Assembly: GCA_930633525.1 (NCBI GenBank)
Contig: CAKNFP010000001.1
Coordinates: 1,218,001 to 1,282,000, forward strand
Direction: 5' to 3'
Length of the DNA: 64,000 bases
Source: Hyphomicrobiales bacterium
GTDB taxonomy: Bacteria; Pseudomonadota; Alphaproteobacteria; Rhizobiales; Beijerinckiaceae
A program made the translations under genes and the position numbers. Shown piece after piece: positions 1 to 64,000 of the stretch. How positions within the stretch are numbered: the first letter of the stretch is position 1; each line of letters starts with the position of its first letter. The notes beneath the pieces are model-generated. The model did not search any database. It saw only the letters and a list, made by a program, of their open reading frames with translations, and was not told where the DNA came from.

Positions 1-201
1 CAGGCCACCGTCCTCGAGCTTCAGCGCATCGCCGTCATTGAGCTGGGAGCCCTCGGGCAGGTGAAGATGGACATGGAGGCCGGCGGCGGCCGTGAAATGC
101 GCGGGCGGGTTGTCGCGCGCGACATGGTCGAGCGAGACCGTATCAACGACGCGCTCCGCCTTCACGGCCGCTTTGCGAACGATGGCTGTGGCCTTTGTCA
201 T
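1..201 (-). CDS. ureE: urease accessory protein UreE, N-terminal part (runs off left edge)
   Basis: The first 67 codons are visible, starting at ATG 199-201; the gene continues beyond base 1. UreE is a cytoplasmic nickel metallochaperone that delivers Ni to the urease apoenzyme. The visible part has the family's N-terminal pattern: a TVSLDHVAR segment followed by a short beta-rich stretch ending LPEGSQLNDGDALKLEDG, which matches the DGDAL/LEDG signature of UreE. The metal-binding C-terminus is out of view. Placement downstream of the urea transporter operon supports the call. One oddity is that the basic R/H-rich stretch usual after LDH.AR is replaced here by DNPPAHFTAA. I infer that urease structural genes continue to the left. 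Confidence 0.75.
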   Translation of the reverse strand, partial: MTKATAIVRKAAVKAERVVDTVSLDHVARDNPPAHFTAAAGLHVHLHLPEGSQLNDGDALKLEDGGL

Positions 202-227
202 TGCACATACCTCTTGGACGTAGAGTA

Positions 228-587
228 TCAGCGGCTGCGGCCGTCGAAAGGCGTGGGGCTCAAGGTCGTGACGTCGACGCCGTCGAGGCAGCGCACATTG
301 ATGGCGCGCATCGGCGTCCCGTCCGGCATCGCGCCTTCCGCGAAGGGTTCAACACCGCAGTTGCCGCAGAACCGATGGCGGATGCGCATGGTATTGAACT
401 GATAGTCCTTCAGCGTGTCCTCGCCAGCCGCGAGCGTGAACTGATCCGCAGGCACGAACGTCATGATGAGGCCGTGCTTGGAGCAGATCGAGCAATTGCA
501 ACTGATGACGTTGGACAGATCGGCTTCCGTCGAGAATTGCACGGCGCCGCAATGACAGCGCCCCTCGAAATGTTGTTTTTCGCTCAT
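228..587 (-). CDS. GFA family (CENP-V/GFA domain) zinc protein
   Basis: A 119-residue protein with the glutathione-dependent formaldehyde-activating enzyme fold. Visible zinc-ligand motifs are CHCGAV near residue 11, CNCSIC near residue 30 and FCGNCG near residue 73, the usual GFA spacing. Family members include Gfa, which speeds S-hydroxymethylglutathione formation, but most are uncharacterised, so the substrate is not predictable. The gene sits between urtE and ureE on the same strand, 26 bases before ureE and 62 after urtE, so it may be co-transcribed with urea uptake and urease genes. That is an unusual neighbour; no functional link to urea metabolism is implied by the sequence itself. 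Confidence 0.85.
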   Translation of the reverse strand: MSEKQHFEGRCHCGAVQFSTEADLSNVISCNCSICSKHGLIMTFVPADQFTLAAGEDTLKDYQFNTMRIRHRFCGNCGVEPFAEGAMPDGTPMRAINVRCLDGVDVTTLSPTPFDGRSR

Positions 588-649
588 CGGTCACCCGCTC
601 ACTGGGCCGCATCGACATGCGGCAGGCGGCATGACTAGCACGAAGTGGC

Positions 650-1345
650 CTAGACGGACAGCTTCTGGCGTACCTCGGTGTCGACCATCTCGGCGCGCGT
701 GCCCGCCAATACCACTTGTCCGCGCTCCATCACCGCGAAGCTGTCGCAGAGATCGCGTGCGAATTCGAAATACTGTTCGACGAGCAGGATCGCCATGTCC
801 CCCTTGTTCCTGAGATAGTCGATCGCGCGGCCGATGTCCTTGATGACCGAGGGCTGGATACCTTCGGTAGGTTCGTCGAGCACGAGCAACCGCGGACGGG
901 TCACGAGGGCGCGGCCGATAGCGAGCTGCTGTTGCTGCCCTCCCGACAGGTCGCCGCCCCGCCGGTGCAGCATGTCCTTCAGCACGGGAAACAGGTCGAA
1001 GATATCCTCGGGGATCGTCTGGTCGCGCCGCTTGAGAGGCGCGAAGCCCGTTTCCAGGTTTTCCTTGACGCTGAGAAGGGGGAAGATCTCTCGTCCCTGC
1101 GGAACGAAGGCAATGCCGTGGCGCGCCCGGTCATAGGGCGGCAGACGTTTCAGATCCTGCCCGTCGAGGCTGATGCTCCCGCGCGAAATCGGCTGCTGCC
1201 CGACGATGGCGCGCAGCAGCGAGGTTTTGCCGACGCCGTTGCGCCCAAGCACGCAGGTGACCTTGCCGATGGCTGCGCTGAGCGAAACGCCACGCAGCGC
1301 CTGGGCGGCGCCATAGTGGAGATCGATGGCGTTAACGGTGAGCAT
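650..1345 (-). CDS. urtE: urea ABC transporter ATP-binding subunit UrtE
   Basis: A 231-residue LivF-type ATPase, the second nucleotide-binding subunit of the high-affinity urea importer UrtABCDE, at the cytoplasmic face of the inner membrane. It shows Walker A GRNGVGKTS (about residues 34-42), the signature LSGGQQQQLAIGRAL and Walker B LLVLDEP followed by TEGIQPSVI, which is characteristic of UrtE. The frame stays open upstream to 1522, but that extension encodes the intergenic palindromic repeat, so ATG 1343-1345 is taken as the start. It is last of the five urt genes. The length is normal for the family. Confidence 0.93.
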   Translation of the reverse strand: MLTVNAIDLHYGAAQALRGVSLSAAIGKVTCVLGRNGVGKTSLLRAIVGQQPISRGSISLDGQDLKRLPPYDRARHGIAFVPQGREIFPLLSVKENLETGFAPLKRRDQTIPEDIFDLFPVLKDMLHRRGGDLSGGQQQQLAIGRALVTRPRLLVLDEPTEGIQPSVIKDIGRAIDYLRNKGDMAILLVEQYFEFARDLCDSFAVMERGQVVLAGTRAEMVDTEVRQKLSV

Positions 1346-1359
1346 GGCCAGGGCTTTCG

Positions 1360-1520
1360 CCCCTTCCCCTTGCGGGGAGGGGTAGGGGGTGGGGGTGGAA
1401 GAGGGGGGATGGTGGCCGTATCCGGCGACGAACGGGGGAAGGTTCTTTTCCGTCTTCATCCGGCCGCTGCCCGATGAATCTCTCCCCGTGAAGGGGAGGG
1501 GTAAGGCTGCTGCGCGCAGC
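1360..1520. repeat. palindromic intergenic mosaic element inside the urt operon
   Basis: The urtD-urtE gap contains two hairpins made of CCCCTTCCCC/GGGGAGGGG-type arms (about 1360-1382 and 1480-1501) separated by a spacer. The same arm vocabulary recurs at 3478-3602, 5371-5508, 15667-15812 and 20899-21005, so this is a dispersed family. It resembles the small palindromic repeats common in Hyphomicrobiales intergenic regions. No coding function is seen. Confidence 0.65.
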
Positions 1521-1539
1521 ATCAGTGATTAATGCCATC

Positions 1540-2298
1540 TCACCGCCCCAGATAGACTTCGATGACGCGCTCATTGGCGGAGACCGCATCGATGGAGCCT
1601 TCGGCCAACACCGATCCCTCGTGCAACACGGTCACCTTGCAATCGAGATCGCGGACGAAGGCCATATCGTGCTCGACAACCACGACCGTATGGTCCCGCG
1701 CGATCTCTCGCAGCAGGCGCGCGGTTTCCTCGGTTTCGGCATCCGTCATGCCGGCCACCGGTTCGTCGACAAGGAGGAGCTTGGGATCCTGGGCGAGCAA
1801 CATCGCGATCTCGAGCCATTGCTTCTGGCCGTGGCTGAGGTCTGCGGCCGGCCGTTCACGATGGTCGATCAGCTGGACCTTTTTCAGAACCTGGTCGATC
1901 TTCTCTTCCGCAATGTGGTTTCGTGCGCCGAACAAGGCCGACCAGGGGCCGCGCTCGCCCTTCAGTGCAAGCCGGATGTTGTCGGCAACGGTGTGGCTCT
2001 CGAAGACGGTCGGCTTCTGGAACTTCCTGCCGATACCGAGCTCGGCGATGGCGGCTTCGTCGAGCTTGGTGAGATCGACCGTGCCGCCAAACATGACATC
2101 ACCCTCGTCGGGCCGTGTCTTGCCGGTGATCACGTCCATCATCGTGGTCTTGCCCGCGCCGTTCGGCCCGATGATCGCGCGCATTTCATTGGGCGCCATG
2201 GCGAGCGACAAGTTGTTCAGGGCGCGGAACCCGTCGAAGGTGACATTGACACCGTCGAGATAGAGGAGCGCGCTGGTCAGCGTCGTATTGAGCATCAC
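1540..2298 (-). CDS. urtD: urea ABC transporter ATP-binding subunit UrtD
   Basis: A 252-residue LivG-type ATPase energising urea import. Walker A GPNGAGKTT lies near residues 44-52, followed by a Q-loop region (GIGRKFQKPTVFE, typical of UrtD), the signature LSHGQKQWLEIAMLL and Walker B LLLVDEPVAGM, with the switch histidine in VVVVEHDMAF. The ATG at 2296-2298 follows the urtC stop by only 2 bases, implying translational coupling. Family length is normal. A second in-frame start one codon later is possible (MMLN). Confidence 0.95.
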   Translation of the reverse strand: MMLNTTLTSALLYLDGVNVTFDGFRALNNLSLAMAPNEMRAIIGPNGAGKTTMMDVITGKTRPDEGDVMFGGTVDLTKLDEAAIAELGIGRKFQKPTVFESHTVADNIRLALKGERGPWSALFGARNHIAEEKIDQVLKKVQLIDHRERPAADLSHGQKQWLEIAMLLAQDPKLLLVDEPVAGMTDAETEETARLLREIARDHTVVVVEHDMAFVRDLDCKVTVLHEGSVLAEGSIDAVSANERVIEVYLGR

Positions 2299-2300
2299 AT

Positions 2301-3443
2301 CTACTCCGCGGCCGGTTGCGGCACGGGTGCGCCGGCCACGCCATCATCGGCACGGCGACGGCTGAATTTCTGGAAGAGGCCCAGGATGCCCTTGGGCATA
2401 TACAGCGTGACCAGGACGAAGAGCGCGCCAAGGGCGAAGAGCCAGATTTCCGGCAACGCCCCGGTGAGCCAGGTCTTGGCGAAATTCACCACCACGGCGC
2501 CCAGCGCTGCCCCGACGAGGGTGCCACGTCCCCCGACGGCAACCCAGATCACCGCTTCGATGGAATTGGCGGGTGCGAACTCCTGCGGGTTGATGATGCC
2601 GACCTGCGGCACGTAGAGCGCGCCGGCGATACCGGCCATCATCGCCGAGACCGTGAAGGCGAGGAGCTTGTAGTGCTCGACGCGATAGCCGAGGAAGCGC
2701 GCCCGCGATTCCGCATCGCGGATGGCGATCAGCACCTTGCCGTAGGTGGACGTCACCATCACCCGCGCGACGAGATAGCCAAGAGCCAGCGCCAGCGCGC
2801 TGACGGCGAAGAGCGTCACGCGCATGCCCTGCGCCTGGATACTGAAGCCGAGCAGGTCCTTGAAGTCGGTCAAGCCGTTGTTGCCGCCGAAGCCCATGTC
2901 GTTGCGGAAGAAGGCGAGCAGCAAGGCGAAGGTCATCGCCTGGGTGATGATGGAGAGATAGACGCCCGTGACGCGCGAGCGGAAGGCGAGCCAGCCGAAG
3001 ACGAAGGCGAGCAGCCCGGGAACCAGCGCCACCATCAGCATGGCGAAGGGGAAGGACGAGAAGCCGTACCAGTACCAGGGCAGTTCCTGCCAGTTCAGGA
3101 ACACCATGAAATCAGGCAGCACCGGATTGCCATAGACCCCGCGCGTGCCGATCTGGCGCATGAGATACATGCCCATGGCATAACCGCCGAGCGCGAAGAA
3201 CGCGCCATGTCCCAGCGAAAGGATACCGCAGTAGCCCCATACGAGATCGAGGGCGACGGCGAGCAGGGCATAGCAGAGATACTTGCCCATCAGCGAGACG
3301 GCGTAGGTCGGTACATGCAACGGGGAGGTCGGAGGCAACATGAGATTGGAGGCCGCGACGAGCACGGTCACGGCCGCGAGAATGCCGAGGAAGATCCGCC
3401 CCTTGCCATCGATCAGCCTGAGGATGAAGGGCTGGCGGATCAT
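2301..3443 (-). CDS. urtC: urea ABC transporter permease UrtC
   Basis: A 380-residue LivM-type inner-membrane permease. At least eight hydrophobic segments are visible, beginning with one around residues 17-40. The conserved GHGAFFALGGYAMGMYLM motif near residue 77 and the cytoplasmic EAA-like loop around VLIAIRDAESRARFLGY, which contacts the ATPases, are characteristic of the LivM/UrtC branch. A Pro/Ala-rich tail follows the last membrane segment. It lies between urtB and urtD in the canonical order; the 265-base gap to urtB contains a palindromic repeat. Confidence 0.94.
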   Translation of the reverse strand: MIRQPFILRLIDGKGRIFLGILAAVTVLVAASNLMLPPTSPLHVPTYAVSLMGKYLCYALLAVALDLVWGYCGILSLGHGAFFALGGYAMGMYLMRQIGTRGVYGNPVLPDFMVFLNWQELPWYWYGFSSFPFAMLMVALVPGLLAFVFGWLAFRSRVTGVYLSIITQAMTFALLLAFFRNDMGFGGNNGLTDFKDLLGFSIQAQGMRVTLFAVSALALALGYLVARVMVTSTYGKVLIAIRDAESRARFLGYRVEHYKLLAFTVSAMMAGIAGALYVPQVGIINPQEFAPANSIEAVIWVAVGGRGTLVGAALGAVVVNFAKTWLTGALPEIWLFALGALFVLVTLYMPKGILGLFQKFSRRRADDGVAGAPVPQPAAE

Positions 3444-3477
3444 GAAGCTGCTCCCGTATGGCCGAGCGCGGCCATGA

Positions 3478-3602
3478 TCCTCCCCCTCCAGGGGGAGGTG
3501 GCGCCGTGAAACGGCGACGGAGGGGGCCCGATGGGCATGGTGATATCGGCCCCACCCGACTCCGAGCTTTGCTCGGAGCCACCCTCCCCTTGAGGGGAGG
3601 GA
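3478..3602. repeat. palindromic intergenic mosaic element between urtB and urtC
   Basis: Three consecutive hairpins: CCTCCCCCT/AGGGGGAGG at 3479-3498, CTCCGAGC/GCTCGGAG around 3560-3578, and CCCTCCCCTTGAGGGGAGGG at 3582-3601. It belongs to the same element family as the repeat in the urtD-urtE gap. Confidence 0.65.
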
Positions 3603-3708
3603 TCACGGCGCGGCGCTTCCAAGTGCAATTTACCCAACTGCAATTGACCGGTCTCGATTGGATAAAGGGTGCCCATCGAACGGTGCATGCCAAGTGAGAT
3701 ATCCATCA

Positions 3709-5310
3709 TCATGCTTCCACCGAGCGACCCTTGAGGGCGAAGAGCCCGCGCGGCCTTTTCTGGATGAACAGGATCAGGAAGACGAGGAGGAGGATCTTGC
3801 CCAGCACGGCGCCCGCGTAGGGCTCGAGAAACTTGTTGGCGACGCCGAGCGTGAGCGCCGAGACGAAGGTTCCCCAGAGATTGCCGACGCCGCCGAAGAC
3901 CACGACCATGAAGGAATCGATGATGTAGCTCTGGCCGAGGTTCGGCGAGACGTTGTCGATCTGCGACAGCGCCACGCCGGCGACGCCGGCGATCCCGGAT
4001 CCCAGCGCGAAGGCGAGCATGTCCACGCGCGGTGTGCGAATGCCCATGGCCGATGCCATGCGGCGGTTCTGGGTCACCGCGCGCATCCGGAGGCCGAAAG
4101 GCGTCAGCTTGAGCACGGCGATCAGGCCGAGGAAGACACACAGGCTGAAGATGACGATCCACAACCGGCCGTAGGTGATCGTGACGCCCATGATGTCAAA
4201 CGCGCCCGCCATGTAGGATGGCGCGCCGACCTCCCGGTTCGTCGGCCCGAATATTGAACGCACGGCCTGCTGCAGGATGAGGCTGATGCCCCAGGTGGCG
4301 AGCAGCGTTTCCAGCGGCCGGCCGTAGAGGTGACGGATTACCAGGCGCTCGATGAGGGCACCAACGCCGCCCGCGACCAGGAAGGCGAGCGGCAGGGCGA
4401 CAGGCAGCGACCAGTCGAACAGGCCGGGGAAGCGGGTGCGGCAGATCTCCTGCACCACGAAGGTGGTGTAGGCGCCGATCATCACCATTTCGCCGTGCGC
4501 CATGTTGATGATACCCATCACGCCGAAGGTGATGGCGAGGCCAATGGCCGCGAGCAGCAGCACGGAACCGAGCGACAGCCCGTACCAGATGTTCTGGACG
4601 GTGGCGGCGATCGCGAGCCGGCGTTCGATGGTGGCGATGGCGGTCTCGGCGGCGAGCTTGAGCACCGGCGAGCCACGTCCCGCGACCTGGGTGAGCATGG
4701 AGTGCGCGTCCTGGTCACCGCGCGCCGCGACGATATCAACGGCCGCAATGCGATCGGCGTCCGCGATGCCGTCGGCGGTGAGGAAAATGGCGGCCTGGGC
4801 CTGTAGCAGGGCCTTTTTTACGCTGTCGTCGCGCTCGGCCGCGATGGCCTTGGCGAGGGCAGGCAAGGTCGCCGCGTCGCGAGAGCGGAAGACGGCCTCG
4901 GCCGCTTGCCGGCGCTTGGAGGCTTCCGGCGACATGAGCGTCAGCGTGCCGACCGCGGCTTCCACGGCGCGCCGCACACGATTGTTGAGGCGCACGGGCT
5001 TGAGACCGGTGGGTGCCGGTGTCACCGCCTCGCCCGTGGCCGCATCGCGGAAGGCCCCGCCCGCGTCCTTGTAGAAAAGGGCCTTGTCCGAGGGGCGATA
5101 CAGCAGGCGGTTATCGCCCAAGGCGTTGAGCGCGGCCTCAGCGGTCGGCGCGCCGCTTTCGGCGACTGCCGCGACGCCTTTCTCGATATCCGCGTAATTG
5201 TCTGTAGCGAGCGTGGCGAAGGCCGCGCGCATGTCCTGCGCCAGGGCGGGCTGCAGGATGGCGGCCATGAGGACGCCGAGAAGCGATAAAAGCCTAATCA
5301 TTGACGACAT
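3709..5310 (-). CDS. urtB: urea ABC transporter permease UrtB
   Basis: A 533-residue LivH-type permease. It begins with a signal peptide (about residues 1-24, ending ALAQ), then has an approximately 210-residue Ala-rich periplasmic domain with helical-repeat character, which is normal for UrtB and absent from amino-acid LivH proteins. The membrane domain starts near residue 240 (NIWYGLSLGSVLLLAAIGLAITFG). The motif NMAHGEMVMIGAYTTFVVQ is diagnostic for this family. It is the second gene of the operon, about 250 bases downstream of urtA, with a palindromic element in the gap. Confidence 0.94.
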   Translation of the reverse strand: MSSMIRLLSLLGVLMAAILQPALAQDMRAAFATLATDNYADIEKGVAAVAESGAPTAEAALNALGDNRLLYRPSDKALFYKDAGGAFRDAATGEAVTPAPTGLKPVRLNNRVRRAVEAAVGTLTLMSPEASKRRQAAEAVFRSRDAATLPALAKAIAAERDDSVKKALLQAQAAIFLTADGIADADRIAAVDIVAARGDQDAHSMLTQVAGRGSPVLKLAAETAIATIERRLAIAATVQNIWYGLSLGSVLLLAAIGLAITFGVMGIINMAHGEMVMIGAYTTFVVQEICRTRFPGLFDWSLPVALPLAFLVAGGVGALIERLVIRHLYGRPLETLLATWGISLILQQAVRSIFGPTNREVGAPSYMAGAFDIMGVTITYGRLWIVIFSLCVFLGLIAVLKLTPFGLRMRAVTQNRRMASAMGIRTPRVDMLAFALGSGIAGVAGVALSQIDNVSPNLGQSYIIDSFMVVVFGGVGNLWGTFVSALTLGVANKFLEPYAGAVLGKILLLVFLILFIQKRPRGLFALKGRSVEA

Positions 5311-5370
5311 GGGAGCCCGCCCGCTTGGCCTTCCCCAGATGGCCGAGCCATCGCATGGGGCGTTTGGGTT

Positions 5371-5508
5371 CCCTCTCCCCGGTGGGGAGAGGGTAGGGTG
5401 AGGGGAACGCGTCTTTCCGTGGGGGGAGACGTGACTTTCTATAGAGGGAATTTTTCCCTCACCCGGCCGCTTCGCGGCCGACCACCTCTCCCTAACGGGG
5501 AGAGGTGA
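5371..5508. repeat. palindromic intergenic mosaic element between urtA and urtB
   Basis: Two hairpin modules, CCCTCTCCCCGG/GGGGAGAGGG at 5371-5391 and a compound CCTCACCCGGCCGC/GCGGCCGACC plus CCTCTCCCTAACGGGGAGAGG module to about 5506, separated by roughly 65 bases. It is the clearest full-length example of the family in the window. Confidence 0.65.
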
Positions 5509-5563
5509 AAAGCCGCTCCGGCCTATGCGCTACCCTGCACCGGCGGGGGAGTGCGCGTTCCGG

Positions 5564-6874
5564 TTACTTCGCAGCCGCCTGCGCGCCCTGGCCACCGCAC
5601 TTGCCCGTCTTCACGTTGAAATTGCCGCAAGACAGGGGAGCTCTCCAGTCGGAGATCAGGTCCTTGGAACCTTCGAGGTAGTCGGACCACTCGTCGCCGA
5701 CGACGAGGCCAGGCGTCTGGGACACGATGTTGAACTGGCCGTTGTCCTGAATCTCACCGATGAGGACGGGCTTGGTGATGTGGTGGTTCGGCATCATTGC
5801 CGAATAGCCACCGGACAGATTCGGCACCGAGACGCCGACGAGCGCGTCGATCACCTTGTCAGGATCCGTGCTGCCCGCCTTCTCGACGGCCTTCACCCAC
5901 ATGTTGAAGCCGATGTAGTGAGCCTCCATCGGATCGTTGGTGACGCGCTTGTCGTTCTTGGTGAAGCCCTTCCAAGTCTTGATGAACTCGGCATTCTCCG
6001 GCACGTCGACGGACTGGAAGTAGTTCCAGGCGGCGAGATGGCCGACGAGCGGCTTGGTGTCGATGCCGGCCAGTTCTTCCTCGCCGACCGAGAACGCGAC
6101 GACCGGGATGTCGGTGGCCTTGATGCCCTGATTGGCAAGTTCCTTGTAGAATGGCACGTTGGCATCGCCATTGATCGTCGAGACAACGGCGGTCTTCTTG
6201 CCGGATGATCCGAATTTCTTGATGTCGGCTACGATCGTCTGCCAGTCGGAATGGCCGAACGGCGTGTAGTTGATCATGATATCTTCGGACTTGACGCCTT
6301 TCTGCTGGAGATAGGCTTCGAGGATCTTGTTGGTCGTGCGCGGGTAGACATAGTCCGTACCCGCCAGCACCCAGCGTTGTACGCCTTCGTTCTCCATCAG
6401 ATAGTCGACCGCGGGGATGGCCTGCTGGTTCGGCGCCGCGCCGGTGTAGAAGATATTCCGCGAGGATTCCTCTCCCTCGTATTGAACGGGATAGAAGAGG
6501 ATGCCGTTCAGCTCTTCAAAGACCGGCAGGACGGATTTACGGGACACCGAGGTCCACGCGCCGAAGACTGCGGCGACCTTGTCCTTTGTCAGAAGTTCGC
6601 GTGCCTTTTCGGCAAATAGCGGCCAGTTCGATGCGGGATCAACGACCACCGCTTCCAGTTTCTTGCCGAGGACACCGCCCTTCTTGTTTTGCTCTTCGAT
6701 GAGCATCAGCATAACGTCTTTCAACGTCGTTTCGCTGATCGCCATCGTACCGGACAAGGAATGAAGGACACCCACCTTGATGGTGTCGTCTGCGGCGTGA
6801 GGGGCTCCCCCTGAAATCGCCAGGCCGGTTGCAAGAGCAAGGGCGGCGCATGCACGTCTCAAGCCATTCTTCAT
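5564..6874 (-). CDS. urtA: urea ABC transporter substrate-binding protein UrtA
   Basis: A 436-residue periplasmic binding protein of the amide/urea family. The signal peptide covers about residues 1-28 (ALALATGLAISGGAPHA). The mature start DDTIKVGVLHSLSGTMAISET and the downstream FYPVQYEGEESSRNIFYTGAAPNQ stretch are signature UrtA segments; the latter contributes to amide binding in FmdD/UrtA proteins. It is first in the urtABCDE operon and preceded by a 700-base divergent region that should hold the operon promoter. In related bacteria the operon is induced by nitrogen limitation through NtrC. I could not identify a convincing NtrC or sigma-54 site. Confidence 0.95.
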   Translation of the reverse strand: MKNGLRRACAALALATGLAISGGAPHAADDTIKVGVLHSLSGTMAISETTLKDVMLMLIEEQNKKGGVLGKKLEAVVVDPASNWPLFAEKARELLTKDKVAAVFGAWTSVSRKSVLPVFEELNGILFYPVQYEGEESSRNIFYTGAAPNQQAIPAVDYLMENEGVQRWVLAGTDYVYPRTTNKILEAYLQQKGVKSEDIMINYTPFGHSDWQTIVADIKKFGSSGKKTAVVSTINGDANVPFYKELANQGIKATDIPVVAFSVGEEELAGIDTKPLVGHLAAWNYFQSVDVPENAEFIKTWKGFTKNDKRVTNDPMEAHYIGFNMWVKAVEKAGSTDPDKVIDALVGVSVPNLSGGYSAMMPNHHITKPVLIGEIQDNGQFNIVSQTPGLVVGDEWSDYLEGSKDLISDWRAPLSCGNFNVKTGKCGGQGAQAAAK

Positions 6875-7574
6875 GTTTGACGTCTCCCACCTCGGGATTG
6901 TTGGCGGGAGAAATCTCGCAAGGCTTGTGCCAGCGGATGGGAAGTAGCCGCGGGAGCCCTTTCCATAGGGAAAGTCCTCGCTTTAGCCGGACCGCGAGAG
7001 GAGCTCTGGATCGACCTGCAATTTGATCTGGCTATATTTTAGGCGGTGCTGGTCTGGGGCAGAAAAGATGCCTATGCTTTATGCATTCTGGATGTTGCTT
7101 GGGCGTAAGCTGCACGCCAGCAGCGATAAAGCCACGATTCGGGGCGTTCGGTGCCCCGCCGGCAGTCATGGTTACACGAATTCGTGATTCCAACGTCGGT
7201 GGCGGTCTGCTGGCTCGCCGTTCGCGCTCCATGCGTCGGCACTTCCATCGGGAATGTATTATCAAGTATTCATCGTGGTATAATGCGCTGAGATGCGTTT
7301 ATTTCTCAAATGCTTCGCATGGACGCATGTCTACATTGAATTTAGAATAAATCTAAAATGAGCAATAGCGCTTTTTATTGCGCTGCGCGCGTTGCTTTCT
7401 CGTCTGAAATATGACCATTTCCGCTTGGTGCGTGGTGACGTTGCGGGTGTGTCGGCCGAATTTGGAGCCGTTATCTCACCCAGCGTTAGCGCGGGGTAAG
7501 AAGGGGCTGTCTTCGCTCGCTTTTGGGGGGCAGTCGTCGATTAACGGCGGAATGGAACGGGTCAGGAGGAGTTC
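6875..7574. other. divergent regulatory region between urtA and fbpA
   Basis: A 700-base gene-free stretch between divergently transcribed operons. The part from about 7255 to 7400 is clearly AT-richer than its surroundings and contains an Irr-like iron box (separate entry). Short open frames here have no recognisable protein character. It presumably holds promoters for both operons. Confidence 0.6.
7341..7357. promoter_or_regulatory. candidate Irr box / iron control element (ICE)
   Basis: The 17-base sequence TTTAGAATAAATCTAAA is an inverted repeat (TTTAGA, 5-base centre, TCTAAA). It matches the rhizobial Irr operator pattern as I recall it (TTTAGAA, three bases, TTCTAAA) at all but one fixed position. 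It lies about 218 bases upstream of the ferric iron binding-protein gene fbpA, in an AT-rich promoter-like stretch. Irr is the main haem/iron-status regulator in Hyphomicrobiales, so this is a plausible iron-responsive site. The distance to the start codon is longish, and binding is inferred. Confidence 0.55.
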
Positions 7575-8612
7575 ATGTCCATCAATCGGATCGCAAGGAT
7601 TGCTTGCCTCGCCGGCATTGCAGGTCTTTCGGCAGGCTTCTCCACGGCGGCTTCCGCTGCAGAGGAAGTGACACTCTACACGACCCGCGAGCCGGGCCTG
7701 ATCAAGCCGTTGCTCGACGCGTTCACCGAGAAGAGCGGGATTCAGGTCAAGACGCTGTTCGTCAAGGATGGCCTGGCCGAGCGCGTTGCGACCGAGGGCG
7801 CGAATTCGCCCGCCGATGTCCTGATGACGGTCGATTTCGGCAATTTGATTGATCTCGTCGACAAGGGCGTCGTGCAGCCGGTGAAGTCGGACGCGCTGAA
7901 CGCCGCGATCCCGGCCAACCTGCGCGATGCAGATGGCCGCTGGTTCGCGCTGTCGACCCGCGCGCGCGTTCTTTATGCATCCAAGGACCGCACGGATCTG
8001 AAGTCCTTCACCTATGAGGATCTGGCCGATCCCAAGTGGAAGGGCAAGGTTTGCATCCGCGCCGGCCAGCATCCCTACAATACCGCGCTGATCGCCACGA
8101 TCATCGCCAAGGATGGCCAGGCGAAAGCCGAGGAATGGCTGAAGGGCGTGAAGGCCAATCTCGCGCGCAAGGCCGGTGGTGGCGACCGCGATGTCGCGCG
8201 CGACATCTTGGGCGGCATCTGCGACATCGGCATTGCCAATTCCTATTATGTCGGCCTGATGCGCTCGGGCGCCGGTGGACCCGACCAGGTTAAGTGGGGC
8301 GAGGCCATCAACGTCATCCTGCCGACCTTCGAGAAGGGTGGCACGCATGTGAACGTCTCCGGCGCGGCTGTCGCCAAGAACGCTCCCCATGCGGCCAACG
8401 CCGTGAAGCTGCTTGAATTCCTGGTGTCCGACGAGGCTCAGGAGCTCTATGCCAAGGCGAACTTCGAATATCCGGTGAAGCCCGGCGTGAAGGCGGACCC
8501 GATCATCGCCAGCTTCGGCGAGCTGAAGATCGATCCGGCCGAGCTCAGCGCCATCGGCAAGAACCGCAAGGCGGCCAGCGAGCTCGCCGACAAGGTCGGC
8601 TTCGATAACTAA
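7575..8612 (+). CDS. fbpA: ferric iron ABC transporter substrate-binding protein (FbpA/AfuA family)
   Basis: A 345-residue periplasmic Fe(III)-binding protein. The signal peptide spans residues 1-28 with cleavage after ASA; the mature chain opens EEVTLYTTREPGLI, as in FbpA. The iron-coordinating tyrosine pair is visible as NSYYVGL (Y224, Y225), together with the early Tyr35. An AGGAG ribosome site lies 5-7 bases before ATG 7575. The permease gene fbpB follows about 100 bases downstream, after a strong hairpin. An Irr-like box upstream suggests iron control. No TonB-dependent receptor or ATPase gene is nearby. Confidence 0.92.
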   Translation: MSINRIARIACLAGIAGLSAGFSTAASAAEEVTLYTTREPGLIKPLLDAFTEKSGIQVKTLFVKDGLAERVATEGANSPADVLMTVDFGNLIDLVDKGVVQPVKSDALNAAIPANLRDADGRWFALSTRARVLYASKDRTDLKSFTYEDLADPKWKGKVCIRAGQHPYNTALIATIIAKDGQAKAEEWLKGVKANLARKAGGGDRDVARDILGGICDIGIANSYYVGLMRSGAGGPDQVKWGEAINVILPTFEKGGTHVNVSGAAVAKNAPHAANAVKLLEFLVSDEAQELYAKANFEYPVKPGVKADPIIASFGELKIDPAELSAIGKNRKAASELADKVGFDN

Positions 8613-8626
8613 CTGCGCGTGACGCG

Positions 8627-8649
8627 CCCCTCCCCGTCGTGGGGAGGGG
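8627..8649 (+). terminator. GC-rich hairpin between fbpA and fbpB
   Basis: A perfect 9-base stem, CCCCTCCCC / GGGGAGGGG, with a 5-base loop, 15 bases after the fbpA stop codon. No T-run follows, so it is more likely an mRNA-stabilising or attenuating hairpin, giving more binding protein than permease, than a full terminator. The arms match the dispersed palindromic family. Confidence 0.5.
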
Positions 8650-8717
8650 ACCGTGCCATGTTCAAGCCGCGGCCCTCCATGGTGGCTGCGGCTTCTTGCC
8701 GTGTCAGAGCCACCTGA

Positions 8718-10514
8718 ATGTTCATCGGGTCGACCGCCCCTATCGATCAGTCTCAGGCCCCATCCAGCCGGACAGCCGTGCGCAACGGCCCGGGGGGCGG
8801 GCAGGGGCGCGGCTGGCGTATAGCCGGGATGGCGGTCGCTCTTGTTGTGCTGGCGCCCATCCTGGCCATCGTCGCGGTTGCGGGCGGTGCGGCGGAGGGC
8901 GTCTGGCCGCATCTCGTCGCTTACGTACTGCCCGAGGCTATTCGCCAGACGGCCGTGTTGGTGACCGGCGTCGGTATTCTCGTCGTCGCCATGGGAACCT
9001 GCCTCGCGTGGCTCGTCGTCGCTTATGATTTTCCCGGCCGCCGCTTTCTGGAATGGGCGTTGCTACTGCCGCTGGCGATGCCGACCTATATCGTCGCCTA
9101 TGCCTATCTCGATATCCTGCATCCGATCGGCCCCGTGCAGAGCCTGTTGCGTGGGATGCTCGGGATCACCAACCCGCGTGATCTGAGCTTTCCCGATGTT
9201 CGCTCGATGGGCGGGTGCATCCTTCTTCTCAGCTTCGTTCTCTACCCTTATGTCTACGCATCAGTGCGCGCGACCTTCCTCGTCCAGGCCGGCGGCGTGG
9301 TCGAGGCTTCGCATTCACTCGGCGCGGGACGCTTCCGGACCTTCCTGTCCATCGCGGTTCCTTTGGCCCGTCCGGCGATCGTGGCGGGGGCCACCCTTGC
9401 TTTGCTGGAAACCCTGAACGATATCGGCGCGTCGGAATTCCTCGGTGTCAGAACACTGACGGTGTCGATCTACGCGACCTGGATCAACCGCTCCAGCCTT
9501 GCCGGCGCGGCGCAGATCGCGCTGTTCATGCTGGCTGTTGTCATTACCCTGGTCGTGATTGAGCGCATCGCCCGTCGGCACGCCGACTACGCCGATACCG
9601 AGCCGGGCCGGTTGAAGCCCACGCGGCTCACGGGCTGGGCTGCGGTGGCGGCAACGTCGATCGCCGCACTACCGGTTCTCGTGGGCTTCGTCTTTCCCGT
9701 GCTGCATCTGTGCAACGAAGCCTACAAGCGTCTGCGCTTCGCAGGCTTCTCGCACGGCCTTGTCGACGCGATCCGCAATACTGCCTCCCTCGCGCTCGTG
9801 GCGACTGCCGTGACGCTTGTGCTCGGTGCCTGTGTGATCGTCGCGTTGCGGCTTGCCGCCCACCGCGGCGCGCGCGAGGCGCGGCGCGCCGGCCTCACGG
9901 CACGGGCCGCAAGCCTCGGCTATGCGGTGCCCGGCACAGTCCTTGCCATCGGCCTGATGGTGCCTCTGGCCACGATTGACAACGCGATCGATGCCGCCCT
10001 GCGCGCGAGCCTCGGCATTTCGACGGGACTGATTCTCTCGGGAACGGTCGTCGCGCTGATCTATGCCTATGCCGCGCGCTTCCTCGCTCTCGCGGTGGGT
10101 GGGCTGGAGGCGGGGCTCGCGAAGGTGCCGCTGACCCTCGACGATGCGGCCCGAACGCTTGGCGCCCATTCCGGCGGATTGATCAGGCGCATCCATCTGC
10201 CGCTCCTGTGGCCGGCGATCGCCTCCGCCGCGATTCTCATCTTCGTCGACTGCATGAAGGAACTGCCAGCGACCCTTTTGCTGCGGCCGCTTGACTTTGA
10301 GACGCTTGCTACCCAGCTCTACGCGGAGGCCTCGCGCGGGACCTATGAGGATGGGGCGATAGCCGCCCTGCTCATTGTGCTGGTCGGCTTCCTCCCGGTG
10401 GTCTGGCTGGCGCGACTCAGCCGCCATGGCTGGGTGCGGCCTGACCGTGCGACGTCTAGCCGTGCCGAAGATTTTAATGGGGACTTGTCCGCCGGGCGCC
10501 AACCTGGCTTTTGA
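8718..10514 (+). CDS. fbpB: ferric iron ABC transporter permease (fused two-domain FbpB)
   Basis: A 598-residue inner-membrane permease with two tandem binding-protein-dependent transport domains. About twelve hydrophobic segments are visible. Each half carries an EAA-type cytoplasmic loop: VVEASHSLGAGRFRTFLSIAVPLA around residues 193-216 and the DDAARTLGAHSGGLIRRIHLPL segment around residues 475-496. This duplicated architecture is normal for Fe(III) permeases of the FbpB/SfuB family. The N-terminal 35 residues are polar and Gly/Arg-rich before the first membrane segment. The usual third gene, the ATPase fbpC, is not present; the next feature is a glycine riboswitch. Confidence 0.9.
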   Translation: MFIGSTAPIDQSQAPSSRTAVRNGPGGGQGRGWRIAGMAVALVVLAPILAIVAVAGGAAEGVWPHLVAYVLPEAIRQTAVLVTGVGILVVAMGTCLAWLVVAYDFPGRRFLEWALLLPLAMPTYIVAYAYLDILHPIGPVQSLLRGMLGITNPRDLSFPDVRSMGGCILLLSFVLYPYVYASVRATFLVQAGGVVEASHSLGAGRFRTFLSIAVPLARPAIVAGATLALLETLNDIGASEFLGVRTLTVSIYATWINRSSLAGAAQIALFMLAVVITLVVIERIARRHADYADTEPGRLKPTRLTGWAAVAATSIAALPVLVGFVFPVLHLCNEAYKRLRFAGFSHGLVDAIRNTASLALVATAVTLVLGACVIVALRLAAHRGAREARRAGLTARAASLGYAVPGTVLAIGLMVPLATIDNAIDAALRASLGISTGLILSGTVVALIYAYAARFLALAVGGLEAGLAKVPLTLDDAARTLGAHSGGLIRRIHLPLLWPAIASAAILIFVDCMKELPATLLLRPLDFETLATQLYAEASRGTYEDGAIAALLIVLVGFLPVVWLARLSRHGWVRPDRATSSRAEDFNGDLSAGRQPGF

Positions 10515-10548
10515 CTTCCTGGCTGTTTTGAGTAGCTTGCAGCCCGCA

Positions 10549-10717
10549 GCAGCGGGAGAGACTCGGCTTTCGGGCCGAGCGCCGAAGGAGCAACCGCCCC
10601 GGAATCTCTCAGGCAAAAGGACCGCTGCCGCGCGACGACATCTGGAAAGAGAGGCCCGGAGCATTTCGCTTCGTGCATCCGCCGACGGGATAACGCTCTC
10701 AGGCAAAGAAACAGATG
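10549..10717 (+). ncRNA. tandem glycine riboswitch (gcvT motif) upstream of gcvP
   Basis: Two glycine aptamers in series. Aptamer I covers 10549-10628: P1 arms GCAGCGG (10549-10555) and CCGCTGC (10622-10628), enclosing GGGAGAGAC, GCCGAAGGAGCAA and CTCTCAGGCAAAAGGAC. Aptamer II covers 10639-10717: P1 arms CATCTG (10639-10644) and CAGATG (10712-10717), enclosing GGAAAGAGAG, GCCGACGGGATAA and CTCTCAGGCAAAG. The linker is 10 bases, in keeping with cooperative tandem glycine switches. In known cases glycine binding turns on glycine-cleavage genes; gcvP follows here, which fits. Both aptamer cores are intact. Confidence 0.95.
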
Positions 10718-10755
10718 GGGCACCACGGAGGCCGCGAGGCCGAAGGAGGTCAGCC

Positions 10756-10791
10756 ATGTCCGGAGAGACCCCAGAGGTCGCCGGTTCATGA
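10756..10791 (+). CDS. 11-codon ORF with consensus ribosome site, possible gcvT remnant or leader
   Basis: Just after the glycine riboswitch is the strongest Shine-Dalgarno sequence in the area, AAGGAGGT at 10743-10750, followed by ATG 10756 and an 11-codon frame (MSGETPEVAGS) ending at TGA 10789-10791. gcvP starts 75 bases later with a weaker ribosome site. The arrangement suggests either a leader ORF or the stub of a deleted gcvT, which normally takes this position. Its expression and function are unknown. Confidence 0.35.
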   Translation: MSGETPEVAGS

Positions 10792-10866
10792 TCGGCTTCC
10801 CGAGGCGCGAGGTTCATCCGGGTCCACCAGTCTGAGCCGCCTGATCCTGCGCCCGAGGTGTTATTG

Positions 10867-13740
<2,874 letters not shown>

Positions 13741-13830
13741 AGCCACGATGGATCATCCCGGGGCGCGCGAAAAGCGCGGCCCGGAAGCCATCATCGCTAT
13801 CAATGTTTCATGAACAATGATGGCAGTCAT

Positions 13831-13933
13831 GGATCCCCTTCCCGGGCTGCCCCCCCACAAAATCCCCACACCACCCCCCCCCCCCGCCCCCCCCCCCCCC
13901 CCCGGCCCCCCCCCCCCCCCGGGAAGGGGATCC
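13831..13933. repeat. perfect 16-base inverted repeat enclosing a poly-C tract
   Basis: The left arm GGATCCCCTTCCCGGG (13831-13846) is exactly complementary to the right arm at 13918-13933. The 71-base loop between them is almost pure C, with a few A, G and T interruptions. It sits in the 283-base gap between convergent gcvP and mmsA and could serve as a bidirectional terminator, but the homopolymer is suspicious (see findings). Confidence 0.7.
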
Positions 13934-14023
13934 AGAAACTTCACAACCTTGTCGATCGCCGACAGGAGTCTTGGTTCCCGGGACGGGCCTTGAGGCTGTC
14001 CCGGGATAAGAGGCAGGATGCCC

Positions 14024-15520
14024 TCACCCCATGGTGGGGATGGAGAATTCCGCGCCTTCCTTGACGCCGGACGGCCAGCGCGAGGTGACCGTCTTGGTCT
14101 TGGTGTAGAAACGCACCGAATCCGGGCCGTGCTGGTTGAGATCGCCGAAGCCCGAGCGTTTCCAGCCGCCGAAGGTGTAATAGGCGATCGGCACCGGGAT
14201 CGGCACGTTGATGCCGACCATGCCGACATTGACCTTGGCCGCGAAATCCCGGGCCGCGTCGCCGTCACGGGTGAAAATGGCGACGCCATTGCCGTATTCA
14301 TGGTCGGACGGCAGGCGCAGCGCCTCGGCATAGTCCTTGGCGCGCACCACCGAGAGCACGGGGCCGAAGATTTCTTCCTTGTAGATGCGCATGTCCTCGG
14401 TCACGTCGTCGAACAGGCAACCGCCCATGTAGAAGCCGTTCTCGTAGCCCTGCATCTTGAAGCCACGGCCATCGACGGCGAGCGTCGCGCCTTCCTTGAT
14501 GCCGATCTCGACGTAGTTCTTGACGCGCTCCAGGGCCTCGCGGGTGACGAGCGGGCCGTAGTCGGCGGAGAGGTCAGTGGACGGGCCGATCTTCAGCGCC
14601 TCGACGCGCGGGATCAGCTTTTCCATCAGCCGGTCGGCGGTCGCTTTGCCGACGGGGACGGCCACCGAGATCGCCATGCAGCGCTCGCCGGCCGAGCCAT
14701 AGCCGGCGCCGATCAGCGCATCGACCGTCTGGTCCATGTCGGCGTCGGGCATGATGATGGCGTGGTTCTTGGCGCCGCCGAAGCACTGGGCACGCTTGCC
14801 GGTGGCGGCGGCGCGCTGGTAGATGTATTCGGCGATCGAGGACGAGCCGACGAAGCCGACGGCCTTGACATCGGGATCGTCGAGGATGGCGTCGACCGCC
14901 TCCTTGTCGCCGTTCACCACATTGAGGATGCCCGCCGGCAGGCCGGCCTCGATCATCAGTTCGGCGAGGCGCATCGGGACGCCCGGAACGCGCTCTGACG
15001 GTTTCAGGATGAAGGCGTTGCCGCAGGCGATGGCCGGGGCGAATTTCCACATCGGGATCATCGCCGGGAAGTTGAAGGGCGTGATGCCCGCCACCACGCC
15101 GAGCGGCTGGCGTAGGGAATAGATGTCGATCGAAGGCCCGGCCCCCTCGGTATATTCGCCCTTCATCAGATGCGGGATGCCGCAGGCGAATTCCACCACT
15201 TCCAGGCCGCGCTGGATGTCGCCCTTGGCGTCGGGAATGGTCTTGCCGTGCTCGCGCGCCAGAAGTTCAGCGAGGCTGTCGTATTCGGCCTGCGCGAGTT
15301 CCAGGAACTTCATCATGACGCGGGCGCGGCGCTGCGGATTGGTCGCTCCCCAGGCCGGCTGGGCGGCCTTCGCGTTCTCGACAGCCGCGCGCAGTTCCGC
15401 CTTGGAGGCGAGCGCGACCTTGGCTTGCACCTCGCCGGTCATCGGCTCGTAGACGTCGGCGGTCCGCCCCGACGTGCCGGCGACGTTCTTGCCGCCGATG
15501 AAATGTCCGATCATGCGCAT
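14024..15520 (-). CDS. mmsA: CoA-acylating methylmalonate-semialdehyde dehydrogenase
   Basis: A 498-residue aldehyde dehydrogenase that converts (methyl)malonate semialdehyde plus CoA and NAD+ to propionyl-CoA/acetyl-CoA, in valine, beta-alanine or myo-inositol catabolism. Family features are the opening HFIGGKNVAGTSGRTADVY, the ITPFNFPAMIPMW segment, the catalytic Cys in GSAGERCMAIS and the FGGWKRSGFGDLNQHG motif near the end. It lacks the usual ALDH catalytic glutamate, having CFGGAKNHA in its place, as expected for the CoA-dependent subfamily. A LysR-type gene is divergent, 318 bases away, and is a candidate regulator. The inositol homologue iolA cannot be excluded on sequence alone. Confidence 0.92.
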   Translation of the reverse strand: MRMIGHFIGGKNVAGTSGRTADVYEPMTGEVQAKVALASKAELRAAVENAKAAQPAWGATNPQRRARVMMKFLELAQAEYDSLAELLAREHGKTIPDAKGDIQRGLEVVEFACGIPHLMKGEYTEGAGPSIDIYSLRQPLGVVAGITPFNFPAMIPMWKFAPAIACGNAFILKPSERVPGVPMRLAELMIEAGLPAGILNVVNGDKEAVDAILDDPDVKAVGFVGSSSIAEYIYQRAAATGKRAQCFGGAKNHAIIMPDADMDQTVDALIGAGYGSAGERCMAISVAVPVGKATADRLMEKLIPRVEALKIGPSTDLSADYGPLVTREALERVKNYVEIGIKEGATLAVDGRGFKMQGYENGFYMGGCLFDDVTEDMRIYKEEIFGPVLSVVRAKDYAEALRLPSDHEYGNGVAIFTRDGDAARDFAAKVNVGMVGINVPIPVPIAYYTFGGWKRSGFGDLNQHGPDSVRFYTKTKTVTSRWPSGVKEGAEFSIPTMG

Positions 15521-15666
15521 AGGTTTTCCTCCCGATCATTCGTCTGGATCTGTCCGGCAGAACGGCGATGGCGCGACAGTCTGCCATCCATCGTACGTGG
15601 GAGCTTGCTCTCTCCAGTCATGCACAGCAATGGCGAATATTCCGCATTCAAATTGCAGAATTTGGC

Positions 15667-15812
15667 GTAAGGTGGGATTCCCCTCACCCTGCCCCTCTCC
15701 CTCAGGGAGAGGGACGCCAGCCAGCCATTAAGCGGAGAGCATCGTAGGGCGCGGGTCACCTCTCCCGGGTGGGGAGAGGTCGGCTCGAAGAGCCGGGTGA
15801 GGGGGTGGGCAT
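15667..15812. repeat. palindromic intergenic mosaic element between mmsA and the LysR gene
   Basis: Two modules: GCCCCTCTCCCTCAGGGAGAGGG at about 15690-15712 and CACCTCTCCCGG/GGGGAGAGGTCGGCTC...GAGCCGGGTGAGGG at about 15759-15812. It is the same family as the urt operon elements and occupies most of the mmsA-LysR promoter region. Confidence 0.65.
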
Positions 15813-15838
15813 GTGTGACACCTTCAGGAGACAGGTGA

Positions 15839-16720
15839 TTGGATTGGGACCATGCCCGTGTCTTTCTCGCCGTCGCCCGGTCGGGCCAGATACTGGGCGC
15901 CGCGCGGCGGCTCGGGCTTGACCACGCCACTGTCAGCCGGCGGCTGGCGGCGCTCGAGGCCTCGCTGAAGACCAAGCTGGTGGAGCGCAGCACCCTCGGC
16001 TGCGTGCTGACCCCGGCCGGCGAGCATTTCCTCACTGTCGCCGAGCGCGTCGAGCATGAGATGGCGGATGTGCAGGCCGCGCTCGCCAATGCGGATCTCG
16101 CGCTGGCGGGCGCTGTGCGCGTCGGCGCTCCGGATGGCTTCGGCACCTATTTTCTCGCCGAGCGCTTCGGCCCCTTCATCGCGCGCCATCCTGACCTTGT
16201 CATCCAGCTGGTGCCGCTGCCGCGCACCTTCTCCCTGTCGAAGCGCGAGGCGGATATCGCCGTTACCCTCGAGCGCCCGGAGAAAGGCCGCCTCGTCTCA
16301 CGCAGCCTCACCGACTACGGCCTCAGCGTCTATGCGGCGCGCAGCTATCTGGACAATGCCCCACCGCTTGCGACACGGGAGGATTTGGTCGCTCATACGC
16401 TGATCACCTATGTCGACGACCTCATGTTCAGCCGGGCCCTGGATTATTCCGCCGATCTCGCCGCCGCGACCTCACGACGCTTCGAATGCGCCAGCGTCAC
16501 TGGGCAGATGGAAGCCGTCCGTGCGGGTGTGGGCATCGGGGTGCTCCATGACTATGCGGCCCGTCGCTACCCCGAACTGGTGCGCGTCCTGCCGGATGTC
16601 AGCTTCTCCCGCAGTTACTGGCTCGTGATGCATGCCGAGGGCCAGAAGCTGCGCCGGGTCGCCGCCGTGGCGGACTTTATCGCGGCGGAGGTCAAGGCGA
16701 ACCGGAGGCTGTTCGCTTAA
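15839..16720 (+). CDS. LysR family transcriptional regulator
   Basis: A 293-residue LTTR. The winged helix-turn-helix is at residues 1-60 (DWDHARVFLAVARSGQILGAARRLG followed by DHATVSRRLAALEASL), then an effector-binding domain with the usual two-lobe pattern. The start is a TTG at 15839 with AGGAG 8 bases upstream; no ATG gives a better N-terminus. It is divergent from mmsA and may control it, but the family is too broad to predict the effector. Its 3' end overlaps the convergent photolyase gene by 29 bases. Confidence 0.88.
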   Translation: MDWDHARVFLAVARSGQILGAARRLGLDHATVSRRLAALEASLKTKLVERSTLGCVLTPAGEHFLTVAERVEHEMADVQAALANADLALAGAVRVGAPDGFGTYFLAERFGPFIARHPDLVIQLVPLPRTFSLSKREADIAVTLERPEKGRLVSRSLTDYGLSVYAARSYLDNAPPLATREDLVAHTLITYVDDLMFSRALDYSADLAAATSRRFECASVTGQMEAVRAGVGIGVLHDYAARRYPELVRVLPDVSFSRSYWLVMHAEGQKLRRVAAVADFIAAEVKANRRLFA

Positions 16721-18197
16721 TTCCCGTCCGCTCCGCGCGCACATGCTCATAGGCCTCGAGCGCGCGCCTGCGTGCGGCGTCGTGGTCGACGATGGGGCGC
16801 GGATAACTCTGGCCAAGAACGACGCCTGCCTTCTCCAGCACCGCCGCCGGCGCCGCCCAGGGCTTGTGCAACCATTGATCGGGGACGCCGGCGAGTTCCG
16901 GCACCCACTGCCGGACATAGGCCCCGCAGCCGTCGAAACGTTCGCCCTGAAGCGTCGGGTTGAACACGCGCACATAGGGTGCCGCGTCGGCGCCGCAACC
17001 AGCCACCCATTGCCAGTTGGCGGGATTGGACGCGGGATCCGCATCCACGAGGGTATCCCAAAGCCATTCTTCGCCGTGCCGCCAATCGATACCGAGATGC
17101 TTGATGAGGAACGACGCCACCACCATCCGCACCCGGTTGTGGATGGTGCCCTCATGCCAAAGCTGGCGCATGCCGGCGTCGACGAGGGGATAGCCGGTCT
17201 GTCCGCGCCGCCATGCCGCCTCGCCCTTGGCATCGCGCCGCCATGGCATCGCGCTGAACGCGGCATCGAGAGGCCGGCTCGCGATATCCGGCTGGTGAAA
17301 AGCAAGACTGGCGCAGAATTCCCGCCATATCAGCTCCGAGAGGAATTTCTCGACATCGTGCCCCGGCACTGCGCCGGCTTCCCGTGCGTGGGCCGCCGCG
17401 TGCCAGATCTGGAAGGGGCTTATCTCGCCGGATCTGAGATGAGGCGATAATCCGGAGACATGACTCCTGGCCGGAAAATCCCGTCCTTCCGCATAGCCCC
17501 TGAGGCCTTCATCAATGAAGTCGCTGAGACGTGCGATCGCTCCCGTCTCGCCGGGAGACCAGGCGTCGCGCAGCCCTGCGGCCCAGTCCGGCTCCACATT
17601 GGGCTGATGTCCGGGAAGAAGGCCCCAGTCTTCCAGCCGGTCGGAGGCGATCTCACAGGGCCCATGCGGCAGGGCGGGTGGAGCCGGTTGCGGAGCCCTC
17701 GGCGGCCCCATGGCACGAAGGGCTTTCGCGAAGGGCGTGTAGACCTTGAAGGGCGAGCCGGACTTGCTCTTGAGCGCGAAGGGCTCCGCAAGAAGATTGG
17801 CCTGCAGGCTGCTGGCCTCGATGCCGGATGCCTTGAGCGCGGCCTTGATGGCGGTGTCGACGGCCACCGCAGCCGGCTCATAGCGCCTGTTCCAGAAAAC
17901 GGATGCCACTCCCGCCTTCGTACAGAGGTCGGTCAGAACGTCGCGCGCCGGTCCACGTCGCAGGATGAGGCGGCCTCCCTTGTCGGCGACGACCGCAGAG
18001 AGGGCAGCGAGGCTCTGGTGAAGCCACCAGCGAGCGGCGCCGCCAGGCAGGCGCGGTCCGTCCGAGCCCTCCTCCAGAATATAGAGCGCGATGAGGGGCG
18101 CGCCCGTGTCGAGCGCCTTGCGCAAGGCCGGATTGTCCGCGAGGCGCAGATCGTTGCGGAACCAGAAAAGGGCAGGGGGCTTTTTGCTGGATAACAT
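16692..18197 (-). CDS. phrB: deoxyribodipyrimidine photo-lyase (class I CPD photolyase)
   Basis: A 501-residue light-dependent DNA repair flavoprotein that splits cyclobutane pyrimidine dimers. The N-terminal antenna-chromophore domain begins LFWFRNDLRLADNPAL. The C-terminal FAD-binding domain has the conserved stretches LSPHLRSGEISP, LIWREFCASLAFHQP, GYPLVDAGMRQLWHEG, HNRVRMVVASFL and the DADPASNPANWQWVAGCGADAAPYVRVFNP region split around the GCG motif. These are classic class I photolyase features rather than (6-4) or DASH features. The gene stands alone, convergent with the LysR gene. Confidence 0.94.
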   Translation of the reverse strand: MLSSKKPPALFWFRNDLRLADNPALRKALDTGAPLIALYILEEGSDGPRLPGGAARWWLHQSLAALSAVVADKGGRLILRRGPARDVLTDLCTKAGVASVFWNRRYEPAAVAVDTAIKAALKASGIEASSLQANLLAEPFALKSKSGSPFKVYTPFAKALRAMGPPRAPQPAPPALPHGPCEIASDRLEDWGLLPGHQPNVEPDWAAGLRDAWSPGETGAIARLSDFIDEGLRGYAEGRDFPARSHVSGLSPHLRSGEISPFQIWHAAAHAREAGAVPGHDVEKFLSELIWREFCASLAFHQPDIASRPLDAAFSAMPWRRDAKGEAAWRRGQTGYPLVDAGMRQLWHEGTIHNRVRMVVASFLIKHLGIDWRHGEEWLWDTLVDADPASNPANWQWVAGCGADAAPYVRVFNPTLQGERFDGCGAYVRQWVPELAGVPDQWLHKPWAAPAAVLEKAGVVLGQSYPRPIVDHDAARRRALEAYEHVRAERTGIKRTASGSP

Positions 18198-18470
18198 GCG
18201 GCAATCAATACGCGTCTTCCGGCCGGCGGCAATGCGCGGCCGGAAAAGCGGGGGACACCCCTAGGCAACAGTCGAAATCGGCTTTTGTTTCAATGACGTG
18301 AGCGTGAAGGTTGAATCACTTTGGGGCCGAGCCGTAGGCGCGGAATCAGAATCTGAGGATTCGACGCCAACCAACTCCAGCGATTCTTCAATCGGCCACC
18401 GTTGAATCAAAATCTGAAGTTGGCGGGCTGTGGCCGTCCCCTCCGCGTCGATGGTCGTTGTCAGCGAGAT
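18198..18470. other. gene-free upstream region of the aryl-CoA monooxygenase gene
   Basis: No gene is evident. The stretch contains scattered imperfect inverted repeats based on GATTC/GAATC and TTGGCG/CGCCAA between about 18340 and 18425, then the AT-rich shared motif listed next. It is probably promoter DNA for both the photolyase and the monooxygenase genes. Confidence 0.4.
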
Positions 18471-18493
18471 ATTTTAAGTATAAAATAATTGGC
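18471..18493. promoter_or_regulatory. candidate MarR operator upstream of the aryl-CoA monooxygenase gene
   Basis: A 23-base AT-rich site with a TTTTAAG..TAAAA dyad, ending in AAAATAATTGGC, 29-51 bases before the start codon. A related copy (18 of 23 identical) sits in front of the SDR gene at 24420-24442, at the other end of the cluster encoding a MarR regulator. Regulation by that MarR protein is inferred. Confidence 0.5.
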
Positions 18494-18521
18494 GTCGCAG
18501 CTTGAACGCGGGGCATCAGCC

Positions 18522-20891
18522 ATGAAGATCACGGTAGTGGGGGGCGGGCCGGGCGGCCTGTACAGTGCGCTTCTGACCAAGAAGGCACGGCCGGATTGGA
18601 CCATCGAGGTCTTCGAGCAGAACCGCGCGGATGACACGTTCGGCTTCGGCGTGGTGTTCTCGGACGACACGCTGGAGGAATTCCTCTCGCGCGATCCGCA
18701 ATCCTATGAGCGGATCCGGGACCATTTCGCCTATTGGGACGACGTCGCCATCCACTACAAGGGGAACGAGATCCGCTGCGCCGGCAACGGATTCTGCGGC
18801 ATCTCGCGGCAGGAACTGCTCTCCCTTCTGCAGCAGCGCTGCCGCGAGGAGGGCATCGCGCTCACCTTCTCCGAGCGCATTGATCCGGCCGATCTCGAGA
18901 CGCGGTTCGCCTCATCCGACATCATCATCGCGGCCGATGGCATCAATTCACCGATCCGCGAGCATTTCCGCGATTCCTTCCAGCCGAGCACCACCCTGAA
19001 GTCCAACCGCTTCTGCTGGATGGGCTCGACGCGTCCCATGGACGAGTTCAACTATTTCTTCCGGGAGACCGAACACGGCGTCATCTGCGCCCATACCTAC
19101 CAGTATGAGGCGGGCCGCTCGACCTGGGTGTTCGAGATGGACGAGGCGTGCTGGCAGGGGCACGGCTTCTCGGAATTCGACGAGGAAGGCTCCAGGCTGA
19201 AGCTCGAGGCCATCTACGCCGAGGAGCTTCAGGGCCATTCTCTGCTGCTCAACCGCTCGAACTGGCGGCGCTTCCCGCGCATCTTCTGCGAGAACTGGTG
19301 GCACGATAACATCGTCATCCTCGGTGATGCCAAGGCCTCGGCCCATTTCTCCATCGGCTCCGGCACCAAGCTCGCCATGGAATGCGCCATCGGCCTGTCG
19401 GATGCTATTCTCGCCAATGCAGAGGAGAGCGTGGAAAAGGCTTTCAAGGCCTACGACGCTGCGCGGCGCACGCCCTGCCAGATCGTGCAGCACAATGCCG
19501 ATGTGTCGCTTGCCTGGTTCGAGCATATGAACCGCGCCTTCGACATGGAGCCGATGCAGTTCGCCATGGTGGTGATGTGCCGGGCGAAGTCGATCACCTA
19601 CGACAATCTCATCGTGCGCGATCCCACCTTCGTGGAGAAGGCCGACGCCGAGTTCTACGAGCGGCTTTATCGCGAAACCGGCGACGATTATCGCCGGAGC
19701 CGGCCCACGCCGATGTTCACCAAATTCCGCCTCCGCGGCATGGAAGTGCCCAACCGCGCGGTCATGGCACCGATGGCGCAATACTCGGCCGATGTGGACG
19801 GCAATCTCACCGACTGGCATCTCGTCCACTACACGTCGCATGCGTTGGGCGGCATGGGGCTGATCTTCGTGGAGATGACCTGCCCGTCGCCGGACGCCCG
19901 CATCACCCCCGGCTGTCCCGGGCTGTGGACGGATGACCATGAGGCGCAGTGGAAGCGCATCGCCGATTTCGTCCACGCGCATTCCGCCGCGAAGATCGTG
20001 ATGCAGCTCGGCCATGCCGGCCGCAAGGGCTCGACGCAGCTCGGGTGGGAAAAGGCGGATTATCCGCTGGCCGACGGCAACTGGCCACTCTACTCAGCCT
20101 CGGCGCTGCCGTGGTTCGATGGCATCAGCCAGGCGCCGGAAGCGCTGGACCGCGCCACCATGGACCGCATCAAGGCGGATTTCGTGCAGGGCGCCGAGCG
20201 CGCGGCTCGCGCGGGCTTCGATATGCTCGAGCTGCACTGCGCCCATGGCTATCTCTTCGCGTCCTTCCTGTCGCCGCTGACGAACCACCGCACGGACGAA
20301 TATGGCGGCTCCATCGAGAACCGCCTGCGCTATCCGCTGGAGGTCTTCGCCGCCATGCGGGCCGTCTGGCCCGAGGATCGGCCGATGTCGGTCAGGATCT
20401 CGGCGTCCGACTGGAAGGACGGCGGCATCTCGGAGGCGGATACCTTTACGATCGCCGAGGCGTTCCACGACGCCGGCTGCGACCTGATCGACGTCTCCGC
20501 GGGGCAGACGGTGCCGGACCAGGAGCCGGTCTACGGTCGCATGTTCCAGGTGCAGTTCGCGGAGGCGATCCGCAACGTGCCGCAGATGGCGACCATGGCG
20601 GTTGGCGCCATCACCGAGCCTGGGCAGATCAATACCATTCTCCACACGCGGCGCGCCGACCTCGTGGCGCTGGCGCGCCCGCATTTGTGGAATCCCTATT
20701 TCACACATCAGGCCGAAGCCTGGTACGGCGCGCGCAACCAGTTCTGGCCGAAGCCCTATCTCGCCGGCCGCAACCAGGCGCATCGCGAGATGGAGAAAAC
20801 TCGCGAGAAGCAGATCACCCTCCAGATCAAGGCGCGGCCCGCCCGCCACGCCCGGCCGGAGAGCGAGGAGCAGTCGCTCGCGGCGGAGTAG
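18522..20891 (+). CDS. 2-aminobenzoyl-CoA monooxygenase/reductase or salicylyl-CoA 5-hydroxylase (bifunctional)
   Basis: A 789-residue fusion flavoprotein. The N-terminal FAD monooxygenase half (about 1-380) has the dinucleotide motif VVGGGPGGLYSA and the FAD ribityl motif ILGDAKASAHFSIGSG. The C-terminal half (from about residue 395) is an Old Yellow Enzyme-type reductase with VPNRAVMAPMAQYSA, QLGHAGRKG and FLSPLTNHRTDEYGGS. This architecture is known from the enzyme that dearomatises 2-aminobenzoyl-CoA in Azoarcus; database naming often uses salicylyl-CoA 5-hydroxylase. ATG 18522 is chosen over a TTG 33 bases earlier, which would overlap the operator-like site. Neighbouring beta-oxidation-type genes favour the aminobenzoyl-CoA route. 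No CoA ligase is in view. Confidence 0.88.
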   Translation: MKITVVGGGPGGLYSALLTKKARPDWTIEVFEQNRADDTFGFGVVFSDDTLEEFLSRDPQSYERIRDHFAYWDDVAIHYKGNEIRCAGNGFCGISRQELLSLLQQRCREEGIALTFSERIDPADLETRFASSDIIIAADGINSPIREHFRDSFQPSTTLKSNRFCWMGSTRPMDEFNYFFRETEHGVICAHTYQYEAGRSTWVFEMDEACWQGHGFSEFDEEGSRLKLEAIYAEELQGHSLLLNRSNWRRFPRIFCENWWHDNIVILGDAKASAHFSIGSGTKLAMECAIGLSDAILANAEESVEKAFKAYDAARRTPCQIVQHNADVSLAWFEHMNRAFDMEPMQFAMVVMCRAKSITYDNLIVRDPTFVEKADAEFYERLYRETGDDYRRSRPTPMFTKFRLRGMEVPNRAVMAPMAQYSADVDGNLTDWHLVHYTSHALGGMGLIFVEMTCPSPDARITPGCPGLWTDDHEAQWKRIADFVHAHSAAKIVMQLGHAGRKGSTQLGWEKADYPLADGNWPLYSASALPWFDGISQAPEALDRATMDRIKADFVQGAERAARAGFDMLELHCAHGYLFASFLSPLTNHRTDEYGGSIENRLRYPLEVFAAMRAVWPEDRPMSVRISASDWKDGGISEADTFTIAEAFHDAGCDLIDVSAGQTVPDQEPVYGRMFQVQFAEAIRNVPQMATMAVGAITEPGQINTILHTRRADLVALARPHLWNPYFTHQAEAWYGARNQFWPKPYLAGRNQAHREMEKTREKQITLQIKARPARHARPESEEQSLAAE

Positions 20892-20898
20892 GGCGCGG

Positions 20899-21005
20899 TT
20901 TCACCTCTCCCCGCCGGGGAGAGGTCGGCACGCAGTGCCGGGTGAGGGGATGGCGACTGTAGTCCCCCCTCATCCTGTCCTTCTCCCCGCCGGGGAGAAG
21001 GGACG
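20899..21005. repeat. palindromic intergenic mosaic element, convergent gap
   Basis: Two modules: CACCTCTCCCCGCCGGGGAGAGGT at 20902-20925, with the GGCACGCAGTGCC dyad just after, and CTTCTCCCCGCCGGGGAGAAG at about 20981-21001. It lies between convergent genes and may also act as a bidirectional terminator. Confidence 0.65.
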
Positions 21006-21089
21006 CTCACTAGAGCTGTCGCGAGTGATACGGACGGTGGGATGATCATCCGACCGAACGCGCGAGAGTGCAGCAGGTGTGTGAAAGGC

Positions 21090-22265
21090 CTACCCCGCCG
21101 CGAAATCAGCCAGCGTCTGGCGGGCGATGATGACCTTCTGCACATCGCTCGCGCCCTCGTAGATACGCAGCGCACGGATGTCGCGGTAGAGTTCCTCGAC
21201 CTTCGAGCCCACCCGCACGCCATCGCCGCCATGGAGCTGGACAGCCGCGTCGATCACGCGCTGGGCGTTCTCGGTCGCGACGAGCTTGGCGAGGGAAGCC
21301 TCGCGGGTGATGCGCGCGGCGCCGTTGTCCTTGGTCCAGGCGGCACGGTAGACCATCAGCGCGGCCGCCTCCACGTCGGTCACCATATCGGCGATCGTGC
21401 CCTGCACCATTTGCAGGTCGGCGAGTGGACCGCCGAAGAGCTGGCGTGTCGTCACCCGCTGCAGGGCCTCGTCGAGCGCCCGGCGCGCGAAGCCGAGCGC
21501 CGCGGCACCGACTGTCGAACGGAACACGTCGAGCGTCGCCATCGCGATCTTGAAGCCCTCACCCGGCTTGCCGATGCGGTTGGCGACGGGCACGCGGCAG
21601 CCGTCAAAGGCGAGGCGGGCGAGCGGGTGCGGCGCGATAGTGTCGAGTCGCTCGGCGATGGAAAAGCCGGGTGTGCCCGCTTCCACCACGAAAGCCGACA
21701 TACCCTTCGTGCCCGGACCCTCGCCCGTGCGGCAGAAAACGACATACTGGTCAGCGATGCCGCCGTTGGAAATCCAGGTCTTCTCGCCGGTGATCCGCAC
21801 ATGATCGGGACCGTCCGGCTCGGCGGTCGTGGCCAGGGCCGCGACGTCGGAGCCCGCGACCGGCTCGGTCAGCGCGAAGGCGGCGATCGCCTCGCCGGCG
21901 GCGACGCGCGGAAGGTAGCGGGATTTCTGCTCATCCGTGCCGAACAGGCAGATGGGGCCGGAGCCGAGACCCTGCATGGCGAAGGCGAAGTCCGCGAGGC
22001 CATCGGCATGGCCCAGCGTTTCGCGGATGAGGCAGAGCGAGCGCACGTCGAGCGTCTCGGCCTTGCCGCCATAGGGCGCGATGACCGCATGGCGCAGGAT
22101 GCCCGCGCGGCCGAGCGCATCCACCAGCCGGCGGCAGGAGCCATCCACATCGTGGTGATCGACGAGGCCGGGCACGGTCTCCCTGGCGAAGGTCGCGATC
22201 TCATCCCGAAGCGCACGGTGGGAGGGCGTGAAGAACGGCCAGTCGAGAAAACGCGTATCGACCAT
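21090..22265 (-). CDS. acyl-CoA dehydrogenase
   Basis: A 391-residue FAD enzyme of the acyl-CoA dehydrogenase family that oxidises an acyl-CoA to a 2-enoyl-CoA. It has the family segments [32 protein letters not shown] and, near the C-terminus, [19 protein letters not shown] and [15 protein letters not shown]. The catalytic base expected in the RIYEG motif is Glu. It is the last gene of an operon, one base after the enoyl-CoA hydratase stop. In this setting it probably acts on alicyclic or ring-derived CoA intermediates of the aryl-CoA pathway; the true substrate is unknown. Confidence 0.9.
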
Positions 22266-22266
22266 C

Positions 22267-23118
22267 TCAATCGCCCTTGAAGATCGGCTTTTCCTTCGCG
22301 ACGAAGGCGTGATAGGCGCGGGCGAAATCCTCGGTCTTCATGCAGAGCGCCTGGGCGACCGCTTCCGCCTCGATCGCATCATCCACGCTCATCGCCCATT
22401 CCATATGCAGCATGCGCTTGGTGATGCCATTGGCAAAGGTGGGTCCTTCGACGAGGCGTTGAGCGAGCAGGGCCGCTGCATCGTCGAGCTCTTCCGCCGG
22501 CACGATGCGGCTGAAGAAGCCCCAGCGCTCACCCTCGTCCGCGCCCATGGCGCGGCCGGTGAACAGGAGTTCCGCGGCGCGGCTCTGGCCGATGATGCGG
22601 GGAAGAATGGCACAGGCGCCCATGTCGCAGCCGGCAAGGCCAACGCGGTTGAACAGGAAAGCAACCTTGGCTTCGGGTGCCGCGAGGCGCAGATCCGAGG
22701 CCATCGCCATGATGGCTCCGGCCCCGACGCAGATGCCATCGACCGCGGCGATGATCGGCTGCGGGCAGGCGCGCATGGCCTTGACGAGATCGCCGGTCAT
22801 CTCGGTGAAGCGCAGGAGATCCACCGCCTTCATGGCGACAAGCGGCCCGATGATGTCATGCACGTCACCCCCGGACGAGAAATTGCCACCCTCGCCACTG
22901 ACGATGAAGACCTTGACTTCCTCATCCGTGCGCGCGGCGCGGAAGATGGCCGTCAATTCGGCATAGGACTCGAAGGTCAGTGGGTTCTTGCGCTCGGGCC
23001 TGTTGAGCGTGACGCGCGCGATGCCGCCGGACACGCTGAGCAAGACATGTTCGGCCTGATAGGCAGAGAGGGGGCCTGCGACAACAGCACCTCCAAGCAT
23101 GATACCGCTTGCCGTCAT
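22267..23118 (-). CDS. enoyl-CoA hydratase/isomerase family protein
   Basis: A 283-residue crotonase-fold protein. The oxyanion-hole motifs are seen as [13 protein letters not shown] and [18 protein letters not shown]. An N-terminal extension of about 25 residues precedes the fold. ATG 23116-23118 overlaps the marR stop in an ATGA, so translation is coupled. It likely hydrates or isomerises a CoA thioester in the aryl-CoA/beta-oxidation route encoded by the cluster; paralogue-level specificity cannot be read from sequence. Confidence 0.9.
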
Positions 23119-23633
23119 GGTTCCTCTCCCCGCTTGATCCCCGCCCGGACGGATGTCTTCAGCTTGCCGAGCAGGTTCATCAACTGATCGATCTCGGCCG
23201 GGTCGAGATCATCGAACATCCGGCCGATCCATTCACCGTGCTCGTCCGCCATGGCCTTGAAGGTGCTGCGTCCATCCTCGGTCATGCGAACGATCTGCGT
23301 GCGCCTGTCCTGTGGCAGGGCCGTGCGGGTCACGTGGCCGCTGGCGAGCAGGCGCTCGACGATGGCCGTGACATTGCCCGCGGACACCATGAGGCGCTTG
23401 GAGACCTCCCCGAGAACAAGGCCGTCCTCCGCCTTTTCAAGCTGAGCGAGCAGGTCGAAGCGGGGCAGCGTGAAATCGAAATCGTCACGCAGCTTCCTGC
23501 GGATTTCGTTCTCGATCAGGGTGGTACAGGTCAGGAGGCGAAGCCATAGACGAAGTTCGGCACGATGGTCGGCGGGGGCCTCCGCGACCTTGGTCTCGGC
23601 ATCGATCCAGGGGTCGACATCGGTTGTGCTCAC
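23115..23633 (-). CDS. MarR family transcriptional regulator
   Basis: A 172-residue winged-helix regulator. The DNA-binding region is visible as [24 protein letters not shown] followed by [21 protein letters not shown] and the wing [14 protein letters not shown]. It is embedded in the operon between the SDR and hydratase genes, overlapping each by 4 bases. Such regulators of aromatic catabolism commonly bind aryl-CoA ligands and repress their own operon. The two matching AT-rich sites at 18471 and 24420 are good operator candidates. Confidence 0.9.
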
Positions 23634-24367
23634 ACCTCACCTCCGGCAATCACGACACACTGCCCGGTGACGGCCGCTGCGCCGTCACTCGCCAGCCACA
23701 CCGCTGCGCTCGCGACTTCTTCAGGCTTGATCAGGCGCCCCATCGGGTTGGAAGCCGTGAAATGCGCCTTCGCCTCCTCGGGCGAGCGATTTGTCTTGGC
23801 GACGATGCTTTTGACGCTGTCGGCCACCAGATCCGTGTCCGTATAGCCGGGGCAGACGGCGTTCACGGTGACACCGGACTTCGCCATTTCCAGCGCAACC
23901 GCGCGTGTCAGCCCGACGACGGCGTGCTTGGCCGCCACATAGGCGGACACATAGGCATAGCCCTTCACGCCCGCCGTGGAGGCGACATTGATCACGCGCC
24001 CGAAGCCGCGCTCTACCATCCCGGGCATCGCGGCGCGCATCGCCTCGGCGGCGCTCTCCACATTGAGCGCCATCATGCGCCGGAAGAGCTCGCGGTCACT
24101 CTTGAGGAAAGGTGCGGTGCCGGCGCCGCCGGCGTTGTTGACGAGAATATCGAAGCCGCTCCCGGCGACTGCGGCGAGCTGTCCGGCGTCGGTGACGTCA
24201 ACGGTCTCGCCTCGCGCGGCGATACCGTCGGCGAGGGCCGCATCCAGCGTCTCGCGGTTGCGTCCGAGGATGGTGACCTCGTGGCCAGCCGCCGTCAGCG
24301 CCGCGGCGATGGCTCGCCCGATGCCCCGACTTCCCCCCGTTACCAGCGCGCGCCGCGTCACCATCAT
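23630..24367 (-). CDS. SDR family oxidoreductase, probable 3-hydroxyacyl-CoA-type dehydrogenase
   Basis: A 245-residue classical short-chain dehydrogenase. The cofactor motif VTGGSRGIGRAIA is near residue 10, NNAGGAG near residue 87, and the active site has Ser in NVASTAGVKG and YVAAKHA (Tyr/Lys). The chain ends [13 protein letters not shown]-like, as in FabG/BDH proteins. It is first in the operon with MarR, enoyl-CoA hydratase and acyl-CoA dehydrogenase, with an operator-like motif 53-75 bases upstream. Likely role: oxidising a hydroxyacyl-CoA or reducing an oxo-alicyclic-CoA in aryl-CoA degradation. Confidence 0.88.
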   Translation of the reverse strand: MMVTRRALVTGGSRGIGRAIAAALTAAGHEVTILGRNRETLDAALADGIAARGETVDVTDAGQLAAVAGSGFDILVNNAGGAGTAPFLKSDRELFRRMMALNVESAAEAMRAAMPGMVERGFGRVINVASTAGVKGYAYVSAYVAAKHAVVGLTRAVALEMAKSGVTVNAVCPGYTDTDLVADSVKSIVAKTNRSPEEAKAHFTASNPMGRLIKPEEVASAAVWLASDGAAAVTGQCVVIAGGEV

Positions 24368-24419
24368 GAATCCAATTTCTATCGTCTGATTGGCGCGAAG
24401 TGTAGACCGGCATCCAAAT

Positions 24420-24442
24420 AGTTCAAGCTCAAAATAATTGGC
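24420..24442. promoter_or_regulatory. candidate MarR operator upstream of the SDR-marR operon
   Basis: The second copy of the 23-base motif (TTCAAG..CAAAATAATTGGC core), 53-75 bases before the SDR start codon. It is identical at 18 of 23 positions to the site at 18471-18493 and in the same strand orientation, although the two genes point in opposite directions. Confidence 0.5.
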
Positions 24443-24495
24443 TGATACCCGGCACAGGGCAGGTGAAATGCCCGCGCCGCATGGCGTTCCGATAA

Positions 24496-24550
24496 GGTTG
24501 CGCCTGCGGAGCGATGGAGGTATAACCCATATTAGATATCGGGTTGCGCT
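24496..24550. promoter_or_regulatory. candidate PutA autoregulatory region
   Basis: Two GGTTGCG sequences (24496-24502 and 24542-24548) lie 64-70 and 18-24 bases before the putA ATG, with an AACCC..GGGTT dyad between them. E. coli PutA represses by binding GTTGCA repeats through its ribbon-helix-helix domain, and this PutA has such a domain. The match is suggestive only. Confidence 0.35.
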
Positions 24551-24565
24551 CCCTGGGGTAACGAC

Positions 24566-27500
24566 ATGCAGAACACCACCATCGGCGTGAAGGTGAGCGA
24601 CGAGTTGAAGGCGCGGCTCAAGGCCGCTGCCGAGTCTGTGGGCCGTTCACCTCATTGGCTCATTAAGCAGTCTTTGGTCGCCACGATCGAGCGCATCGAG
24701 CGCGGGGAACTGCGCGATTTCGGCGCAGATACGCCCTTCGCGCTGGATGTCCTGGATGCGCCTGAGGAGCCGGAGCAGGGACCGCGTCCCTTTATCGCCT
24801 TTGCGCAGTCGATCCAGCCGCAAAGCGTGCTGCGGGCGGCCATCACCTCGGCCTATCGCCGGCCGGAGCCGGAATGTCTGCCGGCGCTGATTGCCGGCGC
24901 CACCTTGTCGCCGCAGGCGGCCGAACTCGCCCGTGGACGCGCTCGCGATCTTGTGCAGGCGCTGCGCGCCAAGAATGACGGCGGCGGCGTCAAGGGGCTC
25001 ATCAACGAATATTCGCTGTCGAGCCAGGAGGGCGTCGCCCTCATGTGCCTCGCCGAAGCACTGCTGCGTATTCCCGACAAGCCGACGCGCGACGCGCTGA
25101 TCCGCGACAAGATCGCTTCCGGCGACTGGCAGACCCATGTCGGCCAGAGCCCCTCGCTCTTCGTCAATGCGGCGACCTGGGGCCTTGTCGTCACCGGCAA
25201 GCTTACGTCGACCACCAGCGAGGGCGGCTTGTCGGCGGCGCTCACCCGTCTGATCGGCCGTGGCGGCGAACCCCTGATCCGCAAGGGCGTGGACATGGCG
25301 ATGCGCCTGATGGGCGAGCAGTTCGTCACGGGCCAGACCATCGGCGAGGCGCTGGCCAACAGCCGCTCGCTGGAAGCGCGCGGCTTCCGCTATTCCTACG
25401 ACATGCTGGGCGAGGCGGCGACGACGGCTGAGGACGCGGCCCGCTATTACGCCGATTACGAGCAGGCGATCCACGCCATCGGCAAGGCCTCCAACCGCCG
25501 CGGCATCTACGAGGGGCCGGGCATTTCGATCAAGCTGTCCGCCCTGCATCCGCGCTACAGCCGCGCCCAGGCCGACCGTGTGATGACCGAACTCCTGCCG
25601 CGCGTGAAGGCGCTGGCGGTGCTGGCGCGCGGCTATGACATCGGCCTCAATATCGACGCGGAGGAGGCGGATCGGCTGGAGCTGTCGCTCGACCTTCTGG
25701 AATCGCTCTGCTTCGATCCCGATCTCGCCGGCTGGAACGGCATCGGCTTCGTGGTGCAGGCCTACCAGAAGCGCTGCCCCTTCGTGATCGACTATCTCAT
25801 CGATCTTGCCCGCCGCAGCCGCCACCGCATCATGGTGCGGCTGGTGAAGGGCGCCTATTGGGACAGCGAGATCAAGGCCGCCCAGGTTAACGGCCTCGAG
25901 GGCTTCCCCGTCTTCACGCGCAAGGTGCACACGGACGTGTCCTATGTCGCCTGCGCGAAGAAGCTTCTCGCCGCGCCCGATGCTGTCTTCCCGCAGTTCG
26001 CGACGCATAACGCGCGCACGCTCGCGACCATCATGGCGATGGCCGGCGAGAACTACTACGCCGGCCAGTATGAGTTCCAATGCCTGCACGGGATGGGCGA
26101 GCCTCTCTATGACGAGGTGGTCGGCCCCTCGAAGCTCAACCGACCGTGCCGCATCTATGCGCCGGTCGGCACGCATGAGACGCTGCTCGCCTATCTCGTC
26201 CGGCGTCTCCTGGAGAACGGCGCCAATACCTCCTTCGTGCACCGCATAGCGGACAAGGCGGTGCCGGTGGATGAGCTCATCGTCGATCCGGTCGAGGAGG
26301 CGCGCGCGATCGAGCCGATCGGCGCTCCCCATGCCAAGATTTCGGCGCCGCGCGAGCTTTATGGCCGCGAGCGGCCGAACTCGGCCGGCCTCGACCTCGC
26401 AAACGAGCAGCGGCTCGCCTCCCTGTCGGCGGCGCTCCTCTCCAGTGCCGAGGCCCCCTGGGCCGCCCAGCCCTTGCTTGGGGACGGGCCGGTGGCTGGC
26501 GTGGCACAGCCGGTTCTCAATCCAGCAGACCGGCGCGACCAGGTGGGCATGGTCATCGACGCTGACGCTGCCACCGTGGCACGCGCCACAGCGCTCGCGG
26601 CCGCGGCTGCGCCGATCTGGGAATCGACCCAGACTGACGAGCGCGCCGCATGTCTGGAGCGGGCGGCCGACATCCTGGAAAGCCGGATGCCGACGCTCAT
26701 CGGCCTCATTGTCCGCGAGGCCGGCAAGTCCTTCGCCAACGCGATCGCCGAGGTGCGCGAGGCGGTGGATTTCCTGCGCTACTACGCCGTCGAGGCGCGC
26801 AGCCGGTTGAACGGCAACCACTACCGCCCGCTCGGACCCATCGTCTGCATCAGCCCCTGGAACTTCCCGCTGGCCATCTTCACTGGTCAGGTGGCGGCCG
26901 CCCTCGCGGCTGGCAATCCGGTGCTGGCGAAGCCCGCCGAGGAAACACCGCTGATCGCCGCTGAAGCCGTTCGCATCCTGCGCGCGGCGGGTATCCCCGA
27001 GGCGGCGCTGCAGCTTCTGCCCGGCGATGGCAAGGTGGGCGCGGCGCTGGTCGCGGACGCGCATGTGCGCGGCGTCATGTTCACCGGCTCGACCGAAGTG
27101 GCGCGGCTCATCCAGGGACAATTGGCCGAGCGTCTGCTGCCCGATGGCCGGCCGGTGCCGCTGATCGCCGAGACCGGCGGCCAGAACGCCCTGATCGTCG
27201 ATTCCTCCGCTCTTGCCGAGCAGGTGGTGACCGACGTCATCCAGTCCGCTTTCGACAGTGCCGGCCAGCGCTGCTCAGCGCTGCGCATTCTCTGCCTGCA
27301 GGAGGATGGCGCCGACCGGACACTGACCATGCTGAAGGGCGCGCTGAAGGAGCTCACCATCGGCAATCCCGACAATCTCTCCACGGATGTCGGGCCGGTG
27401 ATCACGGCGGAGGCACGCGACAATATCCTCGCCCATGTCGACACCATGCGGCAGCGTGGCCGGCGCGTCGAGGAGAGCGCGCTCTCGGACGAGGCGAAGC

Positions 27501-28465
27501 ACGGCACCTTCGTAGCGCCGACGCTGATCGAGATCGACAGCATCGCCGATTGCGAGCGTGAGGTGTTCGGTCCTGTGCTGCACGTGCTGCGCTACAAGCG
27601 TGACGACATTGACCGGCTCATCGCGGATATCAACGCCACCGGCTATGGTCTCACCTTCGGCCTGCATACCCGCATCGATGAAACGATCGCCCAGGTGACG
27701 AGCCGCATCGAGGCGGGCAACCTCTATATCAACCGCAACATCATCGGCGCGGTCGTGGGTGTGCAGCCGTTCGGCGGATGCGGTCTTTCCGGCACCGGCC
27801 CGAAGGCCGGCGGCCCGCTCTATCTCGGCCGCCTGCTCGCCGTTCGGCCCGCGGAGCCGCAGCCCATCCTGCGCACGCGTGAGCCGGACGCTGGGGCGAT
27901 CAGCTATCGGGACTGGTTGGCCAGCGAGGGCTTGAATACGGAGGCCGCGCGCGTCACAGCCTATATCCAGCAGGCGCAGGTCGGCGGATCCATCGAGCTG
28001 CGCGGCCCGGTCGGTGAGCGTAATGTCTATAAGCTCAAGCCGCGCGGACGCATCGCGGCGCGCGCGCAGACCGAGAGCGGGCTGCTCCTGCAGCTTGGGG
28101 CCATACTGGCGACGGGCAACAGCGCTGTCATCGCCAAATCCGGTGAGGGCGCCAACTCAGGCGAAGGGATCAAGCGCATCGCCGCCTTGCCGGAAGCGCT
28201 GAAGCGCCGTGTTCTTCTGGTGGATGATCTGGGGGCGGCCGATATGGCGGCGATGCTGTTCGAGGGCGACAGCGACGCCCTGCAGGCCTTGAACCGCGAA
28301 CTCTCCGCGCGGCCCGGTGCAATTGTCGGCCTGCAGGGCGCGTCAGCGGCGGGGCTTGCCTCCGGCGCCGAGGACTACTGCCTGGATTGGCTGGTGGAGG
28401 AAGTGTCCATCAGCACCAATACGGCGGCTGCCGGCGGCAATGCGAGCCTCATGACAATCGGGTAG
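24566..28465 (+). CDS. putA: trifunctional PutA: transcriptional repressor, proline dehydrogenase, P5C dehydrogenase
   Basis: A 1299-residue protein oxidising proline to glutamate. An N-terminal ribbon-helix-helix (residues about 1-48, TTIGVKVSDELKARLKAAA...SPHWLIKQSL) marks the DNA-binding trifunctional form. The FAD-dependent proline dehydrogenase barrel follows (about 270-560, with GPGISIKLSALHPRY and VRLVKGAYWDSEIK). The NAD-dependent aldehyde dehydrogenase domain follows that (catalytic Cys in SAGQRCSALR, about residue 903). A C-terminal ALDH-like domain ends AGGNASLMTIG, the conserved PutA tail. The start ATG 24566 gives the RHH in the correct register. It is monocistronic, with candidate operator sites upstream. 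Confidence 0.96.
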   Translation: MQNTTIGVKVSDELKARLKAAAESVGRSPHWLIKQSLVATIERIERGELRDFGADTPFALDVLDAPEEPEQGPRPFIAFAQSIQPQSVLRAAITSAYRRPEPECLPALIAGATLSPQAAELARGRARDLVQALRAKNDGGGVKGLINEYSLSSQEGVALMCLAEALLRIPDKPTRDALIRDKIASGDWQTHVGQSPSLFVNAATWGLVVTGKLTSTTSEGGLSAALTRLIGRGGEPLIRKGVDMAMRLMGEQFVTGQTIGEALANSRSLEARGFRYSYDMLGEAATTAEDAARYYADYEQAIHAIGKASNRRGIYEGPGISIKLSALHPRYSRAQADRVMTELLPRVKALAVLARGYDIGLNIDAEEADRLELSLDLLESLCFDPDLAGWNGIGFVVQAYQKRCPFVIDYLIDLARRSRHRIMVRLVKGAYWDSEIKAAQVNGLEGFPVFTRKVHTDVSYVACAKKLLAAPDAVFPQFATHNARTLATIMAMAGENYYAGQYEFQCLHGMGEPLYDEVVGPSKLNRPCRIYAPVGTHETLLAYLVRRLLENGANTSFVHRIADKAVPVDELIVDPVEEARAIEPIGAPHAKISAPRELYGRERPNSAGLDLANEQRLASLSAALLSSAEAPWAAQPLLGDGPVAGVAQPVLNPADRRDQVGMVIDADAATVARATALAAAAAPIWESTQTDERAACLERAADILESRMPTLIGLIVREAGKSFANAIAEVREAVDFLRYYAVEARSRLNGNHYRPLGPIVCISPWNFPLAIFTGQVAAALAAGNPVLAKPAEETPLIAAEAVRILRAAGIPEAALQLLPGDGKVGAALVADAHVRGVMFTGSTEVARLIQGQLAERLLPDGRPVPLIAETGGQNALIVDSSALAEQVVTDVIQSAFDSAGQRCSALRILCLQEDGADRTLTMLKGALKELTIGNPDNLSTDVGPVITAEARDNILAHVDTMRQRGRRVEESALSDEAKHGTFVAPTLIEIDSIADCEREVFGPVLHVLRYKRDDIDRLIADINATGYGLTFGLHTRIDETIAQVTSRIEAGNLYINRNIIGAVVGVQPFGGCGLSGTGPKAGGPLYLGRLLAVRPAEPQPILRTREPDAGAISYRDWLASEGLNTEAARVTAYIQQAQVGGSIELRGPVGERNVYKLKPRGRIAARAQTESGLLLQLGAILATGNSAVIAKSGEGANSGEGIKRIAALPEALKRRVLLVDDLGAADMAAMLFEGDSDALQALNRELSARPGAIVGLQGASAAGLASGAEDYCLDWLVEEVSISTNTAAAGGNASLMTIG

Positions 28466-28499
28466 AGCGTGCCGATTTCACACAGAACCACCGTATCAT

Positions 28500-28610
28500 T
28501 CCGGGGCCTCGCGTCAGCGAGGAGCCCGGAATCCATGAACACGCTGGCCAACCAATAGAGTACCGGCGTGTTCATGATTCCGGTCTCGGGCCTTACGGCC
28601 CGCCCCGCGA
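28500..28610. repeat. long imperfect inverted repeat downstream of putA
   Basis: CCGGAATCCATGAACACGC (about 28527-28544) pairs with GCGTGTTCATGATTCCGG (28566-28583) around a roughly 20-base loop, with further outer pairing of GGGGC/GCCCC type. It may terminate putA; it looks like a dispersed repeat rather than a simple terminator. Confidence 0.55.
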
Positions 28611-28761
28611 TGACCGCTCGATTCCTTCAAAACGCAGCACACTCTGGAAGCCGTCGGCGCCGGCCATCGATAGCGCTGCCGAATCCGCGGCCTCGTTCGC
28701 GCAAGGATGGCGCTCTTTGCTCACGGTCTCTGCGCGAATAGGCTGGCGACAGCGAGAAAGC

Positions 28762-28781
28762 GGGCGGCGCTTCCGCCGCCC
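28762..28781 (-). terminator. hairpin at the 3' end of the RTX-repeat gene
   Basis: A perfect 8-base stem GGGCGGCG/CGCCGCCC with a CTTC loop, just beyond the stop codon of the leftward RTX gene. On the minus strand only a short pyrimidine-rich tract follows. Confidence 0.45.
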
Positions 28782-28794
28782 TTACGGCTCGCGG

Positions 28795-29664
28795 TCAGAA
28801 GCCAGGATCGGAGCGATCAATGTCGGCCACGACAAGAGCTTGGTAAAATCCTTCTAAAATAAAACCATTATTATAATCGCCTTCGGGATGTAAAAACAGG
28901 CCCTGATCAACTGTTTCGAAGTCGAGGTTGAATTCGGAACCAAAAAGAAATAGGTTGATCACGTCCTCTCCCTGTGTGAAATCCGTCACAATATCGATAC
29001 CCCCTCCTGGCTGCATGCAGAATATGTCGTTACCGTCGCCGCCGGTGAGAGTATCATTGCCCAGGCCGCCGAGCAGCGTATCATTACCGAGCTGGCCATT
29101 GAGGGTATCTGCTCCCTTGCCGCCGTGCAGATGGTCGCCGCCTTTGTTGCCGTTCAGGATATCATTACCTGCCTCACCATAAAGCCAGTCGGCGCCGGGG
29201 CCTCCCGAGAGCGTGTCGGCGCCGTCCCCGCCATGGATTAAGTCGTCGGCACTGCTGCCGACGACTGTATCGTTCCCGGCTAAACAGTTAACGATGTGAG
29301 GGTCGCTGCTTGAAGAGTAGTCTACATTGTCGTTGCCGGAAGTCAGGGTGACCGTGACGGTGGTCAGCAGGGATTGACTCTCGACGGTTGTCGGGCCGTC
29401 GCCCGTGGCAAAGCTCACGACGCCATTATTGATTGCGGCGGAGGCGGTGGCTGATGTCGCAGCCCACCCCGCGATGAGATCGGGAGCAATTCCGGCAATC
29501 GTCTGATAATCTAACGCCTGCAAGCCGAATGCCTGCAAGTCGAATGCCTGCAAGTCGAAGTTGGGAGCGGCTGCTGGCTGTATCGGCGCTTTTGCGCTGA
29601 AGCCATGCCATTCCAGATCCACATCGGTTGTGAGAAAATCGATCAACAATGCTTGGTTCGACAT
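28795..29664 (-). CDS. RTX (haemolysin-type) calcium-binding repeat protein
   Basis: A 289-residue protein. Residues about 125-215 hold six to seven nonapeptide repeats of GGxGxDxLx type (GGDGADTLS, GGPGADWLY, GEAGNDILN, GGKGADTLN, GGLGNDTLT, GGDGNDIFC), which form a calcium-binding parallel beta-roll. A C-terminal IDIVTDFTQGEDVINL segment is typical of type I-secreted proteins. There is no Sec signal. Near residue 36 is a short DLQAF repeat encoded by a 15-base tandem repeat. No catalytic domain is recognisable, and no type I exporter genes are nearby. It is probably an extracellular or cell-surface protein; function unknown. Confidence 0.85.
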   Translation of the reverse strand: MSNQALLIDFLTTDVDLEWHGFSAKAPIQPAAAPNFDLQAFDLQAFGLQALDYQTIAGIAPDLIAGWAATSATASAAINNGVVSFATGDGPTTVESQSLLTTVTVTLTSGNDNVDYSSSSDPHIVNCLAGNDTVVGSSADDLIHGGDGADTLSGGPGADWLYGEAGNDILNGNKGGDHLHGGKGADTLNGQLGNDTLLGGLGNDTLTGGDGNDIFCMQPGGGIDIVTDFTQGEDVINLFLFGSEFNLDFETVDQGLFLHPEGDYNNGFILEGFYQALVVADIDRSDPGF

Positions 29665-30245
29665 TATCCATTCCTCCTGAGCAATTGTGCTCGCAGGCTG
29701 GCCGCATCTGTTCTGCGGCGCCTGTTACCAAGGGGGCGATGCCTCTCTGTTTCAGGGCCTTGGCTTCGCTCTGTAAGCCGCCTGAACACCGTGAACGCAC
29801 ATACTGGTGCGGTGCAGCTGCTGTTGGCAGCATTGCCTAACGTTTCAGGCGGCAGCTGTTGCGGCGAAGCTAACTGAAAAATGAAGTTCGAATTCGAAAT
29901 CCAACATAGGCATGGCGCCGTCAACCTAAATTAAAGCGCAGTTTAAAATAATACGCGTTACGAAAAACAAATCTTACGAAGAAATGATATGATTTTTATT
30001 TTCAACGATAAGTAGCATTGTAAATATTATACTACGCGAAGGAGTAAAAAACGCAATATTTTTGAGGAATTTTGATTTCTTGCTGGGGCCGTCATAGTTT
30101 CTGATAGGTCGCTGTTCAGCGAGCCGGCGGCGATGCGAGTCTTATGACGATCGGCTGATTGGCTTAAGGCGTAGGCTCAGGAAAGCCCTCGTGGGCCGTC
30201 GGCGGCTTTTCCCCCAAGCGGTGGAAACGCTCCATCGCCCAGCAT
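29665..30245. other. gene-poor stretch upstream of the RTX gene
   Basis: No convincing gene. The part from about 29880 to 30090 is strongly AT-rich compared with the rest of the window and would contain the RTX promoter. A 36-base match to the 3' end of putA lies at 30123-30158. Confidence 0.5.
30123..30158 (+). pseudogene. remnant matching the last 11 codons and stop of putA
   Basis: The frame reads AGGDASLMTIG then TGA, matching the PutA C-terminus AGGNASLMTIG. 29 of 36 bases agree with 28430-28465, and four of the five sense-codon differences are silent. The frame is closed by a TAG six codons upstream of the match, so only the tail survives. Confidence 0.5.
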
Positions 30246-30777
30246 TGCGGTGTGGCGCTGCGGAGTGCTTTGGTTGGTCCATGCCGATCCCGGAAGATGC
30301 TTACTGAGGTGGCGGCAGCGTCAGTGAGGGCGGGGGCTGAAGTCCTTGCCGTTCAGCGGGTTGCCGCTGCTGCGGTGCGGGACGTTCCGCCGCCGGGCCG
30401 CGTGGCTCCGCACGCTCGGTTTGCTGGCGCCTGGGAGCCCGCGGCTTGACTTGTGCCGGCTTCGTTGGCTGCTTGACTGCAGGCTTTCCGGATGCGGGCA
30501 CGGGTTCCGGGTCTTTCAGCCGGAAATTGATCGGCAGGCTCACAGTGGCCGCGACAGGTTTGCCGTCCTGGGTCGCCGGCGAGAAACGCCATCGACGCAC
30601 GGCCAGCACCGCCGCCTCGTCGAGCAGGGCGACATTGCTGCTGCGCGCAATGCCGATCTGTCGCGGTATGCCGGCTTGGTCGAGCCTCATCTGCAGCGCC
30701 ACCGTTCCTTCCTGGCCGGTGTGCAGTAGGGCCTCCGAGTAGGCGGGCCAGCTCTTCATCACATCGTTCGGATTGCG
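30246..30777. repeat. duplicated segment, copy 1 (pairs with 32468-32999)
   Basis: Direct repeat at an offset of 2222 bases. From 30246 to 30666 it is identical to copy 2 except for a single base (30430 C versus 32652 T). From 30667 to 30777 similarity falls to roughly three-quarters, after which the copies are unrelated. Confidence 0.9.
30301..30777 (-). pseudogene. N-terminally truncated TonB C-terminal-domain protein (copy 1)
   Basis: It encodes the same TonB-like domain and Pro/Arg-rich tail as the gene at 32523-33146, but homology stops at a TAA codon (30778-30780) directly before RNPNDVMKSWPAY, so the signal peptide and linker are gone. A 153-codon frame from ATG 30760-30762 remains open and could still be translated, though the product would lack an export signal. 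Conserved positions are visible in YSEALLHTGQEGTVALQM and AAVLAVRRWRFSPA. The 3' 420 bases are nearly identical to copy 2 while the 5' 110 bases are diverged, a mosaic pattern. Confidence 0.75.
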
Positions 30778-31976
30778 TTAGGGTGACGCAAGTGGTTCGG
30801 CCAGCCAGCTGGGTCGATGGGGGCCGATGCCGCTGTTGTGAAATCGCATTGCCTCAGTCATACGATGCCTATCCAGGAAAGGGCGCCAATGGCGGGAGGC
30901 GATAAGCGTGACGTTCCTGTGAATAAAGAATGCCATATATCATAGCGGGTTGATATTTCGATTTGCTCGTCGGTCGATACAACAGATGACGAATATTTTG
31001 GTCGATTAATATTCTGAATTTATTATTTCTAAAGATGGCTGAAATCGACCGATTTTACCGGGCGTATAAGGTTCATCGGTTGGCTGCAGTCCTGCCTTTG
31101 CGCGAGAGATCGTGCATGCGGCTGGTGCGAAGTTTGCGCGGATAGTTGCCATTCGGGATCGATAGCAGTCAGCCCCTCGGTGTCCTGGCGGTCCGGCGCA
31201 CCAGATTTAGACCGTGGCGAACTGCCGCCCGCCGGATGGGGCTTTGACGTCCCGTGAGTGGCGGTGAGGCTTGCGGACATGCCGATCGCCTTCGTGCTGG
31301 GAGCTCTGCTGCCTCGGGTGTTGTGACGTCCGTTGTCGCAAGGGGGCGGAAAGACATCCCTCGCCATGGGGTAACGGATCTTGTCGCTCCGCTGTGAAGC
31401 GAAAATGGGTGATCCTGCGTAAAATTAAGATTGCGGCGGCATTTTTCTGATGTTAAAGCAATGACAGTTGAGTAGTTGTACGAGTTTTTGCTGTTAACTA
31501 ATTCAAGTGAACTCATTGGGAATTGCGTGATGATTTAGGGTGCGTCATTCATCCGGATTTCAGTGCGATTTTAGCAATCGATGACCATTGTTTCGCTATG
31601 GGCTTGAACGTCTGTGACGACGCCGGTTGGCGTGCTCCTGGTGCGAAAAGACGCGGTTCCTCTTGGGGGGGCGATTGGCATGGAGGTGCTGCAAAATAAT
31701 GTAAGAATTTCATTTCGTGATATGTTGCTGTTCACAAAAAACAATCCGTCATTTTGAATTGTAAATGACGTCAAATCGACGTTTTATCCGTTAATTGTCG
31801 ATGTTGAGGTTTATTCTATTTATGGCGCTGGGCGATGTTTGGGAGAGTTCCGGTTTTATTGTAAATGGATTCTCGATTGCCTGTATTTTGAGTTCGGATA
31901 CTTTCAAGAGCGTCGAATAAATCTGAATTTTAGGATAAAATTATAACTATCGGCATTAATAATGGGAGAATTTACA
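30778..31976. other. AT-rich gene-free region
   Basis: About 1.2 kb without a convincing gene on either strand. The stretches 30930-31030 and 31400-31960 are far more AT-rich than the window average. Short frames have neither a good ribosome site nor recognisable protein features. This looks like foreign or decayed DNA lying between the two TonB-like copies. Confidence 0.6.
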
Positions 31977-32363
31977 ATGTCTGGATCTACGAAGAGTGTT
32001 TCTGTTAAGTTCCTTGCAGTAATCGCTAGTTTTGTGGCGCTCGGCGCAAATTCTGCTCATGCTTTTTCGGCGCCGGATTGCAAGATCGAAGTCGCAACTA
32101 CTTCGGGGCCAGCAGGCATGTTGACCGTTAACGCGGTCCGTAGCTCAACCATGGGCACGGAATGGCTGATTTCGGGTGGTGGCTGCGAGATCTACAATGT
32201 TAACGATTCGACTGGAACACTTGGCGACAGACAGACGGCGGCGATCACCATAACGCGACCATTGCCTAATCTCACGCAATGGAGATGCCAGGCAAGGTCG
32301 GATATCGGACGCGTCGAGAGCTATAGCCTCAGGGCCATCGGCATCTTCTGTCGAATGCCCTGA
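31977..32363 (+). CDS. small secreted protein of unknown function
   Basis: A 128-residue product with a clear Sec signal peptide (MSGSTKSVSVKFLAVIASF, then VALGANSAHA, cleavage after AHA). The mature chain of about 95 residues has four Cys (DCKIEV, GGGCEIYN, WRCQAR, IFCRMP), suggesting two disulfides in the periplasm or outside the cell. ATG 31977 is preferred over ATG 31962 because GGGAG lies 8 bases before it. It has AT-richer codon use than its neighbours and sits between the two TonB-like copies. I recognise no family. Confidence 0.6.
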   Translation: MSGSTKSVSVKFLAVIASFVALGANSAHAFSAPDCKIEVATTSGPAGMLTVNAVRSSTMGTEWLISGGGCEIYNVNDSTGTLGDRQTAAITITRPLPNLTQWRCQARSDIGRVESYSLRAIGIFCRMP

Positions 32364-32467
32364 GGGGCTCTCAGTCTATGACATGATCGGCTGTCGCGCC
32401 TAATGACGTTTTGGCCAATCCTCTGTCCTGCGCTTTGCCGGCGCCACACCCCTTCGTCCCTGATGGA

Positions 32468-32999
32468 TGCGGTGTGGCGCTGCGGAGTGCTTTGGTTGGT
32501 CCATGCCGATCCCGGAAGATGCTTACTGAGGTGGCGGCAGCGTCAGTGAGGGCGGGGGCTGAAGTCCTTGCCGTTCAGCGGGTTGCCGCTGCTGCGGTGC
32601 GGGACGTTCCGCCGCCGGGCCGCGTGGCTCCGCACGCTCGGTTTGCTGGCGTCTGGGAGCCCGCGGCTTGACTTGTGCCGGCTTCGTTGGCTGCTTGACT
32701 GCAGGCTTTCCGGATGCGGGCACGGGTTCCGGGTCTTTCAGCCGGAAATTGATCGGCAGGCTCACAGTGGCCGCGACAGGTTTGCCGTCCTGGGTCGCCG
32801 GCGAGAAACGCCATCGACGCACGGCCAGCACCGCCGCCTCGTCGAGCAGGGCGACATTGCTGCTGCGCGCAATGCCGATCTGTCGCGGGATGCCGTCTTC
32901 GTCGACCCTCACCTGCAGCAGGACGGTGCCTTCCTGGCCGGTCTGCCGCAGAGCCTCCGGATAGGCCGGCCAGTTCTTCATCACGTCGCTGGGGTTGGG
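32468..32999. repeat. duplicated segment, copy 2 (pairs with 30246-30777)
   Basis: Copy 2 of the direct repeat; it covers the downstream flank and most of the intact TonB-like gene. See copy 1 for the identity pattern. Confidence 0.9.
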
Positions 33000-33146
33000 G
33001 CGGGGCGGAATGACGGTCGCTGTGGCAACCGGTGCACGACCCACACGGGGCTGGGACGGCTGTGCCTGAACGCCAGTGGCGGTGACCGGCGCCGTGCCGA
33101 GCAAGAGTAACCCGAGAAGGACCTGAGGCGCATGGTAAGGTATCAT
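32523..33146 (-). CDS. TonB family C-terminal-domain protein (intact copy)
   Basis: A 207-residue protein with an N-terminal signal or anchor (MIPYHAPQVLLGLLLLG, then TAPVTATGVQA), a short linker, and a TonB C-terminal fold of about 85 residues (WPAYPEALRQTGQEGTVLLQV ... VALLDEAAVLAVRRWRFSPATQDGKPV ... LPINFRL). A Pro/Arg/Gln-rich tail of about 75 residues follows. That order, folded domain first and Pro-rich tail last, is the reverse of classical TonB. No exbB/exbD is nearby. Start ATG 33144-33146 is chosen for the signal peptide; an upstream ATG at 33188 is possible. It may be a periplasmic energy-transduction or envelope protein; function inferred only from the domain. Confidence 0.7.
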   Translation of the reverse strand: MIPYHAPQVLLGLLLLGTAPVTATGVQAQPSQPRVGRAPVATATVIPPRPNPSDVMKNWPAYPEALRQTGQEGTVLLQVRVDEDGIPRQIGIARSSNVALLDEAAVLAVRRWRFSPATQDGKPVAATVSLPINFRLKDPEPVPASGKPAVKQPTKPAQVKPRAPRRQQTERAEPRGPAAERPAPQQRQPAERQGLQPPPSLTLPPPQ

Positions 33147-33443
33147 GCGCGCATGGATATACCGAATGCCGGAGAAGGTCGAGTGCATTAAGCAGAGGGC
33201 AGTGAAATAGATATCGGAACTCAGTTGAATATTACGAGTTCGAAGATCTGTTCTTAAATAGAAGAATTTCAAACTGGCATTAGGTCCATCAATGTCGCCG
33301 ATAGCGTTTCGCGCACCTTGGGTCGGCATGCTCCATGCCATCCGATCCCATGCCATCCGATCCCGTGCCTGCGTCGAAACCGCCGCTTGCCGTACGGGCA
33401 AAAAGAGCGTTTCTCGATGCAGTCGAGATGGGAGCATGTACGG
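33147..33443. other. intergenic region with short tandem repeat
   Basis: It contains a 15-base tandem duplication of CATGCCATCCGATCC at about 33334-33363 and otherwise AT-rich promoter-like sequence for the leftward TonB-like gene. No gene is seen. Confidence 0.4.
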
Positions 33444-34016
33444 ATGACTGGCCGGGGCATGGCAAGCGAGTTTGGGGTAACAGGGCCCATAGTGCGTGAG
33501 GCGGCGGAGGCCGACATGGCCACCGTGCAGGCGATCTACGAGCATCATGTCCTCAAGGGGCTCGCGACCTTCGAGGAGGTGCCGCCCGATGTCGCGGAAA
33601 TGGAGCGGCGGCGACAGGAGGTCCTGAAGCTCGGCCTGCCCTATCTCGTCGCGGACATTGCGGGGGAGGTGGTTGGCTACAGCTATGCGACGACCTATCG
33701 TTCGCGTGCTGCCTATCGCTTCACGATCGAGGATTCGATTTATGTCGCCGACGGGCTCGCCGGCAGGGGCATCGGCCGCGCGCTTCTTCGCGAGTTGATC
33801 ACGCGCTGCGAGGCTGGGCCATGGCGTCAGATGCTGGCCGTGATCGGTGATTCCGGCAATGCAGGCTCCGTCGGGCTGCACGGCAGCCTCGGTTTTACGC
33901 TTATCGGCACATTGCCAGCCGTTGGCTTCAAATTCGGCGGCTGGGTCGATACGGTGCTCATGCAGCGCGCGCTTGGCGAAGGCCAGACGACGCTCCCAGA
34001 GACCATTCACCGCTGA
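33444..34016 (+). CDS. GNAT family N-acetyltransferase (phosphinothricin acetyltransferase-like)
   Basis: A 190-residue acetyl-CoA-dependent N-acetyltransferase of the Pat/MddA group, which acetylate phosphinothricin, methionine sulfoximine/sulfone or similar amino-acid analogues. The characteristic segments are GYSYATTYRSRAAYRFTIEDS, the acetyl-CoA loop GLAGRGIGRALLRELI and MLAVIGDSGNAGSVGLHGSLGF. ATG 33444 has GGGAG 9 bases upstream; ATG 33459 is an alternative. The frame extends further up to 33318, but that part looks like low-complexity upstream sequence. The LOG-family gene begins 11 bases after its stop codon, so the two may be co-transcribed. Confidence 0.88.
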   Translation: MTGRGMASEFGVTGPIVREAAEADMATVQAIYEHHVLKGLATFEEVPPDVAEMERRRQEVLKLGLPYLVADIAGEVVGYSYATTYRSRAAYRFTIEDSIYVADGLAGRGIGRALLRELITRCEAGPWRQMLAVIGDSGNAGSVGLHGSLGFTLIGTLPAVGFKFGGWVDTVLMQRALGEGQTTLPETIHR

Positions 34017-34027
34017 TTTTGGATATC

Positions 34028-34837
34028 ATGGCTGCTTCCCTGTCTACGCCCACCGCCCCGTCGACTACTTCAGCCGCCCCCAATGCGGCCCAATCCGCCT
34101 CGCCCTCCTATCGTCTCCCCGCATTGGATCAGGATTTTCTGCTTGGCGATTCCATGCGCGGGGTACGCTTCCTGCTGGAATACGCCAAGGCAGAGGAAGC
34201 GCTGCGCGCCTGGGGCGTCCGCTCGACGATCGTCGTCTTCGGCAGCGCGCGCGTGGGCGAGAACGGCGGCGGGCGCCATGCCGACTGGTATGCCGCAGCG
34301 CGTGAATTCGGCAAGATCGCATCCGAGCGCGGCGGCGCGCTCTGCCCCAACGGCAACGAACGCGAAAATGTCATCGCGACCGGTGGCGGCCCGGGCATCA
34401 TGGAGGCCGCCAATCGCGGCGCCCTTGACGCCGGTGCCCCCTCGATCGGCTTCAACATCACGCTGCCGCACGAGCAGGAGCCGAATGCCTATTCGACACC
34501 CGATCTGACCTTCCGCTTCCACTATTTTGCGATGCGCAAGATGCATCTGGCGATGCGCGCCAACGGCCTCGTCGTCTTTCCCGGCGGCTTCGGCACGCTC
34601 GACGAACTCTTCGAGATCCTGACATTGCGGCAGACGCGCAAGGCTTCGCCGGTGCCGATCGTCTTGTACGACAAGGCTTACTGGACATCCGTCATCAATT
34701 TTCAAGCGATGGTGGACGAGGGCATGATCAGTGATGCCGACTGCGCGCTGTTCGGCTTTGCCGATACGGCGGAGGGGGCGTGGTCTGAACTTCTGCGGCT
34801 TGGGCTGGATGTCGTAACGGCGGCGCGTCAAGGCTGA
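34028..34837 (+). CDS. LOG family protein (TIGR00730 Rossmann fold)
   Basis: A 269-residue protein of the LOG/lysine-decarboxylase-like family; characterised members are cytokinin riboside 5'-monophosphate phosphoribohydrolases or nucleotide 5'-monophosphate nucleosidases. The defining motif PGGFGTLDELFE is present, as are TIVVFGSARVGE and VIATGGGPGIMEAANRGA for nucleotide binding. ATG 34028 is taken over the TTG at 34019. The N-terminal 30 residues are Ser/Pro/Ala-rich and probably disordered. It is immediately downstream of the GNAT gene. The physiological substrate is not predictable. Confidence 0.88.
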   Translation: MAASLSTPTAPSTTSAAPNAAQSASPSYRLPALDQDFLLGDSMRGVRFLLEYAKAEEALRAWGVRSTIVVFGSARVGENGGGRHADWYAAAREFGKIASERGGALCPNGNERENVIATGGGPGIMEAANRGALDAGAPSIGFNITLPHEQEPNAYSTPDLTFRFHYFAMRKMHLAMRANGLVVFPGGFGTLDELFEILTLRQTRKASPVPIVLYDKAYWTSVINFQAMVDEGMISDADCALFGFADTAEGAWSELLRLGLDVVTAARQG

Positions 34838-34935
34838 TACCGCGTCTCGCTGCGAGCGGCCTGCGGCACAGCGATGGCCACATTAAGCATTTTAAGACTT
34901 CTCCGTCGATTGCGCTGACCGGCAGCGTGGTCTGT

Positions 34936-34979
34936 GGTAGAACGGCACCGGTTGAAGCAAGATCTGTCGCTGTTCTACC
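34936..34979. promoter_or_regulatory. 8-base inverted repeat upstream of dps
   Basis: GGTAGAAC (34936-34943) and GTTCTACC (34972-34979) form a perfect dyad with a 28-base spacer, about 145 bases before the dps start. It could be an operator or a hairpin; no known regulator motif is recognised. Confidence 0.25.
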
Positions 34980-35123
34980 TCTCTGACCTGACATCGCGTG
35001 TCCGACCTATCGTCTACACTTGCGGATCTTGATACTTTGGCTGTCCTCTGTGGGCCCCTATGGGCGTGCGGGGAACCGGTCTAGGCCGATGGTCGTGATG
35101 CGCTACCGAGAAGGAGCCCTCCA

Positions 35124-35726
35124 ATGGCCCGAGCAACTGCGAAAGCCTCCCCGAAAGCATCAGAAAAGACAGCCGCCAAGCCGAAGACCAAGACGTCGGC
35201 CGCGCGGAGCGACAATGCCGGCACGGTGCCTGTGCTGCACACGCCGACAGACCTCACGCAGGGCGCCGTTGCGGCTATCTCAGAGGCCCTCAATGCTGTT
35301 CTCGCGGATGCTTTCGCGCTTTACTTGAAGACGAAGAATTTCCATTGGCATGTCAGCGGCCCGCATTTCCGTGACTACCATCTCCTGTTCGATGATCAGG
35401 GAGCCGACATCATCGGCGTGACCGACGACGTGGCCGAGCGCGTCCGCAAGATCGGTGGCACCACGTTGCGGTCCATCGGACATATCGCGAAGCTGCAGAG
35501 CATCGCCGACAACGACGCGCCGTTCGTCTCGGCCGCCGACATGCTGCGCGAGCTCGTGGCGGACAACAAGGCGATGGTCACGACGTTGCGCAAGGCGCAT
35601 GACGTCGCCGACGAATACAAGGATGTCGCGACCGCGAGCCTGCTCGAGAACGTCATCGACGCGACCGAGAAGCGCGTATGGTTTCTGTTCGAGGCGAGCC
35701 GCTCGGGCGACAGCACCGGTCACTGA
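35124..35726 (+). CDS. dps: Dps family DNA-protecting ferritin-like protein
   Basis: A 200-residue four-helix-bundle protein that forms 12-mers, oxidises Fe(II) with peroxide and shields DNA in stress. The ferroxidase ligands are in the signature KNFHWHVSGPHFRDYHLLFDD (His74, His86, Asp90 and nearby acidic residues). A Lys/Ala-rich N-terminal extension of about 45 residues resembles DNA-binding tails of other Dps proteins and makes it longer than the 160-170 residues usual for the family. A GAAGGAG site lies 8-10 bases before the ATG. It is monocistronic. Confidence 0.93.
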   Translation: MARATAKASPKASEKTAAKPKTKTSAARSDNAGTVPVLHTPTDLTQGAVAAISEALNAVLADAFALYLKTKNFHWHVSGPHFRDYHLLFDDQGADIIGVTDDVAERVRKIGGTTLRSIGHIAKLQSIADNDAPFVSAADMLRELVADNKAMVTTLRKAHDVADEYKDVATASLLENVIDATEKRVWFLFEASRSGDSTGH

Positions 35727-35960
35727 CCCCCGCGCACTCGCCTTTTGGGCTATCATCCCGCGAAGGGGATGGGCCCGTTTGAGGGAATGCTGCGCGCAAA
35801 CAGCAAGTTGCGCCCCTGGCCTGACCCCCTGGTCAGGGGCTGCAAACGGGCGTTGCATCCACGGCATGGATGAAGCACGAGCCTTGCGCTTGCGAATGGG
35901 GCCCACGCGTACCACCTCATCCCAATCTGACGCATGACGGTTCGTGCTGGGAGTTGGGTG

Positions 35961-36950
35961 ATGCCGGTGTTCTCTATCCTCGATCTCGCGCCTGTGACGG
36001 AGGGCTCGTCCCCCGCCGACGCGCTGCATCACTCGCTCGATCTGGCGCAGCATGCGGAGCACTGGGGCTACAAGCGCTTCTGGGTAGCCGAGCATCACAA
36101 CATGACCGGTATCGCGAGCGCCGCGACATCGGTCGTCATCGGCTATATCGCGGGAGGCACCAAGAGCATCCGCGTCGGCGCCGGTGGCATCATGTTGCCG
36201 AACCATTCGCCCATGGTGATCGCCGAACAGTTCGGCACGCTCGAGACGCTCTATCCCGGCCGCATCGACCTCGGCCTCGGCCGCGCGCCCGGAACGGACC
36301 AGCGCACCCTGCGTGCCCTGCGCCGCGACTATTCTTCCGCTGAGAATTTTCCGCAGGATGTTCTGGAGCTGCAGGCGTTGCTGGGCCCGCTCCAGCCGGG
36401 GCAGGTCGTGCAGGCCGTGCCCGGAACCGGCCTGAATGTACCCTTGTGGATCCTAGGCTCCAGCCTGTTCGGCGCGCAGCTCGCCGCCATGCTCGGGCTA
36501 CCCTATGGCTTTGCGTCGCACTTTGCTCCGGATGCGCTGATGGATGCGCTCGCCGTCTATCGCGAGCGCTATGAGCCCTCGGCGCGTCACCCGAAGCCCT
36601 ATGCGATGGTTGGAGCCAATGTCTTCGTCGCTGAGACCGATGAGGAAGCGCGCAGGCTCTTCACCTCCGCCCAGCAGCGCTTCGCGGATATCTTCCGTGG
36701 CACGCGTGGCCTGTTGCCGCCGCCGATCGATGACATCGAGGCCTACTGGAGTCCGAGCGAGAAGGTGCAGGCCTCGCGCATGCTCGCCTGCTCCTTCGTG
36801 GGGTCGCGCGATACGGTCCGGCGGGCGCTGGCGGAGTTCCTCGAGAAGACCCGCGCCGACGAGGTCATGGTTGCCGCCATGATCTACGACCATGGCGCGC
36901 GGCTCCGGTCTTACGAGATCTTGTCGGAGATCGCGCGCGATCTGACGTGA
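35961..36950 (+). CDS. LLM class flavin-dependent oxidoreductase
   Basis: A 329-residue luciferase-like monooxygenase fold protein. The start is LSILDLAPV-like ([14 protein letters not shown]), then [21 protein letters not shown] and [26 protein letters not shown], then [15 protein letters not shown], all typical of the bacterial luciferase-like MsnO8/YhbW subgroup. ATG 35961 is chosen because GGGAG precedes it by 7 bases; an ATG at 35934 is in frame. It stands alone and faces the APH-like gene. Substrate unknown. Confidence 0.88.
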
Positions 36951-36963
36951 GGCGATCGCTGCC

Positions 36964-37836
36964 TCAGCTCAGGCGTGCGAGTTCCGCTGCGGCCAGTTCA
37001 GCGATCGCAAGGTCAACCGCGCCGGGTTGATTGTCACCGATAAACCAGGCCGCGGACAGGCCGGCCCAGGCCATGATCCAGGATACGAGCCAGCGGCGCT
37101 CCAGGCCCGTTTCAGCGGCGGCGATCTCCAGGCGTTGGTGAAACAGCCTGGGGGCGGTCTCGATATCCCAATCAGGATCGGGATTGCAGAAGATATTGGC
37201 ATAGTCGAAGGCGCGCTCGCCGATCAAGCGTTTCGGATCGATCGCCAGCCAGCCGCGCGCCTCGAAATCCAGCACATTGTCGTGGTGAATGTCGCCGTGC
37301 AGGACCACGATATCCCGTTGGACAGGCAATATCCTGTCCGCGACCCGCTGGCATTCGCCGAGAATGCCGCCTTGCGTGCGGGCGATCGGGGCGAGATCCT
37401 GGAACCAGATATCCAGCGGCACGAGGTTCTGCGGGCGAGGAAGTCTCGACAGTCCGCCGGCCGAAGGGCCGAGGCAATGGCCGTGCAGCTTTGCCACCGC
37501 TCCGCACAGGATGCGGGTTGCGTCCTCATCGCGGCCGGACCTCGCGAATCGCGCGAGGGAGCGGGTGCCCTCGGCCCGTTCCATGAGGAGCACACCGGAG
37601 GGATCATAAGCCAGAACAGGTGCGGCACCCCGGCCGCTCCACCAGTCCATCACCGCGCAGCCGGCCTGCTCCTCAGGTTCGAGGGCAATCTTCAGCATCG
37701 CCGAGGTCGTCCCCTGGCGCACGGGCAGGAGGCGGCTTGAATGGGTCGCGAACGGGTTGCCGTCTGCGACCAGATCCCAGCGTGTAAGAAAGGGGGCGAA
37801 GATGTCGCCTCCTTCCGTGCGGGCTCGGTAGCTCAC
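36964..37836 (-). CDS. aminoglycoside/hydroxyurea phosphotransferase family (APH(6)-like)
   Basis: A protein-kinase-like phosphotransferase of the streptomycin 6-kinase family, about 290 residues. The catalytic loop is VVLHGDIHHDNVL, followed by WLAIDPKRLIGERAFDYANIFCNP, which closely matches the APH(6) pattern HGDLHHDNVL...IDPKGVVGE. GTG 37836 gives a start just after the SDR stop; an ATG at 37875 would overlap the SDR gene by 20 bases and is the alternative. Chromosomal copies of this family are common, and resistance should not be assumed. It is likely co-transcribed behind the SDR gene. Confidence 0.82.
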   Translation of the reverse strand: MSYRARTEGGDIFAPFLTRWDLVADGNPFATHSSRLLPVRQGTTSAMLKIALEPEEQAGCAVMDWWSGRGAAPVLAYDPSGVLLMERAEGTRSLARFARSGRDEDATRILCGAVAKLHGHCLGPSAGGLSRLPRPQNLVPLDIWFQDLAPIARTQGGILGECQRVADRILPVQRDIVVLHGDIHHDNVLDFEARGWLAIDPKRLIGERAFDYANIFCNPDPDWDIETAPRLFHQRLEIAAAETGLERRWLVSWIMAWAGLSAAWFIGDNQPGAVDLAIAELAAAELARLS

Positions 37837-37855
37837 AGGCGCCCCATCGTGGCCG

Positions 37856-38599
37856 TCAGGCTGTCCAGCCGCCATCGATCACGTGGATCTGGCCGGTCGT
37901 ATAGGACGCCTCGTCGCTCGCGAGATAGAGCACGAGCGCGGCGATTTCCTCGGGCTTGCCGATGCGGCCGATGGGCTGGCGCGCGATGAAGGCCTTGCGC
38001 GCGGCCTCGTAGTCGCCCTGCGCGCGCAGGCGGTCATCGAGCGAGGGTGACTGGACCGTGCCGGGGCAGATCGCGTTGCAGCGGACGCCGCGCGCCACAT
38101 AATCCGCCGCGACGGATTTCGTGAGGCCGATGGTGCCGGCCTTGGAGGCGCTGTAGGCGAAGCGGTTGGGCACGCCCTTCACGCTGGAGGCCACCGACGA
38201 CATGTTGATGATGGAACCGCCGCCCTTGTCCAGCATGCCGGGCAGATAGGCACGGATGGTGCGGTATGCGGCCATCACGTTGAGTTGCAGCGCGAAGTTG
38301 AGGTCCTCGGGCGGGCATTCCAGGATGGTGCCATTGTGCACGACGCCGGCGCAGTTGAAGAGAATATCGATCGGACCCGTGCGTTCGGCGGCGCCCTGCA
38401 CGTCGGCATCGTCAAGGACATTGAGCCGGAAAGGCTCGATGCCCGAATGGGCCTTTTCGAGCGCTGCGAAGGTGGTCTCGTTGATATCCGTGGCGAAGAC
38501 TTTGGCACCCGCTTCGGCCAATGCCACTGCCGAAGCAAAGCCGATACCCTGACCTGCCGCCGTGATGAGCGCGGTCTTGCCGGTGAGATCGAACGCCAT
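37856..38599 (-). CDS. SDR family oxidoreductase (BDH2/DHRS6-like)
   Basis: A 247-residue classical short-chain dehydrogenase. The cofactor motif is ITAAGQGIGFASA, and Asp in FATDINE points to NAD(H). Also present are NCAGVVHNG, the active-site Ser in NMSSVASSVKG, and YSASKAG (Tyr/Lys). The nearest recognised relatives by pattern are DHRS6-type 3-hydroxybutyrate or 2-keto-3-deoxy-L-fuconate dehydrogenases. The APH-like gene follows on the same strand. The substrate is not certain. Confidence 0.88.
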   Translation of the reverse strand: MAFDLTGKTALITAAGQGIGFASAVALAEAGAKVFATDINETTFAALEKAHSGIEPFRLNVLDDADVQGAAERTGPIDILFNCAGVVHNGTILECPPEDLNFALQLNVMAAYRTIRAYLPGMLDKGGGSIINMSSVASSVKGVPNRFAYSASKAGTIGLTKSVAADYVARGVRCNAICPGTVQSPSLDDRLRAQGDYEAARKAFIARQPIGRIGKPEEIAALVLYLASDEASYTTGQIHVIDGGWTA

Positions 38600-38815
38600 A
38601 CCAACTCACTCCTTGTCTGCCGGCTTAAGGCGCCGGTGGATATGCTGCATGTGCAGGGTGCTATTTAGAGCATCAGGGCGTGGGATGGATACCGGTTTCC
38701 GCCGGAAGTGATCATTTCGGATACCTTGACAGTTGCGAGCGGAGAAGCCGGCGACCCGCATGGCGATCACCACAATCCTTTGCTATAAGGCGCCCATCCG
38801 AACACCGTTTTTGAG

Positions 38816-39850
38816 ATGATGAAGCCTTATCGCGCCGCCCCTTTCGCCGTTGCCCCTCTCATGGACTGGACGGACCGTCACTGCCGGTTCTTCCATCGCA
38901 TTCTGACGCGCCGGGCACTCCTCTACACGGAGATGGTCACCACCGGCGCCGTCATCCATGGCGATCGCGAGCGGCTGCTCGGCTTCAGCCACGAGGAGCA
39001 TCCGGTCGCGCTGCAGCTTGGGGGCAGCGACCCGGCAGACCTCGCCGCCGCCGCGCGCATCGGCGCGGACTTCGGCTATGACGAGATCAATCTGAATGTC
39101 GGCTGCCCGTCGGATCGCGTGCAGAACGGCCGCTTCGGCGCCTGCCTCATGCGCGAGCCCTCCCTGGTGGCGGATTGCGTCGCCGCGATGAAGGCGGCCG
39201 TCGCCATCCCCGTCACCGTCAAATGCCGCATCGGCGTTGATGACCAGGACCCGGAAGAGGCGCTCGACACCCTGACCCGTGGCCTTGTGGCCGTCGGCGT
39301 CGACGGGCTCGTCGTCCACGCGCGCAAGGCGTGGCTGCAAGGCTTGTCGCCTAAGGAAAACCGGGAGATTCCGCCTCTCGACTACGGGCGCGTACATCGC
39401 CTCAAACAGGCCTATCCGGCTCTGCCCATCGCGCTCAATGGCGGCCTCGCCGATGTGGAGGGGGGTCTTGCCGCGATCGGTGGAGAGGACATCAAGCTCG
39501 ACGGGATGATGCTCGGCCGCGCGGCCTATCAGAACCCGGAAATCCTGATGGCCGTCGATCCGCTGCTCTATGGTGAGCCGGCGCCGGTCGGCTCGGCGGA
39601 GGAGGCGATCGACGCCTATATCCCTTATGTCGAGGCCCGTCTGGCGGAGGGCTATCGCCTCAACCAGATGACGCGGCATCTGCTCGGCCTGTTCCCGGGC
39701 CGGCCGGGGGCGCGGCTTTACCGCCGGCATCTGGCCACGGAGGCCGTGAAACCCGGTGCCGACGTTGATATCCTGCGCGCCGCCGTCGCCCATGTGACGG
39801 AAGCCTCAGCGCGCCAAGCCGAGCGCGACGCGCTGGAAAGCGCTGCCTGA
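38816..39850 (+). CDS. dusA: tRNA-dihydrouridine(20/20a) synthase DusA
   Basis: A 344-residue FMN-dependent enzyme that reduces U20/U20a in the tRNA D-loop. Conserved segments are FAVAPLMDWTDRHCRFF, LLYTEMVTTGAVIHGDRERLL (diagnostic for DusA), the catalytic Cys in NVGCPSDRVQ, TVKCRIGVDD, VHARKAWLQGLSPKENREIPPL and LDGMMLGRAAYQNP. The start is one of two adjacent ATGs. It is monocistronic, facing the aspartic-protease gene across a strong terminator. Confidence 0.96.
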   Translation: MMKPYRAAPFAVAPLMDWTDRHCRFFHRILTRRALLYTEMVTTGAVIHGDRERLLGFSHEEHPVALQLGGSDPADLAAAARIGADFGYDEINLNVGCPSDRVQNGRFGACLMREPSLVADCVAAMKAAVAIPVTVKCRIGVDDQDPEEALDTLTRGLVAVGVDGLVVHARKAWLQGLSPKENREIPPLDYGRVHRLKQAYPALPIALNGGLADVEGGLAAIGGEDIKLDGMMLGRAAYQNPEILMAVDPLLYGEPAPVGSAEEAIDAYIPYVEARLAEGYRLNQMTRHLLGLFPGRPGARLYRRHLATEAVKPGADVDILRAAVAHVTEASARQAERDALESAA

Positions 39851-39892
39851 GGGCTATGGCCACCGACATTCAGGAATGGCCCAAGGGATGTT

Positions 39893-39934
39893 TGTCATCC
39901 CCGGCGGGCCGCTCCGCAGCCGCCGGGGATGACA
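39893..39934. terminator. bidirectional terminator between dusA and the protease gene
   Basis: A perfect 15-base stem: TGTCATCCCCGGCGG at 39893-39907 pairs with 39920-39934 around a 12-base loop. It is placed between convergent stop codons. Confidence 0.7.
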
Positions 39935-39955
39935 CCGTGGATCGGCCGGTTGCTT

Positions 39956-40651
39956 CTAGCTCTGCGGCCGCATGATCAGCCGGTCGCCGCGGACCTCGTA
40001 GGAGCCGAGGCGTTCCAGAAAGGTCATCCCAAGCAGGTTCTGGAACAGGCTTCCCTTGCGCGCGACGAGAGCCGGGACGCGGCGTTCCACGATCGGCCCG
40101 ACGGCCAGCGTGTCGATGGTGATCGCGGCGGCCATCGTCGATCCGTTTGCGGTGCGAACGGGACGGTTGAAGGCGAGTTGCTCGACGTCGAGGCCGATGC
40201 GCTCCGCGGTTTCGCTCGTGAGGACAACGACACTCGCGCCGGTGTCGAGGATGAAGCGCGCGCTGCGGCCGTTGACCTCGGCTTCGAGGTCAAAGCTGCC
40301 GCTGCCCGACCGCACGACCGAGATTTCGCCGGAAGGCCCGGGCACGACCCGGCCAGGCGTAAGCTCGCCCAGGATGCGATGGCCAAACAGCGTAATGTCG
40401 TCGCGGTAGCTGTAGAGGCCGACGAGACCCACGAGCGCCACCATCCAGAAGGCGAGTGCCTGCGCGGCCCGCGACCAGTTGGAGCGGAACATGGCCACCA
40501 TCGAACCGAGGATCACGATTCCGAAAGCAGACAAGGTGGCGAAGCGCGCGAGCTGATCAGGCGCCATGCCGGCGATCGTTTCCTCGCCGCTGAACAGCAC
40601 AAGCAGCACGAGCGCCACGCCAATGATGGTAAGGGGAACGATCAGACGCAT
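39956..40651 (-). CDS. TIGR02281 family clan AA (retropepsin-like) aspartic protease
   Basis: A 231-residue membrane-anchored protein. Three hydrophobic segments fall in the first 85 residues (MRLIVPLTIIGVALVLLVLF, then ATLSAFGIVILGSMVAMF, then AQALAFWMVALVGLVGLY). They are followed by a retropepsin-like domain with the catalytic motif FILDTGASVVVLT and the C-terminal FQNLLGMTFLERL, both typical of this alphaproteobacterial family. The active aspartate is intact. The frame is open upstream, but ATG 40651 gives the conserved N-terminus. Biological role unknown. It is 47 bases downstream of cobS on the same strand, possibly one operon. Confidence 0.9.
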   Translation of the reverse strand: MRLIVPLTIIGVALVLLVLFSGEETIAGMAPDQLARFATLSAFGIVILGSMVAMFRSNWSRAAQALAFWMVALVGLVGLYSYRDDITLFGHRILGELTPGRVVPGPSGEISVVRSGSGSFDLEAEVNGRSARFILDTGASVVVLTSETAERIGLDVEQLAFNRPVRTANGSTMAAAITIDTLAVGPIVERRVPALVARKGSLFQNLLGMTFLERLGSYEVRGDRLIMRPQS

Positions 40652-40698
40652 CGGGTGGCTCTGGCCATGGAACGTGTTACCTCCACATATGCCAAGAT

Positions 40699-41553
40699 CT
40701 AGGTAGTCATCGCCAGCATACCAAGGAAAAAGGCCATCTCGGCGGCCTGCTGGGCGGCGCCCGCGATGTCGCCGGTGTGCCCGCCGAGCTTGGCGCGGGC
40801 AAGCCGCGCCGTTCCCCAGGCCGCGGCGAGGGCGACGAGCGCGCCGAAAGTTGCGGAGCCCACGCCGAGGCCCGCGATGAAGCCAGCAGCGATGATCAGC
40901 ACAAGGCAAAGCAACGCGGCGATGCTGAGCGCCGTTGCATCGGGGCGGCCTGCGCTCGCGCCTGCGCCGTCCGGCCTGGCCGGCGGAAGGATCGCCAGCG
41001 GCAGGAGGCCGGCAGTCCGGGAGATCGCCGCCGCGACCACGATGGCGGCGGCGACGGACAGGGCCGGCGCGCGGCTGGCCAGTTCGGCAAGCAGTGCCAC
41101 ACGGAGCAGAAGCCCGAGGCAAAGTGCGGCTGCACCGAAGGCGCCAATGCGGCTGTCCCGCATGATGTCCAGCCGTCGTTCGCGTGTCCGGCCGCCGAAC
41201 AGGCCATCGGCGGTGTCGGCCCAGCCGTCCTCGTGCAGCGCGCCGGTGATGACCGCCAGCGCGGCGACCGCGAGCACGGCGGAGGGCAGGGCGCCAAAGC
41301 CGAGCGAGAGGCCCGCGGCCATGGCGAGGCCGCCGCCGAGGCCGATGATGGCGCTGGCTAGCGGCAGGGCCCGGATCATGGTTCCGAAATCCGGCGCGGC
41401 CTTGCCGCCGTCAGGGAGGACGCGTTGGGGGACCGGCAGGCGCGAGTAGAAGACGAGGCAGGCGGCCGTATCGGCCAGAAGGCCGCGCCATCCATCTGGC
41501 GCGCCAAGGCGGCGCGCGTGTCGATCGTCATTGGATCCTGTCATCGGCTTCAC
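40699..41553 (-). CDS. cobS: adenosylcobinamide-GDP ribazoletransferase CobS
   Basis: A 284-residue polytopic membrane enzyme that joins alpha-ribazole(-phosphate) to adenosylcobinamide-GDP, the last assembly step of B12. Signature motifs are FYSRLPVP, GALHEDGWADTADGLFGG and RRLDIMRDSRIGAFG. About six to seven hydrophobic segments are visible. It is divergent from cobT with about 125 bases between starts. No cobalamin riboswitch was found in that gap. Confidence 0.95.
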   Translation of the reverse strand: MKPMTGSNDDRHARRLGAPDGWRGLLADTAACLVFYSRLPVPQRVLPDGGKAAPDFGTMIRALPLASAIIGLGGGLAMAAGLSLGFGALPSAVLAVAALAVITGALHEDGWADTADGLFGGRTRERRLDIMRDSRIGAFGAAALCLGLLLRVALLAELASRAPALSVAAAIVVAAAISRTAGLLPLAILPPARPDGAGASAGRPDATALSIAALLCLVLIIAAGFIAGLGVGSATFGALVALAAAWGTARLARAKLGGHTGDIAGAAQQAAEMAFFLGMLAMTT

Positions 41554-41678
41554 TCGCGGCTCTACGACCGGTATAGCTCTCCAGAAGAGGCCTTAGAGCA
41601 TGTTCCGCGCGGTCAGGCGAGCCCGGCTCGCTTGGCGGACGCATGCTTCGGATCGTCAGGCCGAGGAGCATGGGTATT

Positions 41679-42713
41679 ATGGATATGTCGGCTTCAGGCC
41701 TGCCTTTCGATGACGTGCGGCGTCTCATTCCGATGATGCCGGGGCCTGACGAGGATGCGGTCGCGACCGTGAAGGCGCGCGATCAGGAATTGACCAAACC
41801 GGCCGGCGCCCTGGGACGGCTGGAGGATATCGTGGAATGGGTGGCCGCCTGGCAGGGCAAGGGCCAGCCGGAGATCCGCCGGCCGATCGTCTGCGTCTTC
41901 GCCGGCAACCACGGGATCGTCAAGCACGGCGTGTCGCCCTATCCGCAGAGCGTGACGCGCCAGATGCTGGAGAATTTTGCCGCCGGCGGTGCCGCCATCA
42001 ACCAGATCTGCGCGGCCTATGACCTCGGCTTCAAGGTGTTCGACCTGGCGCTCGACCTGCCGACCGGCGATTTCACGGAGGGCGCCGCGCTCGACGAGAA
42101 GTCCTGCGTGGCGACGATGGCTTTCGGCATGGAGGCCATCGCCGGTGGCGCCGACCTTCTGTGCCTCGGCGAGATGGGCATCGGCAACACCACGAGCGCG
42201 GCCGCCATTTTCGCGGCGCTCTATGGCGGCCCGGTCGCCAAATGGGTCGGCCGTGGCACGGGCGTCGATGATGCCGGCCTTGCCCGCAAGCGCGCCGTGG
42301 TGGAACAGGCGCTGGCCACCCACGCCGGGCATCTCGACGATCCGTTGGAGGTTTTGCGCCGGCTCGGCGGGCGTGAGGTCGCGGCGATCGCCGGCGCTAT
42401 TCTGGCGGCGCGGCTGCAACGCATCCCGGTGATCCTGGACGGCTATGTTGTCTGTGCCGCGGCGGCCGTGTTGAAAGCCATGGATCCGGGGGCGCTCGAC
42501 CATTGCATCGCCGGCCATCGCTCGGCGGAAGGGGGCCACGGCGAAGTGCTGGAGCGTCTCGGTCTCGAGCCGGTGCTCGATCTCGGCATGCGGCTTGGAG
42601 AAGGAACAGGTGCGGCTCTTGCGGCCGGCATCGTCAAGGCCGCCGTCGCGACCCACAGCGGCATGGCGACATTTGCCCAGGCGGCGGTCTCGCAGCGGCC
42701 GGACGCGCCCTGA
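41679..42713 (+). CDS. cobT: nicotinate-nucleotide-dimethylbenzimidazole phosphoribosyltransferase CobT
   Basis: An enzyme of about 344 residues making alpha-ribazole phosphate from dimethylbenzimidazole and nicotinate mononucleotide in B12 lower-ligand assembly. Conserved stretches are LGRLEDIVEW, VFAGNHGIVKHGVSPYPQSVT, FAAGGAAINQIC, EMGIGNTTSAAA and GHRSAEGGH with LDLGMRLGEGTGA. The ribosome site GAGGAG (41663-41668) best fits ATG 41679; ATGs at 41643, 41670 and 41685 are in frame. It pairs functionally with the divergent cobS. Confidence 0.94.
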   Translation: MDMSASGLPFDDVRRLIPMMPGPDEDAVATVKARDQELTKPAGALGRLEDIVEWVAAWQGKGQPEIRRPIVCVFAGNHGIVKHGVSPYPQSVTRQMLENFAAGGAAINQICAAYDLGFKVFDLALDLPTGDFTEGAALDEKSCVATMAFGMEAIAGGADLLCLGEMGIGNTTSAAAIFAALYGGPVAKWVGRGTGVDDAGLARKRAVVEQALATHAGHLDDPLEVLRRLGGREVAAIAGAILAARLQRIPVILDGYVVCAAAAVLKAMDPGALDHCIAGHRSAEGGHGEVLERLGLEPVLDLGMRLGEGTGAALAAGIVKAAVATHSGMATFAQAAVSQRPDAP

Positions 42714-42811
42714 CCGCGCCCCCCCACCACCGCCAGCCTTACCGTATCAGCGGCGGAGGCCGCAAAGGGCCGGGCCACTGGCGGCTCGTTTCCCTGGTCG
42801 CCTTGCTCGTC

Positions 42812-43246
42812 ATGGTCGCCGTCGGCTACTGGCAGCAGAGCGGTGAAACGGTGACGGGCATGGCGCGCGCCATCGATGGTGATTCCCTGCGCCTCGGTGG
42901 CCGCGAACTGCGGCTGGCGGGCATCGATGCGCCGGAGCTCCATCAATCCTGCGAACATGACGCCGGCGTCTATCCTTGCGGCCGTGAGGCCCACAGTTAC
43001 CTCACGATCCTGCTCGCCCGCGCCCCGGTGACCTGCACAATCAGGGAGCAGGACCGGTATGGCCGCGGCCTGGCGCTCTGCCGACAGGGGGAGATGGACG
43101 TCAACGCCGAGCTCGTCCGCGAGGGACAGGCCATTGCCTATGGCCGTTTCGACGCGGAGGAGCGGCAGGCGCGCGCGAGCCGGCGCGGGGTCTGGGCAGG
43201 TCGTTTCGAGCGCCCCGCAGACTGGCGACGCACGCACCCGCGTTGA
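42812..43246 (+). CDS. thermonuclease family protein (staphylococcal nuclease-like)
   Basis: An OB-fold nuclease of at least 144 residues. The SNase pattern is clear: MARAIDGDSLRLGGRELRLAGIDAPEL, then EQDRYGRGLALC and VREGQAIAYGRF, with the catalytic Arg/Glu positions in RLAGIDAPE and DRYGR. A hydrophobic segment (LVSLVALLVMVAVGYW) before the domain suggests export or membrane anchoring. The start is uncertain: ATG 42812 cuts that segment, TTG 42803 is possible, and the frame stays open upstream into cobT. A terminator follows at 43338. Confidence 0.8.
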   Translation: MVAVGYWQQSGETVTGMARAIDGDSLRLGGRELRLAGIDAPELHQSCEHDAGVYPCGREAHSYLTILLARAPVTCTIREQDRYGRGLALCRQGEMDVNAELVREGQAIAYGRFDAEERQARASRRGVWAGRFERPADWRRTHPR

Positions 43247-43337
43247 GAACATCGCAGCCATGTGTTTTTTCACACAGTCAAGGGAAGATTGTTAATCTAG
43301 GTTGGCTACACGGATGACCTCCGAGACCCTGGACTTC

Positions 43338-43375
43338 AAACGCGGTTCCTGATTGCAGGGCCGCGTTTCTTTTTT
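43338..43375 (+). terminator. rho-independent terminator after the nuclease gene
   Basis: Stem AAACGCGG (43338-43345) / CCGCGTTT (43361-43368) followed by CTTTTTTG, a textbook layout, 90 bases after the nuclease stop and before the mrp leader. Confidence 0.8.
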
Positions 43376-43526
43376 GTGGCCTGGACGACAAGGGCGCGCA
43401 GTTGACCTTGCCGGTGCCGCGGCTCATATCCCGATCAGTGGAAGTGACGGCAATGGTGCGAGGCCATGGCCGGCGACGGGTCCCAGAGACGGGCCCAGGG
43501 CGTCCGGGCCTCCGAGCGAGGGAAGA

Positions 43527-45954
<2,428 letters not shown>

Positions 45955-45980
45955 GATCTTCTTTCGGCATTCCAGCTTGC

Positions 45981-46018
45981 AGGGGCGGTCATCCCGAGGG
46001 GATGGCCGCCCCTCTTTT
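45981..46018 (+). terminator. terminator after the TRAP receptor gene
   Basis: A 14-base stem (AGGGGCGGTCATCC / GGATGGCCGCCCCT with one G-T pair) followed by CTTTTGTG, 27 bases after the stop codon. Confidence 0.75.
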
Positions 46019-46100
46019 GTGTGCTGCTGGCTGCCATTGCCGCAGAAGCGGGAGGCCGTCGGCAGATTGCAAGAGATCAAGCCTGAGTGAGAAAGCTGAA

Positions 46101-46132
46101 AGCCCCGGAGAGCAATCTCCGGGGCTTCGCTT
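46101..46132. terminator. second hairpin in the convergent TRAP gap
   Basis: A perfect 11-base stem AGCCCCGGAGA / TCTCCGGGGCT with a GCAA tetraloop, followed by TCGCTTT. It probably terminates the leftward permease operon and/or backs up the rightward terminator. Confidence 0.65.
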
Positions 46133-46174
46133 TAGGACATTGATGTCACTATTTGAAGTGAAGGATAAGTGCCA

Positions 46175-47599
46175 TCAGAGTTTCGGCGGGCCAAACCCAG
46201 GTATAGCAGGCATGTCCTGATCGGCTGGCATCGGCAGGTGCAGCTCAATCTTGGAAGGATCGATCGTTGGACCAGACGAGAGCCAGTATGTGACCGACTC
46301 AGGCCAGAAAATAACGATCACGACGAGGATAAGCTGCATGCATAGCCATGGCACTGCGCCCCAGTAGATATCGGATGATTTGACCTTCGCCGGCGCGATA
46401 CCACGCAAATAGAAAAGCGCAAAGCCGAACGGCGGATGCATGAATGACGTCTGCATGTTGATGCATAGCAGAACGCCAAACCAGATCAGATTGATGTCAA
46501 GGCTGGACGCGATTGGGGCAAGCAGTGGAATAATGATGAAGGCGATCTCGAAGAAATCGAGAAAGAACGCCAGGAAGAACACGAATATATTGACGAAGAT
46601 CAGGAACCCGACCTGGCCGCCCGGGATATGAGACAGCAGATGCTCGATCCAGCGCGATCCATCCATGCCCTGGAAAACGAGGCTGAAGACAGTCGCACCA
46701 ATCAGGATGAACACGACCATGCAGGTCAGGCGCATGGTAGAAGCCATGCCTTCCCGGACAAGCGGCCAGGTGAGGCGGCGGTGCATCGCGGCCAGCACCA
46801 TGGCGCCAACCGCGCCCATAGCCCCGGCTTCGGTGGGCGTTGCAAGCCCCATGAAGATCGTGCCGAGCACGAGGAAAATCAGTGCAATCGAGGGGATCAT
46901 TCCCCACAGGACGCGCCGGATCAGGGGCCACCCCATCTCACCGCGCGCCTCTGGGGGCAGTGGAGGCACTTTGTGCGGCTGGAAGGCGGCGAGAAAGACG
47001 ATATAGAGGAGGAAGATGAGGACTTGAAGAAGCGATGGGCCAATCGCGCCCAGATACATGTCCCCAACCGAACGCCCGAGCTGATCGGCGAGAACGATCA
47101 GGACGAGCGAAGGCGGAATGAGCTGCGTGATCGTGCCGGATGCGGCGATGACGCCGGTAGCAAGTCGCATGTCATAGCCATAACGCATCATGATCGGCAG
47201 CGAGATGACGCCCATGGCAATGACAGAGGCCGCGACCGTCCCTGTGATCGCGCCCAGAATCGCGCCTACGATGATGACCGCAAAGGCAAGGCCACCCGGA
47301 ATCTTGCCGAAAAGCTGTCCCGTTCCTTCGAGCAGGTCCTCGGCGAGACCGCACTTTTCGAGAATGGCGCCCATGAACGTGAAGAAGGGAATAGCCAGAA
47401 GCAACTCGTTCGAGGCAATGCCGTAGAAGCGAAACGGCAGGGCTTGCAGAAACTGAGGCTCGAAATGGCCCGTCAGAATGCCAACGATGCCGAAAAATAG
47501 TCCAACCGCAATCAGCGAGAAGGCAACTGGGAAGCCGATGAGCAGGAACACGACCATGCCACCGAACATCAGCGGAGGAATCACGCCATAGGCAAACAT
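46175..47599 (-). CDS. TRAP transporter large permease subunit (DctM family)
   Basis: A 474-residue, very hydrophobic protein with about 12-13 membrane segments, the ion-coupled translocation subunit of a TRAP system. DctM hallmarks are IPFFTFMGAILEKCGLAEDL, ASGTITQLIPPSLVLIVLAD, GLATPTEAGAMGAVGA and FFEIAFIIIPLLAPIA. The C-terminal end carries an extra soluble tail of about 35 residues (DPSKIELHLPMPADQ...), as in the mannitol/chloroaromatic subtype. It is downstream of the small permease on the same strand, with 106 bases between, and convergent with the receptor gene. Confidence 0.93.
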   Translation of the reverse strand: MFAYGVIPPLMFGGMVVFLLIGFPVAFSLIAVGLFFGIVGILTGHFEPQFLQALPFRFYGIASNELLLAIPFFTFMGAILEKCGLAEDLLEGTGQLFGKIPGGLAFAVIIVGAILGAITGTVAASVIAMGVISLPIMMRYGYDMRLATGVIAASGTITQLIPPSLVLIVLADQLGRSVGDMYLGAIGPSLLQVLIFLLYIVFLAAFQPHKVPPLPPEARGEMGWPLIRRVLWGMIPSIALIFLVLGTIFMGLATPTEAGAMGAVGAMVLAAMHRRLTWPLVREGMASTMRLTCMVVFILIGATVFSLVFQGMDGSRWIEHLLSHIPGGQVGFLIFVNIFVFFLAFFLDFFEIAFIIIPLLAPIASSLDINLIWFGVLLCINMQTSFMHPPFGFALFYLRGIAPAKVKSSDIYWGAVPWLCMQLILVVIVIFWPESVTYWLSSGPTIDPSKIELHLPMPADQDMPAIPGFGPPKL

Positions 47600-47705
47600 C
47601 GGCGTCTCATTGGGTTGGGGAATTGAGTGGATACGAAGGGGGCCTGATGGCCGTTGCCGGAAGTTGCTGGCGCACTATCGTGCGTCATCGTCAAATGTCC
47701 GTCGG

Positions 47706-48245
47706 CTATTGGAGCGGCTTCTCATATTTGGTTTCGAGCTTTAACTCGTTGCGCAACGCGGCGATGCGCTTGATCAATTCCGAAAGCCCTTGCAGGGCCA
47801 TCAGCGTAAACCCGACCGGCAGCAGCATCTTGACAGGCCACAGGATCAGCCCGCCCGCATTCTGTGACATCTCATGGATGCGGAACGACTGCCAGAAGAA
47901 TGGAAAGGAAAGATAGGCAAGCAGAATGCTGCCTGGAATAAGCAGGAAGGCGAGCCCCAATGCATCAATCCACAACCGCCCGCGATCCGATACGTTACCG
48001 TAGACCAGATCGACGCGAACATGTTCATTCATGCACAGCGTATGCTGCGCACCCAGGAACACGATCCCCGCGAAGAGATACCACTGAATTTCGAGCATGC
48101 CATTGGTGCTGAAACTGAACAGATAGCGGACGACGGCGTTACCCGCACTGATCAGGCAGGCCCCGAGTACGAACCAGTCGGCAACATTGCCGAAAGACTT
48201 GCTGATCCCGTCGATCAGGCGACTGAAGGCAAGCAAATGGCGCAT
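47706..48245 (-). CDS. TRAP transporter small permease subunit (DctQ family)
   Basis: A 179-residue protein with four hydrophobic segments (about residues 24-44, 57-76, 97-120 and 136-160). The DctQ signature falls around MLEIQWYLFAGIVFLGAQHTLCMNEHVRVDL, with the conserved EHVRVD. It forms the membrane complex with the large subunit encoded next to it. It is first of the leftward permease pair; its promoter should lie in 48246-48713. Confidence 0.92.
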   Translation of the reverse strand: MRHLLAFSRLIDGISKSFGNVADWFVLGACLISAGNAVVRYLFSFSTNGMLEIQWYLFAGIVFLGAQHTLCMNEHVRVDLVYGNVSDRGRLWIDALGLAFLLIPGSILLAYLSFPFFWQSFRIHEMSQNAGGLILWPVKMLLPVGFTLMALQGLSELIKRIAALRNELKLETKYEKPLQ

Positions 48246-48713
48246 GGGATATCCGAAATGAAAGGGAAGAAAAGCCTGATCCGGCGTTCACGGTCCATGG
48301 GGCGGACGAAACTGCGTCGACTGCAATTACGGGGGACGATGAAATCGACACGGCGCCATTCGTGGTCCTCCCTGCTCCGCTTTGGAGCGCCTTCTCTTCT
48401 TCTGGCCGAAGTCTCCGCCTCGACCAATGAGATCATATAACGCGCTACGTCCCAAACACACGCTCAAGTTCGAGACGCCGGCGCGTGGTTGACCGGCCCC
48501 AAAGTCCTCTCGGGCCCGGCCGATCACCGCGATGGTGACCATGAGGGCGCACTGAATCCGCGCACGAGACGGGATTGAAACGAACACTTGTCTCCAAGCC
48601 GCTTCTATCTCGCTCTAATGCATTTTCATGTGGTGTACAAACTATGAGGCTGGCCGCCTACTACCCAATAGTGGCATAACGGGGCCGCAAAAATAGACTT
48701 TAGTCTTAGATGC
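48246..48713. other. gene-free gap between moaA and the TRAP permease operon
   Basis: 468 bases with no supportable gene. It becomes AT-richer from about 48600 to 48713 (moaA 3' side). It presumably contains the permease operon promoter. No repeat or operator was recognised. Confidence 0.5.
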
Positions 48714-49742
48714 TCAGCCGCCCGTCACGCTCATATGGCGGCCGACGGCGGGGCGGGCTCGTCTCCGGTCGATGATGAAGTCGTGGCCCTTCGGCTTGCG
48801 CGTGATTGCCTCGGCGATCGCCTGCTCGAGCAGCGCGTCATTTTCGCTGGCGCGCAAAGGCTCCCGCAGATCGGCGGCATCCTCCTGGCCGAGGCACATA
48901 TAGAGCGTACCGGTGCAGGTGACGCGCACGCGGTTGCAGCTTTCGCAGAAATTGTGCGTCATCGGCGTGATGAAGCCGAGGCGCCCGCCCGTCTCGCGCA
49001 GCCTGACATAGCGCGCGGGGCCACCGGTGCGGTCGTCCAGATCTTCCAGGGTATAGTGTTGCTTGAGCCCGGCCCGTACGAGCGACAGAGGCAGGAACTG
49101 GTCGATGCGGCCGGGCTCGATCTCGCCGAGCGGCATGACCTCGATCAATGTGAGGTCCATACCCTGACCGTGGGCCCAGGCGATCAGATCCGGGATCTCC
49201 TGGTCGTTGACGCCCTTGAGCGCGACGGTGTTGATCTTTATCGCGAGGCCCGCGGCGCGTGCGGCGGCCAGCCCTTCGAAAACGCGGTCGAGATCACCCC
49301 AGCGCGTGATGGTGCGGAACTTCACCGGATCGAGCGTGTCGAGAGACACGTTGATCCGCCGCACGCCGCATGCCGCCAGTGCCTCGGCGTGCCGGGCAAG
49401 CTGGGTGCCGTTGGTGGTGAGTGTCAGCTCATCGAGATCACCGGCATCGAGATGCCGCGAGAGTGACTTGAACAGGCTGAGGATATCGCGCCGGACGAGC
49501 GGTTCGCCGCCGGTGATGCGCAGCTTGCGCACGCCGCGCCGCACGAAGGCGCTGCATAGGCGGTTGAGTTCCTCGAGCGACAGCAGGTCGCGCTTCGGCA
49601 GGAAGTGCATGTCTTCTGCCATGCAATAGACGCAGCGCAAGTCACAACGGTCGGTCACCGATACCCGCAGATAGGTGATCGCACGCCCGAAGGGGTCGAC
49701 GAAGGGAACCGCCCTTTCGAGGCTTTGCAACGGCGTCAGCAT
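48714..49742 (-). CDS. moaA: GTP 3',8-cyclase MoaA (molybdenum cofactor synthesis)
   Basis: A 342-residue radical SAM enzyme catalysing the first step of molybdopterin synthesis from GTP. The N-terminal 4Fe-4S motif is [19 protein letters not shown] (CxxxCxxC). The C-terminal cluster ligands are in [21 protein letters not shown]. The SAM-binding [13 protein letters not shown] is intact. The chain ends near [10 protein letters not shown], i.e. it carries the essential C-terminal GG-type tail (VTGG). No other moa genes are adjacent. It is divergent from the DUF971 gene. Confidence 0.96.
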
Positions 49743-49868
49743 GGCAAGAACGTCAGTCTGTTACAGCACATAGGGTCTAACATGGCCTCTCCTCGGTGAG
49801 AATGCCAATCATATGAAGGTGTGTCCGGTCGTGAGGACAAGGAAGTTACGCCTTGCGCCACCGCGGCC

Positions 49869-49920
49869 TAGAGCATTTTCCTCACGCGAACCGGTACCCA
49901 CTTCGCCCGAAAATGCTCTA
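49869..49920. repeat. dispersed Hyphomicrobiales-type palindromic repeat
   Basis: Arms TAGAGCATTTTC (49869-49880) and GAAAATGCTCTA (49909-49920) are perfectly complementary and enclose CACGCGAACCGGTACCCACTT, a core seen in a repeat family widespread in rhizobial genomes. Degenerate partial copies occur near 38664-38700 and 41594-41606. Confidence 0.65.
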
Positions 49921-49957
49921 GAAGCAATCGAGGTGGCGGAGCGAGCAGGAGATGACA

Positions 49958-50344
49958 ATGGACAATGCGCGGGATGCGGCACCATGGCCGACGGAATTGC
50001 GCCTCTCGTCTGACAAGCGCACGCTGACGATTGCCTTCGACGACGGCCAGACATTCGCCTTGAGCGCTGAATATCTCAGGGTCAAAAGCCCATCGGCCGA
50101 GGTCCGGGGCCATTCGCCGAGCGACCGCAAAACCGTCGGTGGCAAGATCAACGTCACCATCCTGTCGATCGAGCGGATGGGACACTATGCCGTACGCCCC
50201 GTCTTCGACGACATGCATGACACCGGCATCTACACCTGGGAATATCTCCACGAACTCGGCGCTCAACAGTCGCAGATATGGTCAGCCTATCTCGATGAGC
50301 TTGACCGCAAAGGCCTCAGGCGCGAGCCGATTGTCAGCGGGTAG
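49958..50344 (+). CDS. DUF971 (gamma-butyrobetaine hydroxylase-like N-terminal domain) protein
   Basis: A 128-residue single-domain protein. The pattern WPTELRLSSDKRTLTIAFDDGQTF, then LRVKSPSAEVRGH and VGHYAVRPVFDDMHDTGIYTWEYLHEL-like text defines DUF971. Stand-alone versions have been linked to Fe-S cluster handling through their frequent linkage to mrp/apbC; here mrp is about 5 kb away. ATG 49958 is preferred over ATG 49952 because AGGAG ends 8 bases before it. It is divergent from moaA, with a palindromic repeat in its leader. Confidence 0.9.
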   Translation: MDNARDAAPWPTELRLSSDKRTLTIAFDDGQTFALSAEYLRVKSPSAEVRGHSPSDRKTVGGKINVTILSIERMGHYAVRPVFDDMHDTGIYTWEYLHELGAQQSQIWSAYLDELDRKGLRREPIVSG

Positions 50345-50394
50345 GCCTCTCCCTTACCAAGGGAGTGGGCGGAAATCCAATGCGGTAAAAAAGA

Positions 50395-50450
50395 AAGCCG
50401 GCGGCTCGCCGAAATGCTCAGTGGAGAGCAAGCGATGAGCCGGCCGGCTT
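50395..50450. terminator. inverted repeat between convergent DUF971 and L,D-transpeptidase genes
   Basis: AAGCCGGCGGCTC (50395-50407) pairs, with one bulge, with GAGCCGGCCGGCTT (50437-50450) around a 29-base loop; a shorter CTCCCTT/AAGGGAG hairpin precedes it at about 50348-50365. Confidence 0.5.
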
Positions 50451-50491
50451 GTCATGGTGAAGAAAGCGGGGGGACACCCGCCCTTGTTACG

Positions 50492-51070
50492 TCAACGCTG
50501 AACGACGACGCGCGTGCCGACGCCGACGCGGCCGTAAAGGTCGATGACGTCCTCGTTCATCATGCGGAAGCATCCGGACGAGACGGCCTGACCGATGGAA
50601 TCGGGCTCGTTGGAGCCGTGGATGCGGTAGAGCGTCGAGCCAAGATAGAGCGCGCGGGCGCCAAGCGGGTTGTCCGGGCCGCCAGCCATGTGGCGGGGCA
50701 GATCCGGGCGCCGCTTCAGCATTTGCGGCGGTGGCGTCCAGCCCGGCCATTCGCGCTTCTGAGTGACAGTCTTGGTTCCGCCCCACGTGAAGCCAGGCCG
50801 GCCGACGCCGACGCCATAGCGGATCGCGGTGCCGCCCGGCTGCACCAGGTAGAGCCTCCGTTCCGAGGTGGAAACGACGATGGTGCCTGGCCCGTGCGGG
50901 CCGGTATAGGTGACGATTTCGCGCGGAATTGCCGATGCCTGCGGCCGGAAGCTCTCCGGCTGTGTGGCAAGTGGCTGCCGTGTCAACGGATCAATTTGGT
51001 AAGCGCTTGCGGGGGTAGCGAGAATGGCGGCACAAAAAACGCCCGCGAAAGCTACAAGCTTCGCACTCAT
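50492..51070 (-). CDS. L,D-transpeptidase (YkuD domain)
   Basis: A 192-residue periplasmic peptidoglycan or envelope cross-linking enzyme. The signal peptide is MSAKLVAFAGVFCAAILATP, ending ASA. The YkuD domain runs from IVVSTSERRLYLV to the active site IHGSNEPDSIGQAVSSGCFRM, with catalytic Cys in SSGCFR and the conserved His in RIHG. ATG 51068-51070 has GAGG 5 bases upstream; the frame continues further but without a signal peptide. It is in the ErfK/YbiS/YcfS/YnhG class and stands alone. Confidence 0.94.
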   Translation of the reverse strand: MSAKLVAFAGVFCAAILATPASAYQIDPLTRQPLATQPESFRPQASAIPREIVTYTGPHGPGTIVVSTSERRLYLVQPGGTAIRYGVGVGRPGFTWGGTKTVTQKREWPGWTPPPQMLKRRPDLPRHMAGGPDNPLGARALYLGSTLYRIHGSNEPDSIGQAVSSGCFRMMNEDVIDLYGRVGVGTRVVVQR

Positions 51071-51426
51071 GTTGGCCTCGAAGTTCGACGTCCCCGGAAA
51101 TGAATCCGGCGACCACCTGTCCCAATTTGGGTGATTATCAGGCGGCAACTTGTCTAAAGAATGCGTAAGCTGCAACAGGCATCGGCGGTATATTTCGCTC
51201 ACACCCGCGTGATCATCGCGAGCGTGTCAGGCGGGCAACAGTACCGGTCCTCTCCCGGTCTCCACTCGGTTACGGCGGGTTGACCTGTCGTTAAGCCTGT
51301 TTTTCAGGCTTCGAACGCCGAAGGCCGGCCATCGACGATGGCCGGTATCGGGATAGTCCATACGGGGTCTCTCGCGGGGACGTTCTCTGTGCGCCAACCG
51401 GTCAGGTCGTGGCTTGCCTGATGCCG
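51071..51426. other. gene-free region between two cell-envelope genes
   Basis: No gene is supported. It contains the L,D-transpeptidase promoter side and a perfect CCGGCCATCG/CGATGGCCGG hairpin at about 51326-51345, likely a terminator or small repeat for the lipoprotein gene side. Confidence 0.45.
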
Positions 51427-51870
51427 CTACGGTTGTGCTCCGGGAAATGGTGGCCGGCTGCCCATGGGCGGCCGACCAGCCATGGGAGGGCGACCTGCCA
51501 TCGGCGGGCGGGCACCCATCATCGGTCGCCCGTAAGCGCCGGGTGGGCTATAGCCCGGCCCGCGGAACCCGGGCGGACGCCCTGGTCCCGGTCCCATATA
51601 GCGCGGCCCGGGATAGCCTCTCCAGGGACCGTAGGCCGGCCTGCCGGGATACACGCGCGGTGGGCCATAGGCATAGCGGGGATAGTAGCGCGCGGGATAG
51701 ACCACCCGGGCAGGTGGTGGCGCATAGCCATAGTCCACCCAGGACCCGCTATAGTAGCCGGCGCCGCCCGAATAGTAGACCGGGCCCGTGCTCCCCGACA
51801 CACAGCCGCTGAGGCCAAGGGATCCGGCAAGCAGAAGAATTCCAGTCAGCGCTCTACGAGCGATTTTCAT
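51427..51870 (-). CDS. Pro/Gly/Tyr-rich lipoprotein
   Basis: A 147-residue product with a type II signal peptide: MKIARRALTGILLLAGSLGL with lipobox LSGC, so Cys is lipidated and the mature protein is membrane-anchored. The rest is low complexity, with Tyr/Gly-rich (VYYSGGAGYYSGSWVDYGY) then Pro/Arg/Gly/Met-rich repeats, including tandem MAGRPPMAGRPPMGSRPP. No enzymatic domain is seen; such proteins occur in alphaproteobacterial envelopes with unknown function. ATG 51868-51870 is chosen to give the signal peptide. Confidence 0.75.
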   Translation of the reverse strand: MKIARRALTGILLLAGSLGLSGCVSGSTGPVYYSGGAGYYSGSWVDYGYAPPPARVVYPARYYPRYAYGPPRVYPGRPAYGPWRGYPGPRYMGPGPGRPPGFRGPGYSPPGAYGRPMMGARPPMAGRPPMAGRPPMGSRPPFPGAQP

Positions 51871-51981
51871 GTCACGTTTTCCGCGGCCGTGCTCAAGCAG
51901 CCTTGAGCTCACATGAAAATATGACAGATGTTCGCGGCGAAAAAGCGTCAACCATGGTCCATCCTCTCAAGGCGCGGCCCG

Positions 51982-53043
51982 TTATCCAAGCAGCGCCTCG
52001 ACCTCGGCGCGGCAGCCGAGCCGGTCCGCGGCCTTGAGAATGACCGGTCGGGCAGAGTCAATGCCGATCCCGTCCCGGCTGTTGCGCGCATGGAGCGCGC
52101 GGCTGCGATCGCCGGGCAGGACGACAGGCCGATCAGGGTCGATGGGCGTCGCGCCGCGCACCGCGGCGAAGAGTTCGTCCAGGCCGGCTTGGTACGACGC
52201 CGCGTCCTTCAGCGTGGCCGGATCGAAATAGATGGAGAGCAGGCTGTTGGTGGGCACGGGATCGGCGGGATCGCCGGCGATGAAGCCCGCGAAGACCTCG
52301 GCGAAGACCGCGAGGCCATAGCCCTTGAAGCCACCGAACGCCATGAGCGCTCCGGCTTTTTCCTGGAAAACGCTGGGGTCATCGGTGGGCAGGCCATCGG
52401 GCCCGATGAGACAGGCTGTCGGCAGCTTTTCGCCGCGCTCCAGCGCGAGCTTGACGGTATTGCCGGAAACCTCGGCGACGGCGAAATCCAGGATCAGGTC
52501 CTCGCCTGGGCGCAAAGGGGCGCCCATGGCGATGGGGTTGGTCCGGAGTTTGCCCTCGCGCGCACCGAAGGGAGCGACGGCAGCCGCCCCGCCGCGTCCA
52601 TGGGCGAAATGCAGCGAGGCGATACCGGCGCGCGCCGCGATCTCCGGCCAGCGGCCGTTGCGGCCGAGATGGCCGGAATGGGCCACGGCAACCATGCTGA
52701 TGCCGTGGGCCTTGGCGCGCTCCGCGCCAAGATTGGCGGCGAATTCGCCAACAACCTGGCCGAACGCCCGCTGACCATCAATACGCACCACCGCGCCGGC
52801 ATCGTGGGCGATGCGCGGGCTCGTTGCGCCCTCGACCTCGCCCGACAGGAGCCGGTCGACATACATTCCCGAGAGCCGGATGCCGTGGGAAGCGTGCCCC
52901 ATGAACTCCGCTTCGACGAGATGATGAGCAACCGTCCCCGCATTGGCGGTCGAAGCGCCGCCGCGGGTCAGGAGAAGGCTCACGACCTTTTCGAGGTTGG
53001 CCGCATCGTAGCGAGCGGGCGTCGCCGCCGTATCCATGGTCAT
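51982..53043 (-). CDS. Ldh family oxidoreductase (malate/L-lactate dehydrogenase type)
   Basis: A 353-residue NAD(P)-dependent 2-hydroxyacid/2-imino acid dehydrogenase of the Ldh_2 fold (relatives: ureidoglycolate, malate, sulfolactate and delta1-piperideine-2-carboxylate oxidoreductases). Landmarks are FMGHASHGIRLSGMYV, ISMVAVAHSGHLGRNG, LRTNPIAMGAPLRPGEDLILDFA, and GFKGYGLAVFAEV. ATG 53043 overlaps the AGE stop by ATGA. As the last gene of the uronate-type operon it may handle a keto-acid produced by the dehydratase/aldolase steps. That role is inferred. Confidence 0.88.
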   Translation of the reverse strand: MTMDTAATPARYDAANLEKVVSLLLTRGGASTANAGTVAHHLVEAEFMGHASHGIRLSGMYVDRLLSGEVEGATSPRIAHDAGAVVRIDGQRAFGQVVGEFAANLGAERAKAHGISMVAVAHSGHLGRNGRWPEIAARAGIASLHFAHGRGGAAAVAPFGAREGKLRTNPIAMGAPLRPGEDLILDFAVAEVSGNTVKLALERGEKLPTACLIGPDGLPTDDPSVFQEKAGALMAFGGFKGYGLAVFAEVFAGFIAGDPADPVPTNSLLSIYFDPATLKDAASYQAGLDELFAAVRGATPIDPDRPVVLPGDRSRALHARNSRDGIGIDSARPVILKAADRLGCRAEVEALLG

Positions 53044-54275
53044 CGTGCAAAACCTTCGCTTCTGGCATGGCTTGCCGCCGCCGCATCCGTAATGACACCG
53101 ACGCAGGTCATGATGTGATAGAGCAGCCGCGCCGGAACGGTCTGCGCGAGGAGCGTGCCACCACGACTGATCTGGTTTCGCCAGAGCGGGCCACCGGCGA
53201 TGACGAAGTGATCGAAGAGGCTTTCGACCAGCCTCGCAAGCTCTGGCGCACTGTCGCCAATCACCCCGTCGCCGTTCTGACGGCACCGGACGAAATATTT
53301 GATCGCTTCAGTCTGTGGCCAGAGCAGCTTGCTGTCGCGGAGAGGGGCGCCTGTCGGGTCGTGAGCCTCGATGAGAGCCGGGACGCGGCCGGCCTCGCCA
53401 TCGAAGCCGTGCCTCCAGCCATAGGTGGCAAGCGAATGGGCGATATCCCTTGCGCGCCTCGACTGCCTCATGTCTGCATAGACGATAAGGAGCCAAGCCC
53501 ATTCGAAATGATGGCCAGGTTCACGGATGCGGCCCGCTTCACCCGCCGCGGGCATCCAATTCTCCGTGAAATATTCGCCGATGGCACCATCGCGCTCGAT
53601 CAGCGGCAGGAACAGGTCCACGACCGAGTCGGACAGGGGCGCCCCCTCGGCGAAGCCCGAATTTTCCAGGGCGAGGAAGGCCTCAAGCAAGTGCATATAC
53701 GGGTTTTGCCGTCGGGGCAGGGGGGCACCCGTCGCGCTCGGCACGAATTCCCAATAGCCGCCATGGCGTGGCGCGGCGAGCCGCTGGTCGAGCGCGGCGA
53801 GCGACCGCTCTATCCATCCTTCTGTATTCGGCTCTCCCAGGCGGCTCAACCAGGCCAGGGCGAGGAGCGCAAAGCACTGGTCATAGGCATCACAGCGCGG
53901 ATCGACGGGGCTGCCGCTCGGCGTGACGCCGCGCAGCCATCCCCCGTGGTCCTTGTCCCAGAGCAGGCCAGCCATGGCCTCGAAACCTCTGGCGGCACGA
54001 TGGCGATAGTGATCGCTGCCGGTGAGGAGCGCTGCATGCGCGAAGGTATAGACCTGCCGCGCCTGCACGCGCGTATGGAGCGCTTCGATGGGGCAGGGGC
54101 GTCCGGCAAAGTCCAGGTCCTCAAAGAAATGGCCGGCATCCGTGACGCCGGCCTCGCTCCAGAACGGAAGAAGCACCGCGAACGCCCAGTCTCGCAGGCG
54201 ATCAAGGGCGGTGTCAACGGCCCCCGATGACCGGGTGCCAGTCAGGCCGGCGTGGGTCGGTGCGGAAACGGGCAT
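53040..54275 (-). CDS. AGE family epimerase/isomerase
   Basis: A 411-residue (alpha/alpha)6-barrel protein of the N-acylglucosamine 2-epimerase family. Conserved text includes RQVYTFAHAALL, YDQCFALLALAWL, NPYMHLLEAFLALE, EPGHHFEWAWLLIVYADM and LWPQTEAIKYFV, giving the His/Arg/Glu residues used for proton transfer at C2 of sugars. The start is not certain: ATG 54275 overlaps the dehydratase gene by 62 bases, and no good later start exists. In this cluster it might interconvert a free sugar or uronic acid before oxidation. The specificity is unknown. Confidence 0.88.
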   Translation of the reverse strand: MPVSAPTHAGLTGTRSSGAVDTALDRLRDWAFAVLLPFWSEAGVTDAGHFFEDLDFAGRPCPIEALHTRVQARQVYTFAHAALLTGSDHYRHRAARGFEAMAGLLWDKDHGGWLRGVTPSGSPVDPRCDAYDQCFALLALAWLSRLGEPNTEGWIERSLAALDQRLAAPRHGGYWEFVPSATGAPLPRRQNPYMHLLEAFLALENSGFAEGAPLSDSVVDLFLPLIERDGAIGEYFTENWMPAAGEAGRIREPGHHFEWAWLLIVYADMRQSRRARDIAHSLATYGWRHGFDGEAGRVPALIEAHDPTGAPLRDSKLLWPQTEAIKYFVRCRQNGDGVIGDSAPELARLVESLFDHFVIAGGPLWRNQISRGGTLLAQTVPARLLYHIMTCVGVITDAAAASHARSEGFAR

Positions 54276-55404
54276 AGTAGTCGCCTTTTTCTTCGTAGTA
54301 GCGCTCGTACTTGTCCATCTTCTCCGGATCAAGCTCTACGCCGAGCCCGGGCCCCGTCGGCACCGCGATCGCCCCGTTCTTATAGGGCATCAGTCCGCCT
54401 GCGATGATGTCGTCGGTGAGATAGTGATAATGCGCATCCCCCGCGTAGATCATCTCGGGGATGGTGGAGGCGGTGTGGAGCATGGCCGCGAGCTCGATGC
54501 CGAATTCGCAGCCGCTGTGCATGGCCACGCCGAGGCTGAAGGCCTTGCAGACGGCGCAGAGATCCTTCACGCCGCGCGGCCCCTCCCAATAGTGCAGGTC
54601 GGTGAGGATGACATCGGCCGCACCCATGCGGATGCCCGGCCCGAGGTCGTCGAAGCGGGCGGGATACATGTTGGTGCCGATCGGAACGCGGATCTGCTTG
54701 CGCACGGCCGCATTGCCCTCGAGCCCCCAGGAGGGGTCCTCGAAATATTCGATATCGAGCGCTTCCAGGCGTTTGCCGATGCGCACGGCGGTGCCCACGG
54801 ACCAGGTGCCGTTGGGGTCGATGCGCAGGCCGAAGTCGTCGCCGAGCCTGTCGCGGCAGAGTTCCAGCACGCGCGCTTCCTCGCGTGGCTCCATGACGCC
54901 GGCCTTCAGCTTCATCGCGCGCACGCCGAGCGTCTCGGCGAGCTCGACGCAATGGGCCGCCACGTCCTCCGCCGTCGTGTCGTCCCCGCCGTCCGGCTTG
55001 TCGTAGCGCCAGAAGAGATAGCCGATGAACGGCACCGCTTCCCGGACGCGCCCGCCCATCAGGTCGTGCACGGGCACCCCGGCAACCTTGCCCTGGATGT
55101 CGAGGCAGGCGATCTCGATCGCCGCATAGATGCGGGCGTTCGACTGGAAATAGGTGTTGCGGAGGATCTTGGCCTTGATCAACTCGGTGTTGAACGGATT
55201 GAGGCCGATGAGCCTGTCCTTCAGCTTGGCGAGCGCGCCGCGCTGGTCGCCGCCACCGACCTCGCCGAGCCCGATGATGCCCTCATCGGTGACGAGCTCG
55301 ATGATCGTGCGCATGAAGTAGCCGGGATGAACCCCGGTGTTGCTCCTGAGCTGGGCATTCGTCGGAATGGCAACGCATCGCGCCTTGAGGTCGGCGATCT
55401 TCAT
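54214..55404 (-). CDS. enolase-superfamily sugar-acid dehydratase, glucarate dehydratase-like
   Basis: A 396-residue Mg-dependent dehydratase. The N-terminal capping domain carries VHPGYFMRTIIEL. The barrel carries the acid-base pair KLK (Lys165, Lys167), metal ligands Asp196 and Glu222 with Asn245 in IGTNMY, Asp269, and the catalytic His296 in VAMHSGCEFGIEL. The Asn as third ligand and the MHS..E.GI.L loop are typical of the glucarate dehydratase subgroup. It probably dehydrates a C6 aldarate or aldonate to a 2-keto-3-deoxy acid. The start overlaps the RraA gene stop by ATGA. Length is a little below that of E. coli GudD. Confidence 0.85.
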   Translation of the reverse strand: MKIADLKARCVAIPTNAQLRSNTGVHPGYFMRTIIELVTDEGIIGLGEVGGGDQRGALAKLKDRLIGLNPFNTELIKAKILRNTYFQSNARIYAAIEIACLDIQGKVAGVPVHDLMGGRVREAVPFIGYLFWRYDKPDGGDDTTAEDVAAHCVELAETLGVRAMKLKAGVMEPREEARVLELCRDRLGDDFGLRIDPNGTWSVGTAVRIGKRLEALDIEYFEDPSWGLEGNAAVRKQIRVPIGTNMYPARFDDLGPGIRMGAADVILTDLHYWEGPRGVKDLCAVCKAFSLGVAMHSGCEFGIELAAMLHTASTIPEMIYAGDAHYHYLTDDIIAGGLMPYKNGAIAVPTGPGLGVELDPEKMDKYERYYEEKGDYYARFRTDPRRPDWHPVIGGR

Positions 55405-56171
55405 TCGGCAGGCTCCGTGACTATGGCATGGCCTTTAGCGGGGCGACCCGCCGCGACCCATCGGTTGAAACGTTCGTGGACGGCTGATGTCGGCGGATAG
55501 ATGTCGACGATCGGTTCGCCTGCGAGCACGCACATGGCGATGAACTCCTCGACGGCCTCCTTTTCGACGGCCTCGATGGCGATCTGATCGGCTTCGGCGC
55601 GGGGCAGGACCACGACACCTTCGTCGTCGCCGACGATGACATCGCCGGGAAAGACACTGACACCGCCGCAGGCGATGGGGCAGTTGATCTCCACCGGATG
55701 GTGCTTGACCATGATGGGCGGCGCAGCTGGCGCGGTGTGGAACGTCGGGATCGCGAGCTGGCCGATGGAGGGCGAGTCGCGGAACCCGCCGTCAGTGACC
55801 ACGCCCGCGACGCCACGCACCATCATGCGCATCATCAGGATCTCGCCGCAGGATGCGGCCTCCGAGTCGCCCCGCGAATCGACGACCAGGACATGGCCAG
55901 CGGGAATGGTCTCCACCATCACCCGTTGCAGGTCGCGCCGGTTGTCGCGGTCGAAAATATTGGTCAGATCCTCGCGATTGGGGATGAGGCGCATGGTCGA
56001 TGCAAGCCCGACCATGCGCGGCTTGCCGGGTGCGACGGGCTGCACTTTGCGCATGAACGTATTCTTGAAGCCCCGCTTCAGCAGCAGTGTCGTCAAGGTC
56101 GCGGTCGTCACCTGGGACAGCCGCTCTCGCGTGAGCGGGTCGAGGCCACCGGGGGAGGTGGTGCTATCCAT
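55401..56171 (-). CDS. RraA family protein, probable class II pyruvate aldolase
   Basis: A 256-residue RraA/HMG-aldolase fold protein. Metal- and substrate-binding segments are visible: SCGEILMMRMMVRGVAGVVTDGGFRD, HPVEINCPIACGGVSVFPGDVIVGDDEGVVVLP. The GGFRD and GD..GDDEGVV motifs are those of metal-dependent 4-hydroxy-4-methyl-2-oxoglutarate/4-carboxy-4-hydroxy-2-oxoadipate aldolases rather than of the RNase E inhibitor. It is placed directly before the dehydratase gene and coupled to it, so it probably cleaves the keto-deoxy sugar acid. It is longer than minimal RraA by N- and C-terminal extensions. Confidence 0.85.
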   Translation of the reverse strand: MDSTTSPGGLDPLTRERLSQVTTATLTTLLLKRGFKNTFMRKVQPVAPGKPRMVGLASTMRLIPNREDLTNIFDRDNRRDLQRVMVETIPAGHVLVVDSRGDSEAASCGEILMMRMMVRGVAGVVTDGGFRDSPSIGQLAIPTFHTAPAAPPIMVKHHPVEINCPIACGGVSVFPGDVIVGDDEGVVVLPRAEADQIAIEAVEKEAVEEFIAMCVLAGEPIVDIYPPTSAVHERFNRWVAAGRPAKGHAIVTEPAE

Positions 56172-56258
56172 GCGTTACTCGCTTTGTTCTGGAGAGCCTT
56201 GTTCGAAGATAGGGAAGCCGGCGCCGCGGGTCGCCGCGCCGCCGGCCATAGACGGCCG

Positions 56259-57773
56259 TCAGTTGGCGATCCAGGCGCGATCAACCAGCCAGTTGCCGCT
56301 GAGCTCGCGCCGAACGCCCTTGATATTCTTGCGCTTTACGTCCTTGTTGGCGCGCCAGAAGAAGAATGTCTGGTAATACTCATCCAACAACTGCTTCTGG
56401 ATATCGCTGTAAAGCTTCTTGCGCTCTTCAAGATTCGTCGTCCCACGGGCGGCGGCGACATCATTGAAGACCTTCTCATCCTTGATGCCGGCATAGTTCG
56501 ACCCGGCATTGCGGCTGTAGTAGGTGCTGAAGCTCATGTCGGGATCGACGCGCGGCGTATTGGCGCGCTGCAAGGCCATGTCGTAGTTATAGCTCAGGAT
56601 CTTGTCGAGCCAGGCTTGGCGCTCCATCGTCTCGATATTGACCGTGATGCCCACATCCTTGAGCTGCGACTGGATGATCTGCGCGATCTGCGTGTCGGGG
56701 TCGCGTTGGATGATGGCGAGGGTGATCGGGCCGCTGTGGCCGGACTTCTTGTAGTATTCCTTGGCCTTTGCGAGGTCATGGCTGTGGGGCTGAAGTTCAG
56801 CCGGGAAAGCCCATGAACTCGGTGGCTCGAAGGTGGGGGCGATGACGCCTTCGCCACGCGAGACCACGCGCTCCATGGTCTGACGATTGATGCCATGCGC
56901 GACCGCGCGGCGCAGGTCGGGATTGTTGAAGGGCGGCTTCGTCAGGTTGAACGACATATACTGTGCCGTGCCGACATGGTTCGGGACGAGTTCGGTATTG
57001 CCGTCGCGTTCGATCTGCGCGTAGTCCTTGACCTGGACGAGGTCGCCCAGCTGCACGTTGCCGGAGCGCAGTTCAACGATCTTGACCGTCGTATTGGGAA
57101 TGAAACGGGTGACGACCGCATCGAGATAAGGCAGTTGCTGGCCTTTGTCGTCCTTGCCCCAATATTTATCGAAGCGTTCCACCGCGATGCGATCGCCGCC
57201 TGTCCAGCTCACAAAGCGGAAAGGACCGGTACCGACCGGGCTGCGGGCATAGTCGGCACCTGTGGCCTTCACCGCCGTCGGCGAGGAGATCATGCCGGCT
57301 TCATTGGCGAGGCCAGCCAGCACCGAGCCGGACGGCGCGGAGAAATTCACCTTCACCGTGACGGGATCAATCACCACGATGGTCGACATGTCGCCGACGA
57401 ATTGCCGCGCACGCGCCTTCTGCGCCGGGTCGATCACGCGGTCGAGGTTGAATTTCACCGCCTCGGCGTTGAAGGGCGTTCCGTCATGGAAGACGACCCC
57501 CTCACGGAGCTTGAAGATGATCGACTTCTGGTCGGGCGCGATCTCCCAGCTCGTCGCCAGCTGGGGGACGAAGTTGCCGGCGTCATCCTGAACGAACAGA
57601 TTTTCCAGCATCTGCGTATAGACAGCGCGGTCCTTGCCGGGCGCGTTGCCGTAGATCGGATCAAGCGTCGCTGGCTCAAGGTCTACGGCCTGCGTCAGTG
57701 TTCCACCACGCTTCGGCGTGTCATCAGCCATCGCCGGTAAAGCCAGGCCGCAGGCCAGGGCTGTCGAAAGCAC
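56259..57773 (-). CDS. ABC transporter substrate-binding protein, family 5 (peptide/nickel type); signal peptide apparently frameshifted
   Basis: A mature protein of about 490 residues of the DppA/OppA superfamily: GGTLTQAVDLEPATLDPIYGN, LATSWEIAPDQKSIIFKLREGVVFHDGTPFNAEAVKF and ARSPVGTGPFRF. It is the periplasmic receptor of the cluster's ABC importer, probably binding a sugar acid or oligosaccharide. The best ribosome site and ATG (GGAGGA then ATG 57791-57793) are out of frame with the body; one extra base near 57779 would give a perfect signal peptide, MQRVRTIVLSTALACGLAL ending PAMA. The in-frame alternative is GTG 57773. The frame also stays open to 57857. Confidence 0.85.
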   Translation of the reverse strand: MLSTALACGLALPAMADDTPKRGGTLTQAVDLEPATLDPIYGNAPGKDRAVYTQMLENLFVQDDAGNFVPQLATSWEIAPDQKSIIFKLREGVVFHDGTPFNAEAVKFNLDRVIDPAQKARARQFVGDMSTIVVIDPVTVKVNFSAPSGSVLAGLANEAGMISSPTAVKATGADYARSPVGTGPFRFVSWTGGDRIAVERFDKYWGKDDKGQQLPYLDAVVTRFIPNTTVKIVELRSGNVQLGDLVQVKDYAQIERDGNTELVPNHVGTAQYMSFNLTKPPFNNPDLRRAVAHGINRQTMERVVSRGEGVIAPTFEPPSSWAFPAELQPHSHDLAKAKEYYKKSGHSGPITLAIIQRDPDTQIAQIIQSQLKDVGITVNIETMERQAWLDKILSYNYDMALQRANTPRVDPDMSFSTYYSRNAGSNYAGIKDEKVFNDVAAARGTTNLEERKKLYSDIQKQLLDEYYQTFFFWRANKDVKRKNIKGVRRELSGNWLVDRAWIAN

Positions 57774-57998
57774 AATCGTCTCACGCGCTGCATGCGCTCC
57801 TCCCCACTTGTCCAAGGAATGGCATCGGTTCCGGGGCCGCCCAGGGCGCGCCATCACGCCGGCTTCACCGATGTCCGTTTTTTTGGGTCCGATTTTTTGC
57901 GTTGACCTTTAGTAAGATGCTCAGCATATTTCTGTCAACGGAGTTCAGACATCAACTCATCAGATCTCTTGCGGATCGATCCTGGGAAGACGGCACGA

Positions 57999-58742
57999 AT
58001 GGTTGATTTTGTTGGTGAGAGCCTTTTGCGGCCGCGGCTTTCAGCCGTTCTCGTCGATCGCATCACAGGCTTGATCTATAACGGCGAATTGAAACCCGGC
58101 GACGAGCTGCCAGCCGAAGCCGAGCTCGCGCGCCGCTTTTCCGTCAGCAAGTCTGTCGTGCGTGAGGCCTTGCAGCGCCTGGCGGAAATGGGCGTGGTCG
58201 ATATCCGCCACGGCCGTCCGACAATGATCCGGGAGCAGGGGCCGGAACCGTTGGCCCAGTATTTTCTCTTCGCCGTCAGGACCATGTCGGGCGGCTTGCG
58301 CGAGGTGGTCGGGCTGCGCCGCGCGCTTGAGACCTATACGGCGAGCCTGGCCGCGCAGTTCATCAGCGACGAGGAACTGGATGAGTTGCGCAGCATCGTG
58401 GCGGTGATGGACAAGAATCGCACGAATTCTGAGGTCTGGATTCCCGCCAATGCGCGATTCCACCTCCTTCTCGTGCGGGCAAGCCGCAACACACTCGTCA
58501 CGAACCTGTTCCAGGCGCTCAGCGTGCCGATAGAAGAAAGCATGCGCAAGCTGCATAGCCAGCGGCATGTGCGCGAGCCCGACGAAACCTTCCGTCGCCA
58601 TGCCGCGATCCTGGCGGCGATGGAAAAGCGGGACCCGAAGGCGGCTGCCGAGGCCATGCAGAAGCATTTTGATGCGACCGAACCCGCCATCCTCTCGGTG
58701 CTGGCGCGCGAAGAAGCGGACAAGGCTGGTTCTGCGGCCTGA
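57999..58742 (+). CDS. FadR/GntR family transcriptional regulator (FCD domain)
   Basis: A 247-residue regulator. An N-terminal winged helix (VDRITGLIYNGELKPGDELPAEAEL, ARRFSVSKSVVREALQRLAEMGVVDIRHG) is followed by an all-helical FCD ligand-binding domain (LREVVGLRRALETYTASLAA ... FHLLLVRASRN ... HAAILAAMEKRDPKAAAEAMQKHF) with metal-binding His/Asp positions. ATG 57999 has GGGAAG 9 bases upstream. It is divergent from the binding-protein operon and heads the permease operon, so it most likely controls both; FCD regulators of uronate catabolism (UxuR/ExuR class) are precedents. Confidence 0.92.
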   Translation: MVDFVGESLLRPRLSAVLVDRITGLIYNGELKPGDELPAEAELARRFSVSKSVVREALQRLAEMGVVDIRHGRPTMIREQGPEPLAQYFLFAVRTMSGGLREVVGLRRALETYTASLAAQFISDEELDELRSIVAVMDKNRTNSEVWIPANARFHLLLVRASRNTLVTNLFQALSVPIEESMRKLHSQRHVREPDETFRRHAAILAAMEKRDPKAAAEAMQKHFDATEPAILSVLAREEADKAGSAA

Positions 58743-58802
58743 GGTGCTTGGGCATCTAGAATAATTCGGCAGGCCTAAGCCGCCGTTTGATGGGAAACGC
58801 TC

Positions 58803-59744
58803 ATGTCTTCATTCATCGTGCGGCGTCTCGTCCAGCTCGTGCCGGTGCTGCTCGTCATGTGCATCGTCGTGTTTTCCACGACCCTGATGCTGCCCGGCGA
58901 TCCCACCGCGAGCATGCTGGGCGAGCACGCCACAGCCAAGGAGCGCGCGGAACTCCGCAGCGAGCTCGGCCTCGACCAGCCTATTGTGGTTCAATTCGGC
59001 AAATGGCTCGGCCGCGCCGCGACAGGTGATCTCGGCCGCTCCCTCAAGACGCGTGAGCCCGTTGCCCAGATGCTTGCCGCACGCATCCCGGTAACCTTCG
59101 AGCTGACGCTTCTGGCCGTCGCGCTGTCGCTCGTCATCGGCGTGCCCCTCGGCATCCTCGCCGCCTTGAAGCGCAACAGCTGGATCGACACGGCTGTGAG
59201 CGCGGTGGCCATGTCGAGCATGGCGATCCCCTATTTCTGGGTCGGTATCCTGCTCATCATGTTCTTCTCCATCCACCTCGGCTGGCTGCCGCCATCGGGT
59301 TACGTGCCGTTCCACGTCGATCCCGTCGCCAATCTCAAGCTGATGCTCATGCCGGCGATCACCATCGGCACGGCCCAGGCCGCGCTTGTGATGCGGCAGA
59401 CGCGCGCCGCCATGCTGGGGGTGTTGCTCCAGGACTTCATTCGCACCGCACGCGCCAAGGGCGCCGGCGAGCGGCGGGTCGTCGTCCGCCACGCCCTGCG
59501 TAACGCCATGATGCCCGTCGTCACCGTCATCGGCCTGCAGATGGGCGCGTTGATCGGCGGCGCGGTGGTCACCGAAACGGTCTTCTCCCTGCCGGGGCTC
59601 GGACGGATGATCGTCGACGGCATTTTCGAGCGCGACTTTCCGGTCGTGCAGGGCGCCATTCTCGTCGTGGTCGTCGGCGTGCTCGTCATCAACATCCTGA
59701 CGGATCTGAGCTACGCCATGCTCGACAAGCGGGTGCAGCTATGA
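58803..59744 (+). CDS. ABC transporter permease, DppB type
   Basis: A 313-residue inner-membrane permease with six hydrophobic segments, starting IVRRLVQLVPVLLVMCIVVF. The DppB/GsiC hallmarks are GDPTASMLGEHATAKERAELRSELGLDQP and the EAA loop with DFIRTARAKGAGERRVVVRHALRNAMMPVVT. It is the first membrane component of the importer; the downstream permease overlaps by ATGA. The two ATPase subunits (DppD/DppF) expected for this transporter type are not found in the window. Confidence 0.92.
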   Translation: MSSFIVRRLVQLVPVLLVMCIVVFSTTLMLPGDPTASMLGEHATAKERAELRSELGLDQPIVVQFGKWLGRAATGDLGRSLKTREPVAQMLAARIPVTFELTLLAVALSLVIGVPLGILAALKRNSWIDTAVSAVAMSSMAIPYFWVGILLIMFFSIHLGWLPPSGYVPFHVDPVANLKLMLMPAITIGTAQAALVMRQTRAAMLGVLLQDFIRTARAKGAGERRVVVRHALRNAMMPVVTVIGLQMGALIGGAVVTETVFSLPGLGRMIVDGIFERDFPVVQGAILVVVVGVLVINILTDLSYAMLDKRVQL

Positions 59745-60637
59745 GCGCCATTACCACGGCTTCGCCGAACAGCCTCGCGCCTGCCGCGCTCGGTGCATCC
59801 CGCGGCTTCTTCCTCCACACATTCCGCACCATCTGGCGCCATCGCCTGGGCCGCATCGCCGTGGTGCTGCTGACGGTGCTCCTCGTCTGCGCCGTCAGCG
59901 CGCCGTGGATCAGCCCCTATGACCCCACCGCGATCGACTACGAAGCCTTGCTGGAGCCGCCCAGCGCGGCGCATTGGTTCGGCACCGACGAGCTCGGCCG
60001 CGATATCCTGTCGCGCATCATCTATGGCGCGACGGCCTCGCTCCAGGTCATGGGCCTGTCGATTGCCCTGGCGTTGGTGTTCGGCGTCGTCATCGGCCTC
60101 ACGACCGGCTATTTCGGCGGCTGGTACGACGACGTCGTCATGCGGATCATGGACGGCCTGCTCGCCTTTCCAATGATGATCCTGGCGCTCGCCATCGTCG
60201 CGACCCTCGGTCCGGATCTGATCAACGCGGTCATCGCCATCGCTATCGTCAATGTGCCGGGCTTCGCGCGGCTGGTGCGGGGGCAGGTGCTGGTGCTGCG
60301 CGACGCGGAATTCGTTCAGGCAGCGGAATCGATCGGCATGTCGAACCTGCGTGTTCTCGCGCGCCACATCTGGCCGAACGTGCAGAGCAACGTCATCGTC
60401 TACGCCTCGCTCAAGGCCTCCGCCGCCCTGGTCACGGAAAGCGCCCTGTCGTTCCTCGGGCTCGGCGTTCAGCCCCCCACCCCGACCTGGGGCTCGATGC
60501 TCGCCATGTCGATGCAATATTGGGATGCGTGGTGGATGGGCGTCTTTCCCGGCCTCGCCATCTTCTTCACCGTGCTGGCGCTGAATTTTCTCGGCGATGC
60601 CCTGCGCGACGCGCTTGATGAGCGGCTGAACGATTGA
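59741..60637 (+). CDS. ABC transporter permease, DppC type
   Basis: A 298-residue permease. The N-terminal soluble lead includes TIWRHRLGRIAVVLLTVLLV, then the DppC pattern WISPYDPTAIDYEALLEPPSAAHWFGTDELGRDILSRIIYG and the EAA loop DAEFVQAAESIGMSNLRVLARHIWPNV. The C-terminus has PTPTWGSMLAMSM. It is translationally coupled to the preceding permease and partners it in the membrane. No ATPase gene follows; the next gene is uronate dehydrogenase. Confidence 0.92.
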   Translation: MSAITTASPNSLAPAALGASRGFFLHTFRTIWRHRLGRIAVVLLTVLLVCAVSAPWISPYDPTAIDYEALLEPPSAAHWFGTDELGRDILSRIIYGATASLQVMGLSIALALVFGVVIGLTTGYFGGWYDDVVMRIMDGLLAFPMMILALAIVATLGPDLINAVIAIAIVNVPGFARLVRGQVLVLRDAEFVQAAESIGMSNLRVLARHIWPNVQSNVIVYASLKASAALVTESALSFLGLGVQPPTPTWGSMLAMSMQYWDAWWMGVFPGLAIFFTVLALNFLGDALRDALDERLND

Positions 60638-60666
60638 ACCTTCAATCCGAATCGGGACTACGAGAC

Positions 60667-61473
60667 ATGACTACGGCTGCTGCGCGACCACGCGAGGTGC
60701 TCATCACAGGGGCGGCCGGCAAGATCGGGCGCGTGCTGCGCGAGGGCCTGGCCGGACGCTACAGGTTGCGCCTGCTCGACCGCGCCGATCTCGGCGTTGC
60801 CCGATCGGGCGAGGCGCTGATCCAGGCCGATATCTGCGACCACGCCGCCATCGATGCGGCGGTGAGCGGCGTCGACGCCGTTGTGCATCTCGCGGGCGTC
60901 GCGCGTATTGGTGACTGGCAGGCGATCCTCCCCGCGAATATCGCCGCGACCTATGACCTTCTGGAAGCGGCCCGCCGGCATGGGGTCAAGCGTTTCGTCT
61001 ATGCGTCCAGCCACCATGCGGTGGGCTTCTATAGCCGCGACGAGGTCATCGACGAGACGGCTTTGCCGCGGCCCGATTGCGGCTATGGCCTCAGCAAGGC
61101 TTTCGGCGAAGCGGCCTGCCGACTCTACCACGACAAGTTCGGGCTCGGTGTCGCCTGTTTGCGTATAGGGACCATGAGCGAGGCTCCCTACGACCGGCGC
61201 ACCTTGTCCACGTGGATCAGCCCGCGCGACATGCTCCAGCTCGCGGCGCTGGCGCTTGAGGTGCCCGATCTCGGATATGACATCTTCTACGGGGTCTCCG
61301 CCAACGCGCGCGGCTGGTGGCGCAATGATCGCGCTGAGGCTCTCGGCTATCGCCCACGGGACAGCGCCGACACTTTTGCCGAGGCTATCCTCGCGCGGCC
61401 CGACGAGGAGGAGCCCATCGCACGGCGTTTCCAGGGCGCGAGCTTCGCCGCCAGTGAATTCATGGAGCGCTAG
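60667..61473 (+). CDS. NAD-dependent uronate dehydrogenase-like SDR (epimerase family)
   Basis: A 268-residue extended-type SDR. Cofactor motif ITGAAGKIGRVL (residues 13-24); AVVHLAGVARIGDW; catalytic Ser in YASSHHAVGFYSRDE and Tyr140/Lys144 in YGLSKAFGE. The SSxHAxGFY...DE stretch and a compact size of about 265 residues are characteristic of bacterial uronate dehydrogenase (EC 1.1.1.203), which oxidises D-galacturonate or D-glucuronate to the aldarolactone. ATG 60667 is preferred to the TTG at 60634, which overlaps the permease. Position in the same operon as the importer fits a uronate pathway. A generic NAD-dependent epimerase is the fallback. Confidence 0.8.
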   Translation: MTTAAARPREVLITGAAGKIGRVLREGLAGRYRLRLLDRADLGVARSGEALIQADICDHAAIDAAVSGVDAVVHLAGVARIGDWQAILPANIAATYDLLEAARRHGVKRFVYASSHHAVGFYSRDEVIDETALPRPDCGYGLSKAFGEAACRLYHDKFGLGVACLRIGTMSEAPYDRRTLSTWISPRDMLQLAALALEVPDLGYDIFYGVSANARGWWRNDRAEALGYRPRDSADTFAEAILARPDEEEPIARRFQGASFAASEFMER

Positions 61474-61829
61474 GGCCGACGAGCCTGCCCAGCTTGATTG
61501 GCAGCGTCGCGCATGGCTGAGCAAGGCCCCTCAGCCATGGCCCTCGCTCTGTCCCGTCGCCTCCGACATGGCCACGGAATAATAGGGTTGGCTGCGTGTC
61601 AGAACTCCAGCCATGATTGATGAGGTCTCGATTGCAGGCCTGCTTCCTGGGTTGTCTCAGGGAGTCTGAGCCTTATACGGCGCCATCCGTCGCGCTAGGT
61701 CAGCGATCCGTTTTGAATCATGGGGATGCGCTCGCCGGGAATATCGCTATGCTCTGCATCGCACGGGCTAGGCATTCTGCCTAGCCGCATAGCCGGCGCG
61801 CGCGCCGCCGGCACATGTCAGGAGACTCA
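61474..61829. other. leader and promoter region of rpsU
   Basis: 356 bases without a gene. Notable content: GGCTAGGCA/TGCCTAGCC hairpin (61766-61786, 3-base loop) 44 bases upstream of the rpsU start, and a CCGGCGCGCGCGCCGCCGG-like GC palindrome just after it. Confidence 0.5.
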
Positions 61830-62087
61830 TTGCAAGTCCTAGTACGCGAGAACAATATCGATCAGGCCCTTCGTGCCCTGAAAAGAAAGATGCAACGCGA
61901 GGGTATTTTTCGCGAGATGAAGGCCCGTCGGGCCTATGAGAAGCCTTCAGAGAAGCGAACCCGAGAGAAGGCGGAAGCCATTCGGCGGAGCCGGAAAGCC
62001 GCTCGAAAGCAGGCGCAGCGTGAAGGCCTACTGCCGGCGCCGAAGAAAAAAGTAATGGATCCTCGCCGGCAAGCCAGGCCGGCCTAA
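61830..62087 (+). CDS. rpsU: 30S ribosomal protein S21
   Basis: A small basic protein of the 30S platform, involved in initiation. It matches S21 throughout: [42 protein letters not shown], then a long basic tail. The TTG at 61830 is proposed as start because AGGAG (61820-61824) lies 5 bases upstream and translation then begins exactly at the family N-terminus MQVLVREN (85 residues). The in-frame ATG 61815 would overlap the ribosome site and add five residues. A hairpin sits in the leader. Confidence 0.93.
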
Positions 62088-62145
62088 CGCAAGTCGCAGA
62101 GAAGGCGCGCTCCATGCGTGTGCCGACGTAGGGCCGCCTTGAGCT

Positions 62146-62391
62146 CTACGTTCCTGGCGATACCCGCTTGGAGCGACGCTTTGCGGTTGCCGTTACCTTC
62201 TCGGGGGCCGCTTTGGCGGCTGCGTTTTCCTTCGCCTTCCTCAGCGCCCTCAAACGTGCGGTCCTCGCAAAAACTTCGTCTTGTGTGGCCCGATGATCAG
62301 CCCACGCTTTGGAAGCCTCGGCTTCAGCGTCCGCCTTTTTTCGAGCGTTTGCGGCTTTCCTCAGCGCCTGATCGTCGGAAGTGTCTTCCAT
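62146..62391 (-). CDS. small charged protein of unknown function
   Basis: An 81-residue, Ala/Lys/Arg/Glu-rich protein, probably mostly helical (EDTSDDQALRKAANARKKADAEAE split over the N-terminus) with a basic tail (TATAKRRSKRVS). ATG 62389-62391 is chosen since GGAGGA lies 6 bases upstream; an ATG 27 bases earlier lacks this. No domain is recognised. It is on the same strand as, and downstream of, the cold-shock gene, convergent with rpsU. Confidence 0.5.
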   Translation of the reverse strand: MEDTSDDQALRKAANARKKADAEAEASKAWADHRATQDEVFARTARLRALRKAKENAAAKAAPEKVTATAKRRSKRVSPGT

Positions 62392-62549
62392 GATGGCCTC
62401 CTCCAGCTCTTGCGACATGATGGCTGCGGTCCGAGCGAGCGAACCACCAAACCGGCCTTATGCGAACAAAAAAGGGCCGGGCAAGCCCGACCCTGCTTCA
62501 GATTTTTCGCCCTGGCCAAATGAAGGAAATCATTGGCTGGGTCGCGTCT

Positions 62550-62759
62550 TTACACAGCCTGGAGATTTTCCGCTGCAACCTTGCCCCTGCGAGGGTCGGT
62601 GACTGCCTCGAAGCTCACCTTCTGGCCTTCGGTGAGCGTACGCATGCCCGCGCGCTCAAGAGCGGTGATGTGCACGAAGATATCCGGGCCGCCGTTGTCC
62701 GGCTGAATGAAACCAAAGCCTTTGTCGATGTTGAAAAATTTTACGGTGCCGACGGTCAT
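62550..62759 (-). CDS. cold-shock domain protein (CspA family)
   Basis: A 69-residue OB-fold nucleic-acid-binding protein. RNP1 appears as KGFGFIQPD and RNP2 as DIFVHITAL; the C-terminus is [22 protein letters not shown]. It is a CspA-like RNA chaperone of alphaproteobacterial type. ATG 62757-62759 with GGAG 6 bases upstream gives the canonical N-terminus [10 protein letters not shown]; the longer open frame up to 62930 is upstream leader. Such genes usually have long 5' leaders, and about 450 bases of gene-free DNA lie upstream. Confidence 0.95.
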
Positions 62760-63210
62760 AGCGAACTCCATGTCGCATGCATAAAGATACGCGCGGACAC
62801 CTCGCCCGCACGTTTGTTGCATCGATATTGATGAGAAGATCGCCGGAAGCGCCATTCGCGCAAAAACAAAGTTCGGCAACAAGATCGATAAGTCTCTGGT
62901 ATCACCTAATGGCGTCCGAAGCCAGCGCAAGCTTGTGCGACGCTCTCCAGAGCCTCTTCGCGGACGGTGCCCGGAAGGGGACGGAGAGGGCGTAGAGGGC
63001 TGTGCGTATCAAATTGCACGCCGCTATCTGTCGCCTACGAACGCAGCCACGTTCATGAATCGATCCGCGGTGAAGCAGCTTATCTCGAACGCGGCCTGCG
63101 CGCGGAGAGTCGGGCTATAGGCGGATCGGAGCATGGGGCCGGAAAGCGCAGGACAGGTGCAATTTGCACTCAGTTTACTGCCTAAATTCCAGCTAAGTCA
63201 TTGAAATTGA
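62760..63210. other. cold-shock gene leader and gene-free region up to the tRNA fragment
   Basis: About 450 bases without a convincing gene. It includes the presumptive long leader of the csp gene and a GTGCAA T TTGCAC dyad at about 63158-63170. The chromosomal side of the integration site ends at 63211. Confidence 0.45.
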
Positions 63211-63262
63211 TGGTGGGTGCGACAGGGATTGAACCTGTGACCCCTGCCGTGTGAAGGCAGTG
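63211..63262 (-). pseudogene. 3' fragment of tRNA-Val(CAC): attachment-site half of an integrated element
   Basis: Read on the minus strand, 52 bases give an intact anticodon arm (CTGCC-TTCACAC-GGCAG, anticodon CAC), variable loop, T arm (CACAGGTTCAATCCCTGTC-like, stem ACAGG/CCTGT) and acceptor 3' strand CGCACCC plus ACCA. The D arm and the 5' acceptor strand (expected GGGTGCG) are absent; upstream sequence is unrelated. This is what is left at one end when an element integrates into the 3' half of a tRNA gene. The tyrosine integrase gene is 111 bases away. Confidence 0.8.
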
Positions 63263-63372
63263 TATTGCGCTGTATAGCTTGCGTTCTATAGCATGTCAAC
63301 GCTATCCGCCACAGCTACGTTCTTATAATGTTCGCGTGAAACTGTGGCAAACTGTGGCGCCACAGCTTCGAA

Positions 63373-64000
63373 TTACCTTCTTCCTGGACCCGACAAAGCC
63401 TTGGAGGCGGTTGTTTGGAAATCTGGATGGTGGTGACCGTATACGCGCTCGAACATGGCAGCTGTCATCCCGAGATACCCTGCGGCCTCCCATACCTCGA
63501 CGCCTCGCTGAGCGAGCCACGTTCCGCATGTATGCCTTAGGATATGGGGGACAAATTCCTTCCCGAGCCCGGCGTCATCACGTACGCCCTCCCATCCGGT
63601 ACGCACCTTGCTGGCTATGGGCACGCCGCCATGGTGGATGACATGTGTGATCCCGCCTCCGCCCTCCAGCCTCATCGCGCTGTCGATCCTGTCCCACCTT
63701 CGTAGATGCGCAAGCAGCCGTTGCTGCAGACGGACAGGCGGCCTACGCTTTTTTGTCTCGCTTTCTTCCGCGCCTCGACGGTGCATCACGCCGCGCTGCA
63801 GATCAATCCAGCCTGAGCTTGCGGACGGCCCCCATGTCAGGGACGTCATCGCCGAATGCCGCGTTCCTGTGTAAAGCCCAATCAGGATGAACCGAGCGAT
63901 ATGGGCCCTGTTCGCGCGAGCGCTTTTCCCTCGACGATAGATCGTCCCGGTCTTGTCCCGATAGAATCCGAGCGCTGCAGCCAGAAGTTTCGCAGCTTGA
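63373..64000 (-). CDS. int: tyrosine recombinase/integrase, C-terminal part (runs off right edge)
   Basis: At least 209 residues of a phage-type integrase; the N-terminus lies beyond base 64000. The catalytic set is visible: Arg in LYTGTRHSAM, His-x-x-Arg in FVPHILRHTCGTWLAQRG, and the nucleophile Tyr in AAMFERVYGHHHPDF. The C-terminus is complete. Orientation is toward the tRNA-Val fragment, whose sequence would be the core attachment site. The element it belongs to must extend to the right; nothing of its cargo is visible. Confidence 0.92.
   Translation of the reverse strand, partial: QAAKLLAAALGFYRDKTGTIYRRGKSARANRAHIARFILIGLYTGTRHSAMTSLTWGPSASSGWIDLQRGVMHRRGAEESETKKRRPPVRLQQRLLAHLRRWDRIDSAMRLEGGGGITHVIHHGGVPIASKVRTGWEGVRDDAGLGKEFVPHILRHTCGTWLAQRGVEVWEAAGYLGMTAAMFERVYGHHHPDFQTTASKALSGPGRR

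Follow-up and report, generated by a model that had tools for sequence, protein, structure and literature searches.

The 58 bases at positions 63205-63262 very probably (about 97%) form the left attachment site of a temperate, podovirus-like prophage of 60.8 kb, integrated in a gene for tRNA-Val(CAC). The window, that is, the whole stretch of 64,000 nucleotides that was analysed, corresponds to C1:1218001-1282000 of the source genome (G000, 7.16 Mb in 6 contigs). A window coordinate therefore equals the C1 coordinate minus 1218000, and DNA beyond position 64000 was read from the adjoining genome sequence. The integration event itself is an ordinary, textbook one. The cargo is more interesting, for a virion lineage that is rare in this order and mainly for a lone abiF RNA. 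The features around the junction are the following.

61477..63204, no strand: chromosomal DNA left of the prophage, variable between strains
62550-62759, minus strand: small cold-shock-like gene, named from its sequence
63205..63262, no strand: probable left attachment site, a 58-base direct repeat with an identical copy at C1:1341969-1342026
63211..63262, minus strand: displaced 52-base 3' fragment of tRNA-Val(CAC), read from the sequence; the complete gene stands elsewhere, at C1:1341975-1342049, minus strand
63263..63372, no strand: 110 bases between the tRNA fragment and the integrase, the phage side of the probable attachment site
63373..64000, minus strand: part of a tyrosine integrase gene that runs past the window end and whose 3' end faces the fragment; the full gene (401 aa) is at C1:1281373-1282578

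An earlier note on this DNA had proposed a 52-base 3' fragment of tRNA-Val(CAC) at 63211-63262, and this was borne out by reading the sequence. On the minus strand the fragment comprises the anticodon arm (CAC), the variable loop, the T arm, the 3' acceptor strand and the CCA of tRNA-Val. ARAGORN detected no complete tRNA in the whole window, as it is expected for a fragment. The integrase does read toward the fragment as claimed, at a distance of 110 bases (63263-63372) instead of 111. The search to the right that the note had suggested located a second copy, which ends a complete tRNA-Val(CAC) gene (C1:1341975-1342049, minus strand; Rfam 68 bits) 60,764 bases away. A full tRNA-Val(CAC) had been predicted for the far end, and the predicted start of the element at about 63262, running right, is in good agreement with the position of this copy and of the complete gene. 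The repeat had been expected to span 52 bases; the exact repeat is six bases longer (58, at 63205-63262). A tRNA scrap and an adjoining integrase, read by eye, had thus foretold a junction 60 kb away.

Both copies of the repeat are identical (58/58 bases) and the sequences flanking each copy are dissimilar. An 87-base query (E <= 0.001) found just three places in the 7.16 Mb genome, namely its own position, the far copy, where 58 bases match at 100%, and one 85% match, identified as tRNA-Val(GAC). This indicates that the repeat is not due to chance. The GC content was 59.2% for the insert and 63.6% for the window.

The genus sample comprised four genomes, the source genome and three relatives (G001, G002 and G003), and the site was compared using a query that joins both outer flanks together with pairwise BLAST. 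The comparison with related genomes, also proposed in the earlier note, gave an empty site in two of the three relatives. G001 carries a complete tRNA-Val(CAC) without insert and with collinear flanks, and no integrase match was found in it. G002 likewise carries the complete gene without insert, its right flank being 87% identical and its left flank 91% identical leftward from window position 61476. The third relative, G003, is occupied: the same 52-base fragment is followed by an integrase with 91% identity, and after 43.7 kb comes a complete tRNA-Val(CAC). Fragment and integrase, whose presence in all relatives without inserted DNA had been named as a refutation, occur together in this one relative of three, and there with a 43.7 kb insert. 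The first bases beyond the fragment on the integrase side are common to G000 and G003 and unlike those of the empty sites in G001 and G002, which points to phage DNA.

The DNA left of 63211 had been taken for core chromosome. This holds as far as position 61476, where synteny with G002 is good, and fails for the last 1.7 kb, which is strain-variable. About 0.5 kb is found in its place in G002 and 13.8 kb in G003; G001 is without the last 11 kb of the left flank and has about 0.1 kb there instead. The cold-shock-like part of the 1.7 kb stretch has an 87% match on another replicon of G002. The extra 13.8 kb in G003 was considered as a second element and set aside; in BLAST, none of its called genes matched a gene of the G000 region. 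Further left, a glycine riboswitch was observed at window positions 10543-10634 (plus strand, 68.1 bits).

In the proposed mechanism, the tyrosine integrase would have recombined a phage site holding the 3' part of the tRNA with the chromosomal tRNA gene, the crossover presumably falling somewhere within the 58 identical bases. The tRNA would have been rebuilt with the phage copy, and the original 3' end would have been displaced to the other side, where it is found today. The insert displays what is expected of a prophage integrated in a tRNA gene: it is bounded by direct repeats, one of which lies in a complete tRNA gene, two of three relatives have an empty site, and recombinase and virion genes are found inside. 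The location of the integrase at the end of the insert away from the complete tRNA was counted against this reading.

A set of 81 genes was predicted in the insert with a home-made caller; 30 of them were searched in PHROGs and 25 in Pfam. The bulk of the cargo, which the earlier note had thought possibly the most novel DNA near the window, consists of ordinary phage genes. The early and recombination genes include the integrase, SSB, a YqaJ/RecE exonuclease, an Erf annealing protein, RusA and a DnaB helicase, together with a DnaT-like protein whose match is weak and below the Pfam cut-off. The virion genes encode terminase, a portal of the SU10 type (E 1.1e-187), scaffold, major capsid protein, tail fibres, and structural and ejection proteins. 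A transglycosylase, a P63C-domain protein, an exonuclease, an Ant antirepressor and an Arc-like repressor were also found. The Arc-like repressor gene is opposite to and adjoins the Ant antirepressor gene (C1:1332572-1333491), a pair that resembles the immI region of phage P22.

The element at the occupied site of G003 (IMG/VR 2860216311_000004) is a prophage from the same genus and in the same tRNA. It is 91% identical in the integrase, 98% in Erf, 95% in DnaB and 96% in the right-end exonuclease, but it measures 43.7 kb and its tail-type genes are distant. When the G003 element was searched by tblastn, no homologue of the DnaT-like, terminase, portal, scaffold and capsid proteins of the G000 prophage was found. 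The head genes were assessed by tblastn, since a phrog_2 profile search missed the known G000 terminase and so is not evidence; the same applies to a portal search of G001-G003 and three viral records, which gave no match in a set holding no positive genome. About 340 bases separate the DnaB gene of G003 from a tail-tube-type gene. Among 10 G003 genes searched, one encodes a protein with a match (E 1.8e-36) to a PHROG annotated as major head protein. This suggests that the G003 element may hold head genes of another kind and argues against simple loss.

The present state of the prophage has to be considered in view of an insertion sequence.

C1:1308026-1309419: IS256-family element, 20/25 end bases matching, with a 9-base target repeat

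This element sits between the terminase and portal genes and, read by eye, apparently splits a small gene, so that the prophage may be defective. A dead prophage, incapable of excision or of virion production, would be compatible with the prophage reading, and we regard it as quite conceivable, at somewhat less than an even chance. The IS256 element with its 9-base target repeat, apparently within a small gene, speaks for it, as does the G003 relative without homologues of the five proteins named above. On the other hand, no interruption is seen in the integrase, the attachment sites or the main virion genes, and their order is that of a phage.

The virion genes were compared with those of Sinorhizobium phage phiM5 (MF074189), which the excerpted source describes as a temperate podovirus related to LUZ24 (PMC10386132). 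Twelve of the 81 called genes match phiM5 in the same order, and the prophage, as known from its genes, shares with it the succession of terminase, portal, scaffold, capsid, tail tube A, structural and ejection genes. A larger number (16/81) match the uncultured spring virus MW202711, of which 36 of the 39.7 kb were searched, with one gene out of order. The nearest portals among 50,697 phage records were those of uncultured spring viruses (48% identity) and phiM5 (43%), and the nearest capsid protein was that of phiM5 (45%). A portal tree with 15 rows placed the prophage with phiM5, MJing1 and two spring viruses; the fork value of 91/91 supports the group and not the order within it. In contrast, the terminase is phiM5-like over its C-terminal part alone (34%). 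Its best matches, at about 50%, belong to Pseudoalteromonas and Vibrio phages, for which reason it seems to have a separate history.

Outside the virion block, no gene of the prophage matches phiM5 (E 1e-3), and phiM5 is absent from the 14 phage records matched by the prophage integrase. The sizes differ as well, 44 kb for phiM5 compared with 60.8 kb. Judged by its predicted genes, the prophage combines a phiM5-like virion module with lysogeny and replication genes unlike those of phiM5. This virion lineage is rare in the order. A portal match was obtained in 15 of 397 sampled genomes (G000 included), and outside G000 the best long match reached 35% identity, short pieces attaining up to 39%. 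No relatives were found when the prophage portal was searched against genome contigs and viral contigs.

The head, tail and ejection genes, collinear with those of a cultured phage, also bear on the view of the insert as an integrative conjugative element, or as a non-phage genomic island with a phage-like integrase. An integrase beside a tRNA scrap is an island signature too, and 60.8 kb would fit such an element. Given the collinear virion genes and the lack of any conjugation gene among those searched in PHROGs and Pfam (general family searches), this view is considered very improbable. Even less credible is an old tRNA relic unrelated to the adjoining integrase: such scraps are frequent in genomes, but the copies are identical at 58/58 bases, two relatives have empty sites, and the occupied G003 site shows this fragment again, together with the phage-side bases and the integrase.

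The integrase of the prophage was recognized by Pfam Phage_integrase (E 9.6e-9) and phrog_1 (E 8.5e-31). It belongs to the same family, over nearly the whole length, as the integrases of Ochrobactrum phage POI1126 (38%), Rhizobium phage 16-3 (36%) and similar temperate phages. Matches were present in 99 of 397 genomes of the family. Fifteen integrase loci were checked, including that of G000, and nine had a tRNA gene or fragment in the flank: a Val(CAC) fragment in two cases, Met in five, a Met-like fragment (by pattern only) in one and Val(TAC) in one. No tRNA was found in the flank of the other six, which include two viral contigs, one of them truncated at the integrase. A search with a two-row integrase alignment retrieved three viral contigs, one being the G003 prophage itself, and gave no match against genome contigs. 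A second, related integrase (39-40%) was observed beside tRNA-Met in G000, G002 and G003 (C1:3053384-3054559, locus L033, and loci L031 and L032). It possibly marks another element common to the genus.

Three further features of the two prophages were recorded.

C1:1312046-1312119 (L005:15046-15119), plus strand: tRNA-Gln(TTG), 62.1 bits, wholly within the portal ORF, on the same strand and near its 3' end
C1:1331688-1331954 (L006:17691-17954), minus strand: Cas2-like protein of the G000 prophage
L037:3547-3831, minus strand: Cas2-like protein of the G003 prophage

A tRNA gene in the sense strand of the portal gene would mean that one stretch codes for both a tRNA and a protein. ARAGORN was applied to 14 related phage records, four of them with a whole portal gene, and to 9 portal loci of the order, and detected no tRNA within the portal gene in any. 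The Cas2-like proteins share 47% identity and each stands alone. The surrounding small genes are arranged differently in the two prophages, and a DUF1508 gene lies nearby. With Cas2 profiles, the G003 copy scored above the Pfam and TIGR01573 cut-offs; the G000 copy reached 23.7 bits against a Pfam cut-off of 23.8 and had no NCBIfam match. No Cas1 match was obtained in any of the four genomes of the genus, the same search being positive in 9 of 14 control genomes. Relatives of the Cas2-like proteins were present in 5 of 149 genomes of the family (G000 and G003 included) and in 24 phage records, all of Staphylococcus. A PDB search with the pair gave no useful match.

The lone RNA lies beyond the window, between a tRNA-Met and the terminase gene, in a stretch with short ORFs alone.

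C1:1305230-1305266 (L005:8230-8266), plus strand: abiF RNA (RF03085), Rfam 52.5 bits, gathering score 37

The AbiF protein, a relative of the ancestor of Cas13, has a size of about 300 aa. No gene of this size was found beside the RNA, the longest ORF from tRNA-Met to terminase having 92 aa. Of the AbiF toxin-antitoxin module, the RNA motif is present and the adjoining AbiF (Abi_2) gene is absent.

Viral contigs were scanned with a 15-base abiF core, which gave at least 120 stretches; a second pattern added 4, and 124 loci were analysed. The core was accompanied by the stem in 106 of the 124 loci, compared with 1863 of 20000 random positions passing the same test. On this basis, the possibility that the core matches are mostly chance was rejected. 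By context, the 106 stem-bearing loci group into 57 clusters of up to 33 members. A tRNA was located within 300 bases in 40 of them, on the same strand in 40/40, while random positions in the same loci had a tRNA on either strand in 724 of 5000 cases. In 34 of the 106 the tRNA was within 20 bases. Since these loci fall in 9 of the 57 clusters, the link to tRNAs, although strong, is largely a matter of a few lineages. In 27 of the 34, the motif has no tRNA ahead of it within the sequence examined. Rfam confirmed abiF in three of the four second-pattern loci and in at least 7 of 20 tRNA-adjacent loci. A terminator-like T run follows the stem in 25 of the 106 loci, one of these 25 being tRNA-adjacent.

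The neighbourhood of the motif was examined through 135 complete ORFs of at least 200 aa within 1.5 kb, found in 81 of the 106 loci, which were searched with Pfam and PADLOC. At most one match to Abi_2/AbiF was obtained among them in this search, run without a positive control, and neither Abi_2 nor AbiF is among the families matched by two or more neighbour ORFs.

According to the excerpted report (PMC12373285), the AbiF toxin of Clostridioides difficile is bound by an RNA with two abiF motifs (RCd22), which neutralises it both in cis and in trans. The prophage RNA has the same conserved hairpin as the RCd22/AbiF pair described there, but one motif instead of two, and no AbiF-sized gene. A lone abiF sRNA has been noted in cyanophage S-CREM1, and the excerpted account assigns it no role (PMC9964418). 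Phage phiTE is described, in the part of the source consulted, as evading ToxIN through RNA mimicry (PMC3475682). No report of an abiF RNA in viral tRNA arrays was encountered among the literature matches listed, which came from broad searches with subscription papers outside their scope.

A tentative explanation, which we consider possible though doubtful, is that phages, this prophage included, carry a toxin-less abiF RNA as a decoy that would keep the host AbiF off during infection; in some lineages it would be a member of a tRNA array, usually the first. One motif may not suffice for this, RCd22 having two, and in some phages the hairpin may serve for termination or for processing. If the decoy explanation is correct, counter-defence by means of RNA would be widespread in phages. 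The pseudo-ToxI RNA of phiTE would be a comparable case, the decoy differing from it in being fixed in many viral lineages, and an abiF RNA in a tRNA array would be processed together with the tRNAs. Host AbiF would then be a common phage target.

Repeated units were also observed around the abiF RNA of the prophage. In the segment L005:7653-8376 an 18-base start like GTTAGAGTTCAGTGCGGC occurs five times, alongside stem-closed units. By eye, six units within L005:7660-8376 are tRNA-like, and in folds a stem of at least 7 bases closes five of these six. None of the six is called a tRNA by Rfam, and the resemblance is no more than a hint. One unit folds far better than its shuffled versions (z -3.1), the others having z values from -1.0 to -2.1.
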